Assembly (NCBI RefSeq): GCF_030296555.1
Contig: NZ_AP027728.1
Location: forward strand, 744,001 to 808,000
Reading direction: 5' to 3'
DNA length: 64,000 bases
From: Microbacterium suwonense
GTDB lineage: Bacteria; Actinomycetota; Actinomycetes; Actinomycetales; Microbacteriaceae
Positions 1-64,000 of the stretch are shown here, in pieces; positions within the stretch are counted from its first letter, which is position 1, and each line of letters starts with the position of its first letter. The notes under the pieces were generated by a model. It did no database searches and had not been told where the DNA came from. It was given only the letters and a program-made list of their open reading frames with translations. The translations under genes were made by a program, and so were the position numbers.

Positions 1-2
1 TC

Positions 3-920
3 ATCCTCGGCCGGATGCAGGTGCCCGACGTGGCAGGCGAGGGCACCGTCGGCGGCGGACTGCCCGGTCTGACTCCGCTGACCGTGCCGCTGGATCTCAC
101 CACGCTCCAGCTGATCCTGCCGACGGCGATCAGCGTCGCTCTCGTCGGCCTGATGGAGTCGCTGCTGACCGCGAAGCTGGTGGACGAGATCACCGAGACC
201 CCGTCGCACAAGGGGCGGGAATCCTGGGCGCTGGGCGTCGCGAACGTCTTCGCCGGGTGCTACGGAGGGGTCGGCGGCTGCGCGATGATCGGACAGACCG
301 TGCTGAACGTGAAGACCAGCGGTGCGAGGACGCGGATCTCCACCTTCGTGGCCGGTGCGTTCCTGCTCGCCCTGGTCACCGGACTGAGCTCACTGATGGG
401 GCAGATCCCGATGGTGGCCCTCGCGGCGGTGATGATGGTCGTGGCGGTCACCACGGTCGACTGGCACAGCGTGCGGCCGTCCACGCTGCGCCGGATGCCG
501 ATTCCCGAGACTCTCGTGATGGCGGTCACGATCGGCACCGTCGTGGTGACGAGCAATCTCGCGTACGGCGTGATCGCCGGGGTGGTGCTGGCGATGATCC
601 TGTTCGCGCGGAGGGTCGCTCACGTGATCGCGGTCGACCGCGTGCTCACGGAGGACGGCGAGAGTGTGCGCTACGTGGTGCACGGACCGCTGTTCTTCGG
701 CAGCAGCAACGACCTGGTCGATCAGTTCTCGTACGCCCAGGACCCGGCATCCGTCGTCATCGACCTGAGCGATGCGCAGATCTGGGACGCGTCCACGGTC
801 GCAGCCCTCGACTCGATCGCGACCCGCTACCAGCGGCATGGCACGACGATCGTGATCCACGGCCTCGACGACCGCAGCGAGCGCTTCCACGGCCGCCTGA
901 GCGGCTACCTGGGCGCCTGA
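3..920 (+). CDS. SulP-family anion transporter, C-terminal part (truncated by window start)
   Basis: The reading frame is open to the window edge, so the true start is upstream. The visible part has several hydrophobic segments of the SulP permease core, including a stretch around LVGLMESLLTAKLVDE that resembles the conserved SulP motif, and ends in a cytoplasmic STAS domain of about 90 residues (VVIDLSDAQIWDASTVAALD). SulP proteins move sulfate, bicarbonate or other anions across the cytoplasmic membrane and the STAS domain is regulatory. The substrate cannot be told from sequence. The gene is monocistronic as far as can be seen. Confidence 0.88.
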   Translation: MLGRMQVPDVAGEGTVGGGLPGLTPLTVPLDLTTLQLILPTAISVALVGLMESLLTAKLVDEITETPSHKGRESWALGVANVFAGCYGGVGGCAMIGQTVLNVKTSGARTRISTFVAGAFLLALVTGLSSLMGQIPMVALAAVMMVVAVTTVDWHSVRPSTLRRMPIPETLVMAVTIGTVVVTSNLAYGVIAGVVLAMILFARRVAHVIAVDRVLTEDGESVRYVVHGPLFFGSSNDLVDQFSYAQDPASVVIDLSDAQIWDASTVAALDSIATRYQRHGTTIVIHGLDDRSERFHGRLSGYLGA

Positions 921-968
921 GCGGCCCCGCAGCCGGCATCTCGGGCGAGGCTTCCGCCAGAATCCAAT

Positions 969-1002
969 TTGGTCAGTCCAGAATGTGGGCATGGTTAGCT
1001 GA
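969..1002. promoter_or_regulatory. candidate operator of the downstream GntR regulator
   Basis: Two related words lie upstream of the regulator start: TTGGTCAGTCCA at 969-980 and TGGTTAGCTGA at 992-1002. The core TGGTYAGTCMA recurs on the minus strand at 3639-3649, between the aldolase and the ABC transporter. FCD-type GntR proteins usually bind short TGGT...ACCA-like palindromes. Sharing of the word by the regulator promoter and the presumed target promoter is the evidence; binding is inferred. Confidence 0.4.
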
Positions 1003-1071
1003 GAACAGATAGCATCGCATGATGGGGTCGGAATTCCGGCTGCTCGTATCAGCGTCAGAAGGCGGTGCTCG

Positions 1072-1740
1072 GTGATCGGCGAAGAAGATGACGTGCTCCT
1101 CAGCCGCATCGATGAACTGCGTGAACAGCTCGGCCCGGGTAAGAGGCTGCCCTCCGAGCGTGCGCTGTCCGAGCGCTGGAACGTCTCCAGGGTCACGCTC
1201 CGAGACCGTATTCGAGCATTCGAATCGATCGGTCTGCTGGAACGGCGCGGAACCGCCGGCGTCTACACGCGTGAGGTGCAACCGGAGGATCTGGCGAGCA
1301 TTCTCTCGATCGGCTTCCGGGCGACCATACTCGCCAATCCACACGTGTTCAGATCGGTGCGGATCGCTCTCGAGATGAAGGCGGCCGTACTCGCTCTGTC
1401 ATTGCAGGCTCCGGTCCCGCTGGCGTATGCGGAGCAGGCCACGCGCGTCATGGAGACATCGACGGACCCGGAGGAACTGTTGCAGGCGGACCGTGACTTC
1501 CACCACGCGATACTCGAAGCCTCGGGTGATCCAGGGCTGAAGTTCGTCGCTAAGACCTTCGAGAAGCTGACCGAGCGGTCGATGACGATGGTGGGCGGTG
1601 GTGACGCTCGGGCGCAGATACGCGATCGATACGTGCGCGCCCACCGGCAGATGCTCGAAGCGATCCGCTCAGGTGAGGCCGCTCAAGTGCTTGACGCCGT
1701 CTCGCGGCACTACTCCGAAGTCCACCCGGATCTGGCGTGA
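1072..1740 (+). CDS. GntR-family transcriptional regulator, FadR/FCD type
   Basis: 222 residues: an N-terminal winged helix-turn-helix (about 10-75, with LPSERALSERWNVSRVTLRD typical of GntR) followed by an all-helical FCD ligand domain (about 90-215) with the usual histidines (RDFHHAILEASGD and RAHRQML). FCD regulators sense organic acids, commonly through a metal. The GTG start follows AAGG at a normal distance. It sits beside an aldolase, a reductase and an amino-acid-type importer and probably controls them through the TGGTYAGTCMA words. The effector is unknown. Confidence 0.85.
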   Translation: MIGEEDDVLLSRIDELREQLGPGKRLPSERALSERWNVSRVTLRDRIRAFESIGLLERRGTAGVYTREVQPEDLASILSIGFRATILANPHVFRSVRIALEMKAAVLALSLQAPVPLAYAEQATRVMETSTDPEELLQADRDFHHAILEASGDPGLKFVAKTFEKLTERSMTMVGGGDARAQIRDRYVRAHRQMLEAIRSGEAAQVLDAVSRHYSEVHPDLA

Positions 1741-1821
1741 ACGCCATTCAGTCGGTCGGCTCGCTCTCCGTCGCGACAGTGCGGGGCGACCGACGACTGA
1801 GTCGGGCGCCCCGTGCATTCC

Positions 1822-2766
1822 TCAGGCCTCCCAGCTGGACTCGATACCTTTCAGCAGAGCGGTGACGGCGCGGTTGAGCGGGAGATCGAGCCCGAGTCGC
1901 TCGGCTTCACGCAGCACGGCGCCGTTGATCGCGTCCACTTCCGTGCGACGACGATTCTCGATGTCGACGAGCATGGACGGTTTGCCTCCCGCACCCGCGT
2001 TGGCTTCGATCTTCTCGAAGAATCGATCTGCGGGTGCCAAGACGTGATCCTGGACGGTGATATCCGTGTGCCCGAGTGCACTTGCCACCTGTACCGCCTC
2101 CGCGCTCACGCCCACAGCCAGCCGCATCGCGTCGGGAAGTTCCTTGAGTGCGTACGCAGATCTCCCGATGATGCTGGGCACCGCCGAGAAGCCCGCATTG
2201 AAAACGAGCTTCTTCCAGATCATGCCCAGAGCGTCTGGAGAAGCGGATGCCGCCAGTCCGGCCGAGTCGAGCAGTTCGGCGGTCTTCTGCGCTGCGCGGA
2301 GGTCGCTGCCCGACCAGGATCCGAGGGTGGTCTCGCCGGATCCGTAGTGGAGAACGACTCCCGGTGAGATGGGAGTGGCGCCCTGTCGCGTGACACCGAC
2401 GACGATGCGACTCGACGGAAGGACCTCAGCCAGGACGTCACCGTGCCCCCAGCCGTTCTGCACCGTGACCACGACGGTCTGCTCTCCGATGATCCGGGCC
2501 GCTTCTCGGGCTGCTTGCGCGGTGAAGTGCGCCTTGACGAAGAAGAACAGGAAGTCGGGCGCATCGATGCCATCGGTGGTGCCTCGCGCATCGAGCTTCA
2601 CCCTGTATTCCTGTCCATCCGGCTTCCGGATGGACAGGCCCTCACCGCGCACCTGAGCGAGCACCGCGGGAGAGGGGTCGACCACGGTCACATCGTGCCC
2701 CGCTCGAGCGAGTTCACCAGCGTGCACGCCACCCATCGCGCCGCAGCCCATCACGACGATCCTCAC
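1822..2766 (-). CDS. ketopantoate reductase-like protein (PanE/ApbA family)
   Basis: 314 residues. The N-terminal Rossmann motif is GCGAMGG; the C-terminal helical domain carries the family lysine and asparagine (WKKLVFNAGFSA). Family members reduce 2-dehydropantoate or other 2-keto acids with NADPH in the cytoplasm. I chose GTG at 2766 because it overlaps the aldolase stop as GTGA, indicating translational coupling; the longer frame upstream is inside the aldolase. Its partner is an HpaI-type aldolase rather than panB, so the role is more likely reduction of a catabolic 2-keto acid than pantothenate synthesis. That reassignment is inference. Confidence 0.8.
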   Translation of the reverse strand: MRIVVMGCGAMGGVHAGELARAGHDVTVVDPSPAVLAQVRGEGLSIRKPDGQEYRVKLDARGTTDGIDAPDFLFFFVKAHFTAQAAREAARIIGEQTVVVTVQNGWGHGDVLAEVLPSSRIVVGVTRQGATPISPGVVLHYGSGETTLGSWSGSDLRAAQKTAELLDSAGLAASASPDALGMIWKKLVFNAGFSAVPSIIGRSAYALKELPDAMRLAVGVSAEAVQVASALGHTDITVQDHVLAPADRFFEKIEANAGAGGKPSMLVDIENRRRTEVDAINGAVLREAERLGLDLPLNRAVTALLKGIESSWEA

Positions 2767-3554
2767 GCGTCGATCCGGGCGTGGAAGGCGGCTCGCATCT
2801 TCGAGGACGTGTCTTTCGCGGCTGCGTTGAGCACCTGAGTCGTGAAAAAGACGGTGAAGAGCTGTGCGCCCTCGGCCAGCCACTGAGGCACGTCCTCAAG
2901 TCCGCACACGACGCCGACCTTCTTCTCGCTCGCCCGTCCTGCCGCGACCAGGGTGTGGAAGGCGTCGAGTAGTTTCGGATGCTGTGGATTCATTGGAATT
3001 CCGAGGTCGAGTGCCAGGTCGTGAGGGCCGACCGAGAGTCCGTCTATGCCGGGCACCGCGGCGATGTCGGCCGCGTTGCGGATGCCTTCCGCGGACTCGA
3101 TCATGACGATGATCGCTACCGAGCTGTTCGCAGTCGATACCGACTGATTCATCCGGGGACCATAGCCGGAGGCGCGACCTCCGCCGATTCCACGGATCCC
3201 TTCGGGTGGGTATTTCGCCGCTTTGACGATGCGTTCCGCCTGATCTGCTGTGCTCACATTGGGCACCTGAATGCCGTCCACACCGAGGTCCAGAATCTGC
3301 TTGATCAGCGTAGGTGAGTCATCGGCGATTCTCACCACGCAGCGAGCCGGAGTCTGCGCCACCGCGTCTATGCAGCCCCTGAGCGTCGCGAGCGAGTACA
3401 CGGAGTGCTCTGCATCAAGGATCACGTAGTCGGTGCCGCTCTGGCCGACGATGCTGGCGATGGCTGGGTCGGAGGACGAGAGGTACTGCGAATCGAGTGG
3501 TCCGGGTGCGTGGAACAGAGCTCGGAATCCGGTCGTGTCGGGGTTGTCGGTCAC
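2763..3554 (-). CDS. HpcH/HpaI-family class II aldolase
   Basis: 263 residues matching the HpaI TIM-barrel family: VILDAEHSVYS near residue 45, the long strand ending LDLGVDGIQVPNVSTADQA, YPPEGIRGIGGGRASGYG, then metal-ligand positions in IMIESAEGI and SVGPHDLALDLG. These enzymes cleave or form 2-keto-4-hydroxy acids with a divalent metal. The GTG at 3554 is preferred over the ATG at 3569 because an AAGGAG ribosome site lies just upstream of the GTG and would fall inside the longer form. It is the first gene of a two-gene operon with the reductase. Substrate unknown. Confidence 0.83.
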   Translation of the reverse strand: MTDNPDTTGFRALFHAPGPLDSQYLSSSDPAIASIVGQSGTDYVILDAEHSVYSLATLRGCIDAVAQTPARCVVRIADDSPTLIKQILDLGVDGIQVPNVSTADQAERIVKAAKYPPEGIRGIGGGRASGYGPRMNQSVSTANSSVAIIVMIESAEGIRNAADIAAVPGIDGLSVGPHDLALDLGIPMNPQHPKLLDAFHTLVAAGRASEKKVGVVCGLEDVPQWLAEGAQLFTVFFTTQVLNAAAKDTSSKMRAAFHARIDA

Positions 3555-3617
3555 AGCTTTCTCCTTCATTGGTGATGCGACGGACGTCTCGGTCCATCGC
3601 GCTGTCGTCGTGATCCA

Positions 3618-3667
3618 GGATAGTCCAAATAGCAACACTTGACTAACCAGATCTACTCCTGCATTAT
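3618..3667 (+). promoter_or_regulatory. divergent control region: candidate sigma-A promoter and overlapping operator
   Basis: TTGACT at 3639-3644 and CATTAT at 3662-3667, 17 nt apart, form a plausible promoter for the ABC genes. The -35 overlaps TTGACTAACCA, the reverse complement of the TGGTTAGTCAA word related to the site at 969. A second related word, GGATAGTCCAA, starts at 3618. The layout would let one regulator control both directions. Confidence 0.4.
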
Positions 3668-3724
3668 GTGTCGAAGGGCAGTGAAGCGGATCGGCTGGCC
3701 GGATCAGTGAGCGAAGGAGCTTGG

Positions 3725-3772
3725 ATGAACAACGCGCTCGAACGATGCGCCACGCGAGGGATGCCGAGCTGA
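3725..3772 (+). CDS. possible 15-residue leader peptide upstream of the ABC ATPase
   Basis: AAGGAG ends about 5 nt before this ATG, the best ribosome site in the region. The frame encodes MNNALERCATRGMPS and stops with TGA at 3770-3772, overlapping the ATG at 3772 of the transporter ATPase as TGATG. The peptide shows no run of a single amino acid, so classical attenuation is not suggested. The simplest reading is translational coupling that drives the ATPase start. It could instead be a chance frame next to a TTG-started, longer ATPase. Confidence 0.4.
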   Translation: MNNALERCATRGMPS

Positions 3773-4548
3773 TGGCGGCCGAAGCTACTGCGCCGGTGGT
3801 CTTCTCCGCACGCGGCATTCACAAGTCGTATGGCAGTACGGAGATACTCAAAGGCGTCGACCTCGAGTTGAGGCGCGGTGAGCATGTCGCGATCGTCGGG
3901 CCGAGTGGATCGGGTAAGAGCACGTTCATCCGGTGCCTCAACCTCCTGGAGCGTCCGGATCAGGGGAGCATCGCACTTCTCGGCGAGCCTGTCTTCGATG
4001 CGGAGCATCCGGGACGCGGGATGAAGCAGCGTGATCTGCGCAAGCGCGTGGGCATGGTGTTCCAGTCGTTCAACCTGTTCACGACGCACACCGCGCTGCA
4101 GAACGTCTCCCTCGCGCAGCGTCGTGCGCTGGGACGTTCCAGAGTCGAAGCCGACGAGCGCTCGCGCGATCTGCTCACCAGAGTCGGACTCGGCGGGCAT
4201 CTCGGCAGTCTGCCCAGTCAGCTCTCCGGCGGGCAGCAGCAGCGCGTGGCGATCGCTCGCGCGCTCGCCCTCGATCCTCAGATCATGCTCTTCGACGAGC
4301 CCACGAGCGCGATCGATCCCGAGATGCGCAATGAAGTCCTCTCGGTCATGCGAGATCTCGCCGAGAAGGGCATGACCATGGTCGTGGTCACGCACGAATT
4401 GCAGTTCGCAGAGCGCGCCGCCGATCGGATGCTGTTTCTCGCCGACGGCGAGGTGCTCGAGAGCGGTTCTCCTCGTGAGGTGCTGCACTCGCCGAAGCAT
4501 TCCCGGGTGGAGCAGTTCGTGAGGTCCCTCGAAGGCGGTGCCGGATGA
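3772..4548 (+). CDS. amino-acid-type ABC transporter, ATP-binding protein (GlnQ/HisP type)
   Basis: About 258 residues from ATG 3772 (alternatives ATG 3745 or TTG 3721). Walker A GPSGSGKST, Q-loop MVFQSFNLF, signature LSGGQQQRVAIARAL, Walker B IMLFDEPTSAIDP and H-loop VVVTHE are all present, in the arrangement of polar amino acid importers. It energises import through the two permeases that follow; its stop overlaps the next start as ATGA. The 15-codon frame that overlaps its start may set its translation rate. Substrate is not determinable, but context suggests a compound fed to the aldolase and reductase. Confidence 0.9.
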   Translation: MAAEATAPVVFSARGIHKSYGSTEILKGVDLELRRGEHVAIVGPSGSGKSTFIRCLNLLERPDQGSIALLGEPVFDAEHPGRGMKQRDLRKRVGMVFQSFNLFTTHTALQNVSLAQRRALGRSRVEADERSRDLLTRVGLGGHLGSLPSQLSGGQQQRVAIARALALDPQIMLFDEPTSAIDPEMRNEVLSVMRDLAEKGMTMVVVTHELQFAERAADRMLFLADGEVLESGSPREVLHSPKHSRVEQFVRSLEGGAG

Positions 4549-5195
4549 CCTGGTCGGCGGTGGGGCTCGGGATGCTCACCGGTCTCGGCGTCACGCTGCA
4601 GATCTTCGCAGGAGGAGTGATCCTCGCGATCCTGCTGGGAATGCCGCTGGCTGCGGCACGACGATCGGGATCAGGCGTGCTCAGATTCGCCGGTGCAGGC
4701 GTCTCTATGTTGATGAGGGGCATCCCTCCGGTCGTCTGGATCCTGCTGATCTACTACGGGTTCAAGCTCGAACTGTTCCGCGACTATCCGCAAGGCGCAG
4801 CCATCCTCGCACTGGGCATCGTGACGGCCGCCTATGTCTGTGACGCGATCCGCGCCGGCCTCGACTCGGTTCCGCGCGGGCAGGGCGAGGCTGCAAAAGC
4901 TCTTGCGCTCGGGTGGCCGTCCACGATGTGGCAGGTGATTCTTCCGCAGGCCTTTCCGATCATCCTCTCCACCACCACCGCGTACTCGATCACTCTGCTG
5001 AAGAACTCCGCGCTCGCATCGATCGTGGCGGTGGCGGATCTGATGTTCTATGCCCATGCAGCCGTCATGCGAGGAATGCCGCCGTTGGCCACCTACTTCG
5101 CGGCAGGAGCTGCCTACCTGCTCATCGCGCTGCCGCTCGGTTTCCTCGTGAAATGGCTGGAGGGCCGTTCGGTGATAGCGCAGGTGCGCTCATGA
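4545..5195 (+). CDS. amino-acid-type ABC transporter permease 1
   Basis: 216 residues, HisMQ-like permease with about five membrane segments. The EAA-loop region reads GQGEAAKALALGWPSTMWQVILPQAFP, the contact site for the ATPase. Start ATGA-overlaps the ATPase stop and its own stop ATGA-overlaps the second permease, so the three genes are co-translated. It should form a heterodimeric channel with the second permease. Confidence 0.9.
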   Translation: MTWSAVGLGMLTGLGVTLQIFAGGVILAILLGMPLAAARRSGSGVLRFAGAGVSMLMRGIPPVVWILLIYYGFKLELFRDYPQGAAILALGIVTAAYVCDAIRAGLDSVPRGQGEAAKALALGWPSTMWQVILPQAFPIILSTTTAYSITLLKNSALASIVAVADLMFYAHAAVMRGMPPLATYFAAGAAYLLIALPLGFLVKWLEGRSVIAQVRS

Positions 5196-5923
5196 ACACG
5201 ATCACGGTGTTCTGGGATGATCTCATCCGGTTGCTGCCGGGGCTGTGGGGGAGTCTGCAACTGGCGGGTGTGAGCCTTGCTGTCGGCCTGCCACTCGGCT
5301 TCCTCGCCGGGCTGGCGCTCAATTCGGCGCCGAATCCCTTGCGCTGGGTCACGAATGTGCTCGTGCAGGTGTTCCGCGGTTTTCCGGCGCTCCTGACTCT
5401 GTACATCGTCTACTTCGGGATCGCGGACGTGCTGCCGATCTCCCGCTTCTCGGCAGTGGTGATCGCGTTCAGCGTCACGGCCGCAGCGTATCTCGCTGAG
5501 ATCTTCCGTTCGACCATAGCCTCCGCTCCCAGAGGCCAGATGGAGGCCGCGAGTGCTCTCGGCCTCAACTGGGCGCAGCGAATCGCGTACGTTCTGCTGC
5601 CGCACGTCACACTCATCGCGCTCGTTCCGGTCATCGGAATATGCATCATCGTGTTCCAGGGGACTGCGCTTGCAATTGCGATCGGGAGCACCGAACTACT
5701 CGGAACCGCCATGGGATACGGGACCCTGCATCTCGACGTGATGACTCAGTTGCTCGTTGCCTCGGTGCTCTTCGTCGCGGTGACCGCCGTGCTCTCCGGG
5801 GGCGAGTGGCTGGCCCAGCGCCGCAGTGACCGCATTCTCGGCAAGCCCGCGCGGGTGCCGCACCGCTACAGGCATCTCAGAGCGAGCACGAACGCGCCAT
5901 CACGGACCAGACCCGATGCCTGA
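5192..5923 (+). CDS. amino-acid-type ABC transporter permease 2
   Basis: 243 residues from the ATG that overlaps the previous stop; a longer open frame upstream lies inside permease 1 and is rejected. It has the EAA-loop RGQMEAASALGLNWAQRIAYVLLPH and several hydrophobic segments, with a basic C-terminal tail of about 25 residues. Together with permease 1 it forms the importer channel; the solute-binding protein follows 63 nt downstream. Confidence 0.88.
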   Translation: MNTITVFWDDLIRLLPGLWGSLQLAGVSLAVGLPLGFLAGLALNSAPNPLRWVTNVLVQVFRGFPALLTLYIVYFGIADVLPISRFSAVVIAFSVTAAAYLAEIFRSTIASAPRGQMEAASALGLNWAQRIAYVLLPHVTLIALVPVIGICIIVFQGTALAIAIGSTELLGTAMGYGTLHLDVMTQLLVASVLFVAVTAVLSGGEWLAQRRSDRILGKPARVPHRYRHLRASTNAPSRTRPDA

Positions 5924-5986
5924 TCACAGCTGCACCGCGCGCATAGGACCGACGTCAAACCGGAAACCAGATTGAGAGGCACTCAC

Positions 5987-6860
5987 ATGAAAGCAGAAAC
6001 CTCCCGCCGCCTGCTGTCGCTCGCAGCCATCGCATCTGTGGTCGTTCTCGGACCGCTGACCGCATGCGCGCCGCAGTCAGAAGGCGCCGCAACGACCGCT
6101 TCGCCGGGCGCGGGGAGGGATGCGTCCCGGCGCATGCGTTCCCCACCCTCGCCGATGGCGTGCTCACGATAGTCGCGGGAGAGTCTCCGGTGAACTTCCA
6201 CAGCGAGACCCCGCAGGGACCATATACGGGGATCTCCTATGAGCTGGTGTCCGAGTTCGCTGCGGAGAACTGTCTCAGTCTCGACGTCACTCTCGGCACG
6301 GCCGGGGGATCGCAACTGGCGTTGCAGGAGGGGCAGGCTGATCTGATGGTCACAATGGCGATTGCCACTCCCGAACGCAAGCAGGTGTTCAACCTGAGCG
6401 ATCGTATTCTCTTCGAAGGCATGGGCATCGTCTCATCCGACGGCTCTTACAAGACCGTCGAAGACCTGAAGGGGAGGCAGATCGGCGTGCAGACCGGCGC
6501 CAGCTGGGGGCGCAGCTTCGCGAGCTGTACGGCGGCGATGTCATCGAGTACTCCGATCTCGCCTCCCTCGGCGCCGACGTGAAGGCGGGGCGGCTCGATG
6601 CGGCGGCGGTGTCCTCGCAGGCAGGACTGACTCTGTTGCACGGCCTCGAAATGGTTCTCGTCGAGGACGACGATGACTACCCCGGGCTCACGGCGACGTA
6701 CGACTTCGTCTGGCCCTCGACCAAGGGCAACGACGATCTCACCGCAGCGCTGAACGAATACATCGCTCACGTTCAGGAGGGCGGGACCCTCAAGACGATC
6801 CTCTTCGAGAGCGGAGTTCCTGACGAGTTCATCGACTTCTACCTGAACGGTCGGCCGTAG
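5987..6860 (+). CDS. amino-acid-type solute-binding lipoprotein, frameshifted twice in this sequence
   Basis: The N-terminus is a lipoprotein signal ([10 protein letters not shown], hydrophobic core, lipobox LTAC), followed by a family-3 solute-binding domain ([55 protein letters not shown], ending [16 protein letters not shown]). The frame shifts at the G run 6112-6115 and again at 6506-6510; adding one G at each restores a single protein of about 291 residues. It would deliver ligand to the two permeases from outside the membrane. I think the breaks are sequencing errors, but a real pseudogene cannot be excluded because this is a dispensable function. Confidence 0.75.
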
Positions 6861-6876
6861 CAGTCGCATACATGAC

Positions 6877-6918
6877 ATCCGGCCCGGCTTCTGATCTATC
6901 TCGGAAGCCGGGCCGGAT
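6877..6918. terminator. bidirectional terminator hairpin
   Basis: Perfect 15-bp inverted repeat (arms 6877-6891 and 6904-6918, ATCCGGCCCGGCTTC) with a 12-nt loop, placed between the convergent binding-protein gene and glnA. There is no strong T-tract. Confidence 0.7.
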
Positions 6919-6930
6919 GCGGCCACCGCC

Positions 6931-8353
6931 TCAGACGCCGTAGTAGAGCTCGAACTCGTAGGGGTGCGGGCGCTGAGCCATCGGGAGGATCTCGTTGTCG
7001 TACTTGTACGAGATCCAGGTGTCGATGAGCTCCTGCGTGAACACGCCGCCCTCGAGAAGGAAGTCGTGGTCGCGGCGCAGCGCCTCCAGCGAGTCCAGCA
7101 GCGAGTTCGGCACCTGCGGGATGTTCTTCGCCTCCTCCGGGGAAGCTCGTACAGGTCCTTGTCGATCGGCTCCATCGGCTCGATGCGGTTCTTGATGCCG
7201 TCCAGGCCCGCCATCAGCTGTGCGGCGAAGCCCAGGTACGGGTTGCCGGAGGCGTCGGGAACGCGGAACTCGATGCGCTTCGCCTTCGGGTTCGAGCCGG
7301 TGAGAGGGATGCGGATGGCGGCCGAGCGGTTTCCGGCGGAGTAGGCCAGGTTCACCGGAGCCTCGAAGTGCTTCACCAACCGGTGGTAGCTGTTCAGGGT
7401 CGGGTTGGTGAACGCCAGCACGGCGTCGGCGTGCTTGAGCAGCCCGCCGATGTACCAGCGCGCGATGTCGCTGAGCTGGCCGTAGCCGGCCTCATCGAAG
7501 AACAGCGGCTCGCCGTCGAGCCAGAGCGACTGGTGAGTGTGCATTCCCGAGCCGTTGTCGCCGTACAGCGGCTTCGGCATGAATGTGACGGTCTTGCCCC
7601 ACTCCTGCGCGGTGTTCTTGACGATGTACTTGAACTTCAGGATGTCGTCGGCCGCGCTCACCATGGTGTCGAAGCGGTAGTTGATCTCCTGCTGGCCGGC
7701 CGTGCCGACCTCGTGATGCGAGCGCTCCAGGTGGAATCCCGCGTCGATCAGGCGCAGGGTGATGTCATCGCGCAGGTCCGCGGTCTTGTCGACCGGGGCC
7801 ACGGGGAAGTAGCCCCCTTGAACGGCGTCTTGTTGCCGAGGTTCCCGCCGTCCTCCTCCCGGCCCGAGTTCCACGCGGCCTCTTCGGAATCGACCTTGTA
7901 GAAGCTCTCACCGGAGGTGACCGAGTAGCGCACGTCGTCGAAGATGTAGAACTCGGCCTCGGGAGCGAAGAACGCCGTGTCGGCGATGCCCGTGGATGCC
8001 AGGTACTTCTCGGCCTTCTTGGCGACCTGACGCGGATCCTTCGCGTAGATCTCCCCGGTGCGGGGGTTGTAGATGTCGAAGACCATCACAAGCGTCTTCG
8101 CCTCGCGGAAGGGGTCGAGATACGCGGTCGTGACGTCCGGGATCAGCTGCATGTCCGACTCGTGGATGCTCGCGAAGCCGCGGATCGATGAGCCGTCGAA
8201 CAGCTGCCCGTCGCGGAAGAAGTCCTCGTCGACCGTCGAAGCCGGGATGTTGAAGTGCTGCTGCACGCCGGGCAGATCGGTGAAGCGGATGTCGAGGAAC
8301 TTGACGTCGTTCTCCTCGATATAGCGAAGGACATCTGCGGGCTCTGTGAACAT
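6931..8353 (-). CDS. glnA: type I glutamine synthetase, frameshifted twice in this sequence
   Basis: Reconstructed length about 474 residues, normal for GlnA type I. The beta-grasp N-terminus ([29 protein letters not shown]) is followed by FDGSSIRGF, the metal-ligand region [26 protein letters not shown] and the adenylylation-site motif DLYELP. It makes glutamine from glutamate, ammonia and ATP. One base is missing in the C run 7813-7817 and one in the G run 7139-7142 (plus-strand view). AGGAG precedes the ATG at 8353. A GlnR-type box lies 58 nt upstream, so nitrogen control is expected, plus post-translational adenylylation. Confidence 0.95.
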
Positions 8354-8410
8354 GTACGACTCCTGATCGGGTATCGGTTGCATCAACCTTACGCAGGTTA
8401 TGCATTGGGA

Positions 8411-8448
8411 GTTTCCCAGCCGTGTCCGTCGTGTTTCGGGCATGTTAC
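8411..8448 (-). promoter_or_regulatory. GlnR-type binding box upstream of glnA
   Basis: Read on the glnA strand the region is GTAAC-n6-GAAAC-n6-GACAC-n6-GAAAC, against the actinobacterial GlnR consensus gTnAc-n6-GaAAc-n6-gTnAc-n6-GaAAc. Three of four half-sites are perfect and all spacings are exact. It ends 58 nt before glnA and also lies immediately upstream of the -10 hexamer of the divergent RDD gene, so it could affect both. Confidence 0.75.
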
Positions 8449-8470
8449 GTGTGCTCGGTAGGCTGGGGGA

Positions 8471-8887
8471 GTGAGCGACTACCCCGGTGAACGTCTCGGT
8501 CTGCCCGCCACCGGGCCGCGCAGCATCGCCCGGCCAGGGCGCAGGATCGGTGCGCTGGCGATCGACTATCTGGCCGCGACGATCATCGCGATCGGCTTCT
8601 TCGGCTACGACCAGTTCGCGCTTCCCACCGAGGCGGGGTGGACACAGTTCGCGCCGATGATCGTGTTCGCGGTGCTGCAGATCCTCTTCATCCCGACCGC
8701 CGGCGGCAGCCCCGGGCATCGCATTCTGGGCATGCGGGTGGTGCGCTTCGGCGGCGGATGGGTCGGCCTGTGGCGGCCGATCGTGCGCACACTCCTGCTG
8801 GTGGTGGTCATTCCCGCCGTGATCTGGGACGCCGACCAGCGCGGCCTGCACGACAAGGCCGCCGGAACCGTGCTCATCCGGGCCTGA
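8471..8887 (+). CDS. RDD-family membrane protein
   Basis: 138 residues with an RDD-type start (ARPGRRIGALAIDYLAATIIAIGF), three membrane segments (about 28-45, 60-75, 100-115) and the family end GLHDKAAGTVLIR. RDD proteins are small polytopic membrane proteins; some act as Na+/H+ antiporters but most are uncharacterised. The GTG lies six bases after TAGGCT (8459-8464), so the mRNA is probably leaderless. It is divergent from glnA, a common actinobacterial arrangement. Confidence 0.82.
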   Translation: MSDYPGERLGLPATGPRSIARPGRRIGALAIDYLAATIIAIGFFGYDQFALPTEAGWTQFAPMIVFAVLQILFIPTAGGSPGHRILGMRVVRFGGGWVGLWRPIVRTLLLVVVIPAVIWDADQRGLHDKAAGTVLIRA

Positions 8888-8888
8888 G

Positions 8889-9368
8889 TCAGCCTTTTCC
8901 GCGGTTGCGCCGGCGCATCTCCCGCGGTGCGCGGCCGCCCACGAACGACCGGGCCGGATCCACGACGAAGCCGCGTCGCAGCACCTGGCGTCCGATCAGC
9001 ATCCGGAACCCCATCTCGTCCCGGTTGGTCAGCGTGACCTCGCCCTCGACGTCGATGCCGACCAGCCGCATCCGCAGCAGAACCACCAGGCGCTTCTCGG
9101 AGTGTCCTGAAGAGCTGCGCACGGCGCGGCGGTCGTGCACGGGGCATTCGTGCACCGCCGCATCCTCCCGACTCTCCTGCCAGGGGTGCACGGCGAACCG
9201 CACCCAGCTCTCGCCGTCGCGATCGAACTCCTCGATGTCGAAGGCGTGCAGCGAAGAGGTGCGCGCACCGGTGTCGATCTTCGCCTTGATCCAGTCCACG
9301 CCCAGTTCGGGCAGCGCCACCCATTCGCGCCACCCGGTGGGCGTGTTTGAATGAGAAGACCGATTCAC
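8889..9368 (-). CDS. retropepsin-like / RimK-associated zinc protease-family protein
   Basis: 159 residues. WVALPELGVDWIKAKIDTGARTSSLHA contains the DTGA motif of the single-domain pepsin-like fold of COG4067 proteins, called ATP-dependent zinc proteases in databases; the second half has LTNRDEMGFRMLIGRQVLRRGFVVDP. Family members are usually next to rimK and are thought to trim poly-glutamate tails. Here it is divergent from a RimK-like gene with only 25 bp between the two starts. The GTG start at 9368 is tentative; no nearby ATG fits better. Confidence 0.75.
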   Translation of the reverse strand: MNRSSHSNTPTGWREWVALPELGVDWIKAKIDTGARTSSLHAFDIEEFDRDGESWVRFAVHPWQESREDAAVHECPVHDRRAVRSSSGHSEKRLVVLLRMRLVGIDVEGEVTLTNRDEMGFRMLIGRQVLRRGFVVDPARSFVGGRAPREMRRRNRGKG

Positions 9369-9393
9369 CCCTACATCCTGGCAGGAAACCTCT

Positions 9394-10581
9394 GTGAAGA
9401 TCGCCGTCCTCTCGCGGGCACCTCAGTCGTACTCCACGCAGCGCCTCCGCGCGGCTGCGCAGCAGCGCGGACACACGGTGAAAGTACTGAACACCCTGCG
9501 GTTCGCGATCGATCTCACCGCTGATGCGCCGGATCTGTTCTTCCGGGGGAAGCAGCTGAGTGACTACGACGCGATCCTGCCGCGGATCGGCAACTCGATC
9601 ACCTACTTCGGCACGGCGGTGGTGCGCCAGTTCGAGCAGATGGACGTGTATACGCCGAACACCGCGAACGGCATCTCCAGCGCGCGCGACAAGCTGCGCG
9701 CGAACCAGATCCTGTCCCGGCACAACATCGCCATGCCACCGACAGCCTTCGTACGCAACCGGGCTGATGTGCGACCGGCCATCGAGCGGGTCGGCGGGGC
9801 GCCTGTGGTGATCAAGCTGCTGGAAGGCACCCAGGGGATCGGGGTGATCCTGGCCCCACAGGTGAAGGTCGCCGAGGCGATCATCGAGACCCTGCACTCG
9901 ACCAAGCAGAACGTGCTGATCCAGAAGTTCATCTCCGAGAGCCGCGGACGCGACATCCGCGCCCTGGTCGTCGGCGACCGGGTGGTCGCGGCGATGCGTC
10001 GCGTCGCCGATGGGGACGAGTTCCGCTCAAACGTCCATCGCGGTGGACGGGTCGAGCCGGTAAGCCTCGATCCGGTGTACGAGCAGACTGCGGTGCGCTC
10101 GGCGCAGATCATGGGCTTGCGTGTCGCCGGTGTGGACATGCTCGAGAGCGATGCCGGACCGCTGGTCATGGAGGTGAATTCCTCCCCGGGACTGCAGGGC
10201 ATCGAGGCGGCGACCGAGCTCGACGTGGCCGGAGCGATCATCGACTACATCGCCAACCAGGTGGCTTTCCCTGACATCGACGTCCGTCAGAGGCTGAGCG
10301 TGTCGACGGGTTACGGCGTGGCGGAGCTGTCGGTGCACACGAATGCCGACCAGGTCGGGATGAAGCTCGGCGACCTGGGTCTGTGGGACCGCGACATCAC
10401 CGTGCTCACGCTGCACCGCGGCACGAATGTCATCCCGAACCCACGCAAGCACGTCGTGCTCGAGGCGGAGGATCGTCTGCTGTGCTTCGGGAAGCTCGAG
10501 GAGATGCGATCGATGATCCCGGAGAAGCGCCGTCGTCGCCCACGCGTGCGCCGACTGCCCAAAGAGCCGCTGGGTGAGTGA
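9394..10581 (+). CDS. rimK: RimK-like ATP-grasp ligase fused to a C-terminal TrkA_C (RCK_C) domain
   Basis: 395 residues. Residues 1-290 match RimK: an N-terminal Rossmann-like part, ATP-grasp segments (PVVIKLLEGTQGIGV, VLIQKFISESRGRDIRALVVG) and the metal-binding LVMEVNSSPGLQGIE. RimK adds glutamate residues to the C-terminus of ribosomal protein S6 or makes poly-alpha-glutamate. Residues about 310-375 (YGVAELSVHTNADQVGMKLG through EDRLLCFGKLEEM) look like the TrkA_C ligand-binding domain of potassium channels and antiporters. This addition is not part of the E. coli enzyme and suggests control by a small ligand. It ends with a strongly basic tail and abuts the convergent DUF4191 gene. Confidence 0.87.
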   Translation: MKIAVLSRAPQSYSTQRLRAAAQQRGHTVKVLNTLRFAIDLTADAPDLFFRGKQLSDYDAILPRIGNSITYFGTAVVRQFEQMDVYTPNTANGISSARDKLRANQILSRHNIAMPPTAFVRNRADVRPAIERVGGAPVVIKLLEGTQGIGVILAPQVKVAEAIIETLHSTKQNVLIQKFISESRGRDIRALVVGDRVVAAMRRVADGDEFRSNVHRGGRVEPVSLDPVYEQTAVRSAQIMGLRVAGVDMLESDAGPLVMEVNSSPGLQGIEAATELDVAGAIIDYIANQVAFPDIDVRQRLSVSTGYGVAELSVHTNADQVGMKLGDLGLWDRDITVLTLHRGTNVIPNPRKHVVLEAEDRLLCFGKLEEMRSMIPEKRRRRPRVRRLPKEPLGE

Positions 10582-11292
10582 TCAGCGCGGCCGCTGAGCG
10601 CGCACCTTGGTGGGGTCGATGCCCTTCGGGATCGGCAGCGACGACAGCGACTGCGACACGGAGTCGATCCGGCGGATGACGGCGGCCATCGTGGTCTTGT
10701 CCAGCGCCTTGGGGAGCTTCTTCACGGTCTTGGCGAGATCGGCGATCGCGACATCGTCGTCGCCGTGCCCGACGTACAGTACCGTCACCGGCACGCCGTG
10801 TGCGACCCGCTGCGCCTTCTGCCGCTCTTCGTTGACCAGGCGGGTCAGGCGTCCTCGCGTGCCCTCGCCCACCACGACGATGCCGCCACGCCCGATGGCA
10901 CGGTAGACCGCCTCCTGGGTCTTCGGGTTGATGCCGACCGGGGCGTCGGATGCCTGCCAGCTGCGCCCCAGGCTGGTGCTGAGCACGTGGCCGGTGGCGC
11001 CGGGCATCCCGTCGATCTTGGCGTACATGGCCTTGGTCGACAGCCGGGTCATCAGGAACATGGCGCCGAGGATGCCGAACATCAGTCCGGTCACACCCCA
11101 CAGGATCAGTGAGAGCACGGCACCGTCGCCGATGAGATAGCCGACGATCAGACCGATGAGGATACCGCCGATCAGAATGGCCAGCTGCGCCCAGGGAAGC
11201 CAGCCGTAGACCTCCCGGGTGAACCGGAACAGGGAACGGATCTGGGAGAAGAAGCCGGGACGCTTCTCAGCTTCGGGAGCACGCTTTGCCAT
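10582..11292 (-). CDS. DUF4191 domain-containing membrane protein
   Basis: 236 residues; basic N-terminus, two adjacent membrane helices (about 33-55 and 58-82), then a soluble part with GATGHVLSTSLGRSWQASDAPVGINPKTQEAVYR and a TMAAVIRRIDSVSQSL end. This matches DUF4191, an actinobacterial family of unknown function usually near lipoyl or dihydrolipoyl genes, as here. TAGGCT lies 7 nt before the ATG on the coding strand, consistent with a leaderless transcript. Confidence 0.85.
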   Translation of the reverse strand: MAKRAPEAEKRPGFFSQIRSLFRFTREVYGWLPWAQLAILIGGILIGLIVGYLIGDGAVLSLILWGVTGLMFGILGAMFLMTRLSTKAMYAKIDGMPGATGHVLSTSLGRSWQASDAPVGINPKTQEAVYRAIGRGGIVVVGEGTRGRLTRLVNEERQKAQRVAHGVPVTVLYVGHGDDDVAIADLAKTVKKLPKALDKTTMAAVIRRIDSVSQSLSSLPIPKGIDPTKVRAQRPR

Positions 11293-11416
11293 GTGTACCA
11301 GCCTACCGAGTGATCGTCGTCGGGTTCACCCTGCACATCGGCGGTGATCGGGTCTGTTCTCCACAGGATCCGTGAATCGGGACGCTGGCGTCTGAGCCCT
11401 GGGGTGTGATGGAGGA

Positions 11417-12856
11417 ATGGATGACGTGGAGGATCTGATCGGCATGCACACCGGCGGGAGAATCGACGCTGACGGCGAGGAGAGGGACAGGCCGTTGGCT
11501 GCCGCGGAACTGGTTCCGGGGGCCCACCGGACGATTCGGCGGCTGGAGCGCTCCGATTCGCCCTACGCCGGCGTGCTGATCGCCGACGGCGATCGGCAGC
11601 GGGTGCGCGTGGACGCCTCCGACGTGGACGCGGTGCTGTGGGATCTCGCTGGTGCGCAGCACGTCGCCGGGGTGCGGGACATCGTGCGCGAGGCCGGTGG
11701 GCAGGCAGCTGTGCTGCCCTGGTGCGTCGAGCCGGTAGAGGTGTTCCTGGCACGGCGTGCTGCGGCTCAGCGCCCACTCTCCGTGGGCGAGGCGGTCACC
11801 CTCGTCGGCAGTCTGCTGCGCGGCATCGCCGAAATGGGCGGTCGGTCCGTCGGCGGTCGCTGGTGGCTCGATGACAGCTGCCGACCGCTGTTCGTGCCTG
11901 GAGATGGGCCATCGTGCGGGCAGGCGGCGATCACGATCCTCGAGCGCCTCCGCCAGGACGGCACCGATCGCGCACTGGAGCGTGTTCTGGCGCGGATATG
12001 CGCGGGTGCCGAGGACCACCGGGTGGTGCAGCGCTCGATGGACGGCTGGGAGCGCGAGCTCACCGACCTCGCCGCGCCTCGCGCGCTGGAACGCGATGTG
12101 CATGCGCCGGAGCGGGTGCGCACGATCCCACTGCACCGCTCCCGGCTCCCGCAGGTCGAGCCGGACGGGCGACGCGAGCACCGCAGCATGCGTGAGCGGC
12201 TCGTGAGGCTGTGGGCATCGGCGCTCGAGCGCGTTCGGCCGCTGAATCCGCGCAGGATCTCGGCGACCGATCGGTCGGGTGAGGCCACCGACGCGCGCAG
12301 ACCGCGCGGACGGATGCTGTTGGTCGGTGTCGCTGCGGCATCCGCTGTGCTCATCGTGGGACTGCTGTGGCCGGGTGGGGGAGATGACGCCGTCTCACCG
12401 CGCGCGGTGGCGGCCGATGACGGCACGGCGACGGCTGCGACGGGTGAACCGGAGGATGCCGCGCAGGAAGAGGCTGAGCGGGAACAGCGGCGGGATTCAG
12501 CCTCACCGGACTCCTCCGACGAACCGGATGCGTCTCGCCCCGTGCGTGACGAGGGCGACGTGACGGATGCTGCGGTGCGGCTGCTCACTCGGATCGATGA
12601 CTGCCGGAACGAGGAGGACACTGCGTGCGCGGAGGCTGCGGTGCCTGGCGGAGGCGCCGTGATCCAGGAGCGGCTCGGACAGGATGCGTCGGAACGCGAC
12701 GCGACGCTGATCGAGGACTATGGCGATGTCGCCGTCATCCGCCTGGCTGCCGGAGCGGAGACGGGGGAGCAGATGCTCGTGATCGTGCGCACAGACGCCG
12801 GATGGCTGGTCCGCGACGTTTATGACGTCGCGGACCAGCCATCCGGTTCGGGCTGA
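11417..12856 (+). CDS. uncharacterised single-pass membrane protein
   Basis: 479 residues, not recognised. The N-terminal half is soluble and acidic with an Arg-rich part around 215-300; a single membrane helix lies at about 302-322 (MLLVGVAAASAVLIVGLLW); the C-terminal part begins with a disordered Glu/Ala/Asp-rich linker and ends in a compact domain of about 90 residues (TDAAVRLLTRIDDCRNEEDTACAEAA to the end). The layout resembles a membrane-anchored regulator with a degenerate kinase-like or sensor head, but no catalytic motif is visible. GGAGG precedes the ATG. A perfect hairpin is built into its last codons. Confidence 0.7.
   Translation: MDDVEDLIGMHTGGRIDADGEERDRPLAAAELVPGAHRTIRRLERSDSPYAGVLIADGDRQRVRVDASDVDAVLWDLAGAQHVAGVRDIVREAGGQAAVLPWCVEPVEVFLARRAAAQRPLSVGEAVTLVGSLLRGIAEMGGRSVGGRWWLDDSCRPLFVPGDGPSCGQAAITILERLRQDGTDRALERVLARICAGAEDHRVVQRSMDGWERELTDLAAPRALERDVHAPERVRTIPLHRSRLPQVEPDGRREHRSMRERLVRLWASALERVRPLNPRRISATDRSGEATDARRPRGRMLLVGVAAASAVLIVGLLWPGGGDDAVSPRAVAADDGTATAATGEPEDAAQEEAEREQRRDSASPDSSDEPDASRPVRDEGDVTDAAVRLLTRIDDCRNEEDTACAEAAVPGGGAVIQERLGQDASERDATLIEDYGDVAVIRLAAGAETGEQMLVIVRTDAGWLVRDVYDVADQPSGSG
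12798..12846. terminator. hairpin inside the last codons of the upstream gene, probable bidirectional terminator
   Basis: Arms of 22 bp (12798-12819 and 12825-12846) are perfectly complementary around a 5-nt loop. The hairpin encodes the residues just before the stop at 12856 and faces the convergent E2 gene, whose stop is at 12897. No T-tract follows, as is common in high-GC actinobacteria. Confidence 0.65.
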
Positions 12857-12896
12857 GGTCGAGGCGGTCAGAGACCGCTCGGATCCGGCCCGGTGA

Positions 12897-14651
12897 TCAG
12901 ATCCCGAGGGTCGCGGCGAAGTCCGCGGACTCAAGACGGTTCTTGATGGCGGCGAGGAAGCGAGCCGCGTCGGCGCCGTCGATGATGCGGTGATCGTACG
13001 AGATCGCCAGGTACACGTAGGAGCGCACGGCGATGGCGTCGACACCGTCGACCGTGACCACGCCGGGCCGCTTGAAGACGACGCCGGTTCCCAGGATCGC
13101 GGACTGCGGCAGGAAGACCAGCGGCGTGTCGAACAGCGCGCCACGCGATCCGGTGTTGGTCACCGTGAAGGTACCGCCGGCCAGCTCGTCGGGCTTGAGC
13201 TTGTTGTCGCGGGTGCGGGCAGCGAGATCGGCGATGTCGTGGGCCAGCTGAGCGATGTTCTTCGTCGCAGCGTCCCGGACGACCGGTGTGAGCAGGCCGC
13301 GCTCGGTGTCGACGGCGATCGAGATGTTCTCGGATGCCGGGTACACGATGCTGTCGCCGTCGACCGTGGCGTTGATGATCGGGTACGCCTGCAGCGCCTC
13401 GGCGGCGGCCAGGGTGAAGAACGGCAGGAAGGAGAGCTTGTCGCCCGTCTTCTGCAGGAACTCGTCCTTCTTCGCGGAGCGGTATGCGGCCAGCTTGGTG
13501 ACGTCCACCTCGACGAACGTGGTCAGCTGTGCCGTCTGCTGCATCGAGGCGACTGCGCGCTCGGCCACGACCTTGCGCAGACGCGACATCTTCTGCGTCG
13601 TGCCGCGCAGCGGCGAGACCTCGAGCGGAGCAGGGGCCGGGGCGGTCGGGGCGGCTGCAGCCGGAGCCTGCGTCTTGGCCTCAGCGGCCTTCAGGACGTC
13701 CTCCTTGCGGATGCGTCCGCCGACACCGGTTCCCTTGACGGATGCCAGGTCGACGCCCTGCTGAGAGGCCAGACGGCGCACGAGCGGTGTCACGTACAGG
13801 GAGTCGGAGCCCTCTGCAGCCGGCGCTGCAGGCGCTGCGACGCTGTGCGCGGCGGGAGCAGGAGCCGGCTGCGGAGCGGGCGCGGGCTCTGCCTGCGGAG
13901 TCGGAGCGGGTGCTGCGGGTGCCTCTTCGGCCTTCGGTGCTTCTGCCTTCGGCGCTTCAGCCGCGGGAGCCTCGGCCTTCGGGGCTTCGGTCTGTGGTGC
14001 CTCAGCCGCGGGTGCGGCGGCACCCGATCCGATGCGGGCGAGCACGGCGCCGACGGCGACGGTCTCATCCTCGGCGGCGAGGATCTCCTGCAGGGTGCCC
14101 GCGACGGGCGAGGGGATCTCGGTGTCGACCTTGTCGGTCGAGATCTCCAGCAGAGCCTCATCGACCTCGACATCGTCTCCGACGGCCTTCAACCAGCGGG
14201 TGACGGTGCCCTCGGTCACGCTCTCGCCGAGTTCAGGGAGGACGACATCGGTGGCGTCGCCCGACGCAGCTGCTGCGGCCGGGGCGGGTTCTGCGGCCGG
14301 GGTGGGCTCTGCAGCGGGGGCGGCGGGCTGTTCCTCAGCGGGCGTCGCCTCAGCTGCCGGCTGCTCCGCGGCATCGGCGGCTGCCGGCGCGTCGTCGGAC
14401 GCTCCCGCTCCGCTGCCGTCGCCGATGCGAGCCAGCAGGGCGCCGACCTCGACGGTCTCGTCCTCGGCCACGAGGATCTCCTCGATGACGCCGCTGATCG
14501 GAGAGGGGATCTCGGTGTCGACCTTGTCGGTCGAGATCTCGAGCAGGCCCTCATCCGCCTGCACCGTGTCGCCGACCTGCTTAAGCCAGCGAGTGACAGT
14601 ACCCTCGGTGACACTCTCCCCGAGTGCGGGGAGGACCACGGGTGTGCTCAT
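12897..14651 (-). CDS. sucB: dihydrolipoamide acyltransferase E2 (2-oxoglutarate dehydrogenase type), two lipoyl domains
   Basis: 584 residues: two lipoyl domains, each with an ETDKVDTE-type lipoylation site written here as [14 protein letters not shown], joined by Ala/Pro/Glu-rich linkers; a peripheral subunit-binding domain ([28 protein letters not shown]); and a catalytic domain ending [16 protein letters not shown], with the active-site His and Asp. It transfers the acyl group to CoA in a 2-oxo acid dehydrogenase complex. It is followed upstream by lpdA, the E3 component. The annotation succinyl- rather than acetyltransferase follows family convention; actinobacterial E2 can serve both complexes. 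GAAGGAG precedes the start. Confidence 0.9.
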
Positions 14652-14718
14652 GACGGAGTCTCCTTCAGAAATCTGTGACGTCTCAAGCTTAGTGACCTGA
14701 GCGTCCGGTTGTTGCGGT

Positions 14719-16092
14719 TCAGAGTGCGTGGAGCGGTTTTCCGGCCAGCGCGAGGAAGGCCTCGCCCAGTGCCTCGCTCTGGGTCGGGTGCGCGTGGATG
14801 AGGGGTGCGATGTCCTCGGGGTGAGCTTCCCAGGCCACGGCGAGCTGCCCCTCGGTGATGAGCTCGCCCACCCGGTCGCCGAGCAGATGCACGCCGACGA
14901 CGGGGCCGTCCTTCTGGCGAACCACCTTCACGAGCCCGCTGGTGCCGATGATCTCGCTCTTGCCGTTTCCCGCCAGGTTGTAGTCGTAGGCCACCACTGC
15001 CTCGGCGCCATAGGTTGCGATCGCGGCCTCCTCGGTGATGCCGACCGAGGCGACTTCCGGGCTGCAATAGGTCACCCGCGGGATCTGCGTCTCGGGGAGC
15101 GTCGGCACGTCGATGCCTGCGATCCGTTCGGCGACGGCGATGCCCTGCAGAAAGCCGCGATGGGCCAGCTGGAGCCCGGGGACGATGTCGCCCACCGCCC
15201 AGACCCTCTCGACACCGGTGCGCAGCTGTTCGTCCACGGTCACGAAACCGCGGTCCAGCGCGATGCCCGCCTCTTCGAAGCCGAGACCCGCAGTGGATGG
15301 GCCGCGACCGACGGCGACGAGCAGGTGGTCGGCGGTGAAGGTCTTGCCGTCCTCGAGCGTGACCGTCACCTGGTTCTCGTCCTGCTCGGCCTTCTGGAAC
15401 CGGGTGCCGAGGTTGTACGAGATGCCCTTGCGTCGGAACGCCCGCTCCAGGCCCTTGCTCAGCGCGACGTCCTCGTTGGGGACGAGATGGGGGAGAGCCT
15501 CGATGATGGTCACCTCGGCGCCGAAGGAGTGCCACACGCTGGCGAACTCCACGCCGATCACGCCACCGCCCAGCACGATCACCTTCGAGGGGATCTCGTC
15601 CAGGGCGAGCGCCTGCTCACTGGTGAGGATGCGTCCGCCGATCTCCAGCCCCGGCAGCGTGCGGCTGTACGAGCCCGTGGCCAGCACGACGTCCGCGCCG
15701 ACATAGCGGTCCTCTCCGACGCTCACGGATCGATCCGGCTCAAGACGCCCTTCACCCGGAACGACAGTGATGCCGCGGGCCTTGATCAGGCCCTCCAGCC
15801 CCTTGAACTTCTTGGCGACGATGCCCTCGCGGTAGGCGCGCACGCCCGCCGCGTCGATCGCCTCGAGGGTCGCGGTGACGCCGACGGATGCTGCCGTGCG
15901 GACGTGATCGGCCACTTCGGCCGCGTGCAGCAGAGCCTTGGTGGGGATGCAGCCGCGATGCAGGCACGTGCCGCCGACCTTGTCCTTCTCGATCAGCGCC
16001 ACCTTCCTGCCCAGCTCGCTGGCACGCAGTGCCGCGGCGTACCCGCCGCTTCCGCCGCCGAGGACGACGAGATCGAACTCGTGAACAGTCAT
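14719..16092 (-). CDS. lpdA: dihydrolipoyl dehydrogenase (E3)
   Basis: 457 residues, usual E3 size. FAD motif [14 protein letters not shown] at the N-terminus, redox disulfide [16 protein letters not shown] motif [12 protein letters not shown], the second FAD motif WAVGDIVPG and the dimer-interface catalytic pair [12 protein letters not shown]. It reoxidises dihydrolipoyl groups of 2-oxo acid dehydrogenases with NAD+. Its ATG overlaps the pepA stop by one base (TGATG), so it is translated behind pepA; E2 follows 67 nt downstream. Confidence 0.95.
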
Positions 16093-17563
16093 CAGGCCTC
16101 CCTGACCGATGCGCGTGCGAATGCGATGAGCGAGCGGACGGTCGCACCGGTCGCGCCCTTCTCCGTGAAGCCGTACGGCGAGCCTTTGTGCTCGCCGGAA
16201 CCGGCGATGTCCAGATGCACCCAGGGGATGCGCGGCGCGTCTTCGGCATCCGAGACGCGACCCACGAAACGCTGCAGGAACAGACCGGCGAACAGCGACC
16301 CGCCGGAGCGGTCGGACATGTTCGCGTTGATCATGTCGGCGATCTGCGAGTCGAGCAGCTCTTCCATGTACTCGGGCAGCGGGAGGTGCCAGGCCGGTTC
16401 ACCGACCTGCTCGGATGCCGCGAGGTACTCCGCCACCGCCGCCTCATCGCCCATCACTCCCGTGTGGCGCATGCCCAGTGCGACGATGATCGCGCCGGTC
16501 AGCGTGGCCACATCCACGATGACGTCGGGCTTCTCGCGGCTCGCGGCGACCAGCCCGTCGGCCAGGACCAGGCGGCCCTCCGCATCGGTGTTCAGCACCT
16601 CGACCGTCTGCCCATCCAGCATCCGCAGCACGTCGCCGGGTCGGGTCGCGCGCCCCGAGGGCATGTTGTCCGCGATGCACATCCAGGCGGTCACCCGCAC
16701 GGGCAGGCCGAGAGCGGCGATCGCGCGGACCGCGGCGAGGACGGTCGCCGACCCGGCCATGTCGAACTTCATCCCCACCATGCTCGCAGCGGGCTTGAGC
16801 GACAGGCCGCCGGTGTCGAAGGTGATGCCCTTGCCGACCAGGGCGATGTGCCGCGCCGGGTCGGCGGGGAGTAGCTCAGGCGCACCAGCCGCGGCGGACG
16901 CTCCGAGCCGCGTCCCACGCCGATGATCCCGCCGAAGCCCTGCTCCTCGAGTTCGTTCTCGTCGAGGATCTCGACGTCGATCGGCAGGGATGCCACAGCA
17001 TCCGCTGCTGTCTGCGCGAGCTGCGCGGGACTCTGCCACTCCGCAGGAACCGAGACGAGGTCCTTGACCAGCGCGACGGACTCCGCGACGACTCGTGCGC
17101 TCTGCAGCGCCTCGTCGCCCGTATCGGCATGCAGGATCAGCGTCTCCGCACGGGCCGGCTTCTTCTCGGAGCGGTAGTCGTCGAAGCGGTAACCGCCCAG
17201 AAGCGCGCCTTCGGCAGCCGCATCCGCGAACTGCTCCAGGCCGGGGGCGAGGCCGATCGACACCGTCGCGAAGCCGGTCAGGCTGCGTGCAGCGGTGGCG
17301 GCCGCATCTCGCACGCTCTGCTCGCTCGGCGTGGCACCGGCGCTGACGACGGCCAGCGGCAGGTCGGTCACGGCGGGCAGATGCACGCGTGCGTAAGCGG
17401 AGGCCGTGCCCTTGTACCCGATCGCGGCGAGTGTCGCGGTCAGGCCGTCGAAGCCGGCGAGCGCGTCGTGGGCGCTGTCGGGATCGGGGATGACGAGCAC
17501 TGCGGCGTCTGCAGCACTTCCAGGGAACGGATCGGTCGTGTACGAGATCACGGGAAGCGTCAT
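16092..17563 (-). CDS. pepA: leucyl aminopeptidase (M17), frameshifted in this sequence
   Basis: Reconstructed length about 490 residues, normal for M17. The N-terminal macro-like domain is followed by the catalytic domain with GKGITFDTGGLSLKP, MKFDMAGSA and NTDAEGRLVLADGL, which hold the two-zinc ligands and bicarbonate site. It removes N-terminal residues from peptides in the cytoplasm. One base is missing in the C run seen as GGGG at 16866-16869; restoring it gives YSPADPARHIALVGKG. TAGGAT lies 6 nt before the ATG on the coding strand, suggesting a leaderless transcript that also covers lpdA. Confidence 0.93.
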
Positions 17564-17671
17564 GCTTCCATCCTAGGGAAGGGGCAGGAGCCGCACGCCC
17601 GGCGCGGGCGTGTTCGCTGTCAGCTTGAGTCGGTCAGGTCCTCACACGGCATCCGCTCGTAGCATTGACTC

Positions 17672-18601
17672 ATGCCCTTCTCCGCTGAGCTGTACGAGTC
17701 GATCGCCGGAGCACCTGATGTGCCCACCGGCCTTCCCCTGGTGATCCTGCTCACCGGCTTCACCGACGCGGGAAATGCGGTCTCCGGGCTCATCGAGCAC
17801 CTGCACGAGACGACTGCGCCGCAGCCGCTGATCGTCTTCGACAACGATGTGCTGCTGGATTATCGGGCCCGTCGTCCCATCGCCGTCTTCGATCAGGATC
17901 ATCTGACCGAGTTCCGCCCCGCGCGTCTGGATCTGTCGCTCGCACACGATGCACTGGGACAGCCCTTCCTGCTGTTGTCCGGATATGAGCCGGATTTCGC
18001 TTGGAACGCCTTCTCGGACGCGGTGCTCAGCTTTGCTGAGGGGTTCCAGGCGTCGTCGGTGACCTGGGTCCACTCGATCGCGATGCCGGTTCCGCACACA
18101 CGGCCGTTGGGCACCACGGTCAGCGGCAACCGCCGAGACCTCATCGCCGCGCACTCGGTGTGGCGGCCACGCACGCAGGTGCCTGCGACGGCCGGTCACC
18201 TGCTGGAGTATCGGCTGATCGAGCAGGATGTGCGCGTGGCCGGTTTCGTCCTGCTGGTGCCGCACTACCTCGCCGACACCGAATACCCCGACACCGTGCT
18301 CGCCGCGGCGGACAAGCTGATGGTCGCCACCGGGCTCGTGCTCAGGATGGACGAGGTGCAGCAGCACCGCGAGGAGTACTTGGCACGCGTGGAGGAGCAG
18401 GTGCGCGGCAACGACGAGCTCACTCAGATGCTGCACACGCTGGAACGTCGCCACGACGCCTATATGGCCGGCCGTGAGGAGGGCGTCGACTCCGACGAGC
18501 GCTTCGACGAGCGCGACCTGCCCAGTGCGGATGAGCTGGCAGCCGAGCTGGAACGCTATCTGGCCAGTCGTCGCCCCGGCGAGGAGGACAAGCACGCCTG
18601 A
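17672..18601 (+). CDS. PAC2-family protein
   Basis: 309 residues matching the PAC2 (proteasome assembly chaperone-like) family of actinobacteria: LVILLTGFTDAGNAVSGLI at the start, FDNDVLLDYRARRP, LLSGYEPDFAWNAF and a C-terminal helical part with many charged residues. Bacterial members are linked by context to protein quality control, but function is not established. TAGCAT lies 6 nt before the ATG, suggesting leaderless transcription. Always near sigA in this family of organisms, as here. Confidence 0.85.
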   Translation: MPFSAELYESIAGAPDVPTGLPLVILLTGFTDAGNAVSGLIEHLHETTAPQPLIVFDNDVLLDYRARRPIAVFDQDHLTEFRPARLDLSLAHDALGQPFLLLSGYEPDFAWNAFSDAVLSFAEGFQASSVTWVHSIAMPVPHTRPLGTTVSGNRRDLIAAHSVWRPRTQVPATAGHLLEYRLIEQDVRVAGFVLLVPHYLADTEYPDTVLAAADKLMVATGLVLRMDEVQQHREEYLARVEEQVRGNDELTQMLHTLERRHDAYMAGREEGVDSDERFDERDLPSADELAAELERYLASRRPGEEDKHA

Positions 18602-18646
18602 GCAGATCTGCGGGAATCCGATGAGGATGCCGCAGGCGTTCATGTG

Positions 18647-18655
18647 TGTGATAAT
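18647..18655 (+). promoter_or_regulatory. extended -10 promoter element for the sigA operon
   Basis: TG-T-GATAAT is a good extended -10 element; no clear -35 is seen 17 nt upstream, which is acceptable for extended -10 promoters. It predicts transcription starting near 18662, so the sigA 5' leader is about 100 nt and begins with the stem-loop at 18664-18710. Confidence 0.5.
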
Positions 18656-18663
18656 GGGTGTCT

Positions 18664-18710
18664 GACCCGTTGTCAACAGTCGATCCACTGGATCGGGCTT
18701 GACAAGGGTC
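18664..18710 (+). other. stem-loop in the 5' leader of the sigA operon
   Basis: Nested complementary blocks: GACCC/GGGTC, TTGTCAA/TTGACAA and CGATCC/GGATCG with a 3-nt apical loop, one single-base bulge and one 4x3 internal loop, 18 paired bases in total. It sits directly downstream of the -10 element and about 55 nt before the sigA start. The inner TTGACA could also read as a -35 but no -10 follows at proper distance. Regulatory role is inferred from position only. Confidence 0.5.
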
Positions 18711-18765
18711 TTACTAGTGTCCGAAATGGCCCGGAGCGTGTGCACCGCTCCGTGAAAGGCGAAAC

Positions 18766-20040
18766 GTGACTCCTGCCACGACCAAGAAGACCCGGACGAC
18801 CACGAAGAACACTGCCGTCGCAGAGGTCGAGACCCCTGAGGTCGACGATGCCGCTGTCGAGACGGCGAAGGCCGAGAAGACCTCGGCGAAGGCCGCCAAG
18901 AAGCCCGCCGCGAAGAAGCCCGCCGCGAAGAAGGCTCCGGCCAAGCGCGCATCGAAGAAGAAGGACGACACTCCCGATATCGATGAGGAGGTCGTCGACA
19001 CCCCCGATGCCGAGGAAGAGGACGACAAGAAGCCGACGTTCACCGAGCCGCTTCCCACCGGGGCCATCGTCATCTCCTCCGGTGACGAGGATGACGTCCC
19101 GGTCTACTCCACGCAGATCACCGGCGCCACAGCCGACCCCGTCAAGGACTACCTGAAGCAGATCGGAAAGGTCGCGCTGCTGAACGCGGCCGAAGAGGTC
19201 GAGCTCGCGATGCGGATCGAGGCGGGCCTGTTCGCCGAGGAGAAGCTGTCGGAGATGTCGGCGGCCGAGAAGTCCAGCCAGCTCGGCCTCGACCTGCAGT
19301 GGGTCGCCCGCGACGGACACCGCGCCAAGAGCCATCTGCTCGGAGCCAACCTGCGTCTGGTCGTCTCCCTCGCCAAGCGCTACACCGGTCGCGGCATGCA
19401 GTTCCTGGATCTGATCCAGGAGGGCAACCTCGGTCTGATCCGCGCCGTCGAGAAGTTCGACTACACCAAGGGCTTCAAATTCTCCACGTACGCCACCTGG
19501 TGGATCCGGCAGGCGATCACCCGTGCCATGGCCGACCAGGCGCGCACCATCCGTATCCCGGTGCACATGGTCGAGGTCATCAACAAGCTCGCCCGCGTGC
19601 AGCGCCAGATGCTGCAGGACCTGGGTCGTGAGCCCACGCCCGAAGAGCTCTCGCGCGAGCTGGACATGACGCCCGAGAAGGTCGTGGAGGTGCAGAAGTA
19701 CGGCCGTGAGCCCATCTCGCTGCACACCCCGCTCGGAGAGGACGGCGACAGCGAGTTCGGCGACCTCATCGAGGACACCGAAGCGGTCGTGCCCGCCGAC
19801 GCCGTCGGCTTCACCATGCTGCAGCGTCAGCTCGAGCAGCTGCTGGACTCGCTGTCCGAGCGCGAGGCCGGTGTGATCCGGATGCGCTTCGGCCTGGGCG
19901 ACGGGCAGCCCAAGACACTCGACCAGATCGGCGACACCTTCGGCGTCACTCGTGAGCGGATCCGCCAGATCGAGTCGAAGACCATGGCCAAGCTGCGCCA
20001 CCCGAGCCGTTCGCAGTCGCTGCGGGACTACCTCGAATGA
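18766..20040 (+). CDS. sigA: primary RNA polymerase sigma factor
   Basis: 424 residues. A Lys/Ala-rich N-terminal extension of about 110 residues, common in actinobacterial HrdB-type sigma factors, precedes region 1.2 ([25 protein letters not shown]), region 2 ([39 protein letters not shown]), region 3 and region 4 ([31 protein letters not shown]). It directs housekeeping transcription. GTG start after AAAGG. Its stop overlaps the next ATG as ATGA, so the MurT-like gene is translationally coupled to it. Confidence 0.96.
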
Positions 20041-21355
20041 CACCGACGGCGCCACGGGCACGCTCAGCCGGCCTGCGGTACGTCTTCCCGGTGCTGGCGG
20101 GCAAGCTCGCGCGCTTCGCGACCCGTCTGCGCGGGGAGGCTCCGCGTTCCCGGGTTACCTCACGAACAAGCTCGCACCGTCGCTGCTGCCCACGCTCGCC
20201 GATCAGTTCCGTTACGGCGTGGTCTTCGTGCTCGGCTCGAACGGCAAGACCACGACCACGCACATGATCAGCGAGGTGCTGCGTGCGCACGGCCTCACGG
20301 TGTTCACCAACCCCACCGGCGCCAACCTGCCACAGGGCGTGACCAGTGCGCTGCTGGCGGATGCGACGCTGACAGGTCGCATCCGCGCCGACGTCGCGGT
20401 GCTGGAAGTCGATGAGGGCTACGCGGCGGATCTCGCCGATCAGCTCTCGCCCGCGGTGATCCTGTCGCTGAACGTGCAGGTCGACCAGCTGTACCGGTTC
20501 TACGAGACCGAGCGCGTCGCCGACATGATGCTCGATGCCTCCACCCGTGCCAGCTCGCATGTCGTCGTGAACCGCGACGACCCGTATCTGAGCAAGATCG
20601 ACACGGACGCGATGCGTGCGCCGGTGTCGTTCTTCGGTGTTGCGCCGGAGATCATCGCGGCCTCCGCACACGGGCTGGCCAACGCGGCCGACACTCGCAG
20701 CGGCAATGCCGGCACGGCCGAGCGCGATGCCTACTCCGAGGTGCGCACCGTCGCCGGGCGCGACGTCACGATCCAAGTGGGCCAGGACGAGGCTGCGGTG
20801 CGGCTTCCTGCGCGCGGCCTGCACTACGCAGCGGATGCGGCGGCGGCCCTCGCCGTGGCCTCACGCGTGCTCGGCGACGAGTTCTCGGCGGACGCCGCGG
20901 CTCGCGGGTTCTCGCGCATGGCACCGGCATACGGTCGCGGCGAGGTCATCCCGCTGCGTCGTGATCCCGCCGGCGAGCAGGTCGAGTTCGTGATGTTCAA
21001 GAACGCGCCGAGCCTGCAGATGAACCTTGACGCCCTGGAGGGAACGCCGGAGCACTCCCTGATCGCGATCGACGAGGGCACGCCCGACGTGTCCTGGCTG
21101 TACGACGTGGACTTCCACGCGCTGGAGTCCGTCGATGTGGTCACAGGGGAGAAGGCCTACCAGCTGGCGCTCGCCCTGGAGCACGCCGGGGTGCGCATCG
21201 GGACGGTCGAGCCGGACATGGAGAAGGCCGTGGCGATGATGCGCGAGCTTCCGCCGACCTCGGCCGGACGTCAGATCTGGTTCGTCAACTACGAGCTGAT
21301 GATGATCGGCCGCAGGATTCTCGGCCACGGCGACCAGGAGGTGGCGCGCCGATGA
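20037..21355 (+). CDS. MurT-like Mur ligase without zinc ribbon, frameshifted in this sequence
   Basis: About 439 residues after adding one G at the run 20133-20136. It has the Mur ligase P-loop [10 protein letters not shown] (about residue 66), [22 protein letters not shown] and the DUF1727 C-terminal domain with [11 protein letters not shown] (Asp near 351, the catalytic region of MurT). Known MurT/GatD amidates the alpha-carboxyl of D-Glu in lipid II. Here there is not one cysteine in the whole protein, so the four-Cys zinc ribbon of characterised MurT is absent, and the usual KNP-G-N motif reads [11 protein letters not shown]. The ligase core looks active; what amine it uses is open. Coupled to sigA and to the GatD-like gene by ATGA overlaps. 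Confidence 0.88.
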
Positions 21356-22118
21356 CGCAGATCACGATCGCGCAGCTGTACCCGGATCAGCTCGGCGTCA
21401 CAGGCGACCGCGGCAATGTGCGCGCCCTGGAGGTGCGGCTCGAGGCGGCAGGAGCCGAGGTCAGCACCCACAGGGTCGGGCCCGGCGATGAGCTTCCGGC
21501 CGGCCTCGACGTTCTGGTGGTCGGCAACGGCCCGCTCTCGGCGATGCGCGGCGTGCACGCCGATCTGATGGGTCGTGGCGACGGCATCCGATCGTTCGCG
21601 GAGGCGGGTGGGGCGCTGCTCGCCGTCGGCGGCGGCGCGGAGCTGCTCAGCCGCGGCATCACCACGCTCGACGGCGAGTCGATCGAGGGGGTGGGGTCTT
21701 CGACGCCTCGGTCGTGCGCACCCGACAGCGCAAGGTCGGCTACATCGTCGTCGACACGCCGGTCGGCCGGGTGACCGGTTTCGAGGACTACGCCAGCGAA
21801 TGGAGTCTGGCCGTGCCCGAGCATGGCTACGGGCGCGTCCAGTTCGGTGAGGGCAGTTTCGCAGTTCTGGATGCCGGGGAGCCCGCTCGCGGCGAACTGG
21901 TGCGGGAGCGGAATGCGTTCGCGTCGAACATCCAGGGCCCGCTGCTGCCGCTGAACCCGGAGCTGATCCGCGAGATCCTCACCGGCGTCGCCGCACGTCG
22001 CGATATCGAGCTGGATCTGACTGTCGGCGTGGGAGCGCTGGACGCCTACGCGGCCGGCGCCCGGTCGGCCATCGAGACGCTCGTGCGCGGCAAGGGCTTC
22101 CACACCATCCAGCTCTGA
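21352..22118 (+). CDS. GatD-like protein lacking glutaminase Cys and His, frameshifted in this sequence
   Basis: About 255 residues after adding one G at the run 21693-21696. The N-terminus (ITIAQLYPDQLGVTGDRGNVRAL) and the GFE and QGPLLPLNPEL blocks identify a GatD/CobQ-type class I glutaminase domain. The nucleophile elbow, ICGGYQLLG in active GatD, reads AVGGGAELLS (Gly93 in place of Cys); the catalytic His of YLHGPLLP is Gln195 (IQGPLLP). No cysteine occurs anywhere. The elbow is upstream of the frameshift and the Gln is well downstream, so neither change is caused by it. It cannot supply ammonia by the known mechanism and may be a structural partner of the MurT-like ligase. Confidence 0.87.
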
Positions 22119-22132
22119 CCCGGAGGCGACAC

Positions 22133-22777
22133 ATGTCAGGCAGCGCGGCTCCGCACGTACTCCTCAGCAGGGACGCACTCGCGCAGAACGTGCGCGATCT
22201 GGTCTCCCGGGGCGGAGCCATCGACCTGCGTCACGACGCTTACGGGCACGGCGCGGCAGAGGTGGCCGCGATCGCCGAGGCCGCGGGGGCGACACTTTTG
22301 ACGGACGCCGACGGCACGGCGTCGATGGAGGATGTGCTCCGGCTCTTCGGCATCCCGAGCGCGGACGGAGTGCTGTCTTCGCGACCGGTCATGGCGCTCG
22401 AGGGCCGGGTGCTCTCGACCAAGCCTCTGCACGCCGGCGAGGCGGTCTCGTACGGGTACACGCATCGCGCGGAGCGGGACACGCGCGTGGCGCTTGTGAC
22501 CGGGGGCTACGCGCAGGGGATCCTGCGTGCACTCGGCAATAGGGTGCGTGTGCAGCTGGGCGAACAGACGCATCCGATCATCGGGCGGATCGCGATGGAC
22601 GTGTGCGTCGTCGATCTCGAAGGAGGCGATGCCGAGGTGGGAGCGCCGGTCTGCTTCTTCGGCGGTACGGGCGCCGTGCGCGGTGCGCTGGCGCGCTGGT
22701 CGGCTGCGACGGGTCTGACGGCGCTGGAGGTGGCCGTCGTCATCGGGCAGAAGGCCGAACGGAAGTGGGTCGCATGA
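22133..22777 (+). CDS. alanine racemase-like protein, C-terminal-domain type, PLP lysine replaced by Arg
   Basis: 214 residues instead of about 370. The start keeps an Alr signature (LRHDAYGHG) but the PLP lysine position is Arg33, and nearly the whole TIM barrel is missing: residue 85 onward already aligns with the C-terminal beta domain. That domain is well kept, with VSYGYTHRAERDTRVAL (Tyr107 is the second catalytic base), the GGYAQG turn and IGRIAMD (Met155-Asp156). It could not racemise alone. GGAGG precedes the ATG, 14 nt after the GatD-like stop, and its stop overlaps the next gene as ATGA. See the paired gene downstream. Confidence 0.85.
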   Translation: MSGSAAPHVLLSRDALAQNVRDLVSRGGAIDLRHDAYGHGAAEVAAIAEAAGATLLTDADGTASMEDVLRLFGIPSADGVLSSRPVMALEGRVLSTKPLHAGEAVSYGYTHRAERDTRVALVTGGYAQGILRALGNRVRVQLGEQTHPIIGRIAMDVCVVDLEGGDAEVGAPVCFFGGTGAVRGALARWSAATGLTALEVAVVIGQKAERKWVA

Positions 22778-23808
22778 GCACGCCGGTGCTGGAGATCTCA
22801 CGCGGCGCGTTCCGGGCGAACCTCGCCGCCGTGCGTGCGCGGCTCGGCGAGTCGCAGCTGATGCTGGTGATGAAGGACGATGCGTACGGCCATGGCATCG
22901 ACTGGGCCGTCTCAGAGGCGGAGGCTGCCGGAGTCTCCTGGTTCGGCGGATATGACATCCCCACGGCGCTGCGGATCCGTGCGCTCACCTCGCAGCGGGT
23001 GTACGCATGGGCCACCTCGTCGGCGTCGGAGGTGGAGGCCGCGATCCGCGCAGGAATCGAGCTGGGCATCGGGTCGACGGCGTATCTGGCGGCCGTCATC
23101 GCGCGGGCCGAGCTGCTCGGCATCCGCACTGCCCTGCACCTGAAGATCGACACCGGCCTGCACCGGAACGGCTTCCGGCCCGAAGACTGGGCGGCCGCGG
23201 TCGGTATCGCGCGCGCGGCCGAGGAACGCGGCAGCGTTCGCATCGCGGGTGTCTGGAGTCATCTGGCAGAGGCCAGCGACGAGGAGGACGACGCCGCGCA
23301 GGCGGTCTTCCTGGAGGCGGTGCGGCACCTGGAGGCGGTCGGCGGGACTCCCGAAGCGCTGCATCTGACAGCGTCGGCCGCGGCGTGGTGGCGCCCCGAG
23401 CTGCGCGGCACGCTGAGCCGGATCGGCGCGTTCTGCTACGGCATCCGCTCCGCAGACGGTCCGGTGCTGGACGGACTCAGCCTGATCTCTCGGCTGGTGG
23501 CCACGGTCGACGCCGTCGAAGGCGACACGGTGCGCGTGGGTCTCGGCGCCTTCCACGGACTGCCGTCGGTCTTGCAGGGGGCAGAGGTGGCGACGCCCGG
23601 CGGTCTGCGTCGGATCGTGCGCATCGACGGCGATGCGACGACTGTGGCGGCGTGGCCGGGCGCGCGGATCGGTGATCGTGTGATCGTGTTCGGTCCCGGC
23701 GACGACGGTGAATCGGATGCCACGGCCCTCGCCGAGCGCATGGACACCGTCGGCGAGGAGATCCTCACGCGGCTGACACCCGCCGTGTCTCGACTGCTCG
23801 GCCCCTGA
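22774..23808 (+). CDS. alanine racemase-like protein, barrel type, catalytic Tyr lost
   Basis: 344 residues. The PLP barrel is complete: VMKDDAYGHG with Lys34, LHLKIDTGLHRNGF, VWSHLAEA and SRIGAFCYGI. The C-terminal domain keeps its length and its end (EEILTRLTPAVSR) but the Tyr motif SYG reads RVGLGAF and the GRxCMD motif is gone. It therefore lacks what the preceding gene retains. In known Alr dimers the Lys of one chain works with the Tyr of the other, so these two products could form one heterodimeric active site. Its start overlaps the first gene's stop, so they are co-translated. Substrate may be alanine or another cell-wall amino acid. Confidence 0.87.
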   Translation: MSTPVLEISRGAFRANLAAVRARLGESQLMLVMKDDAYGHGIDWAVSEAEAAGVSWFGGYDIPTALRIRALTSQRVYAWATSSASEVEAAIRAGIELGIGSTAYLAAVIARAELLGIRTALHLKIDTGLHRNGFRPEDWAAAVGIARAAEERGSVRIAGVWSHLAEASDEEDDAAQAVFLEAVRHLEAVGGTPEALHLTASAAAWWRPELRGTLSRIGAFCYGIRSADGPVLDGLSLISRLVATVDAVEGDTVRVGLGAFHGLPSVLQGAEVATPGGLRRIVRIDGDATTVAAWPGARIGDRVIVFGPGDDGESDATALAERMDTVGEEILTRLTPAVSRLLGP

Positions 23809-23835
23809 AGGGCCGGGGGCTGAGGAACCGGAGGC

Positions 23836-24045
23836 TCACGCCTCGATCAGTCGCGCGGTCTCGTCGTGCCAGCTGGTGGCGACCGCCCGCAGCTTCTCTT
23901 CGTACTTGCGGCCATGGTGCGCGCAGAACAGCATCTCAGTGCCGTTGACCTCTGCAGCGATATAGGCCTGCGCTCCGCAGGAGTCACAGCGATCCAGCGC
24001 GGTGAGGCGGAACTGGACGTCGTCTCGCTCTGTCGTAGCGTTCAT
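23836..24045 (-). CDS. small zinc-ribbon-like protein (DUF7455 type)
   Basis: 69 residues with TALDRCDSCGAQAYIAAEV and MLFCAHHGRKYEEKL: a C-x2-C and a C-x-H-H set that would fit one zinc. Small proteins of this type sit between sigA-region genes and parE in many actinobacteria. Function unknown. It runs opposite to its neighbours. Confidence 0.8.
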   Translation of the reverse strand: MNATTERDDVQFRLTALDRCDSCGAQAYIAAEVNGTEMLFCAHHGRKYEEKLRAVATSWHDETARLIEA

Positions 24046-24227
24046 CTCGGTGCCTCCTCAGGACTCGGACTCTGGTTCGAGGTCGTGCTCAATACAACCA
24101 TGCCCATCAGTGCCGCATGCCCGCTTTGCGGCGTGTTTCGCTCACCGCGTACCCGCCCCCAGCAGGTCTGAGCGCGGGAGAGTGTCGCGACCTGTCCGGG
24201 CATGTCCGTCAAATAGACTCGATGACT

Positions 24228-26326
24228 GTGACCGCCGAGTATTCCGCCCATCATCTCCAGGTGCTCGAAGGCCTCGAAGCCGTTCGCAAGCGCCCCGGCA
24301 TGTACATCGGATCCAACGGATCGCCGGGCCTGATGCACTGCCTCTGGGAGATCATCGACAACTCCGTCGATGAGGCCGTCGACGGCAACGGGGCGAAGAT
24401 CGACGTCGTGCTCTACGCCGATGGCAGCGTGGAGGTCTCCGACCGCGGTCGCGGCGTGCCCGTCGATGTCGAGCCCCGCACCGGACTGACCGGCGTCGAG
24501 GTCGTGTTCACCAAGCTGCACGCGGGTGGAAAGTTCGGCGGCGGCTCCTATGCGGCATCCGGTGGTCTGCACGGCGTCGGCGCCTCTGTGGTCAATGCGC
24601 TGTCCGAGCGGCTGGACGTGCAGGTGGATCGCGGCGGCAAGACCTACGCCATGTCGTTCCGTCGTGGCGAGCCCGGCGTGTTCGCCGACGACGGTGAGCC
24701 CCACCCGGACTCGCCGTTCACGCCCTTCGAGAAGCGCAGTGAGCTGCGCGTGGTCGGCAAGGTCGCCAAGGGCGTCACCGGCACCCGGGTGCGCTACTGG
24801 GCGGACCGGCAGATCTTCACCAGGGACGCCGCCTTCCAGCTGGGGAGCTCGAGAACCGCGCCCGTCAGACGGCCTTCCTCGTCCCGGGCCTTGAGATCGT
24901 GGTGCGCGATGAACGCCCGACCGACGACGGCACCGGGCCCACCGACACCTCGTACCTCTACGAAGGCGGCATCTCGGAGTTCGTCGACTACCTGGCGGCC
25001 GACGCGCCCGTCACCGACACCTGGCGCATCCAGGGCAGCGGCTCCTTCACCGAGACCGTGCCGGTGCTGCAGGCCGACGGGCACATGAAGGCCACCGAGG
25101 TACAGCGGGAGTGCACCGTCGACATCGCGCTGCGCTGGGGCACCGGCTACGACACGACGATCCGCTCCTTCGTGAACATCATCGCCACGCCGAAGGGCGG
25201 CACGCACCAGCAGGGCTTCGAGCAGGAGCTGCTGAAGTCGCTGCGCGGACAGGTCGACCAGAACTCCCGGCGGCTCAAGGTCGGCAATGACAAGCTCGAG
25301 AAGGACGACGTACTCGCCGGGCTCACCGCCGTGCTGAACGTCACCGTCCCGGAGCCGCAGTTCGAGGGCCAGACGAAGGAGGTTCTCGGCACCCCCGCCG
25401 TGCGCTCCATCGTCGCCCAGGTGGTCCGCAAGGACCTCGCCGCGCGGTTCGCCTCCACCAAGCGCGACGACAAGAGCCAGGCATCGATGCTGCTGGACAA
25501 GATCGTCTCCGAGATGAAGGCCCGCGTCTCGGCCCGCGCACACAAGGAGACGCAGCGGCGCAAGTCCGCGCTGGAGTCGTCGTCGCTGCCGGCGAAGCTG
25601 GTGGACTGCCGCTCCAACGACGTTGAGCTGAGCGAGCTGTTCATCGTGGAGGGTGACTCGGCGCTCGGCACCGCGCGTCACGCCCGCAACAGCGAGTTCC
25701 AGGCGCTGCTGCCGATCCGCGGCAAGATCCTCAACGTGCAGAAGGCGTCGATCAGCGACATGCTCGGCAACGCCGAGTGCGCGGCGATCATCACCACGAT
25801 CGGCGCGGGTTCCGGCCGCTCGTTCGAGCTCAGTGCCGCGCGGTACGGCAAGGTCATCCTGATGAGCGACGCCGACGTCGACGGCGCTCACATCCGCACC
25901 CTGCTGCTCACGCTGTTCTTCCGGTACATGCGGCCGCTGGTCGAGGCCGGCCGGGTGTACTCGGCGGTGCCGCCGCTGCATCGCGTGATCGTGATGAACC
26001 CCGGTTCCAAGCCCAACGAGACGATCTACACGTATTCCGAGGCGGAGCTGCACGCGCTGCTGACCAAGCTGCAGAAGGCCGGCAAGCGCTGGCAGGATCC
26101 GATCCAGCGGTACAAGGGTCTGGGTGAGATGGACGCCGACCAGCTGGCGAACACCACCATGGACAAGGGCGGCCGCCTGCTGCGGCGGGTGACGATCGAG
26201 GATGCCGAGGCGGCGGATGCCGCGGTCCGTACCTTCGAGCTGCTGATGGGCAGCGAGGTCGCGCCCCGTCGCGAGTTCATCATGACCTCCAGCGACCGCC
26301 TCAGCCGAGAGTCCATCGACGCCTGA
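24228..26326 (+). CDS. parE: DNA topoisomerase IV subunit B, frameshifted in this sequence
   Basis: About 700 residues after adding one G at 24842-24845. GHKL ATPase motifs (LEGLEAVRKRPGMYIGS, EIIDNSVDEA, DRGRGVPVD, GGLHGVGASVVNALS), then the TOPRIM domain (EGDSALGTARHARNSEFQALLPIRGKIL in parts, DADVDGAHI) and the C-terminal RYKGLGEMDADQL. With ParC it decatenates daughter chromosomes using ATP. TAGACT at 24214-24219 lies 8 nt before the GTG at 24228 and only 2 nt before the alternative ATG at 24222, which favours a leaderless GTG start. Assignment as ParE rather than GyrB rests on the adjacent parC. Confidence 0.9.
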
Positions 26327-26349
26327 TCGACGCAGGACGGCCTGCTCCT

Positions 26350-26421
26350 GGCATCCGCGCCATCTTCTGGCATCCGCTGCATCGAAAGATGACGCGGATG
26401 CCGGAAAGTGCAGCGGATGTC
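26350..26421. repeat. interleaved inverted repeats between convergent parE and parC
   Basis: Block 26350-26366 pairs with 26386-26402 (17 bp, one mismatch) and block 26369-26381 pairs with 26409-26421 (13 bp, one G-T). The order a-b-a'-b' gives a pseudoknot-like topology if both form in RNA. All blocks contain GGCATCCGC or its complement. It may act as a bidirectional terminator; as drawn the two helices could also be alternatives. Confidence 0.6.
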
Positions 26422-26450
26422 TGCCGCACCGAGACCACCGGGCGTGCGGG

Positions 26451-28891
26451 TCAGCCGATCGCGGTGCCGACGGAGCCGATCACGGCGTCCAGGGGCTGTC
26501 CGGAGGCGTCGCGCTTCGCTCCCGGCGCCGGGAGCTGCCGTGCGGCGCCGTCGGTGCCGATGGCCCGCGGCTCGACGCCCACCCAGGCCAGGCGCAGACG
26601 ATCCTCGCCCTTCAGGAACGCGTGGGCGCGCACACCGCCGGTGGCACGGCCCTTGCCCGGGTACTCGGTGAACGCCGAGACCTTCGCCCGTCCTGCATCC
26701 GCTCCGGCCAGCGTGCCTTCGGAACCCGAGACGGTCACCGCCACCGCTTCTTCAGGTGAGGTCACGGTGGTGAAGGAGACGACCTCGGCTCCGGATGCCA
26801 GCTTGACGCCCGCCATGCCTCCGGCAGCGGCCCCCTGGGGCCGCACGCTCGAGGCCGAGAAGTGCAGCAGCCGGGCATCCGAGGTCACGAAGACAAGCTC
26901 CGCGTCATCCGGGGCCGACGCCGCACCGACCACACCGTCCTTCGGCTTGAGGCTGATGATCTCCAGTTCCGGACGCGCGGCGAGCGACGAGGGGACGATG
27001 CGCTTGACCACGCCGTCCCTCGTGCCCACAGCCAGCGGGGTGTCATCGTCGAAGCGGATCAGCGCCAGCACGCGTTCGCTGCGGTCGGCGAGCCCCAGGT
27101 AGTCGGCGATGCGCACGCCCGCACCCAGGCCGACCGAGGTCGCCGGAACGGCCGGGATGTCGACGGGCGTGAAGCGCAGGACGCGGCCGGTGCTGGTGAC
27201 CGCGCCGATCTCGCTGCGTGTGGTGGTCTCCAGCCGGGCCTGGATGGCGTCGTGCTTGCTGCGGCGCGCGGGCGTGGTGATGACGGCGCCGGACTCCAGA
27301 TCGACGCGCACCGCGCGCCCGGTCGTGGACAGCAGCAGCGTGGTCGGCGCATCGGCGATCTGCAGCTCGGCGGCAGACTTGGCCGTACGGGTCTTCGGGG
27401 AGCGGCGTTGAGCAGCAGCGTCCGGCGCGGGGTGCCGAACGTCTCGGCGACGTGATCCAGCTCCAGGGCGACCTGCGCACGCACCAGGGCGGGGTCGCCG
27501 AGCAGCTTCTCGAGCTCGGCGATCTCGGCGAGCAGCTTGTCGCGCTCGGTCTCCAGCTCCAGGCGGGAGAACTTCGTCAGGCGCCGCAGGCGCAGCTCCA
27601 GGATGTACTCGGCCTGCACCTCGTCGAGGTCGAACACCTGCTGCAGTCGGGCTCGCGCGGTCTCGGAGTCGTCCGAGGAGCGGATCACCTGGATGACCTC
27701 GTCGATGTCGAGGATAGCCAGCAGCAGGCCGCGCACCAGGTGCAGGCGTTCGTTGCGGCGCGCCAGGCGATAGCGGCTGCGCCGGGTGATGACTTCGATC
27801 CGATGCTGCAGGTACACCCGCAGCAGCTCCTTCAGTCCCAGCGTGCGCGGCTGTCCGTCGACGAGCGTGACGTTGTTGATCGAGAACGAGTCCTCCAGCG
27901 GGGTGTACCGGAACAGCTGCTCCAGCACCGCCGCCGGGTCGAAGCCGGTCTTGACCGTGATGACCAGCCGCAGGCCGTTCTTGCGGTCGGTGAGGTCCTG
28001 CACGTCGCTGATGCCGACGAGCTTCTTGGCGTTCACGGCGTCTTTGAGCTTCTCGATGACACGCTCCGGGCCCACCTGATACGGCAGCTCGGTGACGACG
28101 ATGCCGGTCCGGCGCGGTCCGATCGGCTCGATCGATGTCTTGGCGCGCAGCTTGAAGGCGCCGCGTCCGGTCTCGTACGCCTCCTTGACGCCGTCCAGGC
28201 CCATCAGGATGCCGCCGGAGGGGAAGTCCGGGCCGGGCACGAACTCCATCAGGTCGGCGGTGCTGGCATCCGGGTTCTCCAGTAGGTGCGTGGCCGCCGC
28301 GATCACCTCGATGAGGTTGTGCGGCGCCATGTTCGTCGCCATTCCGACGGCGATGCCGCTGGCCCCGTTGACCAGCAGATTCGGGAAGGCGGCGGAGAGC
28401 ACCGCGGGCTGCTGGAACTGGCCGTCGTAGTTCGGCATGAAGTCGACGACGTCCTCGTCGAGATCCTCTGTGAGCGCCAGGGCGGAGGCAGCCAGCCGCA
28501 CTTCGGTGTAGCGCGAGGCGGCGGGGCCGTCATCGAGCGAGCCGAAGTTGCCGTGACCGTCGACCAGCGGCACCCGCAGGGCGAAGTCCTGTGCGAGACG
28601 CACCAGGGCGTCGTAGATGGCTGAATCGCCGTGCGGGTGCAGCTTTCCCATCACCTCGCCCACCACGCGAGCGCTCTTGACGTGCCCGCGGTCGGGGCGC
28701 AGGCCCATCTCGGCCATCTGATACAGGATGCGGCGCTGCACGGGCTTGAGTCCGTCACGGGCATCCGGGATGGCACGCGAGTAGATCACGGAGTACGCGT
28801 ATTCGAGATACGAGCCCTGCATCTCCTGGGAGAGATCGATGTCCTGGATGCGCTCCTGGACGGGCTCAGCGGATGACGAGGACTTTGGCAT
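26451..28891 (-). CDS. parC: DNA topoisomerase IV subunit A, frameshifted in this sequence
   Basis: About 813 residues after adding one C at the run seen as GGGG at 27397-27400. The start [31 protein letters not shown] and the catalytic tyrosine in [10 protein letters not shown] mark the breakage-reunion domain, followed by the coiled-coil region and a C-terminal beta-pinwheel. It cuts and rejoins DNA and pairs with ParE. The two genes are convergent rather than in an operon, an arrangement common in this group. Confidence 0.93.
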
Positions 28892-28974
28892 GGACTTCCT
28901 GCGGGACGGTCGGAACGGACTCGTGACAGCGCCCGGGTACGGCGCAGCGGGACGGCTGTGAAAGACTGACCCGG

Positions 28975-30102
28975 ATGCCCATCATGCTACCGGCCAGCCC
29001 CGGATCGACGCGGAACATCGCCGGGGTGGCGCCCCAGCTGCTCGCGTCGCTGCGCGGCGTGCCCTCAGATCTCGGACCGGCTCGTTCCGCGGTGCTGGTG
29101 GTCGCCGATGGCCTCGGTGCCATCCCGCTGCGTGCACACGCCGGCCACGCGCGCACACTCGCCGGGGCGATGGCGAAAAAGGATGTCGCCGGCTCCGTGT
29201 TCCCCACGACGACCGCCGCCGCGCTGACGAGCATGCTCACCGGCGCCGCTCCCGGAACGCACGGCATGGTGGGTTATCGGGTGCGGCATCCGCAGCGCGA
29301 CGTGCTGGTCAACCAGCTCACCGAGTGGGAATCGGCCGGCGTCGATCCGCTCAGCTGGCAGCCTGTGCCGACCGTGTTCGAGCAGGCTACCGCCGCCGGA
29401 CATCCCACCTTCGCCGTGGGAGTGGCCGCCTATGCCGGTTCCGGCTTCTCCCGCGCCATCCTGCGCGGAGCGGAGTTCCAGGCCGCCAAGTCGCCCGCGG
29501 ATCGCGTGGCGCTGGCCTGGGAGCTCGCGGATGCCCACGACGGCGCACTGGTGTACTGCTACCTGCCGGAGGCGGACAAGGCCGGCCACAAACACGGCAT
29601 CGACTCCGCCGAGTGGGTCGTGGCTCTCGAGGAGATCGATGCGGCACTCGCGGCCCGTGTGCCGGATGGCGTCGGCGTGCTGGTCACGGCGGACCACGGC
29701 ATGATCGATGTGCCGGCGCACCGGCAGCTGGTGCTGGACGCCGCAGGAGGGTGGCACGACGGCATCCGTCACATCGGCGGAGAGCCGCGGATGCTGCACG
29801 TCTACGCGGAACCGGATGCCGATCACGGCACCATCCTCGCGCGCTGGCGCCGCGATCTCGAGGGGTTCGCGGACGTCGTCAGCCGGTCGGAGGCGATCGA
29901 GGCTGGTGTGTTCGGGAATGCGGTCACGGATGCGGCGCGCGCCCGCATCGGCGACCTCCTCGTGATCGCGCGGTCGAACCACGCGCTCTACGACGGCGAG
30001 GCCGCGGACCAGCGGGGCCGAAGCATGGTCGGCCAGCACGGTGCGCTCACCCCGGAGGAATGGCGGGTGCCGTTCATCCGGCTGGGCGCGTTCTCCCGCT
30101 GA
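28975..30102 (+). CDS. alkaline phosphatase-family protein (nucleotide pyrophosphatase/phosphodiesterase type)
   Basis: 375 residues. [10 protein letters not shown] holds the first metal-binding Asp, [28 protein letters not shown] the catalytic Thr, and [10 protein letters not shown] plus a later HALYDG-type segment further metal ligands, as in the type I phosphodiesterase/nucleotide pyrophosphatase superfamily. It probably hydrolyses phosphodiesters with two metal ions. No signal peptide is apparent. It ends 3 nt from the convergent sepH. Confidence 0.83.
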
Positions 30103-30105
30103 CGA

Positions 30106-31134
30106 TCACTCTTCGGTGCGGGCGCCGAAGACGATCTCGTCCCAGCTGGGCATCGCATTGCGCCTCTTGCGTCGTCCCTGCGGCGCGTCCGTGGTCTCGG
30201 CGGGCTGCTCGGGCTCAGCTGCGCCCTTGTCCTCCTCGACCGCATCGAACAGTGCGATCGGCGTGGAGTCGTCTGGCTCGTCTTCGAACAGCGGCGCGGA
30301 CTCGCGCTGACCGCGCCGACGTCGCAGTGCCTCGAGCAGATCGGCCGTCTCGGCGTTCGGCTGGCTCTCGTCTGGTGCGCGACGAGCCGCCGCCTCCTGG
30401 ACGGCTGCGCTCGAGTGCTCGGGGGCGGAGTCCGGTTCTTCGGGCTGTCCGTCGGGCTCAGGGTCGGGAAGCAGGCGCGGGCCGAAAGCGCCCGAGTCGA
30501 AGCGGCTGTCGTCCTTGTACGGCGAGACGCGCTCGGAATCGACCGCACGAAGCCGGGGGATGAGCCCCTCGGGCAGAGAGCCCTGGCGAGACAGCTGTGT
30601 GGCATCTGCGTTCTGCGGGGAAAGCGTGCTGCGCCGCGGGTCAAAGGCCCAGCGTGCGTCGTGCTCGACCTCGTCGGCGGTGAACTCCAGCTTGACGGTC
30701 CAGCCGGACTCGTCCTTCCAACTGGCCCAGCGCTCGTCCGTCGCGTGCAGATCTTCGAGCTTGGCCCGCACTGCATCGCCGAAGGTGGGCTGGGCGTCCG
30801 GTTCGACCTCGCTGCCGATCAGCACGGGGACGGCGAGCGCCTGGTCGACGATGTGCTCGCGCTCGGCCAGCACAGGACCCTCGAAGCGGGCCACGTCGGA
30901 TTCGCTGACACCCAGCAGAGCGGCGACCTCGGATGTCGACAGGCCGGCGCGGATCTGCATCTGGATGTCCCTGGGGCTGGCCGCCAGGCGCGCGGCTGAC
31001 GGCTCCGCCTCACGGGTCGCTCGACGCACCTCGCGGTGCAACACGTCATCGATGGGAAGCGCGAAGCGCTGCCCGGATTCGGTGGCGAGGACGAGAACCC
31101 CCGCTTCTGTTCCTACGATGGTGACGTTTTCCAT
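30106..31134 (-). CDS. sepH: septation protein SepH (DUF3071)
   Basis: 342 residues. The conserved N-terminal domain (ENVTIVGTEAGVLVLATESGQRFALPID) and helix-turn-helix (GLSTSEVAALLGVSESDVARFEGPVLAERE) match SepH, which in Streptomyces and mycobacteria binds FtsZ and promotes ring assembly. A low-complexity acidic and Glu/Ala-rich tail follows, ending with RKRRNAMPSWDEIVFGAR, a conserved C-terminal block. Located next to DUF4193 and dut as in other actinobacteria. Confidence 0.9.
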   Translation of the reverse strand: MENVTIVGTEAGVLVLATESGQRFALPIDDVLHREVRRATREAEPSAARLAASPRDIQMQIRAGLSTSEVAALLGVSESDVARFEGPVLAEREHIVDQALAVPVLIGSEVEPDAQPTFGDAVRAKLEDLHATDERWASWKDESGWTVKLEFTADEVEHDARWAFDPRRSTLSPQNADATQLSRQGSLPEGLIPRLRAVDSERVSPYKDDSRFDSGAFGPRLLPDPEPDGQPEEPDSAPEHSSAAVQEAAARRAPDESQPNAETADLLEALRRRRGQRESAPLFEDEPDDSTPIALFDAVEEDKGAAEPEQPAETTDAPQGRRKRRNAMPSWDEIVFGARTEE

Positions 31135-31340
31135 GCGAATGCCCCTCTGGTGGGTGTGCGTTCATGCTGTCATGAGCACCCTGGAAGGGGTGGGAATACT
31201 CTGGGCGCGCCGTGAGTTTTCCCGTGCGAACGGCCAGGCATTTGCGAAATCGCGCGCTGTCGTGCAAACTGACGCCCGCTGACCACCCGAGATCAGCTCC
31301 CCCTCAACCCACTCGTACCACGGAAGTGGAGATCCACCAC

Positions 31341-31633
31341 ATGGCAACCGACTACGACGCCCCCGGAAGAGCGAAGACGACTCAGAGTCGATCGAAGCGC
31401 TCAAGGAGCGTGTGCCGAACAGCAAGTCCGGCGCCGGCGACGTCGAGGACTCCGACAACCCCACGGCGTTCGAGCTCCCCGGAGCAGACCTGTCCGACGT
31501 GGAGGACGTCATCGTCGTGCTGCCGGCGCAGCAGGATGAGTTCACCTGCATGAGCTGCTTCCTCGTGAAGCACCGCTCGCAGCTCGACCACGAAGGCCCC
31601 GACGGGCCCATCTGCAGGGAATGCGCAGCCTGA
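31341..31633 (+). CDS. DUF4193 domain protein, frameshifted in this sequence
   Basis: About 97 residues after adding one C at the run 31360-31364. MATDYDAPR then a Ser/Asp/Glu-rich linker and the conserved ELPGADLSDVEDVIVVLPAQ, ending with two C-x2-C pairs (FTCMSCFLVKHRSQL, GPICRECA) that suggest a zinc site. DUF4193 is conserved across actinobacteria beside sepH and dut. Function unknown. GGAG precedes the ATG. Confidence 0.88.
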
Positions 31634-31648
31634 CCGCTGAGCTTCTCG

Positions 31649-31677
31649 CGCGCCCCGACCGGATGGTTCGGGGCGCG
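31649..31677. terminator. bidirectional terminator hairpin
   Basis: CGCGCCCCGA at 31649-31658 pairs with TCGGGGCGCG at 31668-31677 around a 9-nt loop, between the convergent DUF4193 and DUF3093 genes. Confidence 0.7.
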
Positions 31678-31695
31678 TTCTGCGTTCCGGTGGGG

Positions 31696-32166
31696 TCAGC
31701 GCTGGGTGCGGGCGGCGCGGATCGCGGCGACCAGCCGATCAGGGGTACGCGACGAGATCGTCCAGCTGCGCATCGGGTCTTCGGGGTCGGTGATCGGCAC
31801 GACGACCAGGCCGTCGATCCCACCGCGGATCAGGTGCCAGCCGTCGCGTGCGATGTCGCGGGTGCGGCGATCCCTGGCATCCTGACCCGTGAAATGCTCC
31901 GCCTCGCCCAGCCAGCGGACATCGATGTGCGCCCGACCCGCGTGCAACACCGTACCGCGCACGCGCACGACCGGAGCCAGCAGGATGCTCAGTGCGACGA
32001 GCACCAGCGACACGACGGCACCGACGACGATCGCGACACCGGATGCCACCGGGGCGAACACCAGCGACACCATCGGCCCCGCCAGTGCGATGGTGACCAG
32101 CATCCACAGACTCGGCGCCAGACGCTCGCGGTAGCCATCGCGGGTCGTCGCGGGAGTGTTCTGCAT
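31696..32166 (-). CDS. DUF3093 family membrane protein
   Basis: 156 residues with two hydrophobic helices (about 18-36 and 40-60) and a soluble PH-like part containing DIARDGWHLIRGGIDGLVVVPITDPEDPMRSWTISSR in segments typical of DUF3093. The ATG at 32166 (MQNTPATTRDGYRERL) is chosen because longer frames run through the dut start region. Divergent from dut with only 12 bp between the starts. Function unknown. Confidence 0.82.
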   Translation of the reverse strand: MQNTPATTRDGYRERLAPSLWMLVTIALAGPMVSLVFAPVASGVAIVVGAVVSLVLVALSILLAPVVRVRGTVLHAGRAHIDVRWLGEAEHFTGQDARDRRTRDIARDGWHLIRGGIDGLVVVPITDPEDPMRSWTISSRTPDRLVAAIRAARTQR

Positions 32167-32178
32167 TAGCCTCATGGG

Positions 32179-32628
32179 GTGACTCATTCCGTTGCCATCC
32201 CCATTATCGCCGTGAACACGCCTCGGTACGCCAATCCCGGCGACGCCGGAGCCGACCTGGTCTCGACCGAGGCGGTGCGGCTCGAGCCGGGTGAGCGCGC
32301 ACTGGTCGGCACGGGGGTTCGGATCGCCCTGCCCGAGGGCTATGCGGCATTCGTCGTGCCTCGCAGCGGGCTGGCGGCCAAGCACGGCATCACCGTCGTG
32401 AACTCACCGGGAACCGTCGATGCGGGCTATCGCGGCGAGATCAGGGTGAGCCTGCTGAACACGGACAGCGAGGACGCGTACGATATCGCGGTCGGGGATC
32501 GCATCGCACAGCTGATCGTCATGCCGGTGGTCACGGCGCGTTTCGAGCCCGTCGACGAGCTGCCGGACAGCGTCCGCGGCGAGGGCGGCTTCGGATCGAC
32601 CGGCTATACCCAGGGAAAGAGCGAATGA
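32179..32628 (+). CDS. dut: dUTP diphosphatase
   Basis: 149 residues with all five trimeric dUTPase motifs: PGDAGADL, PRSGLAAKHGI, GTVDAGYRGEI, GDRIAQLIV and the C-terminal GEGGFGSTGY. It hydrolyses dUTP to dUMP, keeping uracil out of DNA. GTG start 6 nt after TAGCCT (32167-32172), so probably leaderless. Its stop ATGA-overlaps the DUF3710 gene. Confidence 0.96.
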   Translation: MTHSVAIPIIAVNTPRYANPGDAGADLVSTEAVRLEPGERALVGTGVRIALPEGYAAFVVPRSGLAAKHGITVVNSPGTVDAGYRGEIRVSLLNTDSEDAYDIAVGDRIAQLIVMPVVTARFEPVDELPDSVRGEGGFGSTGYTQGKSE

Positions 32629-33213
32629 CTGAAGAGATCGAACCCACGCTGAAGTCGGCGCCGGATGATCGTGCCGTCGCGGGCCCGTTCGACGATACGG
32701 AGGTGAACCCCGTCCGTCCGTACATCGACCTCGGTGGGATCAAGGTACTGCCCCGCGAGGGCCTGAATCTGCGGCTGGAGGTGGAGGAGCAGACCAAGCG
32801 CATCGTCGCCGTCGGTCTCGACTACGCCGGCTCTTCGCTGCAGGTACAGCCGTTCGCCGCCCCGCGGTCGCGCGGGCTGTGGGATGAGACCCGGGTTCAG
32901 CTGCGCGACCAGATCCGCACCCAGGGCGGCCGCGTCGAAGAGCGCGAGGGCCCACTGGGCAAGGAAGCTGCTTGCTGAGGTCCCTGCGACCGCAGCCGAG
33001 GGCTCGGAGATGCGTCTGGCGCGCTTCATCGGCGTCGACGGACCGCGGTGGTTCCTGCGCGGGGTGATCGGCGGTGACGCGGCATCCGACCCGGCCGCCG
33101 CCGAGCAGGTGGAGGATCTGTTCCGTTCGATCGTCGTCGTGCGCGGGGGCTCCCCGATGCCGCCTCGCGATCTGATCCCGCTGAAGATGCCGGCCACTCC
33201 GGGATCGGCGTGA
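32625..33213 (+). CDS. DUF3710 domain protein, frameshifted in this sequence
   Basis: About 195 residues. VNPVRPYIDLGGIKVLPREGLNLRLEV and LWDETRVQLRDQIRTQGG, then MRLARFIGVDGPRWFLRGVIGGDAA and DLFRSIVVVRGGSPMPPRDLIPL identify DUF3710. The two halves are in different frames; removing one base near 32967 (aaggaaGctg) restores GKELLAEVPAT. This is the only extra-base event in the window, all others being missing bases. Function unknown; conserved downstream of dut. Confidence 0.88.
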
Positions 33214-33947
33214 CGCAGCCGGGCGATCCCCGCTCCGGCGGTGAGCACCGCTCGGGGACGGATGCCGATCAGTCCGCCGCTGAGCTGATCGGCGCCGCAC
33301 TCGGCGGTGCCGCACGACGTGCTGGGCTGAGTCCCGACGGCGCGGAGAGCACCCAGAAGGTCGTCTGGGGTGCGATGGGCGGCTGGCGCGGCATCCTGGA
33401 ATCGGTGCTTCCCAGCCTGGCGTTCGTGATCATCTTCACGGTGCGCCCGGAGCCGCTGATCCTCTCACTCGGGATCTCGGTGGGGCTTGCGGCGGTGTTC
33501 ACCGTGGTGCGGCTGCTGCAGAAGTCTCCGCCCGCGGCCGCGCTGGGCGGACTGGCCGCCGCGGGGGCGGCGGCACTGCTGGCTCTGTGGACCGGACGCG
33601 GTGCCGACAACTTCGTGCCGGGCCTCATCACCAACGCGCTGTACGGCACGGCCATGATCGTGGCGGCGCTGATCGGCTGGTCGCTGATCGGGCTGGCCGT
33701 CGGGTTCCTCATGGGCGAGGGAACCGCCTGGCGCTCGAACCGGCGCAGACGGCGTGCGTTCTTCTGGCTTGGCATCGCCTGGGGTGCGCTGTTCTACCTG
33801 CGCCTCGGCGTGCAGCTGCCGCTGTATCTGACCGACCAGGTGACGCTGCTGGGCACGCTCAAGCTCGTGATGGGCCTGCCGCTGTTCGCCCCCATGGTGG
33901 CGGTCACGTGGCTCGTGGTCCGTGCGCTGTACCCGCGCGCCGAGTGA
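33210..33947 (+). CDS. DUF3159 family membrane protein
   Basis: 245 residues; a short soluble N-terminus then about six membrane helices beginning at about residue 62 (LPSLAFVIIFTV). The VVWGAMGGWRGILESVLPSLAF start block and WRSNRRRRRAFFWLGIAWG are typical of DUF3159, an actinobacterial intracellular-septation-like family of unknown role. GTGA overlap with DUF3710 stop. Confidence 0.87.
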   Translation: MTQPGDPRSGGEHRSGTDADQSAAELIGAALGGAARRAGLSPDGAESTQKVVWGAMGGWRGILESVLPSLAFVIIFTVRPEPLILSLGISVGLAAVFTVVRLLQKSPPAAALGGLAAAGAAALLALWTGRGADNFVPGLITNALYGTAMIVAALIGWSLIGLAVGFLMGEGTAWRSNRRRRRAFFWLGIAWGALFYLRLGVQLPLYLTDQVTLLGTLKLVMGLPLFAPMVAVTWLVVRALYPRAE

Positions 33948-33972
33948 GTCTGACAGCGTTTTCCTCTGGTAG

Positions 33973-33996
33973 ATTTATCTTGACATCAAGATAAAT
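33973..33996. promoter_or_regulatory. 24-bp palindrome upstream of acnA, candidate operator
   Basis: Arms ATTTATCTTGA and TCAAGATAAAT (11 bp each, perfect) flank a CA centre. The site lies 127 nt before acnA and contains a TTGACA at 33980-33985. It is unusually A/T-rich for this genome. No TetR-type acnR gene is adjacent. The binding protein is not known to me. Confidence 0.6.
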
Positions 33997-34034
33997 TCCG
34001 GGCTTTTGCTGCGGCCGCGGGCGGCGCACACTGG

Positions 34035-34054
34035 TAAGGCGAGCCTTGCTAGCC
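34035..34054. promoter_or_regulatory. possible DtxR/IdeR-type iron box upstream of acnA
   Basis: TAAGGCGAGCCTTGCTAGCC contains the palindrome AAGGC-GA-GCCTT and matches roughly two thirds of the 19-bp iron-box consensus TWAGGTWAGSCTWACCTWA. Aconitase is a 4Fe-4S enzyme, so iron control would make sense, but the match is partial. Confidence 0.35.
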
Positions 34055-34122
34055 GCAACGACGCATCAGCGAGCAAGATGGAGGCGACTGTCGCTCCCAT
34101 CACAACAGAAGGAGACGGATAC

Positions 34123-36955
<2,833 letters not shown>

Positions 36956-36966
36956 CACGGATCGAT

Positions 36967-37001
36967 GGAGGGCTCGGATGCCTCGTGCATCCGGGCCCTC
37001 C
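36967..37001 (+). terminator. terminator hairpin after acnA
   Basis: GGAGGGC-T-CGGATGC pairs with GCATCCG-G-GCCCTCC (36967-36981 with 36987-37001; 14 Watson-Crick pairs plus one G-T) around a 5-nt loop, 12 nt after the acnA stop. Confidence 0.75.
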
Positions 37002-37098
37002 GGCGTCGTTCACGGCGGGAGGGCAGCGCGCGGAGATAGACTGGACGGGTTCGCGCGACCTCCCGGCCGCGCAGTCGCCGAGTCGCGGAGGAGCCCTC

Positions 37099-39042
37099 AT
37101 GCCGATCCTGCCGAGCATCGCCGGCCCCCGGGACCTCGACCGGCTGTCACCCGAGCAGCTCACCGAGCTGGCCGCCGAGATCCGCACCTTCCTGGTTGAG
37201 AACGTGGCACGCACCGGCGGCCATCTCGGCCCGAACCTGGGCGTGGTCGAACTGACGATCGCGCTGCACCGGGTGTTCTCCTCGCCCGAGGATCCGTTCA
37301 TCTTCGACACCGGGCACCAGTCCTATGTGCACAAGCTGCTCACCGGTCGACAGGACTTCTCCGGGCTGCGCTCGCGCGGCGGTCTGGCGGGCTACCCGCA
37401 GCGCTCTGAGAGCCCGCACGACGTGGTGGAGTCCTCGCATGCCTCCAGTTCGCTCAGCTGGGCGGACGGCGTCTCCCGCGCCCTCACGGCAACCGGCCGT
37501 GCCGACCGGCATGTGGTCGCGGTCGTCGGCGATGGGGCTCTCACGGGCGGAATGACCTGGGAGGCGCTGAACAACATCTCCGACGACAACGAGCGCAATC
37601 TCGTGATCGTCGTCAACGACAACGGCCGCTCCTATGCGCCGACCATCGGCGGCATGTCCCGGTACCTCAACAGAGTGCGCACAGCGGCCACGTACCGCGA
37701 CCTGCATCGCAGGTCCGACCGCCTGTTCCGGGCGTTCGGCCCGTTCGGCCGCGCGCTGTTCCGCGGCGTGCGCGGAGGGACGCACGGATTCCTCTCACGC
37801 TTCACGAACAACGTCGCCCTGTATTCCAATCTCGACATCAAGTACCTGGGACCGGTCGACGGACACGACATCCCGGCCCTTCTCGAGACCCTGCAGCTGG
37901 CGAAGGACTTCGGCGCCCCGGTGATCGTGCACGCCATCACCGAGAAAGGCCGCGGCTACCAGCCCGCTCGGGATGACATCGCGGACCAGTTCCATTCCGT
38001 GGGACGCATAGATCCCGAGACCGGCGGGCCGCTGGCGGCCTCGGCCGGCACGTCGTGGAGCTCGGTGTTCGCCGACGCGCTCGTCGACGTCGGGGGCAGG
38101 GACGAGAAGGTCATCGCCATGACGGCCGCGATGCTGCGGCCCACCGGCCTCGCACCGTTCGCCGAGCGGTTCCCGCATCGGGTGTATGACGTCGGCATCG
38201 CCGAGCAGCATGCCGTCGCCTCGTCCGCCGGCCTCGCGTTCGGCGGGCTGCACCCGGTGGTCGCGATCTACGCGACGTTCATGAACCGCGCCTTCGATCA
38301 GGTGCTGATGGATGTGGGGCTGCACAAGGCTGGGGTGACGTTCGTCCTGGACCGCGCCGGTGTCACCGGCCCCGACGGACCGAGCCATCATGGCATCTGG
38401 GATCTCGCGATGCTGCAGATCGTGCCCGGCATCCGTATCGCCGCTCCTCGCGATGCGGCGCGCCTGCGCGAGCTGCTGGACGAGGCCGTGACGGTCGACG
38501 ACGCGCCGACGGTGATCCGCTATCCGAAGGGCTCGGTGCCCGACGACGTCCCGGCGATCGAACGGATGCCGGATGGTGTGGACGTGCTCTCCCGCGATGA
38601 GACCGAGGACGTGCTGCTGGTGGGCATCGGACCGTTCACCGCGCTCGCACTGGATGTCGCAGGCCGGTTGCGCGCGCAGGGGATCGGCGCGACCGTCGTC
38701 GATCCGCGCTGGGTGATTCCCGTGCGGCCCTCGATCCTCGAGCTTGCGGCGCGGCACCGCCTGGTGATCACCCTCGAGGACGGCATCCGGGTCGGCGGCG
38801 TCGGCACCCGGGTGCGTCAGGTGCTGCGCGAGGCGGGCATCGACACCGCTGTGGACGAGTTGGGCGTGCCCGACGAGTTCATCGCCCACGCCACCCGCGA
38901 TGAGGTACTGCAGGACGCCGGACTCACCGCGGCGAAGATCGCCCAGGACGTCGTGGCGCAGGTGCTCGGAACGCGCGTGCCCGTGGCGCGTCAGTACGGT
39001 GAGACGGGCGCCATCGAACTCCCCATCCACGAAAACCGCTGA
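37099..39042 (+). CDS. dxs: 1-deoxy-D-xylulose-5-phosphate synthase
   Basis: 647 residues. GHQSYVHKLLTGR, the thiamine diphosphate motif GDGALTGGMTWEALNN and VNDNGRSYAPTIGG, then GIAEQHAVASSAGLA and DRAGVTGPDGPSHHG are DXS blocks. It condenses pyruvate and glyceraldehyde 3-phosphate, the first step of the MEP isoprenoid pathway. The ATG at 37099 follows GGAGGAG; a longer open frame upstream has no family match. TAGACT at 37037-37042 is a likely -10, giving a leader of about 50 nt. Confidence 0.95.
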   Translation: MPILPSIAGPRDLDRLSPEQLTELAAEIRTFLVENVARTGGHLGPNLGVVELTIALHRVFSSPEDPFIFDTGHQSYVHKLLTGRQDFSGLRSRGGLAGYPQRSESPHDVVESSHASSSLSWADGVSRALTATGRADRHVVAVVGDGALTGGMTWEALNNISDDNERNLVIVVNDNGRSYAPTIGGMSRYLNRVRTAATYRDLHRRSDRLFRAFGPFGRALFRGVRGGTHGFLSRFTNNVALYSNLDIKYLGPVDGHDIPALLETLQLAKDFGAPVIVHAITEKGRGYQPARDDIADQFHSVGRIDPETGGPLAASAGTSWSSVFADALVDVGGRDEKVIAMTAAMLRPTGLAPFAERFPHRVYDVGIAEQHAVASSAGLAFGGLHPVVAIYATFMNRAFDQVLMDVGLHKAGVTFVLDRAGVTGPDGPSHHGIWDLAMLQIVPGIRIAAPRDAARLRELLDEAVTVDDAPTVIRYPKGSVPDDVPAIERMPDGVDVLSRDETEDVLLVGIGPFTALALDVAGRLRAQGIGATVVDPRWVIPVRPSILELAARHRLVITLEDGIRVGGVGTRVRQVLREAGIDTAVDELGVPDEFIAHATRDEVLQDAGLTAAKIAQDVVAQVLGTRVPVARQYGETGAIELPIHENR

Positions 39043-39061
39043 ACTCAGCTGTCCAGAGCGC

Positions 39062-40513
39062 TCAGCCGAGCTCGTCGAGCACGTGTGCGACAAGCTCTGT
39101 GACCGCATTCCGTGCCCGGGATCGGTCGAGATCGACCAGTCCCACACGGGTCCGTCGGTCGAGCACGTCATCGGCCGTCATCGCACCCTCGGCGCACACA
39201 GCGGATTCGACCTCGCCATGGGTGAGACCCACTCCGGGCACCAGCGGTTCAGAAGGCTCAGCTGCCGCATCATCCACCAGGCGCAGCGACTTGGTCCGGC
39301 TGGGTGCCGCAACCAGGCCGCGCACATGCACCGCGAGATCGACGGCATCCTCCGCCATCTGCCGATACGTGGTGAGCTTGCCGCCCAGCACGGTGACGAA
39401 CCCGGTCTCGGATGCGGAGACCAGGTGGCGCCGTGAGATGTCGGCGGTGCTCTGTCCACCGGTGTCGACCAGAGGGCGCAGGCCCGCGAATGCACCGCGC
39501 ACCTGCTCGCGACGCACCGGTGTCGCGAGCACTCGGTTGACATTGCCGAGCAGGAAGGCGATCTCGGTCTCCGTCGGCTGCGCCACACGGGGGATCGGGC
39601 CCGGCGCATCCTCGTCGGTGAGACCCACGATGACGTGGCCGTCGAGCTGCGGCAACGCGAACACGTAGCGGCTGATCGACCCGGGAACAGGGATCGTGAG
39701 TGCGGCGGACGGATGCCCGAGAGCTGCTCCGTCGAGCACGAGATGCGTGCCGCGACTGGGACGCACGGCGATGCTCCCGTCGAGTGTGCCGGCCCAGACG
39801 CCGGTGGCGTTGATCACGCTCCGGGCCCGGATGCCGAATCGCTCTCCGGTGAGTGCGTCCTCGGCGGCCGCTCCGCCACCATGCAGCCCGGTCGCGCGCA
39901 CCCGCGTGAGGATGCGGGCTCCAAGGCTCGCGGCCGTGCGTGCGACGGCCACGACCAGTCGGGCGTCGTCGACGAGCTGGCCGTCGTAGCCCAGCATCCC
40001 TCCGCGCAGCCGGTGTGGCTCCAGGGCGGGCACGAGTCGCTGTGCGGTGCGGCGCGACACCGGGTGTGGTCCGGGCAGGGTCGTGCGCGGTGTGCGAGCA
40101 TGCAGGCGCAGCAGATCCCCGATCACCATGCCCACCCCGCCGGCGGCGCGCTGACGCAGTGAGACCCCGGGGGCGAAGGGGAGCAGCTGCGGCAGCGGCC
40201 TGATCCGCTGCGGCGCGATCGCCGTCATCAGCAGGTGACGCTCCCTGGCGCTCTCCCGCGCGGTGGCGATGTCGCCGGTGGCGAGGTAGCGCAGGCCCCC
40301 GTGCACCAGTTTGGAGCTGAACCGACTGGTGCCGAACGCGAGATCCTCCGCTTCGATCAGTGCGACGCTCAATCCCCGCGACGCCGCATCGAGAGCGACA
40401 CCTGCCCCGGTGATCCCGCCGCCCACGACCAGCACGTCGATGTGGTCGGATGCGACACGCGACAGCTCGATCCTCCGACGCCTCGCGTTCAGGTCGGGGG
40501 ATGCGGTCGTCAT
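39062..40513 (-). CDS. glpD: glycerol-3-phosphate dehydrogenase, FAD-dependent
   Basis: 483 residues. VLVVGGGITGAGVALDAASRG is the FAD-binding motif; FGTSRFSSKLVHGGLRYL and VINATGVWAGTL are typical of GlpD, as is GLRPLVDTG...SRRHLVSASETGFVTVLGGKLTTYRQMAEDAVD. It oxidises glycerol 3-phosphate to dihydroxyacetone phosphate at the membrane, feeding quinones. Its start ATGA-overlaps the stop of the TetR gene, so the two are co-expressed. The C-terminal domain is shorter than in E. coli. Confidence 0.88.
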   Translation of the reverse strand: MTTASPDLNARRRRIELSRVASDHIDVLVVGGGITGAGVALDAASRGLSVALIEAEDLAFGTSRFSSKLVHGGLRYLATGDIATARESARERHLLMTAIAPQRIRPLPQLLPFAPGVSLRQRAAGGVGMVIGDLLRLHARTPRTTLPGPHPVSRRTAQRLVPALEPHRLRGGMLGYDGQLVDDARLVVAVARTAASLGARILTRVRATGLHGGGAAAEDALTGERFGIRARSVINATGVWAGTLDGSIAVRPSRGTHLVLDGAALGHPSAALTIPVPGSISRYVFALPQLDGHVIVGLTDEDAPGPIPRVAQPTETEIAFLLGNVNRVLATPVRREQVRGAFAGLRPLVDTGGQSTADISRRHLVSASETGFVTVLGGKLTTYRQMAEDAVDLAVHVRGLVAAPSRTKSLRLVDDAAAEPSEPLVPGVGLTHGEVESAVCAEGAMTADDVLDRRTRVGLVDLDRSRARNAVTELVAHVLDELG

Positions 40514-41094
40514 GGGCGCAGCAGCCCGTCGAGTGCGGTTCGCAGCTCGTGGTCCCAGGAGCCGTCGTCGATGAGGTCGGCGACCGTGCCGTACGAGAGG
40601 ATGGCCGACTGCGCGATCAGCAGCATCATCACCGCGATGTGCTGGGGCTCACCCGGCCGAACCGACCCGACGGCCTGCGCGGCCGCGATCGAGGCGGCCA
40701 TCCACTGCAGGATGGCGCGCTGGCTGGCGCCGAAGCGCTGCAGCGTGTACCGGGTGAAGACCTCGGGTTCGCGGTCGAGCAGGGCGGCGTACACGGGATC
40801 CGATCGGAAAGACGCGGAGAACCGCATCACGGCCGACACGATCCCCTCCCGGCTGTCCGCCATGGGCACATCCGCGAGCAGCGCGTGAACGCGCTGCAGG
40901 AGGGCGGCGCGCACCACCTCGTCGGCACCGGCCCAATTCCGGTAGATGGTCGGCCGGCTGACGCCTGCCTCGCGGGCGAGCTCCGCGACGGTGAGGCCGC
41001 CGACGCCGCGGTGCGCGATCAGTCGTCCTGCGGTGTCGAGAATGCCCGACTGCGTGGCATCCCAGCGCACGTCACTCGGTTGACGATCTTCCAT
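40510..41094 (-). CDS. TetR-family transcriptional regulator
   Basis: 194 residues; helix-turn-helix GGLTVAELAREAGVSRPTIYRNW at about 33-56, followed by an all-helical ligand domain. First gene of an operon with glpD and divergent from the FAD-oxidase/lipid-kinase/GMC genes, 20 bp apart. A palindrome in that gap is the likely operator, so it probably represses both directions. Ligand unknown; fatty acyl or glycerolipid compounds are plausible from context. Confidence 0.88.
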   Translation of the reverse strand: MEDRQPSDVRWDATQSGILDTAGRLIAHRGVGGLTVAELAREAGVSRPTIYRNWAGADEVVRAALLQRVHALLADVPMADSREGIVSAVMRFSASFRSDPVYAALLDREPEVFTRYTLQRFGASQRAILQWMAASIAAAQAVGSVRPGEPQHIAVMMLLIAQSAILSYGTVADLIDDGSWDHELRTALDGLLRP

Positions 41095-41098
41095 AATA

Positions 41099-41113
41099 TG
41101 TCACACTGTAACG
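41099..41113. promoter_or_regulatory. candidate TetR operator
   Basis: TGTCACA-C-TGTAACG is a near-palindrome of the GT-ACA-TGT-AC type common for TetR repressors. It fills the 20-bp gap between the divergent regulator and FAD-oxidase starts, so occupancy would block both. Confidence 0.6.
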
Positions 41114-41114
41114 C

Positions 41115-42739
41115 ATGGATGTGCACGACGACAGAGCAGTCGCGGCGCCGGAGATGCGGTGGGACGGCTGGGGCGACCCGGATCTCGCCACAGATCTGCC
41201 GCGGGCCGTGCGTGCGCTGCTGCCGATCCTGCTCGGACGTGTGAGCCGGCCGCCCGTCGCTCCCGCGATCGACGAGGTGGAGGTGGACCCCTCTCGGCTG
41301 ACGACGGAGGATGTCTCGGCGTTGCGAGCCGTCGTCGGCGAGGAGTTCGTCTTCACGGATGCGCAGACGCGCATCCGCCGTGCCGGCGGCAGATCGACAC
41401 CGGACCTGCTGCGACGTCGCGCACGTCGCCAGCGGGTGCCGGATGCCGTCATCCGTCCAGCTGACCACGACGAGGTCCGTGCTGTGCTGCAGTGGGCGGG
41501 GAGTCCGGCGTCGCGGTCGTCCCGTTCGGCGGCGGGACGAGCGTCGTGGGCGGCGTCGATCCGGATGCCGGCGGGCACCGCGCCGTGATCGCAGTGGACC
41601 TCGTGCGCCTGAGCGGACTCGTGAACGTGGACGAGATCAGCGGCGAGGCCGTGCTGCAGGCGGGCACGCGCGCCCCGGAGGCGGAACGGCTGCTCGCGGA
41701 GCACGGCTTTGAGCTGGGGCACTATCCGCAGAGCTTCCGCTTCGCGACGATCGGCGGCTTCGCCGCTGCACGCTCCTCCGGACAGAACTCGGCGGGGTAC
41801 GGACGCTTCGACGCGATGGTGACCGGCCTGCGCGCAGCCACTCCCACCGGAGACCTGGATCTCGGGAGGGCGCCGGGTTCGGCTGCCGGCCCCGACCTGC
41901 TGAGGCTCCTGCTCGGCTCCGAGGGCGCATTCGGGGTGATCACCGAGGTGCGGGTGCGCGTGCATCGCACGCCCGCACAGCGCATCGTGGAATCGTGGAG
42001 CTTCCCTGACTTCCAGACCGGTGTCGACGCACTGCGGGAGGTCGTACAGCGTGGCGGAGCCCCGACCGTGATCCGGCTGTCGGACGAGGCGGAGACCGGG
42101 GTGAGCCTCGCTCAGATCGGGCGGATCGGAAAGGCGCTCGCGAAGGGCGCGAGCGCGCTGACGGTCTTCGAAGGGGAGGATGCGCAGGAGCGCCGAGCCC
42201 GCACCGCGCGTCTGCTGGCGGGCGCGGGCGGTTCGAGCAGCGGGCGCAGGGCGGCCGAGGACTGGATGCGCACGCGTTTCGACGGCCCCTACCTGCGCGA
42301 CGCGCTGCTCGGAGCCGGGGTGTTCTGCGAGACGCTCGAGACGGCCACCACTTGGTCGAACCTGCTCCGGTTGCGCGCCGCGGTGACGACGGCGCTGCGC
42401 GAGGGATTCGCCGCCGCGGGCGCGAAGAGCTTCGTGATGTGCCACGTCTCGCACGTGTACCCGACCGGAGCGTCGCTGTACTTCACGGTGCTCGCGGGCC
42501 TGCGCGGCGACCAGCTCAGCGCATGGGAAGTGGTCAAGCGCGGTGCGGGTGACGCGATCATGGACGCAGGCGGCACGATCACCCACCACCACGCGATCGG
42601 CCGCGACCATGCGCCCTGGCTGCGCGAGGAGATCGGCGACACCGGCATCCGGATCCTGCACGCGGTCAAGCGCGAACTCGACCCGCAGGGCATCATGAAT
42701 CCCGGTGTGCTGATCCCTCCCGAGGGCGACGATGACTGA
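41115..42739 (+). CDS. FAD-binding oxidase resembling alkyldihydroxyacetonephosphate synthase, frameshifted in this sequence
   Basis: About 541 residues after adding one G at 41498-41501. The FAD-binding PCMH fold is shown by VVPFGGGTSVVGG, and ADPS-like blocks by LGHYPQSFRFATIGGFAAARSSGQNSAGYG and LRLLLGSEGAFGVITEVRVRVH. True ADPS swaps the acyl chain of acyl-DHAP for a fatty alcohol in ether lipid synthesis. Whether this enzyme does so is not certain; related bacterial proteins (for example Rv3107c) are only annotated by similarity. Its end overlaps the lipid kinase gene by 8 nt. Confidence 0.82.
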
Positions 42740-43616
42740 CCCCGACGCCCCGCGACTCGTCCTGATCGTCAATCCGCAGTCGGGGAAGGGCCGCGGCGCA
42801 CTCGCGGGCGCACAGGCCGAGCAGCTGCTGCGTGACGCCGGCGCGCAGGTGAGCGTGCTGCGCGGCTCCACCGCAGCCCATGCACGATCCCTCGCCGAAC
42901 AGGCCGTGCAACAGCATCCGGATGGCGTGGTGGTGGTCGGCGGCGACGGCACGGTGACCGGGATCGCCGACCTGCTGGCGGACACCGGCCTTCCGGTCAC
43001 CCTCGTGCCCGCAGGAACCGGCGACGACCTCGCCCGCGCCCTCGGCATCCCGGCCGACGATGCGCGAGCGGCGGCCTCGGCAGCACTGCACGGGCGGCCC
43101 CGACGCATCGATCTCGGCACCATCGAGTCCCAGGGCGTACGCAGGTCGTTCCTGACGGTCGCCGCCCTCGGCTTCGACGCCAGGGTGAGTGAGCGCACCA
43201 ACGCGCTGCGTCATCCGCGCGGGCGTGCCAGGTATCACCTTGCTCTGCTGATCGAGCTGGTGCGCCTGCGACCGACCGACTTCCAGGTGCAGATCGACGA
43301 CGAAGCCGGGGAGTGGCGGCCGGGGACGCTGCTGGCCGTCGGCAGCACCTCCAGCTACGGGGGAGGGATGCCGATCTGCATCGGAGCCGAGCCCGACGAC
43401 GGGCAGCTGCGCGTCGTGCACGTCGCTTCGCTGGGGCGGCTGCGGCTGATCAGGCTGTTCCCGCTGCTGCTGCGGGGTGCGCACCTGGCGCGGCGCGAGG
43501 TCACGGTCAGGCAGGCCACTCGGGTGCACGTCTCGGCGTCGGATCTCATCGTCTATGCCGACGGTGAGCGCGTCGGCACGGGGAGTGCACGATCGGCATC
43601 CGTCCGGGTGCCGTGA
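42732..43616 (+). CDS. diacylglycerol kinase-family lipid kinase
   Basis: 294 residues. LIVNPQSGKGRG and VVVVGGDGTVTGIADLL with LVPAGTGDDLARALGI are the DAGK catalytic-domain motifs (GGDGT nucleotide site, GTGDDLAR in place of GTxNDxAR). The second domain carries YGGGMPICIGAEPDDGQL. It phosphorylates diacylglycerol or a related lipid with ATP. Starts inside the end of the oxidase gene, indicating coupling. Confidence 0.87.
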   Translation: MTDPDAPRLVLIVNPQSGKGRGALAGAQAEQLLRDAGAQVSVLRGSTAAHARSLAEQAVQQHPDGVVVVGGDGTVTGIADLLADTGLPVTLVPAGTGDDLARALGIPADDARAAASAALHGRPRRIDLGTIESQGVRRSFLTVAALGFDARVSERTNALRHPRGRARYHLALLIELVRLRPTDFQVQIDDEAGEWRPGTLLAVGSTSSYGGGMPICIGAEPDDGQLRVVHVASLGRLRLIRLFPLLLRGAHLARREVTVRQATRVHVSASDLIVYADGERVGTGSARSASVRVP

Positions 43617-43643
43617 CGATCATGATGCCAGAGGGGCGAGCGG

Positions 43644-45263
43644 ATGGAATATGACGAGGACGTCGTGATCGTGGGCTCGGGTTTCGGCGGCTCCGTGGCG
43701 GCGCTGAGACTCGTGGAGAAGGGCTACCAGGTTCGCGTCCTCGAGGCCGGACGGCGCTTCGAGGACGACGACTTCGCCAAGACCTCCTGGAACCTGCGCC
43801 GGTACCTGTGGGCGCCGGCGCTGGGGTGCTTCGGCGTGCAGCGCATCCACCGGCTGCCGCACGCGATGATCCTGGCGGGCGCGGGAGTGGGCGGTGGCTC
43901 CCTGAACTACGCCAACACCCTCTACGAGCCCGGGGACGCCTTCTTCGCCGACCGGCAGTGGCCGTCCGACACCGAGTGGCGATCCGAGCTCGCGCCCCAC
44001 TACGCCACGGCCAAGCGGATGCTGGGAGTCGTCGACCGCTATCCGCACACCGGCCCGGTGGAGCGCATCATGGCCGGCGCCGCGGCGGATCTCGGCGTCT
44101 CCGACACCTTCCGCCAGGCGCCGGTCGGCGTGTTCCTGGGCATGCCGGGCGTGACGGTTCCCGACCCGTTCTTCGACGGTGAGGGGCCCGAACGCACCGG
44201 CTGCACGCTGTGCGGCAACTGCATGGTCGGGTGCCGCGTGGGGGCGAAGAACACCCTGATGAAGAACTATCTCGCCCTGGCCGAGCGCCGGGGTGCGGTC
44301 ATCGAGCCACTGCGCACGGTCACCGAGGTGCGTGAGGATCCTCGTGGCGGCTATCTGGTGACCACACAGACCTCGGGGGCCTGGATCCGGCGGCGACGGC
44401 GCACGATCCGCGCCGAACAGGTCGTGTTCGCGGCGGGCACCTGGGGCACGCAGAAGCTGCTGCACCGGATGAAGGCATCGGGCGCACTGCCCCGGCTGTC
44501 GGATGCTCTCGGGCACCTCACCCGCACCAACTCCGAGGCGTTGGACGGAGCGGTCGCCGTGCGGGTGCCGGATGCCGGTGAGTACGCGCACGGGGTCGCC
44601 ATCACGACCTCGTTCCACGTCGACGAGCGCACGCATGTCGAGAACGTGCGCTACGGACCCGGGTCGAACCTGATGGGCGCCCTCGCCACGGTGCTGGTTC
44701 CCGGCGATCGATCGCTGCCGCGCCGGATCGGAGCGCTGCTCGGCCAGGTGATCCGGCATCCGATCCGTCAACTGCGCCTGTCCAGCCTGCACCACTGGAG
44801 TGAGCGCGGCATCATCGCGCTGGTGATGCAGAACGCCGACAACTCCCTCACCCTCTCGCTGCGGCGGCGCTTCGGCCGCGAGGTGCTCACCAGCCGTCAG
44901 GGGCACGGAGAGCCGAACCCGTCCTACCTTCCCCAGGCGCATCGGGCGAGCTCGGCCATCGCGGCCAGGATGCAGGCGGAGACCGGCGTGCCCTCGGAGC
45001 CGCGCGGGTCGTGGCCGGAGGTTTTCGGCATCCCGATGACGGCGCATTTCCTCGGCGGCGCCGTGATCGGTGCGTCAGCGAAGGACGGTGTGATCGATGC
45101 GCACCACCGGGTGTGGGGACATCCCGGTCTGCACGTTGTGGACGGAGCGGCGGTGCCTGCGAACCCGGGCGTCAACCCCTCGCTGACCATCACGGCAATG
45201 GCCGAGCGGGCGCTCTCGCACTGGCCGCACAAGGGCGGGCCCGATCAGCGTCCCGCTCAGTGA
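43644..45263 (+). CDS. GMC-family FAD oxidoreductase with a ferredoxin-like cysteine motif
   Basis: 539 residues. The FAD motif VIVGSGFGGSVAALRLVEKG opens the protein; ILAGAGVGGGSLNYANTLY is the second FAD contact and HVVDGAAVPANPGVNPSLTITAMAERAL the GMC C-terminal signature. Residues around 190 read CTLCGNCMVGC, a C-x2-C-x2-C-x3-C set like a 4Fe-4S site. Cholesterol-oxidase-like members of this subfamily oxidise alcohols. Third gene after the ADPS-like oxidase and the lipid kinase; no signal peptide seen. Confidence 0.85.
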   Translation: MEYDEDVVIVGSGFGGSVAALRLVEKGYQVRVLEAGRRFEDDDFAKTSWNLRRYLWAPALGCFGVQRIHRLPHAMILAGAGVGGGSLNYANTLYEPGDAFFADRQWPSDTEWRSELAPHYATAKRMLGVVDRYPHTGPVERIMAGAAADLGVSDTFRQAPVGVFLGMPGVTVPDPFFDGEGPERTGCTLCGNCMVGCRVGAKNTLMKNYLALAERRGAVIEPLRTVTEVREDPRGGYLVTTQTSGAWIRRRRRTIRAEQVVFAAGTWGTQKLLHRMKASGALPRLSDALGHLTRTNSEALDGAVAVRVPDAGEYAHGVAITTSFHVDERTHVENVRYGPGSNLMGALATVLVPGDRSLPRRIGALLGQVIRHPIRQLRLSSLHHWSERGIIALVMQNADNSLTLSLRRRFGREVLTSRQGHGEPNPSYLPQAHRASSAIAARMQAETGVPSEPRGSWPEVFGIPMTAHFLGGAVIGASAKDGVIDAHHRVWGHPGLHVVDGAAVPANPGVNPSLTITAMAERALSHWPHKGGPDQRPAQ

Positions 45264-45274
45264 GCGAGACGAAA

Positions 45275-45304
45275 GCGGGGCCGTGCCCGAAGACACGACC
45301 CCGC
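45275..45304. terminator. bidirectional terminator hairpin
   Basis: Arms 45275-45285 (GCGGGGCCGTG) and 45294-45304 (CACGACCCCGC) pair with one mismatch, between the convergent GMC oxidoreductase and fatty-acid oxidation genes. Confidence 0.7.
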
Positions 45305-45317
45305 CTGCCGTCGCCGC

Positions 45318-47459
45318 TCAGCTGTGCGCGATGCCGCGGATCGGCGGAGTGTGGAAGGTGGCACCGAACACCCGCTCGGACGCACCCTCGCGATCGAGGT
45401 AGGGCGAGGCGCCGCCGTCGATGAACGGCCAGCCCGCGCCGAGGATCAGGCACAGGTCGATGTCCTCGACCTCGGGCACCACGCCCTCATCGAGCATCAG
45501 CCGGATCTCCTGCGCCAGGCCGTCCTGCACACGTCGCAGGATCTCCTCGGCGGATGCCGGAGTCGAGCCGAGCTGGCCCTTCAGCGCCTTCTCAGCGGCC
45601 TTCGTCCAGCCGGTGACCCGTCCGCCCTTGTCCTTCTCGACCACCTGATCCAGTTCGGCCAGAGCGTGGAAGTTCTCGTTCGCATAGAACCGGTCGGGGA
45701 ACGCGTGGACCATGGTGTCCTGCACGTGGGCGGCGACCTTCCAGCCGACCAGGTCGATCAGCTGGAACGGTCCCATCGGCAGCCCGAGCGGCCCGAACGC
45801 CTTCTCGACGTCGGCGATCGGCGTGCCCTCGTAGACGGCGCGCGCCGCCTCGCCCATGACCTTCGCGAGCAGCCTGTTCACAACGAAGCCCGGGGCGTCG
45901 GCGGTGAGCACGGCGTTCTTGCCCAGGCCCTTGGCGACGACGAAGGCCGTCGACAGTGCGGCATCCGTGGTGGCATCCGTCTTCACGATCTCGATCAACG
46001 GCATCACCGCGACCGGGTTGAAGAAGTGGAAGCCGACCAGACGTTCGGGATGGGCGAGCTTCGAGCCGATCTCGGCGACCGACAGCGACGAGGTGTTGGT
46101 CGCCAGGATGGCATTCTCGGCGACGATCTTCTCGATCTCGCCGAACACCTGCTGCTTGACGCCGACCTCCTCGAACACGGCCTCGATGACGAAGTCGCAG
46201 TCCGCATACAGGCTCTTGTCGGTGGTTCCGGTCACCAGACCCCGCAACTTGTTCGCGGTGTCGGCGTCCACCCGCCCCTTGGCCTCGAGCTTGCCGATCT
46301 CGTCGTGGATGTACGCCACGCCCTTGTCCACGCGTGCCTGATCCAGGTCGGTGATCAGCACGGGAACCTGCAGCCTGCGCACGAACAGCAGAGCGAACTG
46401 GCTGGCCATGAGCCCTGCGCCGATGATGCCGACCTTGGTGACCTTCTTGGCCAGCGTCTTGTCGGGAGCGCCGACCGGATGCTTGGCGCGCTTCTGCACC
46501 AGATCGAAGGCATACATCGAGGCGGCGAACTGGTCGCCGGTGACGAGCTCGGCAAGAGCCTCATCCTCACGGGCGAAACCCTCGGCCTTCGACCCGCGGG
46601 CGGCCTTCTCGAGCAGCTCCAGCGCCACATAGGGCGAGCGCGGCACGGTGCCGATCTTGGACTCCAGCATCCCGCGGGCCATCTTGATGGCGACCGGCCA
46701 CTTGACACTGCGCTCGATCTTGCCCGGAGCGTTCCTGCGCTCGACCTTCCTTCCGCCGAGCACGGCATCCGCCCACGCCAGCGAATCCTCCAGGAAGTTC
46801 GCCGCGGGGAAGATCTCGTCGACGATGCCGAGGTCGTGCGCCTGCTGCGGCTTGAGCATCCGGTTCTGCTTGAGCGGGTTCGAGATGACGACCTCAAGGG
46901 CGTTCTCGATGCCGATCAGGTTCGGCAGCAAGTAGGCGCCGCCCCAGCCGGGGATGATCCCGAGGAAGACCTCGGGCAGCGCCAGCGCGGCAGCGGACGC
47001 GTCGACCGTGCGGTAGGTGGAGTTCAGAGCGATCTCCACGCCACCGCCGAGAGCGAGTCCGTTGACGAAGGCGAACGACGGAACACCCAGATCGGAGAGC
47101 GATCCGAGCACCTTGTGCCCGAGCTGAGCGATCAGGCGCGCGTTATCCTTCGAGCCGACGCGGCTGATGTCGGACAGATCGGCGCCGGCCGCAAGGATGT
47201 ACTGCTTGCCGGTGATGCCGACGGCCTGGATCTCTCCTGCTGCCGCACGGTTCTTCAGCCCGTCCAGGGTCTCGCCGAGCTCGGTCAGCGTGGCGGGGCC
47301 GAGCGTGTTCGGACGGGTGTGGTCGCGGCCGTTGTCGAGAGTGATCAGCGCCAGCACACGGCCCGACGCGAGGCGGATGTCGCGCACGGGGGAGTGCGTG
47401 ATCACCTCGCCCTCGGTGAGGGCCATGATGGGCGAGAAGTCGACGTCGTCGTAGCTCAC
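45318..47459 (-). CDS. fadB: multifunctional fatty acid oxidation protein: enoyl-CoA hydratase / 3-hydroxyacyl-CoA dehydrogenase
   Basis: 713 residues. The N-terminal crotonase domain shows LAAGADLSDI and FVNGLALGGGVEIAL; the dehydrogenase part shows VGIIGAGLMASQFALLF (NAD site) and VGFHFFNPVAVMPLIEIV with the catalytic His. It hydrates enoyl-CoA and oxidises the product for beta-oxidation. The GTG at 47459 is chosen because it GTGA-overlaps the thiolase stop; longer frames run inside the thiolase gene. Forms the alpha/beta pair with the thiolase. Confidence 0.93.
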   Translation of the reverse strand: MSYDDVDFSPIMALTEGEVITHSPVRDIRLASGRVLALITLDNGRDHTRPNTLGPATLTELGETLDGLKNRAAAGEIQAVGITGKQYILAAGADLSDISRVGSKDNARLIAQLGHKVLGSLSDLGVPSFAFVNGLALGGGVEIALNSTYRTVDASAAALALPEVFLGIIPGWGGAYLLPNLIGIENALEVVISNPLKQNRMLKPQQAHDLGIVDEIFPAANFLEDSLAWADAVLGGRKVERRNAPGKIERSVKWPVAIKMARGMLESKIGTVPRSPYVALELLEKAARGSKAEGFAREDEALAELVTGDQFAASMYAFDLVQKRAKHPVGAPDKTLAKKVTKVGIIGAGLMASQFALLFVRRLQVPVLITDLDQARVDKGVAYIHDEIGKLEAKGRVDADTANKLRGLVTGTTDKSLYADCDFVIEAVFEEVGVKQQVFGEIEKIVAENAILATNTSSLSVAEIGSKLAHPERLVGFHFFNPVAVMPLIEIVKTDATTDAALSTAFVVAKGLGKNAVLTADAPGFVVNRLLAKVMGEAARAVYEGTPIADVEKAFGPLGLPMGPFQLIDLVGWKVAAHVQDTMVHAFPDRFYANENFHALAELDQVVEKDKGGRVTGWTKAAEKALKGQLGSTPASAEEILRRVQDGLAQEIRLMLDEGVVPEVEDIDLCLILGAGWPFIDGGASPYLDREGASERVFGATFHTPPIRGIAHS

Positions 47460-48664
47460 TTCTTCCTCTTCTTTCCGTCGAAGAACGGGTTCTCCCAGAT
47501 GACCGAGCCGCCCTGGCCCAGCCCCACGCACATGGCGGTGAGGCCGTAGCGGACGTCGGGGCGCTCGGCGAACTGCGCGGCGAGCTGGATCATCAGCCGA
47601 ACACCGGTGGCGGCGAGGGGGTGGCCCACGGCGATCGCACCGCCCCACTGGTTGACGCGTGGGTCGTCGTCGGCGATGCCGAAATGATCCAGCAGCGAGA
47701 TGACCTGGATGGCGAAGGCCTCGTTGAGCTCGAACAGCCCGATGTCGTCGATCGTGAGGCCGGCCTTCTTGAGTGCCTTCTCCGTGGACGGGATCGGCCC
47801 GATGCCCATGATCTCAGGCTGCACGCCAGCGTAGGCGAACGAGACCATCCGCATCTTGGGCGTCAGGCCGAGTTCCTTGACCGCGCCGCCGCCGGCGAGC
47901 AGCGACATGGTCGCACCGTCGGTGAGCGGCGAGGAGGTGCCGGCCGTGACACGCCCATGCGGGCGGAACGGTGTCTTCAGTGCGGCGAGATCCTCCATGG
48001 TCGTCTGCGGACGGCGACCCTCGTCCTCGGTGGCGAGGCCCCAGGCACCGTCTGCGCCCTTGATGGCCACGGGCACCAAGTCGGGCTGCAGCTTGCCTGC
48101 GTCGTACGCGGCCTGCACCTTGTGCTGGCTGAGCATGCCGAAGCGATCGGAGCGCTCCTTGGTCAGATGCGGGAAGCGGTCGAAGATGCGCTCGGCGGTG
48201 ACACCCATGTTCAGCGCCCCCGGGTCGACCATCTTCTCGGCGACGAACCGCGGGTTCGGATCGGCGTTGCTCCCGATCGGGTGGTGCCCCATGTGCTCCA
48301 CTCCGCCGGCGATCGCCAGGTCGTACATGCCGACGCCGATCGAGGCGCCCATGGTCGTGACGCTGGTCATCGCGCCGGCGCACATCCGCTCGATGGCGAG
48401 GCCGGGAACGGTCTGCGGCAGGCCCGCGAGGATCGCCACAGAGCGTCCCAGGGTCAGTCCCTGGTCGCCGGTCTGCGACGTCGCCGCAATGGCGACGTCG
48501 TCGATGCGATCCGCCGGGACGGCGGCATTGCGCTCCATCAGGCCGATGGTCGCCTTGACGGCGAGGTCATCCGCACGGGTGTTCCAGTACATGCCCTTTT
48601 CGCCGGCGCGCCCGAAGGGTGTGCGCACTCCATCGACGAAGTAGACGTCCGAGATCTCGGCCAC
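47456..48664 (-). CDS. fadA: acetyl-CoA acyltransferase (thiolase)
   Basis: 402 residues. The acyl-accepting Cys lies in ERMCAGAMTSV, the second His region in NEAFAIQV and GHPLAATGVR, and the proton-relay Cys in CVGLGQGGSVIWE. It cleaves 3-ketoacyl-CoA to acetyl-CoA in the last step of beta-oxidation. First gene of the operon; GGAGG precedes the GTG start; the hydratase/dehydrogenase overlaps its stop. Confidence 0.94.
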   Translation of the reverse strand: MAEISDVYFVDGVRTPFGRAGEKGMYWNTRADDLAVKATIGLMERNAAVPADRIDDVAIAATSQTGDQGLTLGRSVAILAGLPQTVPGLAIERMCAGAMTSVTTMGASIGVGMYDLAIAGGVEHMGHHPIGSNADPNPRFVAEKMVDPGALNMGVTAERIFDRFPHLTKERSDRFGMLSQHKVQAAYDAGKLQPDLVPVAIKGADGAWGLATEDEGRRPQTTMEDLAALKTPFRPHGRVTAGTSSPLTDGATMSLLAGGGAVKELGLTPKMRMVSFAYAGVQPEIMGIGPIPSTEKALKKAGLTIDDIGLFELNEAFAIQVISLLDHFGIADDDPRVNQWGGAIAVGHPLAATGVRLMIQLAAQFAERPDVRYGLTAMCVGLGQGGSVIWENPFFDGKKRKK

Positions 48665-48736
48665 TCTGCCTCCATAGGTTGGGATGACCCCAGCCTAGGA
48701 GCGCGTCCGAGGCCTCAGGAATCGGTTGGATCGAAC

Positions 48737-49929
48737 CTACGAAGCAGCGGGGACGGCATTCGAGTCGATTTGCGGCCCTTCTACAAACGCATCGGCAATC
48801 TTCTGTGCAGTATGCGCAACCTGCCATGGTCGCGCGCCGAGCGCTGCGAGTGCCGCGCCGACTGCCTCGCCGGTGAGGCCAGGGGCTCCCAGGCCACGCG
48901 ACGCAGATACTCCGGCGTCAGCAGGTTCTCGGTGGGCATGTTCAGCTGCTCGGCGATCGCCTCGACCACAGGTCGTGCGGCCTTGAGCCTGAGGTCGGCT
49001 TCGGGATTGCGGTCGGACCAGGTCCGGGCCGGGGGCAGGGCATCGCTCGGCACGCGCGTGCGGGGAAGGTCTTCGGTGGTGCGGCCACGTTCGATGGCCG
49101 CCCACCAGCGATCCAGCTGCGTGCGGCTGGCGCGCCCGTTGAACTCCTTGAGCGATGCGAGTGCAGACTTGCTCGCCGGCTCAGCGAGGATCGCCGCGAG
49201 CAGCGATCGATCGGGAACCAGGCGTCCCGGTGAGACATCGATCTCCTGGGCGTACTCCTCACGCGCGGTCCACAGCTCGCGTGCGATCGCCAGCAGACGC
49301 GCACCGCGTACCTTGTGCAGTCCGCTGAGCCGACGCCACGGCTCCTCGCGAGGCGGTTTGGGCGGCTTGGTGAGGGTGGCGCGGAACTCCTGCTCGGCGA
49401 TCTCCGTCTTGCCGGCCTCAGTGAGCTGCCCGTCGAGGATGTCGCGTACGTCGATGAGATGGAGAACATCGAGTGCGGCGTATTCCAGCCACGGCTGCGG
49501 AAGCGGGCGGGTGGACCAGTCCGCGGCGGAGTGCGCCTTGGCCAGCGTGATGCCGAGCGCATGCTGCACGACGGCCGCGAGCCCATATCCGTCGCTGCCC
49601 AGCAGCCGGGACGCGAGCTCTGTATCGAAGATGCGGGGCGGATCGAGCTCCAGTTCGCGCAGCGAGGGCAGATCCTGGCTCGCCGCATGGAACACCCACT
49701 CGACGCCGCCGATGGCGTCCTGCAGGGCGCCGAAATCGCCGATGGCCGGTGGGTCGAACAGGAAAACTCCGGCGTCGCGGCGGAACACCTGCACCAGATA
49801 GGCGCGCTGCGAATAGCGGAACCCCGAAGCGCGCTCCACATCAACCGCGACGGGACCCTCCGCGTCCGCGAGCGCTCGGCAGGCCTTCTCGAACTCCGTG
49901 CGGTCATCGATCACGGAGTACTCAGACAC
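48737..49929 (-). CDS. rnd: ribonuclease D-like 3'-5' exonuclease with HRDC domain, frameshifted in this sequence
   Basis: About 397 residues after restoring one C at the run seen as GGGG at 48882-48885; without this the tail becomes a run of basic residues unlike the family. The DEDD exonuclease domain starts PVAVDVERASGFRYSQRAYLVQVF (D-x-E) and continues with FDTELASRLLG and WLEYAALDVLHL; the HRDC domain spans about 215-290. It trims RNA 3' ends. The GTG at 49929 overlaps the DUF3000 stop by 8 nt, a normal arrangement in actinobacteria. Confidence 0.9.
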
Positions 49930-50503
49930 GTCCGCCCTTTCTCGCGCCGAACACGGCGACATTCTCAGAACCCGGCGGCAGACCCGCCAGCATCCCCACC
50001 AGCTCTGTCCATGCTTCCACATGCGGCCGCAGCGGTGCATCGGGCGTCCAGGATGCCCGCAGCTCGATCTGCGCGCCGTCACCCTCCTCCGCAAGCCCGC
50101 CGAACCCCTTCGACAGCATCTTCGTGGAGGTGCCCGATTCCAGTCGGTAGCGGGCATCGCGGGAATCCAGCGCATCGACCAGCCAGGACCATGCGACATC
50201 GGCGAGCAGCGGATCCGTGCCGATCTCGGGCTCCAGCGGCGCCTGTGCGAAGGCGACGATCCGCCACGCGCCGCCCCAGGCGGTGGGCTCATCCGGATCG
50301 TGCAGCAGCACGAAGCGTCCTGTCCCATAGATGGAGTCGCCGTGGTCGTCGGGTCGCACGTCGGCGGCGAGCGCCAGAGCGAACGGCGCCAGGCCGGCCG
50401 GGGAGGGGATCTCGCGAACGACGATGTCGGAACGGAAGGCCGTCTCGCGCAGCTCTGCCGTCGCGGCTTCGAAGAGCGCTTCGGCATCGGGGTGTGCTGT
50501 CAC
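49922..50503 (-). CDS. DUF3000 domain protein
   Basis: 193 residues. IPSPAGLAPFALALAADV, LLADVAWSWLVDALDS and TSTKMLSKGFGGL identify DUF3000, an actinobacterial family of unknown function found upstream of rnd. First gene of the two-gene unit. Confidence 0.87.
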   Translation of the reverse strand: MTAHPDAEALFEAATAELRETAFRSDIVVREIPSPAGLAPFALALAADVRPDDHGDSIYGTGRFVLLHDPDEPTAWGGAWRIVAFAQAPLEPEIGTDPLLADVAWSWLVDALDSRDARYRLESGTSTKMLSKGFGGLAEEGDGAQIELRASWTPDAPLRPHVEAWTELVGMLAGLPPGSENVAVFGARKGGRV

Positions 50504-50528
50504 GTGGACAGGCTAGAGTCAGGAGGCG

Positions 50529-51719
50529 ATGAAGAGTCTCAGGCACGCCGTAGCCATCGCCGTCCCCGCACTGCTGGCCGTCGGCGCGGCGGTCGCTGCA
50601 GTGACGGCGGGGGCCGTCTTCGCGACCGCACGCCGCGTCGTGATGCCCTCGATCCGTCGCAATGACACGCAGATCCTCGCTGTCGACACGGGGGCGCAGA
50701 CGATCGAACTGACCCGGACGCCCGACACCGAGCTGCCCGGACGGTACGGGCTGTTCACCAGCGGCACCTACGACTACGTCAAGCTGGGTGCCGTTCTGAG
50801 CGCCGATGCCGCAAAAGTACGTCGCAAGCTGCTCACGCAGATAGAGCCGGGCGCGCAGGTGGATCGGGACGCCGCGTTCAGCGGCTGGTACTACGTCACG
50901 CCGGGTGAGCTGCACCTGCCGTGGGAGAGCGTGTCGATCGGCTCGCCAGCGGGGCCGTGCCCGGCCTGGTTCTTCCCGGCATCCGTGGAGTCGCCGACGG
51001 CATCCGCCGACACCTGGGTGATCCAGGTGCACGGTCGGGGAACCACGCGCTCGGAGTGCCTGCGAGCGGTGCCGGTGTTCCACGGGATGGGATTGCCGAC
51101 GCTGGTGGTGTCGTATCGCAATGATGGGGAGGCGCCGCGCTCCCGTGGCGGCAGCTATGCCCTGGGCGCATCCGAGTGGCGAGACGTGGACGCCGCCATC
51201 GAGTACGCCCTCCGGCATGGTGCCGCACGTGTGGTGCTGATGGGGTGGTCGATGGGCGGAGCGATCGCACTGCAGACCGCGGTGTCGTCGGAGCACCGGT
51301 CGCAGATCGCCGCCCTGGTGCTGGACTCCCCGGTCGTCGACTGGCGCACGGTGCTGCGCTTTCAAGCACGCGAACAGGGGCTTCGCGAGCCGCTGCCTGC
51401 TCTGGCGATGGGGGTTCTTGAGAACGGCTTCACCGCTCGTCTGAGCGGCGCCGAGGAGGCTATCGCCTTCGATCGCCTGGACATGGTGGCGCGGGCATCG
51501 GAGCTGGAGGCGCCGATACTGATCCTGCACAGCGACGAGGACGGGTTCGTTCCCGCCGACGCCTCGCATGCGCTGGCTGCCGCGCGGCCCGATCTGGTGA
51601 CCATGCCGTCGTTCTCAGTGGCACGGCACACGAAACTGTGGAACTACGATCAGAGCGGCTGGACGAAGGCGATCGTGGAGTGGATGACCGCCCATGGGCT
51701 GGGTGCATCCGGATCCTGA
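50529..51719 (+). CDS. alpha/beta hydrolase with N-terminal membrane anchor
   Basis: 396 residues. A signal-anchor or signal-like helix at about 7-32 precedes an extended N-terminal region; VIQVHGRG is the oxyanion strand and MGWSMGGAIAL carries the nucleophile Ser, with Asp in HSDEDGFVP and a late His (SVARHTKLWNYD). It is probably a membrane-anchored serine esterase or peptidase facing outward; substrate unknown. TAGAGT at 50514-50519 lies 9 nt before the ATG. Confidence 0.83.
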   Translation: MKSLRHAVAIAVPALLAVGAAVAAVTAGAVFATARRVVMPSIRRNDTQILAVDTGAQTIELTRTPDTELPGRYGLFTSGTYDYVKLGAVLSADAAKVRRKLLTQIEPGAQVDRDAAFSGWYYVTPGELHLPWESVSIGSPAGPCPAWFFPASVESPTASADTWVIQVHGRGTTRSECLRAVPVFHGMGLPTLVVSYRNDGEAPRSRGGSYALGASEWRDVDAAIEYALRHGAARVVLMGWSMGGAIALQTAVSSEHRSQIAALVLDSPVVDWRTVLRFQAREQGLREPLPALAMGVLENGFTARLSGAEEAIAFDRLDMVARASELEAPILILHSDEDGFVPADASHALAAARPDLVTMPSFSVARHTKLWNYDQSGWTKAIVEWMTAHGLGASGS

Positions 51720-51755
51720 GGTCTCGATGCTTGAGCCTGTCGGTGCTCGGCTGGG

Positions 51756-52187
51756 TCAGCGCTTCTGTGCGACCTGTCGCTTCGCGCGCACGAGCATCCC
51801 GGTCATCCCGGCGATGCGCAGCGGAGAGACGGCCTGGGTCAGGCCGATGGTCTGCGGGTAGTCGCCCGGGATGGCGAGCACCTCGTCGGCCGTGAGCCCG
51901 GTGAGCCCTTGCACCAGAATGCTCGCGAATCCGCGCGTCGTGGGGGCCTCCGGCGGCGCCGTCGCGTGCATGGCGACGACGCCGTCGGTGACCTCGACGT
52001 TGATGAACACAGGGGACTGGCACTCCGCGACCCGCTCGTACATGTCGACGCGGTCGGCGAGATGCTCCGGCACTGGAGGCAGCTCGCTGGAGTACTCCAG
52101 CAGCAGCTCGAGGCGCTCCCCCTGCGGGAGGTCCAGGAACTCCTCGCGAACCTCGGCCAGGCGTTCGGGAAGATGCGTGTCAGTCAC
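51756..52187 (-). CDS. SufE-family Fe-S cluster assembly / cysteine desulfuration protein
   Basis: 143 residues. LEYSSELPPVPEHL and the active-site ERVAECQSPVFINVEV (Cys accepts sulfur) with RGFASILVQGLTGLTADEVL identify SufE. It accepts persulfide sulfur from a cysteine desulfurase. Lies just downstream of a rhodanese-type sulfurtransferase on the same strand, 18 nt apart. Confidence 0.9.
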   Translation of the reverse strand: MTDTHLPERLAEVREEFLDLPQGERLELLLEYSSELPPVPEHLADRVDMYERVAECQSPVFINVEVTDGVVAMHATAPPEAPTTRGFASILVQGLTGLTADEVLAIPGDYPQTIGLTQAVSPLRIAGMTGMLVRAKRQVAQKR

Positions 52188-52205
52188 CCTGCGATTCTCC
52201 CACGC

Positions 52206-53101
52206 TCAGAGCGAGCCGGGCTCCGTGCCAGCGACGATCGGGACGCGCACGGCGCTGCCCCACTCGGTCCACGAGCCGTCGTAGTTGCGCACCTTGTCGT
52301 AGCCGAGCAGGTGCTTCAGCACGAACCAGGTGTGGCTGGAGCGCTCACCGATACGGCAGTAGGCGATGACGTCCTCGCTGTCCTTGAGGCCGGCCTCGTC
52401 GCGGTAGATCGCCTCGAGCTCCGCGCGCGGCTTGAAGCCGCCGTCTGGGGCGACCGCCCTGCTCCACGGCACGCTCTGCGCGGTGGGGATGTGACCGCCA
52501 CGCAGCGAGCTCTCGTCGGGGTAGGCGGGCATGTGGGTGCGCTCACCGGAGTACTCCTCGGGGAGCGCACGTCGACCAGCGGGCCCTTGCCGATGAAGTC
52601 GAGCACGTCTTCCTTGTAGGCGCGCAGCGTCGAGTCGTCGCGCTCGACGACCGGGTACTCGGTGGCGGGGCGCACGGTCTTCTCCGTGGTGATCTCACGG
52701 CCCTCGGCGATCCACTTGTCACGGCCGCCGTCCAGCAGTCGCACGTCTTCGTGGCCGAAGAGCGAGAAGACCCAGAGGGCGTACGCGGCCCACCAGTTGT
52801 TCTTGTCGCCGTAGATGACGACGGTGTCATCGCGCGAGATTCCCTTGCGGCCGAGAAGCTCTGCGAAGCCCGCACCATCGACGTAGTCGCGCACGACCGG
52901 GTCGTTCAGCTCGGTGTGCCAGTCCACCTTCACGGCACCGGGGATGTGCCCGGTCTCGTAGAGCAGCACGTCCTCGTCGGATTCCACGACCACCAGGCCC
53001 GGCTTGCCGAGATTCGCGGCGAGCCATTCAGTGGTGACGAGTCGTCCGGGTGCAGCGTATTCGGAGAATTTGTCGGATGAGTTGTCGTGCTCGACGGTCA
53101 C
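52206..53101 (-). CDS. sseA: thiosulfate/3-mercaptopyruvate sulfurtransferase, frameshifted in this sequence
   Basis: About 298 residues after restoring one C at the run seen as GGGG at 52560-52563. Two rhodanese domains: the first with [20 protein letters not shown] and [20 protein letters not shown], the second with the catalytic [14 protein letters not shown]. It transfers sulfur from thiosulfate or mercaptopyruvate to acceptors such as cyanide or thiols. AGGAG precedes the GTG at 53101. Shares its operon with sufE. Confidence 0.92.
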
Positions 53102-53239
53102 GGGGTGCTCCTCTGTATTCAGGACGCGGAGTGTGGGTAGGCGACGGCGTAGTGTTGAGCCGTCCCCTCTGACGATAGATCCCTTTGACGGTGCACGCAC
53201 CCGGATCGTAAGACTTTGACTTCTGACCTCAGGAACGTG

Positions 53240-54298
53240 ATGACCCAGCACACCAGCACGGGCGTCGTGCACCTCACCGAACGCACGCCGGCCGTCACCG
53301 GAACGGAGATGCTCGCGAGTCTGGTACCGCCGCCGCAGTTCGACGAGGCGACGTTCGACAGCTATCGAGCCGATCCGTCCTATCCCTCGCAGGAGGCCGC
53401 GAAGCAGACCCTGCAGCGGTTCACCGGCCGGGCCGCACCGACGAAGAAGACGGGCCTGTTCCGCCGCGCCCCGAAGGAGGCGCCGATGAAGCCCGGTGTC
53501 TACCTGGACGGCGGCTTCGGAGTCGGCAAGACGCATCTGCTGGCATCCGTGTACCACGCACTTCCCGCTCGCCGGAAGTACTTCGGCTCCTTCATCGAGT
53601 ACACCGCCCTGGTCGGCGCACTCGGCTACCGCAACACCGTGGATCTACTGCGCGGTGCGGAGCTGCTGTGCATCGACGAGTTCGAACTCGATGATCCGGG
53701 CGACACCATGGTGATGACCCGGCTGCTGGGCGAACTGGTGGCATCCGGCACCAAGCTTGCGGCCACGTCGAACACGCCGCCGAACGCGCTGGGCGAGGGG
53801 CGGTTCGCCGCGCAAGACTTTCTGCGTGAGATCCACGCGATGTCGGACAGCTTCGAGACCCTGCGCATCGACGGCGTCGACTACCGTCAGCGTGCGATCG
53901 ACGGAAGCGCAGTGGCGATGCAGGAGACGGAGTACACCCGCTGCATCGCGGACGCCGCGGCGGACGGGGTCGCATCCGACGATGCGTTCACCGATGTCAT
54001 CCGTCATCTGGCGCAGGTGCACCCGTCGCGCTACATCCGTCTGATCGACGAGCTCGACCTGGTGGGCCTGCGCGAGGTGCAGGTGCTCACCGATCAGTCC
54101 GAGGCGCTGCGCTTCGTGGCGTTCGTCGACCGTGTGTACGATGCGCAGCTGCCGGTGGCGGCGACCGGAGTGCCGCTGGACGAGGTGTTCGCCGAGGAGA
54201 TGCTCGGGGGCGGCTACCGCAAGAAGTACCTGCGGGCCGTGTCCCGTCTGAATGCCCTCACACACTCGGCGAGCGAGCTGTCCGCCCGCATCGTGTAA
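53240..54298 (+). CDS. zapE: cell division ATPase ZapE (AFG1-like)
   Basis: 352 residues. Walker [11 protein letters not shown], Walker [12 protein letters not shown], sensor region [26 protein letters not shown] and [20 protein letters not shown] match the AFG1/ZapE family. In E. coli ZapE acts on the FtsZ ring under stress; mitochondrial relatives handle membrane proteins. The ATG at 53240 or the GTG three bases earlier fits the family start; longer TTG form is less likely. Confidence 0.88.
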
Positions 54299-54325
54299 CC
54301 CGATCGTCACACCCGCAGTGCTCCC

Positions 54326-54363
54326 GTAACACGTCCGCAACATCGCGCACGCACGGGTGAAAC
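54326..54363 (+). promoter_or_regulatory. GlnR-type binding box upstream of amt
   Basis: GTAAC-n6-GCAAC-n6-CACGC-n6-GAAAC has the exact spacing of the GlnR consensus. Half-sites one and four are perfect, two has one mismatch and three is poor. It ends 62 nt before the amt start, similar to the glnA box. Confidence 0.55.
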
Positions 54364-54425
54364 ATCCGCCTCGCAGAATCTCCTCATCGGTTCGACGGAA
54401 CCGGTTTCGAGGGAAGAGGTTCGAT

Positions 54426-55660
54426 ATGGATGCTGCCGGAAACATCTCCTGGGCGATCACGGCCACCGCACTGGTGCTGCTGATGACGCCCGGCGTGGCG
54501 TTCTTCTACGGCGGTCTGGTGAAGGCCAAGAGCGTCATCAGCATGATGATGATGAGCTTCGGAGCGATCGGGCTGATCGCAGTGCTGTGGATCCTGTACG
54601 GCTTCTCGATGAGCAGCGTGTCGGATCCCGGGCAGTTCGCTGGCAACCCGTTCGCCGACTTCGGGCTCGTCGAGACGGCCGCCGGCGACGGCGCGAACGT
54701 GGCACTGCTGAGCGTCGCCTATGGCGCGACCTTCGCGATCATCACGGTGGCGCTGATCTCGGGGGCCATTGCGGACCGCGCGCGGTTCGGCCCGTGGCTG
54801 ATCTTCGTGGGCGTGTTCGCTACGATCGGCTATTTCCCGATCGCCGCCTGGGTGTGGGGCGGCGGGTGGATCACGCACCTGGGCACCACCCTGTTCGGCG
54901 CAGACAGCGGCATCGCCGTGATCGACTACGCGGGCGGCACCGCCGTGCACATCAACGCCGGGGCGGCCGCGCTGGCATTGGCACTCGTGCTCGGCAAGCG
55001 CATCGGCTTCCACAAGGGCATCCAGAAGCCGCACAACGTGCCGCTGACGCTGCTGGGCGCGGCACTGCTGTGGTTCGGCTGGTTCGGCTTCAACGCGGGA
55101 GCCGAGTGGCTCTCGGGCGATATGGGCAACGTCGGGCTGATCGGCATCAACACGCTGGGAGCGGCTGCGGCCGGGATCCTGGGCTGGATCCTCGTCGAGA
55201 AGCTCAAGGACGGACGCCCCACTTCAGTCGGCGCGGTCTCGGGCCTGGTCGCCGGGCTGGTCGCGATCACCCCGGCGTGCGCGAACCTCACACCGGGCTG
55301 GGCGCTGCTGCTGGGAGCACTGGCGGGCATCGCCTGCGCGCTGGCGGTGGAGCTGAAGTATCGGATGGGCTTCGATGACTCGCTCGACGTCGTCGGGCTG
55401 CACCTGGTCGGCGGGCTGCTCGGCACCGTGTATCTGGGCTTCTTCGCCACCGGGCAGGGCCTGTTCACCGGTGGCGATCTGCGGCTGCTGGCCGTGCAGG
55501 TGATCGCCTCCGGGGAGTGCTGGTCTACTCGTTCGTCGTCGCGTACGTCACGGGCTTCGCGATCGAGAAGACGGTCGGGTTCCGCGTGAACAGCGAGGAG
55601 GAGGTCGCCGGCGTCGACCTCGCCGTGCACGGCGAAGAGGGGTACGCGTTGGTGGAGTAG
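54426..55660 (+). CDS. amt: ammonium transporter, frameshifted in this sequence
   Basis: About 411 residues after adding one G at 55512-55515, which restores the last helix and the tail ending VDLAVHGEEGYALVE. About eleven membrane helices; TPGVAFFYGGLVKAKSVISMMMMSF, IDYAGGTAVHINAGAAALAL and SLDVVGLHLVGGLLG are Amt family blocks, the latter two bearing the twin-His pore. It imports ammonium when nitrogen is scarce. The upstream GlnR-type box fits. No glnB/glnK follows. Confidence 0.94.
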
Positions 55661-55680
55661 CACCCGGTTAGGGTGGGCAG

Positions 55681-56289
55681 GTGAGTACGACGCGACGCAT
55701 CCTGTCCACCCTCGCCGGTGTCGTCACGAAGATGCTGGCGAAGGAGAATCCGAGATCCCCGAATCGCTCCACGCGTCCGACGGCGACGCTCCGGCCGGAG
55801 GGGCGCAGCAGAACCCGCGCTCCGCACCCGGACTCCAGCGCTGTTCGCGGTGATGAAGTCGAGGCCGGCCGGATGCCGGGAGCGGAGACTGTGCAGGTCG
55901 ATCCGCAGCGCATCCACGACGTGGCGGTGCGGTATTCGCCGTCGCACAACGGCGCTCCCGACTCCGGCGAAGTCATCTGGACGTGGGTCCCCTACGAGGA
56001 GAACGACGGCCGGGGCAAGGATCGTCCGGTGCTGGTGATCGGCCGGCAGTCCTCAGATCGTGTGTACGCGGTGCGGATGACAAGCAAACCGCACGACGGT
56101 GACCGGGATTACCTCCCGATCGGGTCCGGCGGCTGGGACTCGCAGGGTCGCGAGTCGTGGGTGGACATCGAGCAGCTGTACAGCGTGCACCATGACGGGA
56201 TGCGGCGAGAGGCTGCCGTACTCGACCGGCGGCGTTACGACCGGGTCGCCGAGGCGCTGATCGCACGGTACGGGTGGGCGCGCGCGTGA
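55681..56289 (+). CDS. PemK/MazF-like toxin-fold protein with N-terminal extension
   Basis: 202 residues. Residues about 95-200 match the PemK/MazF fold: GEVIWTWVPYEENDGRGKDRPVLVIG, YAVRMTSKPHDGDRDYLPIG and WVDIEQLYSVHHDGMR. MazF proteins are mRNA endoribonucleases. The first 80-90 residues are Arg/Pro-rich and not part of the fold. No antitoxin-like gene is beside it, so it may be a host-adapted, non-toxic family member. TAGGGT at 55669-55674 is 6 nt before the GTG, suggesting a leaderless mRNA. Confidence 0.8.
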   Translation: MSTTRRILSTLAGVVTKMLAKENPRSPNRSTRPTATLRPEGRSRTRAPHPDSSAVRGDEVEAGRMPGAETVQVDPQRIHDVAVRYSPSHNGAPDSGEVIWTWVPYEENDGRGKDRPVLVIGRQSSDRVYAVRMTSKPHDGDRDYLPIGSGGWDSQGRESWVDIEQLYSVHHDGMRREAAVLDRRRYDRVAEALIARYGWARA

Positions 56290-56354
56290 CCGTCCGGGTT
56301 GCGCCGAGTCCTGCGTGCGGATGGAGTGTCGACGGATGCGGTAGGGTTTTCACC

Positions 56355-56414
56355 ATGACAAACCGTTGGTATGCGTATTTCGAGTCGGCTCTGGAGGGGC
56401 CGGCGCCGGAGTAG
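56355..56414 (+). CDS. aromatic amino-acid leader peptide (attenuator) upstream of aroG
   Basis: Nineteen codons reading MTNRWYAYFESALEGPAPE, with Trp-Tyr-Ala-Tyr-Phe in a row. TAGGGT at 56342-56347 lies 7 nt before the ATG, so translation probably starts at the mRNA 5' end. A terminator-like hairpin follows at 56442-56464, and aroG starts 105 nt after the leader stop. Ribosome stalling at scarce aromatic tRNAs would prevent termination, as in known leader-peptide attenuators. Confidence 0.75.
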   Translation: MTNRWYAYFESALEGPAPE

Positions 56415-56441
56415 CGCGCACCGACACCTTCAGAGCCGACA

Positions 56442-56464
56442 GGGCAGAGCATTGCGCTCTGCCC
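56442..56464 (+). terminator. attenuator hairpin in the aroG leader
   Basis: GGGCAGAGC at 56442-56450 and GCTCTGCCC at 56456-56464 form a 9-bp stem with a 5-nt loop, followed by TTCGCCGTTT. Alternative pairing with the GAGCC and GGCTC repeats around it is possible and would fit an antiterminator. Confidence 0.6.
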
Positions 56465-56519
56465 TTCGCCGTTTCGGCGGGCTCTGTCACCGGGTCCGCC
56501 CTCACCAGGAAGAGGACCC

Positions 56520-57584
56520 ATGAGCATCATCGACACCGCCAGCACTTCCGATCTGCACGTCGCCGACTTCACGGCGCTGCCGGCGCCCGCCGATATCGCC
56601 GCCGATCTGCCCCTCGGGGGTGAGCGAGCCGCACTCGTCGCCCGCACACGCGATGAGGTGCGCGCGATCATGGCGGGGGAGGATTCGCGACTGCTCGTCG
56701 TGGTCGGGCCGTGCTCCATTCACGACACCGACGCCGGCCTGGAGTACGCCGGGCGTCTGGTCCGCGAGGCGGAGCGGCACCGTGATGAGCTGCTCATCGT
56801 GATGCGCACCTACTTCGAGAAGCCGCGCACCACGGTCGGCTGGAAGGGTCTCATCAACGACCCGCACCTCGACGGCAGTCACGACATCGAGGCGGGGCTG
56901 CGGATGGCGCGTGGTTTCCTGCGCGATGTGACGGCGCTGGGGATGCCGTGCGCCACAGAGTTCCTCGAGCCGATCAGCCCGCAGTACACCGCCGATCTCA
57001 TCTCATGGGGCGCCATCGGCGCGCGCACCACGGAGAGCCAGATCCATCGGCAGCTCGCCTCGGGCCTGTCGATGCCGATCGGCTTCAAGAACGGCACCGA
57101 CGGCGGGCTTCAGGTGGCCTTGGACGCGGCATCTGCGGCATCCGCTGCTCAGGCCTTCCTCGGTATCGGCGCCGACGGGCGCGCGAGTCTGGTCACGACG
57201 ACCGGCAATCCCGACACCTCGGTCATCCTCCGTGGCGGTGCGGACGGGCCCAATTACGGGGCAGCCGAGGTGCGAAAGGCTGCGGAGCGGCTGGGCGCCG
57301 CCGGGCTGACACCCCGGCTGATCGTGGACGCCAGCCATGCGAACAGCGGAAAGGACCACGTGCGTCAGGCGCAGGTCGCGGCGGAGCTCGCCGAGCAGAT
57401 CGCCGCCGGCGGATCCGCAGTGGCAGGCGTGATGCTGGAGAGCAATCTCGTCGCCGGTGCGCAGAAGCTCGATGTGTCAGCCGGAGCAGAGGGCCTCGTC
57501 TACGGTCAGAGCGTCACGGACGCCTGCATGTCGTGGGAGGTCACTGCGGGAGTGCTGGAGAGGCTCGCCCGGGCTGCGAGGTGA
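56520..57584 (+). CDS. aroG: 3-deoxy-7-phosphoheptulonate synthase (class I DAHP synthase)
   Basis: 354 residues, usual length for the AroF/G/H type. LVVVGPCSIHDTDAGLEYA, MRTYFEKPRTTVGWKGLINDP, RTTESQIHRQLASGLSMPIGFKNGTDG and VDASHANSGKDH are class I DAHP synthase blocks. It joins phosphoenolpyruvate and erythrose 4-phosphate, the first shikimate step. Regulated at the RNA level by the leader peptide upstream. Its last 79 nt overlap the end of the convergent DUF1611 gene. Confidence 0.95.
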   Translation: MSIIDTASTSDLHVADFTALPAPADIAADLPLGGERAALVARTRDEVRAIMAGEDSRLLVVVGPCSIHDTDAGLEYAGRLVREAERHRDELLIVMRTYFEKPRTTVGWKGLINDPHLDGSHDIEAGLRMARGFLRDVTALGMPCATEFLEPISPQYTADLISWGAIGARTTESQIHRQLASGLSMPIGFKNGTDGGLQVALDAASAASAAQAFLGIGADGRASLVTTTGNPDTSVILRGGADGPNYGAAEVRKAAERLGAAGLTPRLIVDASHANSGKDHVRQAQVAAELAEQIAAGGSAVAGVMLESNLVAGAQKLDVSAGAEGLVYGQSVTDACMSWEVTAGVLERLARAAR

Positions 57585-58671
57585 GGGAAAGCGAGCAGCA
57601 CCATGTCGACGAGCGCCTCGGGCGCGCGGGTGAGCGGATCCGTCGCGGGCAGGTCGAACTCCTGCTCGATGGCATCGATGGCATCGCCGATCTCCTCGCC
57701 CGTCATGCCCTCGTGGTTCACGGTCACCCCGATCACCTCGACATCGGAGAACGCCTCGATCAGGGCAATCTCGCTGGCGAGAGTGGGCATCGGGATCGTC
57801 GGGAAGTCGCCGAGGACGACCCGCCGCGGCGCGTGCTGCACGATCGCCGCAGCCGGGCGGCTTCCGCGGAGGATGTACGCCGAGGTCAGGTAGGCGGGAT
57901 GGCTGAGCGCGCCCTGACCCTCCACGATGATCACGTCCGGGTTCTCACCCTCGAAGGCGGCGACGACCTGGTTCTCCACCTCGCCCGTGCAGTACTGGGG
58001 CACCAGTGCATCGAGCGCGACGCCGTACCGGCCGCCCTGGATGATCGTCGTCTGGCCGGTTCCCACCAACACCGCACGGAGGCCGCGAGCGTTCAGTGCC
58101 TGGGTGAGCAGGGTCGCGGTGGTGCGCTTGCCGATCGCACCGTCGGTCCCGAGCACGGCGATGCGCGGGGCGGTGACGTCGAAGATCCGACCGGAGAACT
58201 GATGGAGCTGCTCGATGGGGCGTGGGCGGCGCACATCGGTGATGGTCGCCCCGCTCAGAATGCTCGCGGCGACGAACTCCGCGTCGTCTCCGAGGAACTC
58301 GTGCAGGCCGTTGACGATGTTCATGCCCTGCGAGAGTCCGTCCAGGAACACCACCCGCTGAGCGGGGAGAGCCGTCCGTCGCTCGGGGCGAGACCGCAGA
58401 TGAGATGCTCGGGTCTGGCGACGGCGGTGCTGACGGCGTCGGCGAGAGTCGCGACGATCGGGATGCCGGATGCCTTCCCATCCAGGATCACGCCCGCGTC
58501 CAGGCCCGCGTATCTGCTGTCGATGACGGCGACGACGTCGTAGCGGTCGGAGTGCCGGACCAGGCCGTTGGCGGTCTTGCCGTCCTGTTCGCCGAACTGT
58601 CCTTCGCAGTAGACCACGGCAGGGGAGCGGAACGTCGAACTGGTGACAGGGGTGCGTGCAGCGTCGTTCAT
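57506..58671 (-). CDS. DUF1611 / DgcN-like protein, frameshifted in this sequence
   Basis: About 388 residues after restoring one C at the run seen as GGGG at 58364-58367. A Rossmann-like N-terminal domain (AVVYCEGQFGEQDGKTANGLVRH) is followed by a P-loop domain with LGTDGAIGKRTTATLL and IIVEGQGALSHPAYLTSAYIL. Family member DgcN was reported as a D-glutamate N-acetyltransferase paired with an epimerase-like DgcA; no dgcA is here. GAGGAC precedes the ATG at 58671. The stop lies inside the convergent aroG, so the C-termini overlap. Confidence 0.83.
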
Positions 58672-58861
58672 CGAAGTCCTCGAATCGTGTCTCACAGAGG
58701 AAACGACAAGAAACGGAGGGCCGTGAAGCTGTCGGTCGACGAGAAGTCTTCCCTGATGACCGGCGAGATGCCGATATCCCTGACGGTATCAGGCTGAGGG
58801 GTCGCCAGGGTCGGAAACGAAAGAGGCCTCCTGTCCGGCGACAGAATGCCTCTCCATAGTG

Positions 58862-58934
58862 TGGGCGATACCGGACTCGAACCGATGACCTCTTCCGTGT
58901 GAAGGAAGCGCGCTACCAACTGCGCCAATCGCCC
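58862..58934 (-). tRNA. tRNA-Val (anticodon CAC)
   Basis: Cloverleaf on the minus strand: acceptor GGGCGAT/ATCGCCC, anticodon stem CTTCC/GGAAG with loop TTCACAC, T-arm GGTTCGAGTCC, discriminator A. CCA is not encoded. Stands alone, divergent from the three tRNAs that follow. Confidence 0.95.
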
Positions 58935-59139
58935 CTGTGAAGTTGTCTCGTGCACGTCGGCACAGATCAAGAGCATACCCGATTCGAAGCCATCGGCTCA
59001 CACTGCGAGAAGCACCGGGCGTGGCGGATATGACCGCGCCGACCGGACACGCCCGGCGACGCAACATGGTTTGGTGCTGGGGTGATCCTGAGCTAATGTA
59101 TTGCAAGTGCCCGGGACGCCGGGGAAAACTGAAAAACAT

Positions 59140-59212
59140 GCGGATGTAGCGCAGTTGGTAGCGCACAACCTTGCCAAGGTTGGGGTCGCGAGTTCGAGTC
59201 TCGTCATCCGCT
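59140..59212 (+). tRNA. tRNA-Gly (anticodon GCC)
   Basis: Acceptor GCGGATG/CATCCGC, anticodon stem CAACC/GGTTG with loop TTGCCAA, T-arm with AGTTCGAGT. CCA not encoded. First of a three-tRNA plus-strand cluster (Gly, Cys, Val). Confidence 0.95.
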
Positions 59213-59220
59213 CGAGTGCA

Positions 59221-59240
59221 GAAGCCCCTTCGGGGGTTTC
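59221..59240 (+). terminator. hairpin after tRNA-Gly
   Basis: GAAGCCCC and GGGGTTTC pair (8 bp, one G-T) around a TTCG tetraloop, 8 nt after the tRNA. It may be a processing or weak termination signal, since the Cys tRNA follows 26 nt later. Confidence 0.55.
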
Positions 59241-59266
59241 CGCATGTGGGTAACGAATCCACCTCT

Positions 59267-59337
59267 GGTGGCGTGGCCGAGAGGCTAGGCACCGGCCTGC
59301 AAAGCCGTTTACACGGGTTCGAATCCCGTCGCCACCT
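59267..59337 (+). tRNA. tRNA-Cys (anticodon GCA)
   Basis: Acceptor GGTGGCG/CGCCACC, anticodon loop CTGCAAA, T-arm GGGTTCGAATCCC. CCA not encoded. Middle of the tRNA cluster. Confidence 0.95.
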
Positions 59338-59363
59338 CTCAGTACAACTGAACAGCCTTCTAG

Positions 59364-59435
59364 GCGCGATTGGCGCAGCGGTAGCGCGCTTCCCTGACAC
59401 GGAAGAGGTCACTGGTTCGATCCCAGTATCGCGCA
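59364..59435 (+). tRNA. tRNA-Val (anticodon GAC)
   Basis: Acceptor GCGCGAT/ATCGCGC, anticodon stem CTTCC/GGAAG with loop CTGACAC, T-arm TGGTTCGATCCCA. CCA not encoded. Last of the cluster, followed by a strong intrinsic terminator. Confidence 0.95.
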
Positions 59436-59442
59436 CAGCATG

Positions 59443-59474
59443 AAACCCCCGGGCTACCGGGGGTTTTGTTGTTT
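59443..59474 (+). terminator. intrinsic terminator of the tRNA cluster
   Basis: AAACCCCCGG pairs with CCGGGGGTTT around a 4-nt loop (59443-59452 with 59457-59466), followed by a T-rich tract. The only terminator with a clear T-tract that I noted in this window. Confidence 0.9.
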
Positions 59475-59509
59475 CTGGGGGAGCGGAGGCGACAGCGTAG
59501 ACTGGGCGC

Positions 59510-59578
59510 ATGGAATCCGTGTCGATCGTTCTGGTGACCGCAGTCGCCTGTGTCGTCACGCGAACTACGCACGCCTGA
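59510..59578 (+). CDS. possible threonine leader peptide upstream of thrS
   Basis: A 22-codon frame ending VVTRTTHA, with four Thr codons, three of them among the last six sense codons (ACG, ACT, ACG). TAGACT at 59498-59503 is 6 nt before the ATG, predicting a leaderless small mRNA start. A GC-rich palindrome at 59586-59601 follows, and thrS starts 66 nt after the stop. Ribosome-mediated control of thrS by threonyl-tRNA is possible but the hairpin has no T-tract. Confidence 0.45.
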   Translation: MESVSIVLVTAVACVVTRTTHA

Positions 59579-59644
59579 GCGGGCAGGGCGCGGCCGCGCC
59601 CGAAGCTGAGACGTCTCATTCCATCGTCTATCTGGAGAACCCCC

Positions 59645-61657
59645 GTGTCAGACAACGCCCAGCCCCGCGCGGATCAGCGCGACGGCTTCGCCCTGTTCAC
59701 CGATCGATCCGTGATCGCCATGCGCGTGAACGGCGTGCTGAAAGACCTGGCTGCAACCATCGGCGAGACCGACGTCGTCGAGCCGGTCACGATCGACAGT
59801 CCCGCCGGTCTCGACATCCTGCGCCACTCGACCGCGCATGTGCTCGCACAGGCCGTGCAGCGCATCCGGCCGAATGCGGATCTCGGCATCGGCCCATTCA
59901 TCACCGACGGCTTCTACTACGACTTCGGCGTCGACGAGCCCTTCACCCCCGAGGACCTCAAGGCGATCTCGAAGGAGATGCAGCGCATCGTCCGCGAAGG
60001 GCAGCGCTTCACCCGCCGTGTCGTCACCGAGGACGAGGCGCGCGCCGAACTCGCGAACGAGCCCTTCAAGCTCGAGCTGATCGATCTGGCCGGCGGCCCC
60101 GGCTCGGGGGCGGAGGCCGCCGAAGGCGCCTCCGTGGAGGTCGGCGCCGGTGAGCTGACCATCTACGACAACGTCAGTAAGGACGGCGAGGTCGCCTGGA
60201 AGGACCTCTGCCGCGGTCCGCACGTACCCAGCACCCGCATGCTCGGCAACGGCTGGGACCTGACCCGCGTGGCAGCCGCCTACTGGCGAGGCAGTGAGAA
60301 GAATCCGCAACTGCAGCGCATCTACGGCACAGCCTGGCCGACCAAGGACGAGCTGCGTGCCTACCAGGAGCGCCTCGCCGAGGCCGAGCGCCGCGATCAT
60401 CGCAAGCTCGGCGTCGAGATGGACCTGTTCTCCTTCCCGGATGAGATCGGATCGGGCCTGGCGGTGTTCCACCCCCGGGGTGGCATCATCCGCTACGAGA
60501 TCGAGGAGAACCTGCGGCGCCATCTGCTGCGCAACGGCTACGACGTGGTGAACAGCCCGCACATCACCAAGAAGGACCTGTTCCAGACCTCGGGCCACCT
60601 GCAGACCTACGCGGATGGCATGTTCCCCCCGATGCACCTGGATGAAGTGGTCGACGAGGACGGCAACGTCACCCGCCAGGGGCAGGACTACTACCTGAAG
60701 CCCATGAACTGCCCGTTCCACAACCTGATCTACCGGTCCCGGGGCCGCAGCTATCGCGAGCTGCCGCTGCGGCTGGCGGAGTTCGGCACCGTGTACCGCT
60801 ACGAGAAGAGCGGCACGCTCTCGGGGCTCACCCGCGTGCGGGGACTGACCCAGGACGACGCGCACATCTACGTCGCACAGGATCAGGTGCGCGACGAGCT
60901 CACCACCAACCTCAACCTGGTGCTCGAGCTGCTGCGCGACTACGGCCTGAACGACTTCTATCTCGAGCTGTCCACCAATGAGGAGGGAAACCCGAAGTTC
61001 CTCGGTGAGCCCGAGCAGTGGACCACCGCGATCGAGACGCTGCGCGAGGTGGCACTGGCCTCGGGCCTGGAGCTCGTCGCCGACCCCGGCGGCGCGGCGT
61101 TCTACGGTCCGAAGATCTCGGTGCAGGCACGGGACGCCATCGGCCGCACCTGGCAGATGTCGACGATCCAGCTGGACTTCAACCAGCCAGAGCGCTTCGA
61201 ACTGGAGTACACCGGACCGGATGGCGCCAAGCACCGTCCGGTGATGATCCACCGCGCCCTGCTCGGCTCGGTGGAGCGGTTCTTCGCGATCCTGCTCGAG
61301 CACTACGCCGGCGACTTCCCGCTCTGGCTCGCGCCGATGCAGGTGGTCGGCGTGCCGGTGGCCGACCAGTTCGCCGACTACCTCGATGAGGTCATCGGCC
61401 GGCTCAAGGCCGACGGGGTGCGTGCCGAGGTCGACCACTCTGACGACCGGATGCAGAAGAAGATCCGCAACCACACCACCGCGAAGGTGCCGGTGATCCT
61501 CATCGCCGGCGAGCAGGACCGCGCAGCCGGCACCGTGTCGTTCCGCTTCCGCGACGGCTCGCAGCAGAACGGTGTGCCGATCGAGGACGCGATCCGTCGC
61601 ATCCGCTCCGCCATCGCATCGCACGTGCGGGTGATGACCTCCGAGGATCTCGCATGA
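59645..61657 (+). CDS. thrS: threonyl-tRNA synthetase
   Basis: 670 residues, usual length. TGS-like and editing-domain blocks ([39 protein letters not shown]) precede the class II core ([80 protein letters not shown]) and the anticodon domain. It charges tRNA-Thr. GGAG precedes the GTG start. The stop ATGA-overlaps the HIT gene. Possibly controlled by the Thr-rich upstream frame. Confidence 0.97.
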
Positions 61658-62187
61658 CCGATGCGGAGGACGGCCGCCATCTGGCGGGTGTGCCCGACGA
61701 GTTCCAGCGGCTGTGGACCCCGCACCGGATGGCGTACATCCAGGCCGGGCCGGAGGCGCTGCGGGAGGAATGCCCGTTCTGCGAGGCACCACAGCATCCG
61801 GATGCCGAGCGACTCATCGTTGCGCGCGGTGAGTCGGCGTACGTGCTGCTGAACCTGTTCCCGTACAACTCAGGGCACCTGCTCGTATGCCCGTATCGGC
61901 ATATCGCCACCTACGATCAGGCGACGCCGGAAGAGGTCGCCGAGATCGGCGCGCTCACCCAGACGGGCATGCGGGTGCTGAAAGATGTCTCCCGCTGCGA
62001 TGGCTTCAACCTGGGGATGAATCAGGGCGCGGTCGCGGGTGCGGGAGTGGACGCGCACCTGCACCAGCACATCGTGCCGCGCTGGGCATCGGATGCGAAC
62101 TTCTTCCCGATCATTGCGAAGACCAAGGCGTTGCCGCAGCTGCTCGGCGAGGTGCGCGACGCGGTCGCGAACGCCTGGCCGCAGTGA
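61654..62187 (+). CDS. HIT-family nucleotide hydrolase/transferase
   Basis: 177 residues. C-x2-C at ECPFCEAP, then [19 protein letters not shown] and the histidine triad [10 protein letters not shown]. Members of this actinobacterial group split Ap4A-type dinucleotides or nucleotide conjugates; exact substrate unknown. Translationally coupled to thrS by ATGA overlap, a conserved pairing in actinobacteria. Confidence 0.9.
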
Positions 62188-62192
62188 CCCAA

Positions 62193-62262
62193 AGCCCGTC
62201 TATTTGTGCCGTATGTACGCAATCAGGCTGAGAATCGTGCGTTGGACACAAATAGACGGGCT
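62193..62262. repeat. long inverted repeat between the HIT gene and pdxY
   Basis: Perfect 16-bp arms AGCCCGTCTATTTGTG at 62193-62208 and their complement at 62247-62262 enclose 38 nt. The element is much more A/T-rich than its surroundings and fills the intergenic gap between convergent genes. It may be a terminator, a small palindromic mobile repeat or a structured RNA. Confidence 0.65.
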
Positions 62263-62269
62263 CGGGGAG

Positions 62270-63121
62270 TCAGCGCACCTGATAGGCCGTGAACTGCAGC
62301 CGCGGGTTGGCGTAGGTCTCCTGCGACTGGATCAGCTGCAGCTCGCGGTCTCCTGCGTCGAGGGTGTTCTGCAGCAGGTCGAACACGCTCGACACGGTGC
62401 GCTCCAGAGCGATCTTCGCATCGCCGGTGGACACGTAGTGCGCGGTGAACAGCGCCGCAGTCACATCACCGGAGCCGTTCGCCTTCAATGGCAGCTGCGG
62501 AGTGGCCACCAGCCAGGCGCCCGTGCCGTCGGCGGCGAGCATCTCGATGGTGCCCTCCTCGCGCTCGGGGCGCTCCACCGAGGTGACCAGCACCGTCGAC
62601 GGCCCCATCGCCATTGCGGCATCCACCGAGGCGAGCGTGGACTCCAAGTCGCCGGGTTCGGTGCCCGTGAGATATCCCAGCTCGAACTGGTTCGGTGTGA
62701 TGATGTCGGCGACCGGCACGACGCGATCGCGCAGCAGGTCGGGGATCGCCGGGGCCACGAAGCATCCGGACTTGGCATTGCCCATCACCGGGTCGCACGC
62801 GTACACGGCATCCGGATTCGCCGCCTTCACCCGCGCCACGGCGTCGATGATCACGTCCCCGATGCCCTCGCCACCCTGATAGCCGCTCAGCACCGCGTCG
62901 ATCTGCGGCAGGACCCCGCGCTCCTCGATGCCGGTGATGACCTCGCGCACGTCGTCGGGGGCGATCATCGGACCGCGCCAGGCGCCGTAGCCGGTGTGGT
63001 TCGAGAAGTTCACCGTGTAGACGGGCAGCACCTCGACACCGATGCGCTGCAGCGGGAAGACGGCGGCGGAATTGCCGACGTGACCGTGCGCGACGGCCGA
63101 CTGGATCGAGAGGATCTTCAT
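62270..63121 (-). CDS. pdxY: pyridoxal kinase
   Basis: 283 residues. ILSIQSAVAHGHVGNSAAVFPLQRIGVEV, the YTVNFSNHTGYGAWRG region, VYACDPVMGNAK and the anion-hole LKANGSGDVTAALF match PdxK/PdxY kinases of the ribokinase superfamily. It phosphorylates pyridoxal in vitamin B6 salvage. Follows a MocR-type regulator on the same strand, 45 nt apart. Confidence 0.92.
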   Translation of the reverse strand: MKILSIQSAVAHGHVGNSAAVFPLQRIGVEVLPVYTVNFSNHTGYGAWRGPMIAPDDVREVITGIEERGVLPQIDAVLSGYQGGEGIGDVIIDAVARVKAANPDAVYACDPVMGNAKSGCFVAPAIPDLLRDRVVPVADIITPNQFELGYLTGTEPGDLESTLASVDAAMAMGPSTVLVTSVERPEREEGTIEMLAADGTGAWLVATPQLPLKANGSGDVTAALFTAHYVSTGDAKIALERTVSSVFDLLQNTLDAGDRELQLIQSQETYANPRLQFTAYQVR

Positions 63122-63166
63122 CCTGCAATCCTCTCATCCGCACACCCCTGCCTTCAGTGTGCGGCG

Positions 63167-64000
63167 TCAGTGCGCGGCGGACTCCAGATCGTCGAGCAGA
63201 CGAGACGTCTCCTCATCGGAGAGGTCGTGCACGGTGAGTCGCAGGTGATCGGATGCCGGGGACGCCTCATCGATGCGGAACTCGTCGCCGGTGCGCACCA
63301 GCCACCCCCGTCGCATCAGATGCTCGGAGGCGGTGCGCGCCGCCACGGGCAGCCGCACCCAGAGGCTCAGCCCATCGGATGAGTGCGTGGTGATGCCGCG
63401 CTGCGCGAGCGCGTCGATGAAGGCGCCGTTGCGGGCCGCATAGTGCGCGGCGGCGTCGGCGATGCGCCGGCGCGCCTCCGCATCCGACAGCTGCGCGTGC
63501 GCGAGGCGCTGCAGCAGGTGGCTCACCCAGGTGGTGCCGGGGTTCAACCGCATGGCGAGGCGTTCGGCTGTGGTGGGATCGGTCGCGGCGAGGGCGAGGC
63601 ACATGTCGGGGCCGAGGAACTTCGACACCGAGCGCAGCAGCGCGTAACGCCGGTGCCCCGGGCCCACCAGTGAGGCATACGGGTGGGTGGAGAGCATCGA
63701 GAAATGGTCGTCTTCGATGACGAGCACGTACGGATGCGGACGCAGTACCTCGCGCAGGGCCGCCGCGCGGGCGGGGAGAGCGACACCCCGGTCGGGTTCT
63801 GCGCGCGCGGCGTGGTGATGATGGCGCGAACGCCGGCATCCAGCGCCGCCTGCAGGCCGTCGACGGTCATGCCCTCTTCATCGACGGGAACCGGAACAGC
63901 GCGGTACCCGCCCAGCCGCACCGTGTGGATGCTGGCGAGGAAGCACGGGTCCTCCAGCGCCACGGCGTCATCGCGAGTGAGCGCTTGAGCGAGCAGTCGC
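63167..64000 (-). CDS. MocR-type PLP aminotransferase-like regulator, truncated by window end and frameshifted
   Basis: The gene runs past the window edge, so its N-terminus, expected to be a GntR winged helix, is not seen. The visible part is a class I aminotransferase-fold domain: VALEDPCFLASIHTV, a NPTGVSLSP loop, then VLVIEDDHFSMLSTHPYASL, VSKFLGPDMCLALAATDP with the PLP Lys, and TWVSHLLQRLAHAQ. One base is missing at the G run 63773-63776. MocR regulators sense PLP and control vitamin B6 genes, fitting the pdxY neighbour. Without the N-terminus a plain aminotransferase cannot be excluded. Confidence 0.8.

Follow-up and report, generated by a model that had tools for sequence, protein, structure and literature searches.

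The active sites of alanine racemase, a homodimer familiar from textbooks, are shared between its subunits. The 64,000-nucleotide stretch of the Microbacterium suwonense genome analysed here (hereafter, the window) contains two adjacent alanine-racemase-like genes, each of which lacks catalytic residues that the other retains, and it raises the question of what two such incomplete proteins could make. We put a probability of about 0.82 on the following answer: the pair encodes a two-subunit PLP racemase with one composite site, which arose through reciprocal half-site loss after tandem duplication and whose gate binds a diamino acid, ornithine, for use in group-B peptidoglycan. We infer the complex, its activity, its substrate and its role in the cell wall.

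The locus would be an apparent natural half-site experiment, with two genes for one site. Living intermediates are unusually clear in this family: tandems with both copies complete, a barrel that is long but dead, a near-bare C-domain and fusions. With the racemase pair, the way in which obligate heteromers evolve is open to direct test. It is also a proposed source of D-ornithine or another D-diamino acid in group-B cell walls. In the passages returned by a full-text literature search, which had subscription papers outside its scope, we found no report of a heterodimeric alanine racemase or of a Microbacteriaceae-wall racemase, and within the same scope no enzyme for the D-ornithine or D-diamino-acid step of group-B walls.

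Layout and catalytic residues of the two genes

The two genes lie head to tail on the forward strand. Gene 1 (22133..22777, 214 aa) is the putative Tyr-donor subunit, and gene 2 (22774..23808, 344 aa) is the PLP-barrel subunit; they share a stop/start overlap, ATGA, at 22774..22777. These coordinates, lengths and overlap agree with the initial annotation of the window, and the motifs that it singled out (Arg33, Tyr107 and GRIAMD in gene 1; Lys34, DTGLHRNG and RIGAFCYG in gene 2) are all found in the sequence. Gene 1 matches the Pfam domain Ala_racemase_C at 1e-28 and carries a sub-threshold Ala_racemase_N trace over residues 13-56. It had been described as having almost no barrel, which overstates the loss: a barrel stub of ~70 residues remains. 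Gene 2 matches Ala_racemase_N at 9.4e-43 and the C domain weakly, at 6.9e-6; its C-terminal domain is reduced. Against the NCBIfam model "alr" (TIGR00492), the two proteins score 103.4 and 108.7 bits, respectively, both below the cut-off of 168.

The predicted fold of gene 2 (pLDDT 94.5, pTM 0.91) has alanine racemases as its best matches in the PDB, with 1vfs_A at the top (TM 0.92); this model, which covers gene 2 only, contains the barrel and the beta C-domain fold of the alanine-racemase superfamily. The initial annotation had also proposed looking for a canonical alr elsewhere in the genome, and one is present (L001), with the Lys, the Tyr, the Met-Asp and the gate Tyr all kept.

In homodimeric alanine racemase, according to the extracts available from PMC3485190 and PMC3245724, each site combines Lys39 of one subunit with Tyr265 of the other. 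In gene 1, the PLP-lysine position is occupied by Arg33 (22229..22231, forward strand), and Lys occurs there in 0 of the 28 gene-1 proteins of the genus. The residues found instead are Arg (18), Ala (7), Thr (1) and Asp (1), plus the protein of G009, which shows a gap when read from its late start; from an upstream start, Ala-Val precedes the DAWGHG motif and the site is Ala. The same 28 proteins all retain, in the genus alignment, the equivalents of Tyr265 (Tyr107, 22451..22453), Tyr284 (Tyr126, 22508..22510) and Met312-Asp313 (Met155-Asp156, 22595..22600), again on the forward strand.

Gene 2 has the opposite set. Its PLP Schiff-base lysine, Lys34 (22873..22875, forward strand), is present in 28/28 genus proteins, as is each of the equivalents of Tyr43, K129, R136, His166, R219 and Gly221; those of K129 and R136 bound the segment from Lys124 to Arg131 (23143..23166, forward strand), and that of Arg219 is Arg216. 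The Tyr265 segment is a gap of 19 alignment columns at the Glu249/Gly250 junction (23518..23523, forward strand) and is missing in 28/28, while canonical Alr has Tyr there in 20/20; the Tyr284 and Met312 residues are kept in 0/28. The motif RVGLGAF, previously read as an altered Tyr site, does occur in gene 2 and sits just after the gap where the Tyr segment is absent. All 20 canonical Alr controls from the genus retain every catalytic residue, with Lys and Tyr in one chain.

Once both chains are counted, the composite site is complete in the alignment. Given the sharing of Lys39 and Tyr265 in alanine racemase, the complementary residues indicate that the two chains jointly supply one complete site and that neither chain does so alone. 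With both chains summed, the pair resembles the homodimeric enzyme (TIGR00492) in its fold, its PLP lysine, its Arg136 and Arg219 equivalents and its trans-acting Tyr265, Tyr284, Met312 and Asp313; it differs in being encoded by two genes, in having no full site in either chain and presumably one site in all, and in carrying Glu or Asp at the gate where the homodimer has Tyr354.

A mechanism can be proposed on this basis. Gene 2 would bind PLP on Lys34 within its complete barrel, and the C-terminal domain of gene 1 would cover the barrel mouth and bring the second catalytic base, Tyr107, with Tyr126 and Met155-Asp156 serving as the putative substrate-carboxylate residues. Each complex would then have one working site, versus two in homodimeric alanine racemase.

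Conservation and probable origin of the split

Downstream of the pair, a ParE/GyrB-like gene (named by eye; 24117-26326) is split between two frames (24117-25088, 24899-26326). Such broken frames point to an assembly with indels, or to pseudogenes, close to genes 1 and 2, and we therefore tested whether the pair is conserved. Both genes are present and adjacent in 27 of 34 same-genus relatives and both are absent from the other seven, four of which are single-contig genomes with a listed completeness of 99-100% (G008, G013, G015, G031). The overlap, as ATGA or GTGA, recurs in 25/27 genus relatives and in 21/22 pairs from other genera, so the translational coupling suggested initially is itself conserved. 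Estimates of dN/dS are 0.15-0.22 for gene 1 and 0.15-0.31 for gene 2, from the 12 closest of 78 pairs for each gene in a set of 13 of the 28 genus pairs, with silent sites near saturation; both genes are under purifying selection. The same complementary architecture was found in 20 other genera in a first sample of the family. The pair's conservation across relatives rules out a frameshift or sequencing artefact: the split racemase pair is real.

For a family-wide view, a gene-2 profile at E<=1e-103 retrieved 92 loci from 91 of 398 genomes, and the upstream DNA of these loci was aligned to canonical Alr for classing. Complementary pairs account for 69 loci (68 genomes, 21 genera) and tandems with both copies complete for 18 (4 genera); the five single-ORF loci, namely two gene1-gene2 fusions (G299, G339) and three ordinary Alr, lie outside these 87. 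Of the 87 loci with two genes, not one had lost the same half-site from both copies. The complementary class is defined by Lys and Tyr, so their counts hold by construction, and the Met, the Asp/Asn and the gate residue are independent features: the upstream copy of the complementary loci has Met312 in 69/69 and Asp or Asn at 313 in 69/69. At its lysine position, the upstream copy has R in 35 loci, S in 7, D in 6, G in 6, A in 5, T in 5, P in 2, C in 1 and a gap in 2. These family-wide counts are lower bounds, and the survey profile favoured gene-2-like proteins. A broader profile matched more genera, with ordinary Alr among the matches, and yielded 20 further loci. Ten of these are complementary and 8 are complete tandems; an ordinary Alr and a locus truncated at the end of its contig make up the rest.

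The pair is thus co-encoded, co-inherited (27 both, 7 neither) and sometimes fused. The initial annotation had read it as an obligate heterodimer with one working site; co-occurrence, complementary residues, erosion of the dead barrel and fusions lend this inference good comparative support.

The erosion of gene 1 is graded (INTERMEDIATES), its barrel ranging in aligned residues from nearly full-length without the lysine to almost absent. Some ~170-196 aligned residues of the barrel, lacking the lysine, remain in part of g79, g102, g106 and g30, ~40-80 in most and ~33-45 in a small set that includes g23, as counted in stop-to-stop frames in which some upstream junk is possible. This gradient is expected if the C-domain alone is needed. 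Fusions of gene 1 to gene 2, in that order, occur as database proteins of 601 aa (P0270), 607 aa (P0285) and 487 aa (P0302); the last begins inside the C-domain of gene 1 and may be a cut frame. The predicted fold of a natural fusion is moderately confident (pLDDT 79.2, pTM 0.66), and the ordinary racemases that this model matched in the PDB align to its gene-2 half alone.

Tandem complete racemases are likely the state before the split. They resemble the pair in gene order and in the acidic gate of the downstream copy, and differ from it in keeping Lys and Tyr in both copies. In Curtobacterium pusillum (L244), two complete tandem racemases are the only two matches; the gate reads TINYE in the upstream copy and TIGEE in the downstream copy, where the catalytic Tyr is still kept, so an acidic gate can occur without the Tyr having been lost. 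From such tandems, each gene would have lost the half-site kept by the other. L244, L313, L328, L329, L352, L358, L360, L362, L364 and other tandem loci have two complete copies and an acidic downstream gate, which is Glu in g53, g57 and g26 and Asp in g33, g48, g93, g29, g56 and g62.

An Alr tree was built from 29 of 33 loci; a barrel-only tree and a C-domain tree bear on how often the split occurred. The barrel-only tree unites canonical and upstream-complete copies in a single clade (SH-aLRT 99), and on well-supported branches no fewer than two changes are needed to account for the split state. In the C-domain tree, gene-1 domains group with canonical and upstream copies (95) and fall into two groups beside two tandem-complete genus sets, with modest support (86, 89). 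Together, the barrel and C-domain trees suggest two parallel splits of the racemase pair.

Gate residue, wall chemistry and proposed substrate

In the extracts of PMC3485190 and PMC3245724, the innermost gate of alanine racemase includes position 354; those of PMC3485190 and PMC4517790, the latter partly citing earlier work, describe a broadened or shifted specificity when Tyr354 is changed. For lysine racemase, a docked model described in the excerpted text of PMC3485190 has the residue at 354 in contact with the side-chain amine of D-Lys. In gene 2 the place of Tyr354 is taken by Glu328 (23755..23757, forward strand), which is Glu in 28/28 proteins of the genus. Across the family, the downstream copy has Glu in 49 and Asp in 19 complementary loci, so that all 68 readable ones are acidic, and Asp in all 10 further complementary loci. 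The gate is likewise acidic in 26/26 tandem-complete downstream copies, which shows it to be independent of the loss of Tyr. Genera differ in whether the gate is Glu or Asp, and no complementary locus combined an Asp gate with Asn at the Asp313 site of the upstream copy; the Glu/Asp pattern may be a mark of ancestry or a code for the substrate.

A carboxylate at the gate would suit ornithine, lysine or diaminobutyrate. Next to homodimeric Alr, the known enzymes nearest to the pair are the lysine and broad-specificity racemases Lyr and Bar (PDB 4dza, 4dyj). They share with it the replacement of the gate tyrosine, and larger substrates are a feature of theirs (PMC3485190, in extract). Their gate residue is Thr or Ala and both catalytic residues lie in one chain, unlike the acidic gate and split site of the pair.

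The wall chemistry of organisms that hold the genes offers a second line of evidence. Microbacterium species have walls with D-ornithine, L-lysine or diaminobutyrate, Paramicrobacterium has D-ornithine, and M. oxydans is among the D-ornithine type strains (extract of PMC10757982). The same source has M. arborescens and M. imperiale as L-Lys species and M. radiodurans as a D-Orn exception. Agreia is listed with L-DAB/D-Orn (PMC5945732, Table 3), Homoserinimonas with D-Orn, Frigoribacterium with D-Lys, and Glaciihabitans, Cryobacterium and Lacisediminihabitans with DAB (PMC7033078, Table 3), and M. invictum appears as lysine-walled (PMC10978784, Table 2), each in the table portion available. Both genes of the pair are present in M. 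oxydans. Gene-2 proteins carry the names of M. esteraromaticum and M. phyllosphaerae, and also of Paramicrobacterium agarici, Agreia pratensis, Agreia bicolorata, Humibacter, Salinibacterium/Homoserinimonas, Frigoribacterium, Glaciihabitans and Lacisediminihabitans, the holders from Paramicrobacterium agarici onward being identified through the name of gene 2 alone. In every named gene-2 protein that we checked (18/18), the lysine is present, the VSYG motif absent and the gate acidic. The Paramicrobacterium agarici, Agreia and Salinibacterium/Homoserinimonas holders match the D-Orn entries in the extracts of PMC10757982, PMC5945732 and PMC7033078.

The link does not run to D-Orn alone, since Frigoribacterium (D-Lys) and Glaciihabitans and Lacisediminihabitans (DAB) hold gene 2. 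Among the 24 named loci searched, of at least 80, Cryobacterium sp. Y11, from a DAB genus, had no acidic paralogue, and Microcella alkalica and Microbacterium sp. Yaish 1 had no pair and ordinary Alr only. A rule restricting the pair to D-ornithine walls was dropped in view of the gene-2 proteins in DAB and D-Lys genera and of Cryobacterium sp. Y11.

The acidic gate, the proximity of its position to the side-chain amine in lysine racemase and the D-ornithine-walled holders together point to a racemase that supplies group-B peptidoglycan with a D-diamino acid. The acidic residue that has replaced Tyr354 would most likely bind a diamino acid, here ornithine, through the amine on its side chain, and the product would be the D-ornithine needed for the group-B cross-bridge. 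Provided that the pair is an active racemase, we lean towards a cell-wall role, on wall chemistries drawn from a few named organisms. The initial annotation had likewise favoured a cell-wall D-amino acid; the acidic gate and the wall chemistry speak for that proposal, while the support that it drew from MurT/GatD is weak. The tandem complete loci are candidate unsplit D-diamino-acid racemases. At somewhat under even odds, we further suggest that an obligate two-subunit racemase arose in Microbacteriaceae, probably at least twice in parallel, and that it and the unsplit tandems are the missing group-B D-diamino-acid racemase, with the Glu/Asp gate helping to set the substrate.

Alternative explanations and neighbouring genes

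A working heteromeric racemase might instead act on alanine, serine, glutamate, homoserine or a range of substrates, and not specifically on a diamino acid. The chemistry of the site is generic, Tyr354 changes broaden or shift specificity (PMC3485190 and PMC4517790, in extract) and the wall chemistries of the holders are mixed, but we think another substrate doubtful because a canonical Alr with a full site is encoded separately in the genome, the gate is acidic and not merely opened in every readable locus, and the pair comes and goes within the genus. It is unlikely that gene 2 acts as a homodimer with a different second base while gene 1 serves as a regulator or chaperone. Gene 2 does have a confident predicted fold as a whole Alr-like protein; gene 1, however, keeps the trans-acting Tyr, Tyr, Met and Asp in 28/28 without a lysine of its own, a regulator would have no need for active-site residues, and gene1-gene2 fusions exist.

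It is general knowledge that fold-type III PLP proteins are versatile, and a PLP-binding heteromer could in principle carry out transamination, decarboxylation or amino-acid sensing. Against such a non-racemase, which we hold to be quite improbable, stand the conserved pair of racemase bases and Arg216, the equivalent of the Arg219 that is proposed to favour racemisation in the extract of PMC3245724. Decay of a tandem duplicate, or an artefact of assembling a genome with broken frames, would fit the interrupted GatD-like and ParE-like frames nearby in the window, yet it is extremely improbable: 27 relatives and many genera share this architecture, both genes are under purifying selection, and the 87 two-gene loci include no case of the same half lost twice. 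An obligate two-subunit racemase with one composite site is the simplest reading of the pair.

MurT/GatD-like genes precede the pair in the window, and the initial annotation took this as a hint of a cell-wall D-amino acid. A full MurT homologue occurs in 7/35 genus genomes, and in one of them (G026) it lies ~7 kb from the pair; at that frequency, MurT/GatD are not general partners of the pair, and they were ruled out in that capacity. The GatD-like gene itself (21352-22118) is split over overlapping frames, 21352-21774 and 21714-22118. The nucleophile of GatD is a Cys; the motif here reads AVGGGAELL, with Gly at the Cys position. Gly also stands at this position in genus relatives L070, L071 and L072, and a search for the nucleophile motif in the remaining three relatives that have MurT did not find it.

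Shortly 5' of a candidate gene-1 start, 21 of 27 relatives have a TAGnnT box, perhaps a leaderless promoter of gene 1. MurT lies one gene upstream in five relatives; G033, G021, G034 and G010 are among the six without TAGnnT, and G011 has both MurT one gene upstream and the box. This distribution is consistent with the pair having a promoter of its own, perhaps a leaderless one, in the majority of relatives and, in a few, being transcribed by read-through from MurT-GatD.
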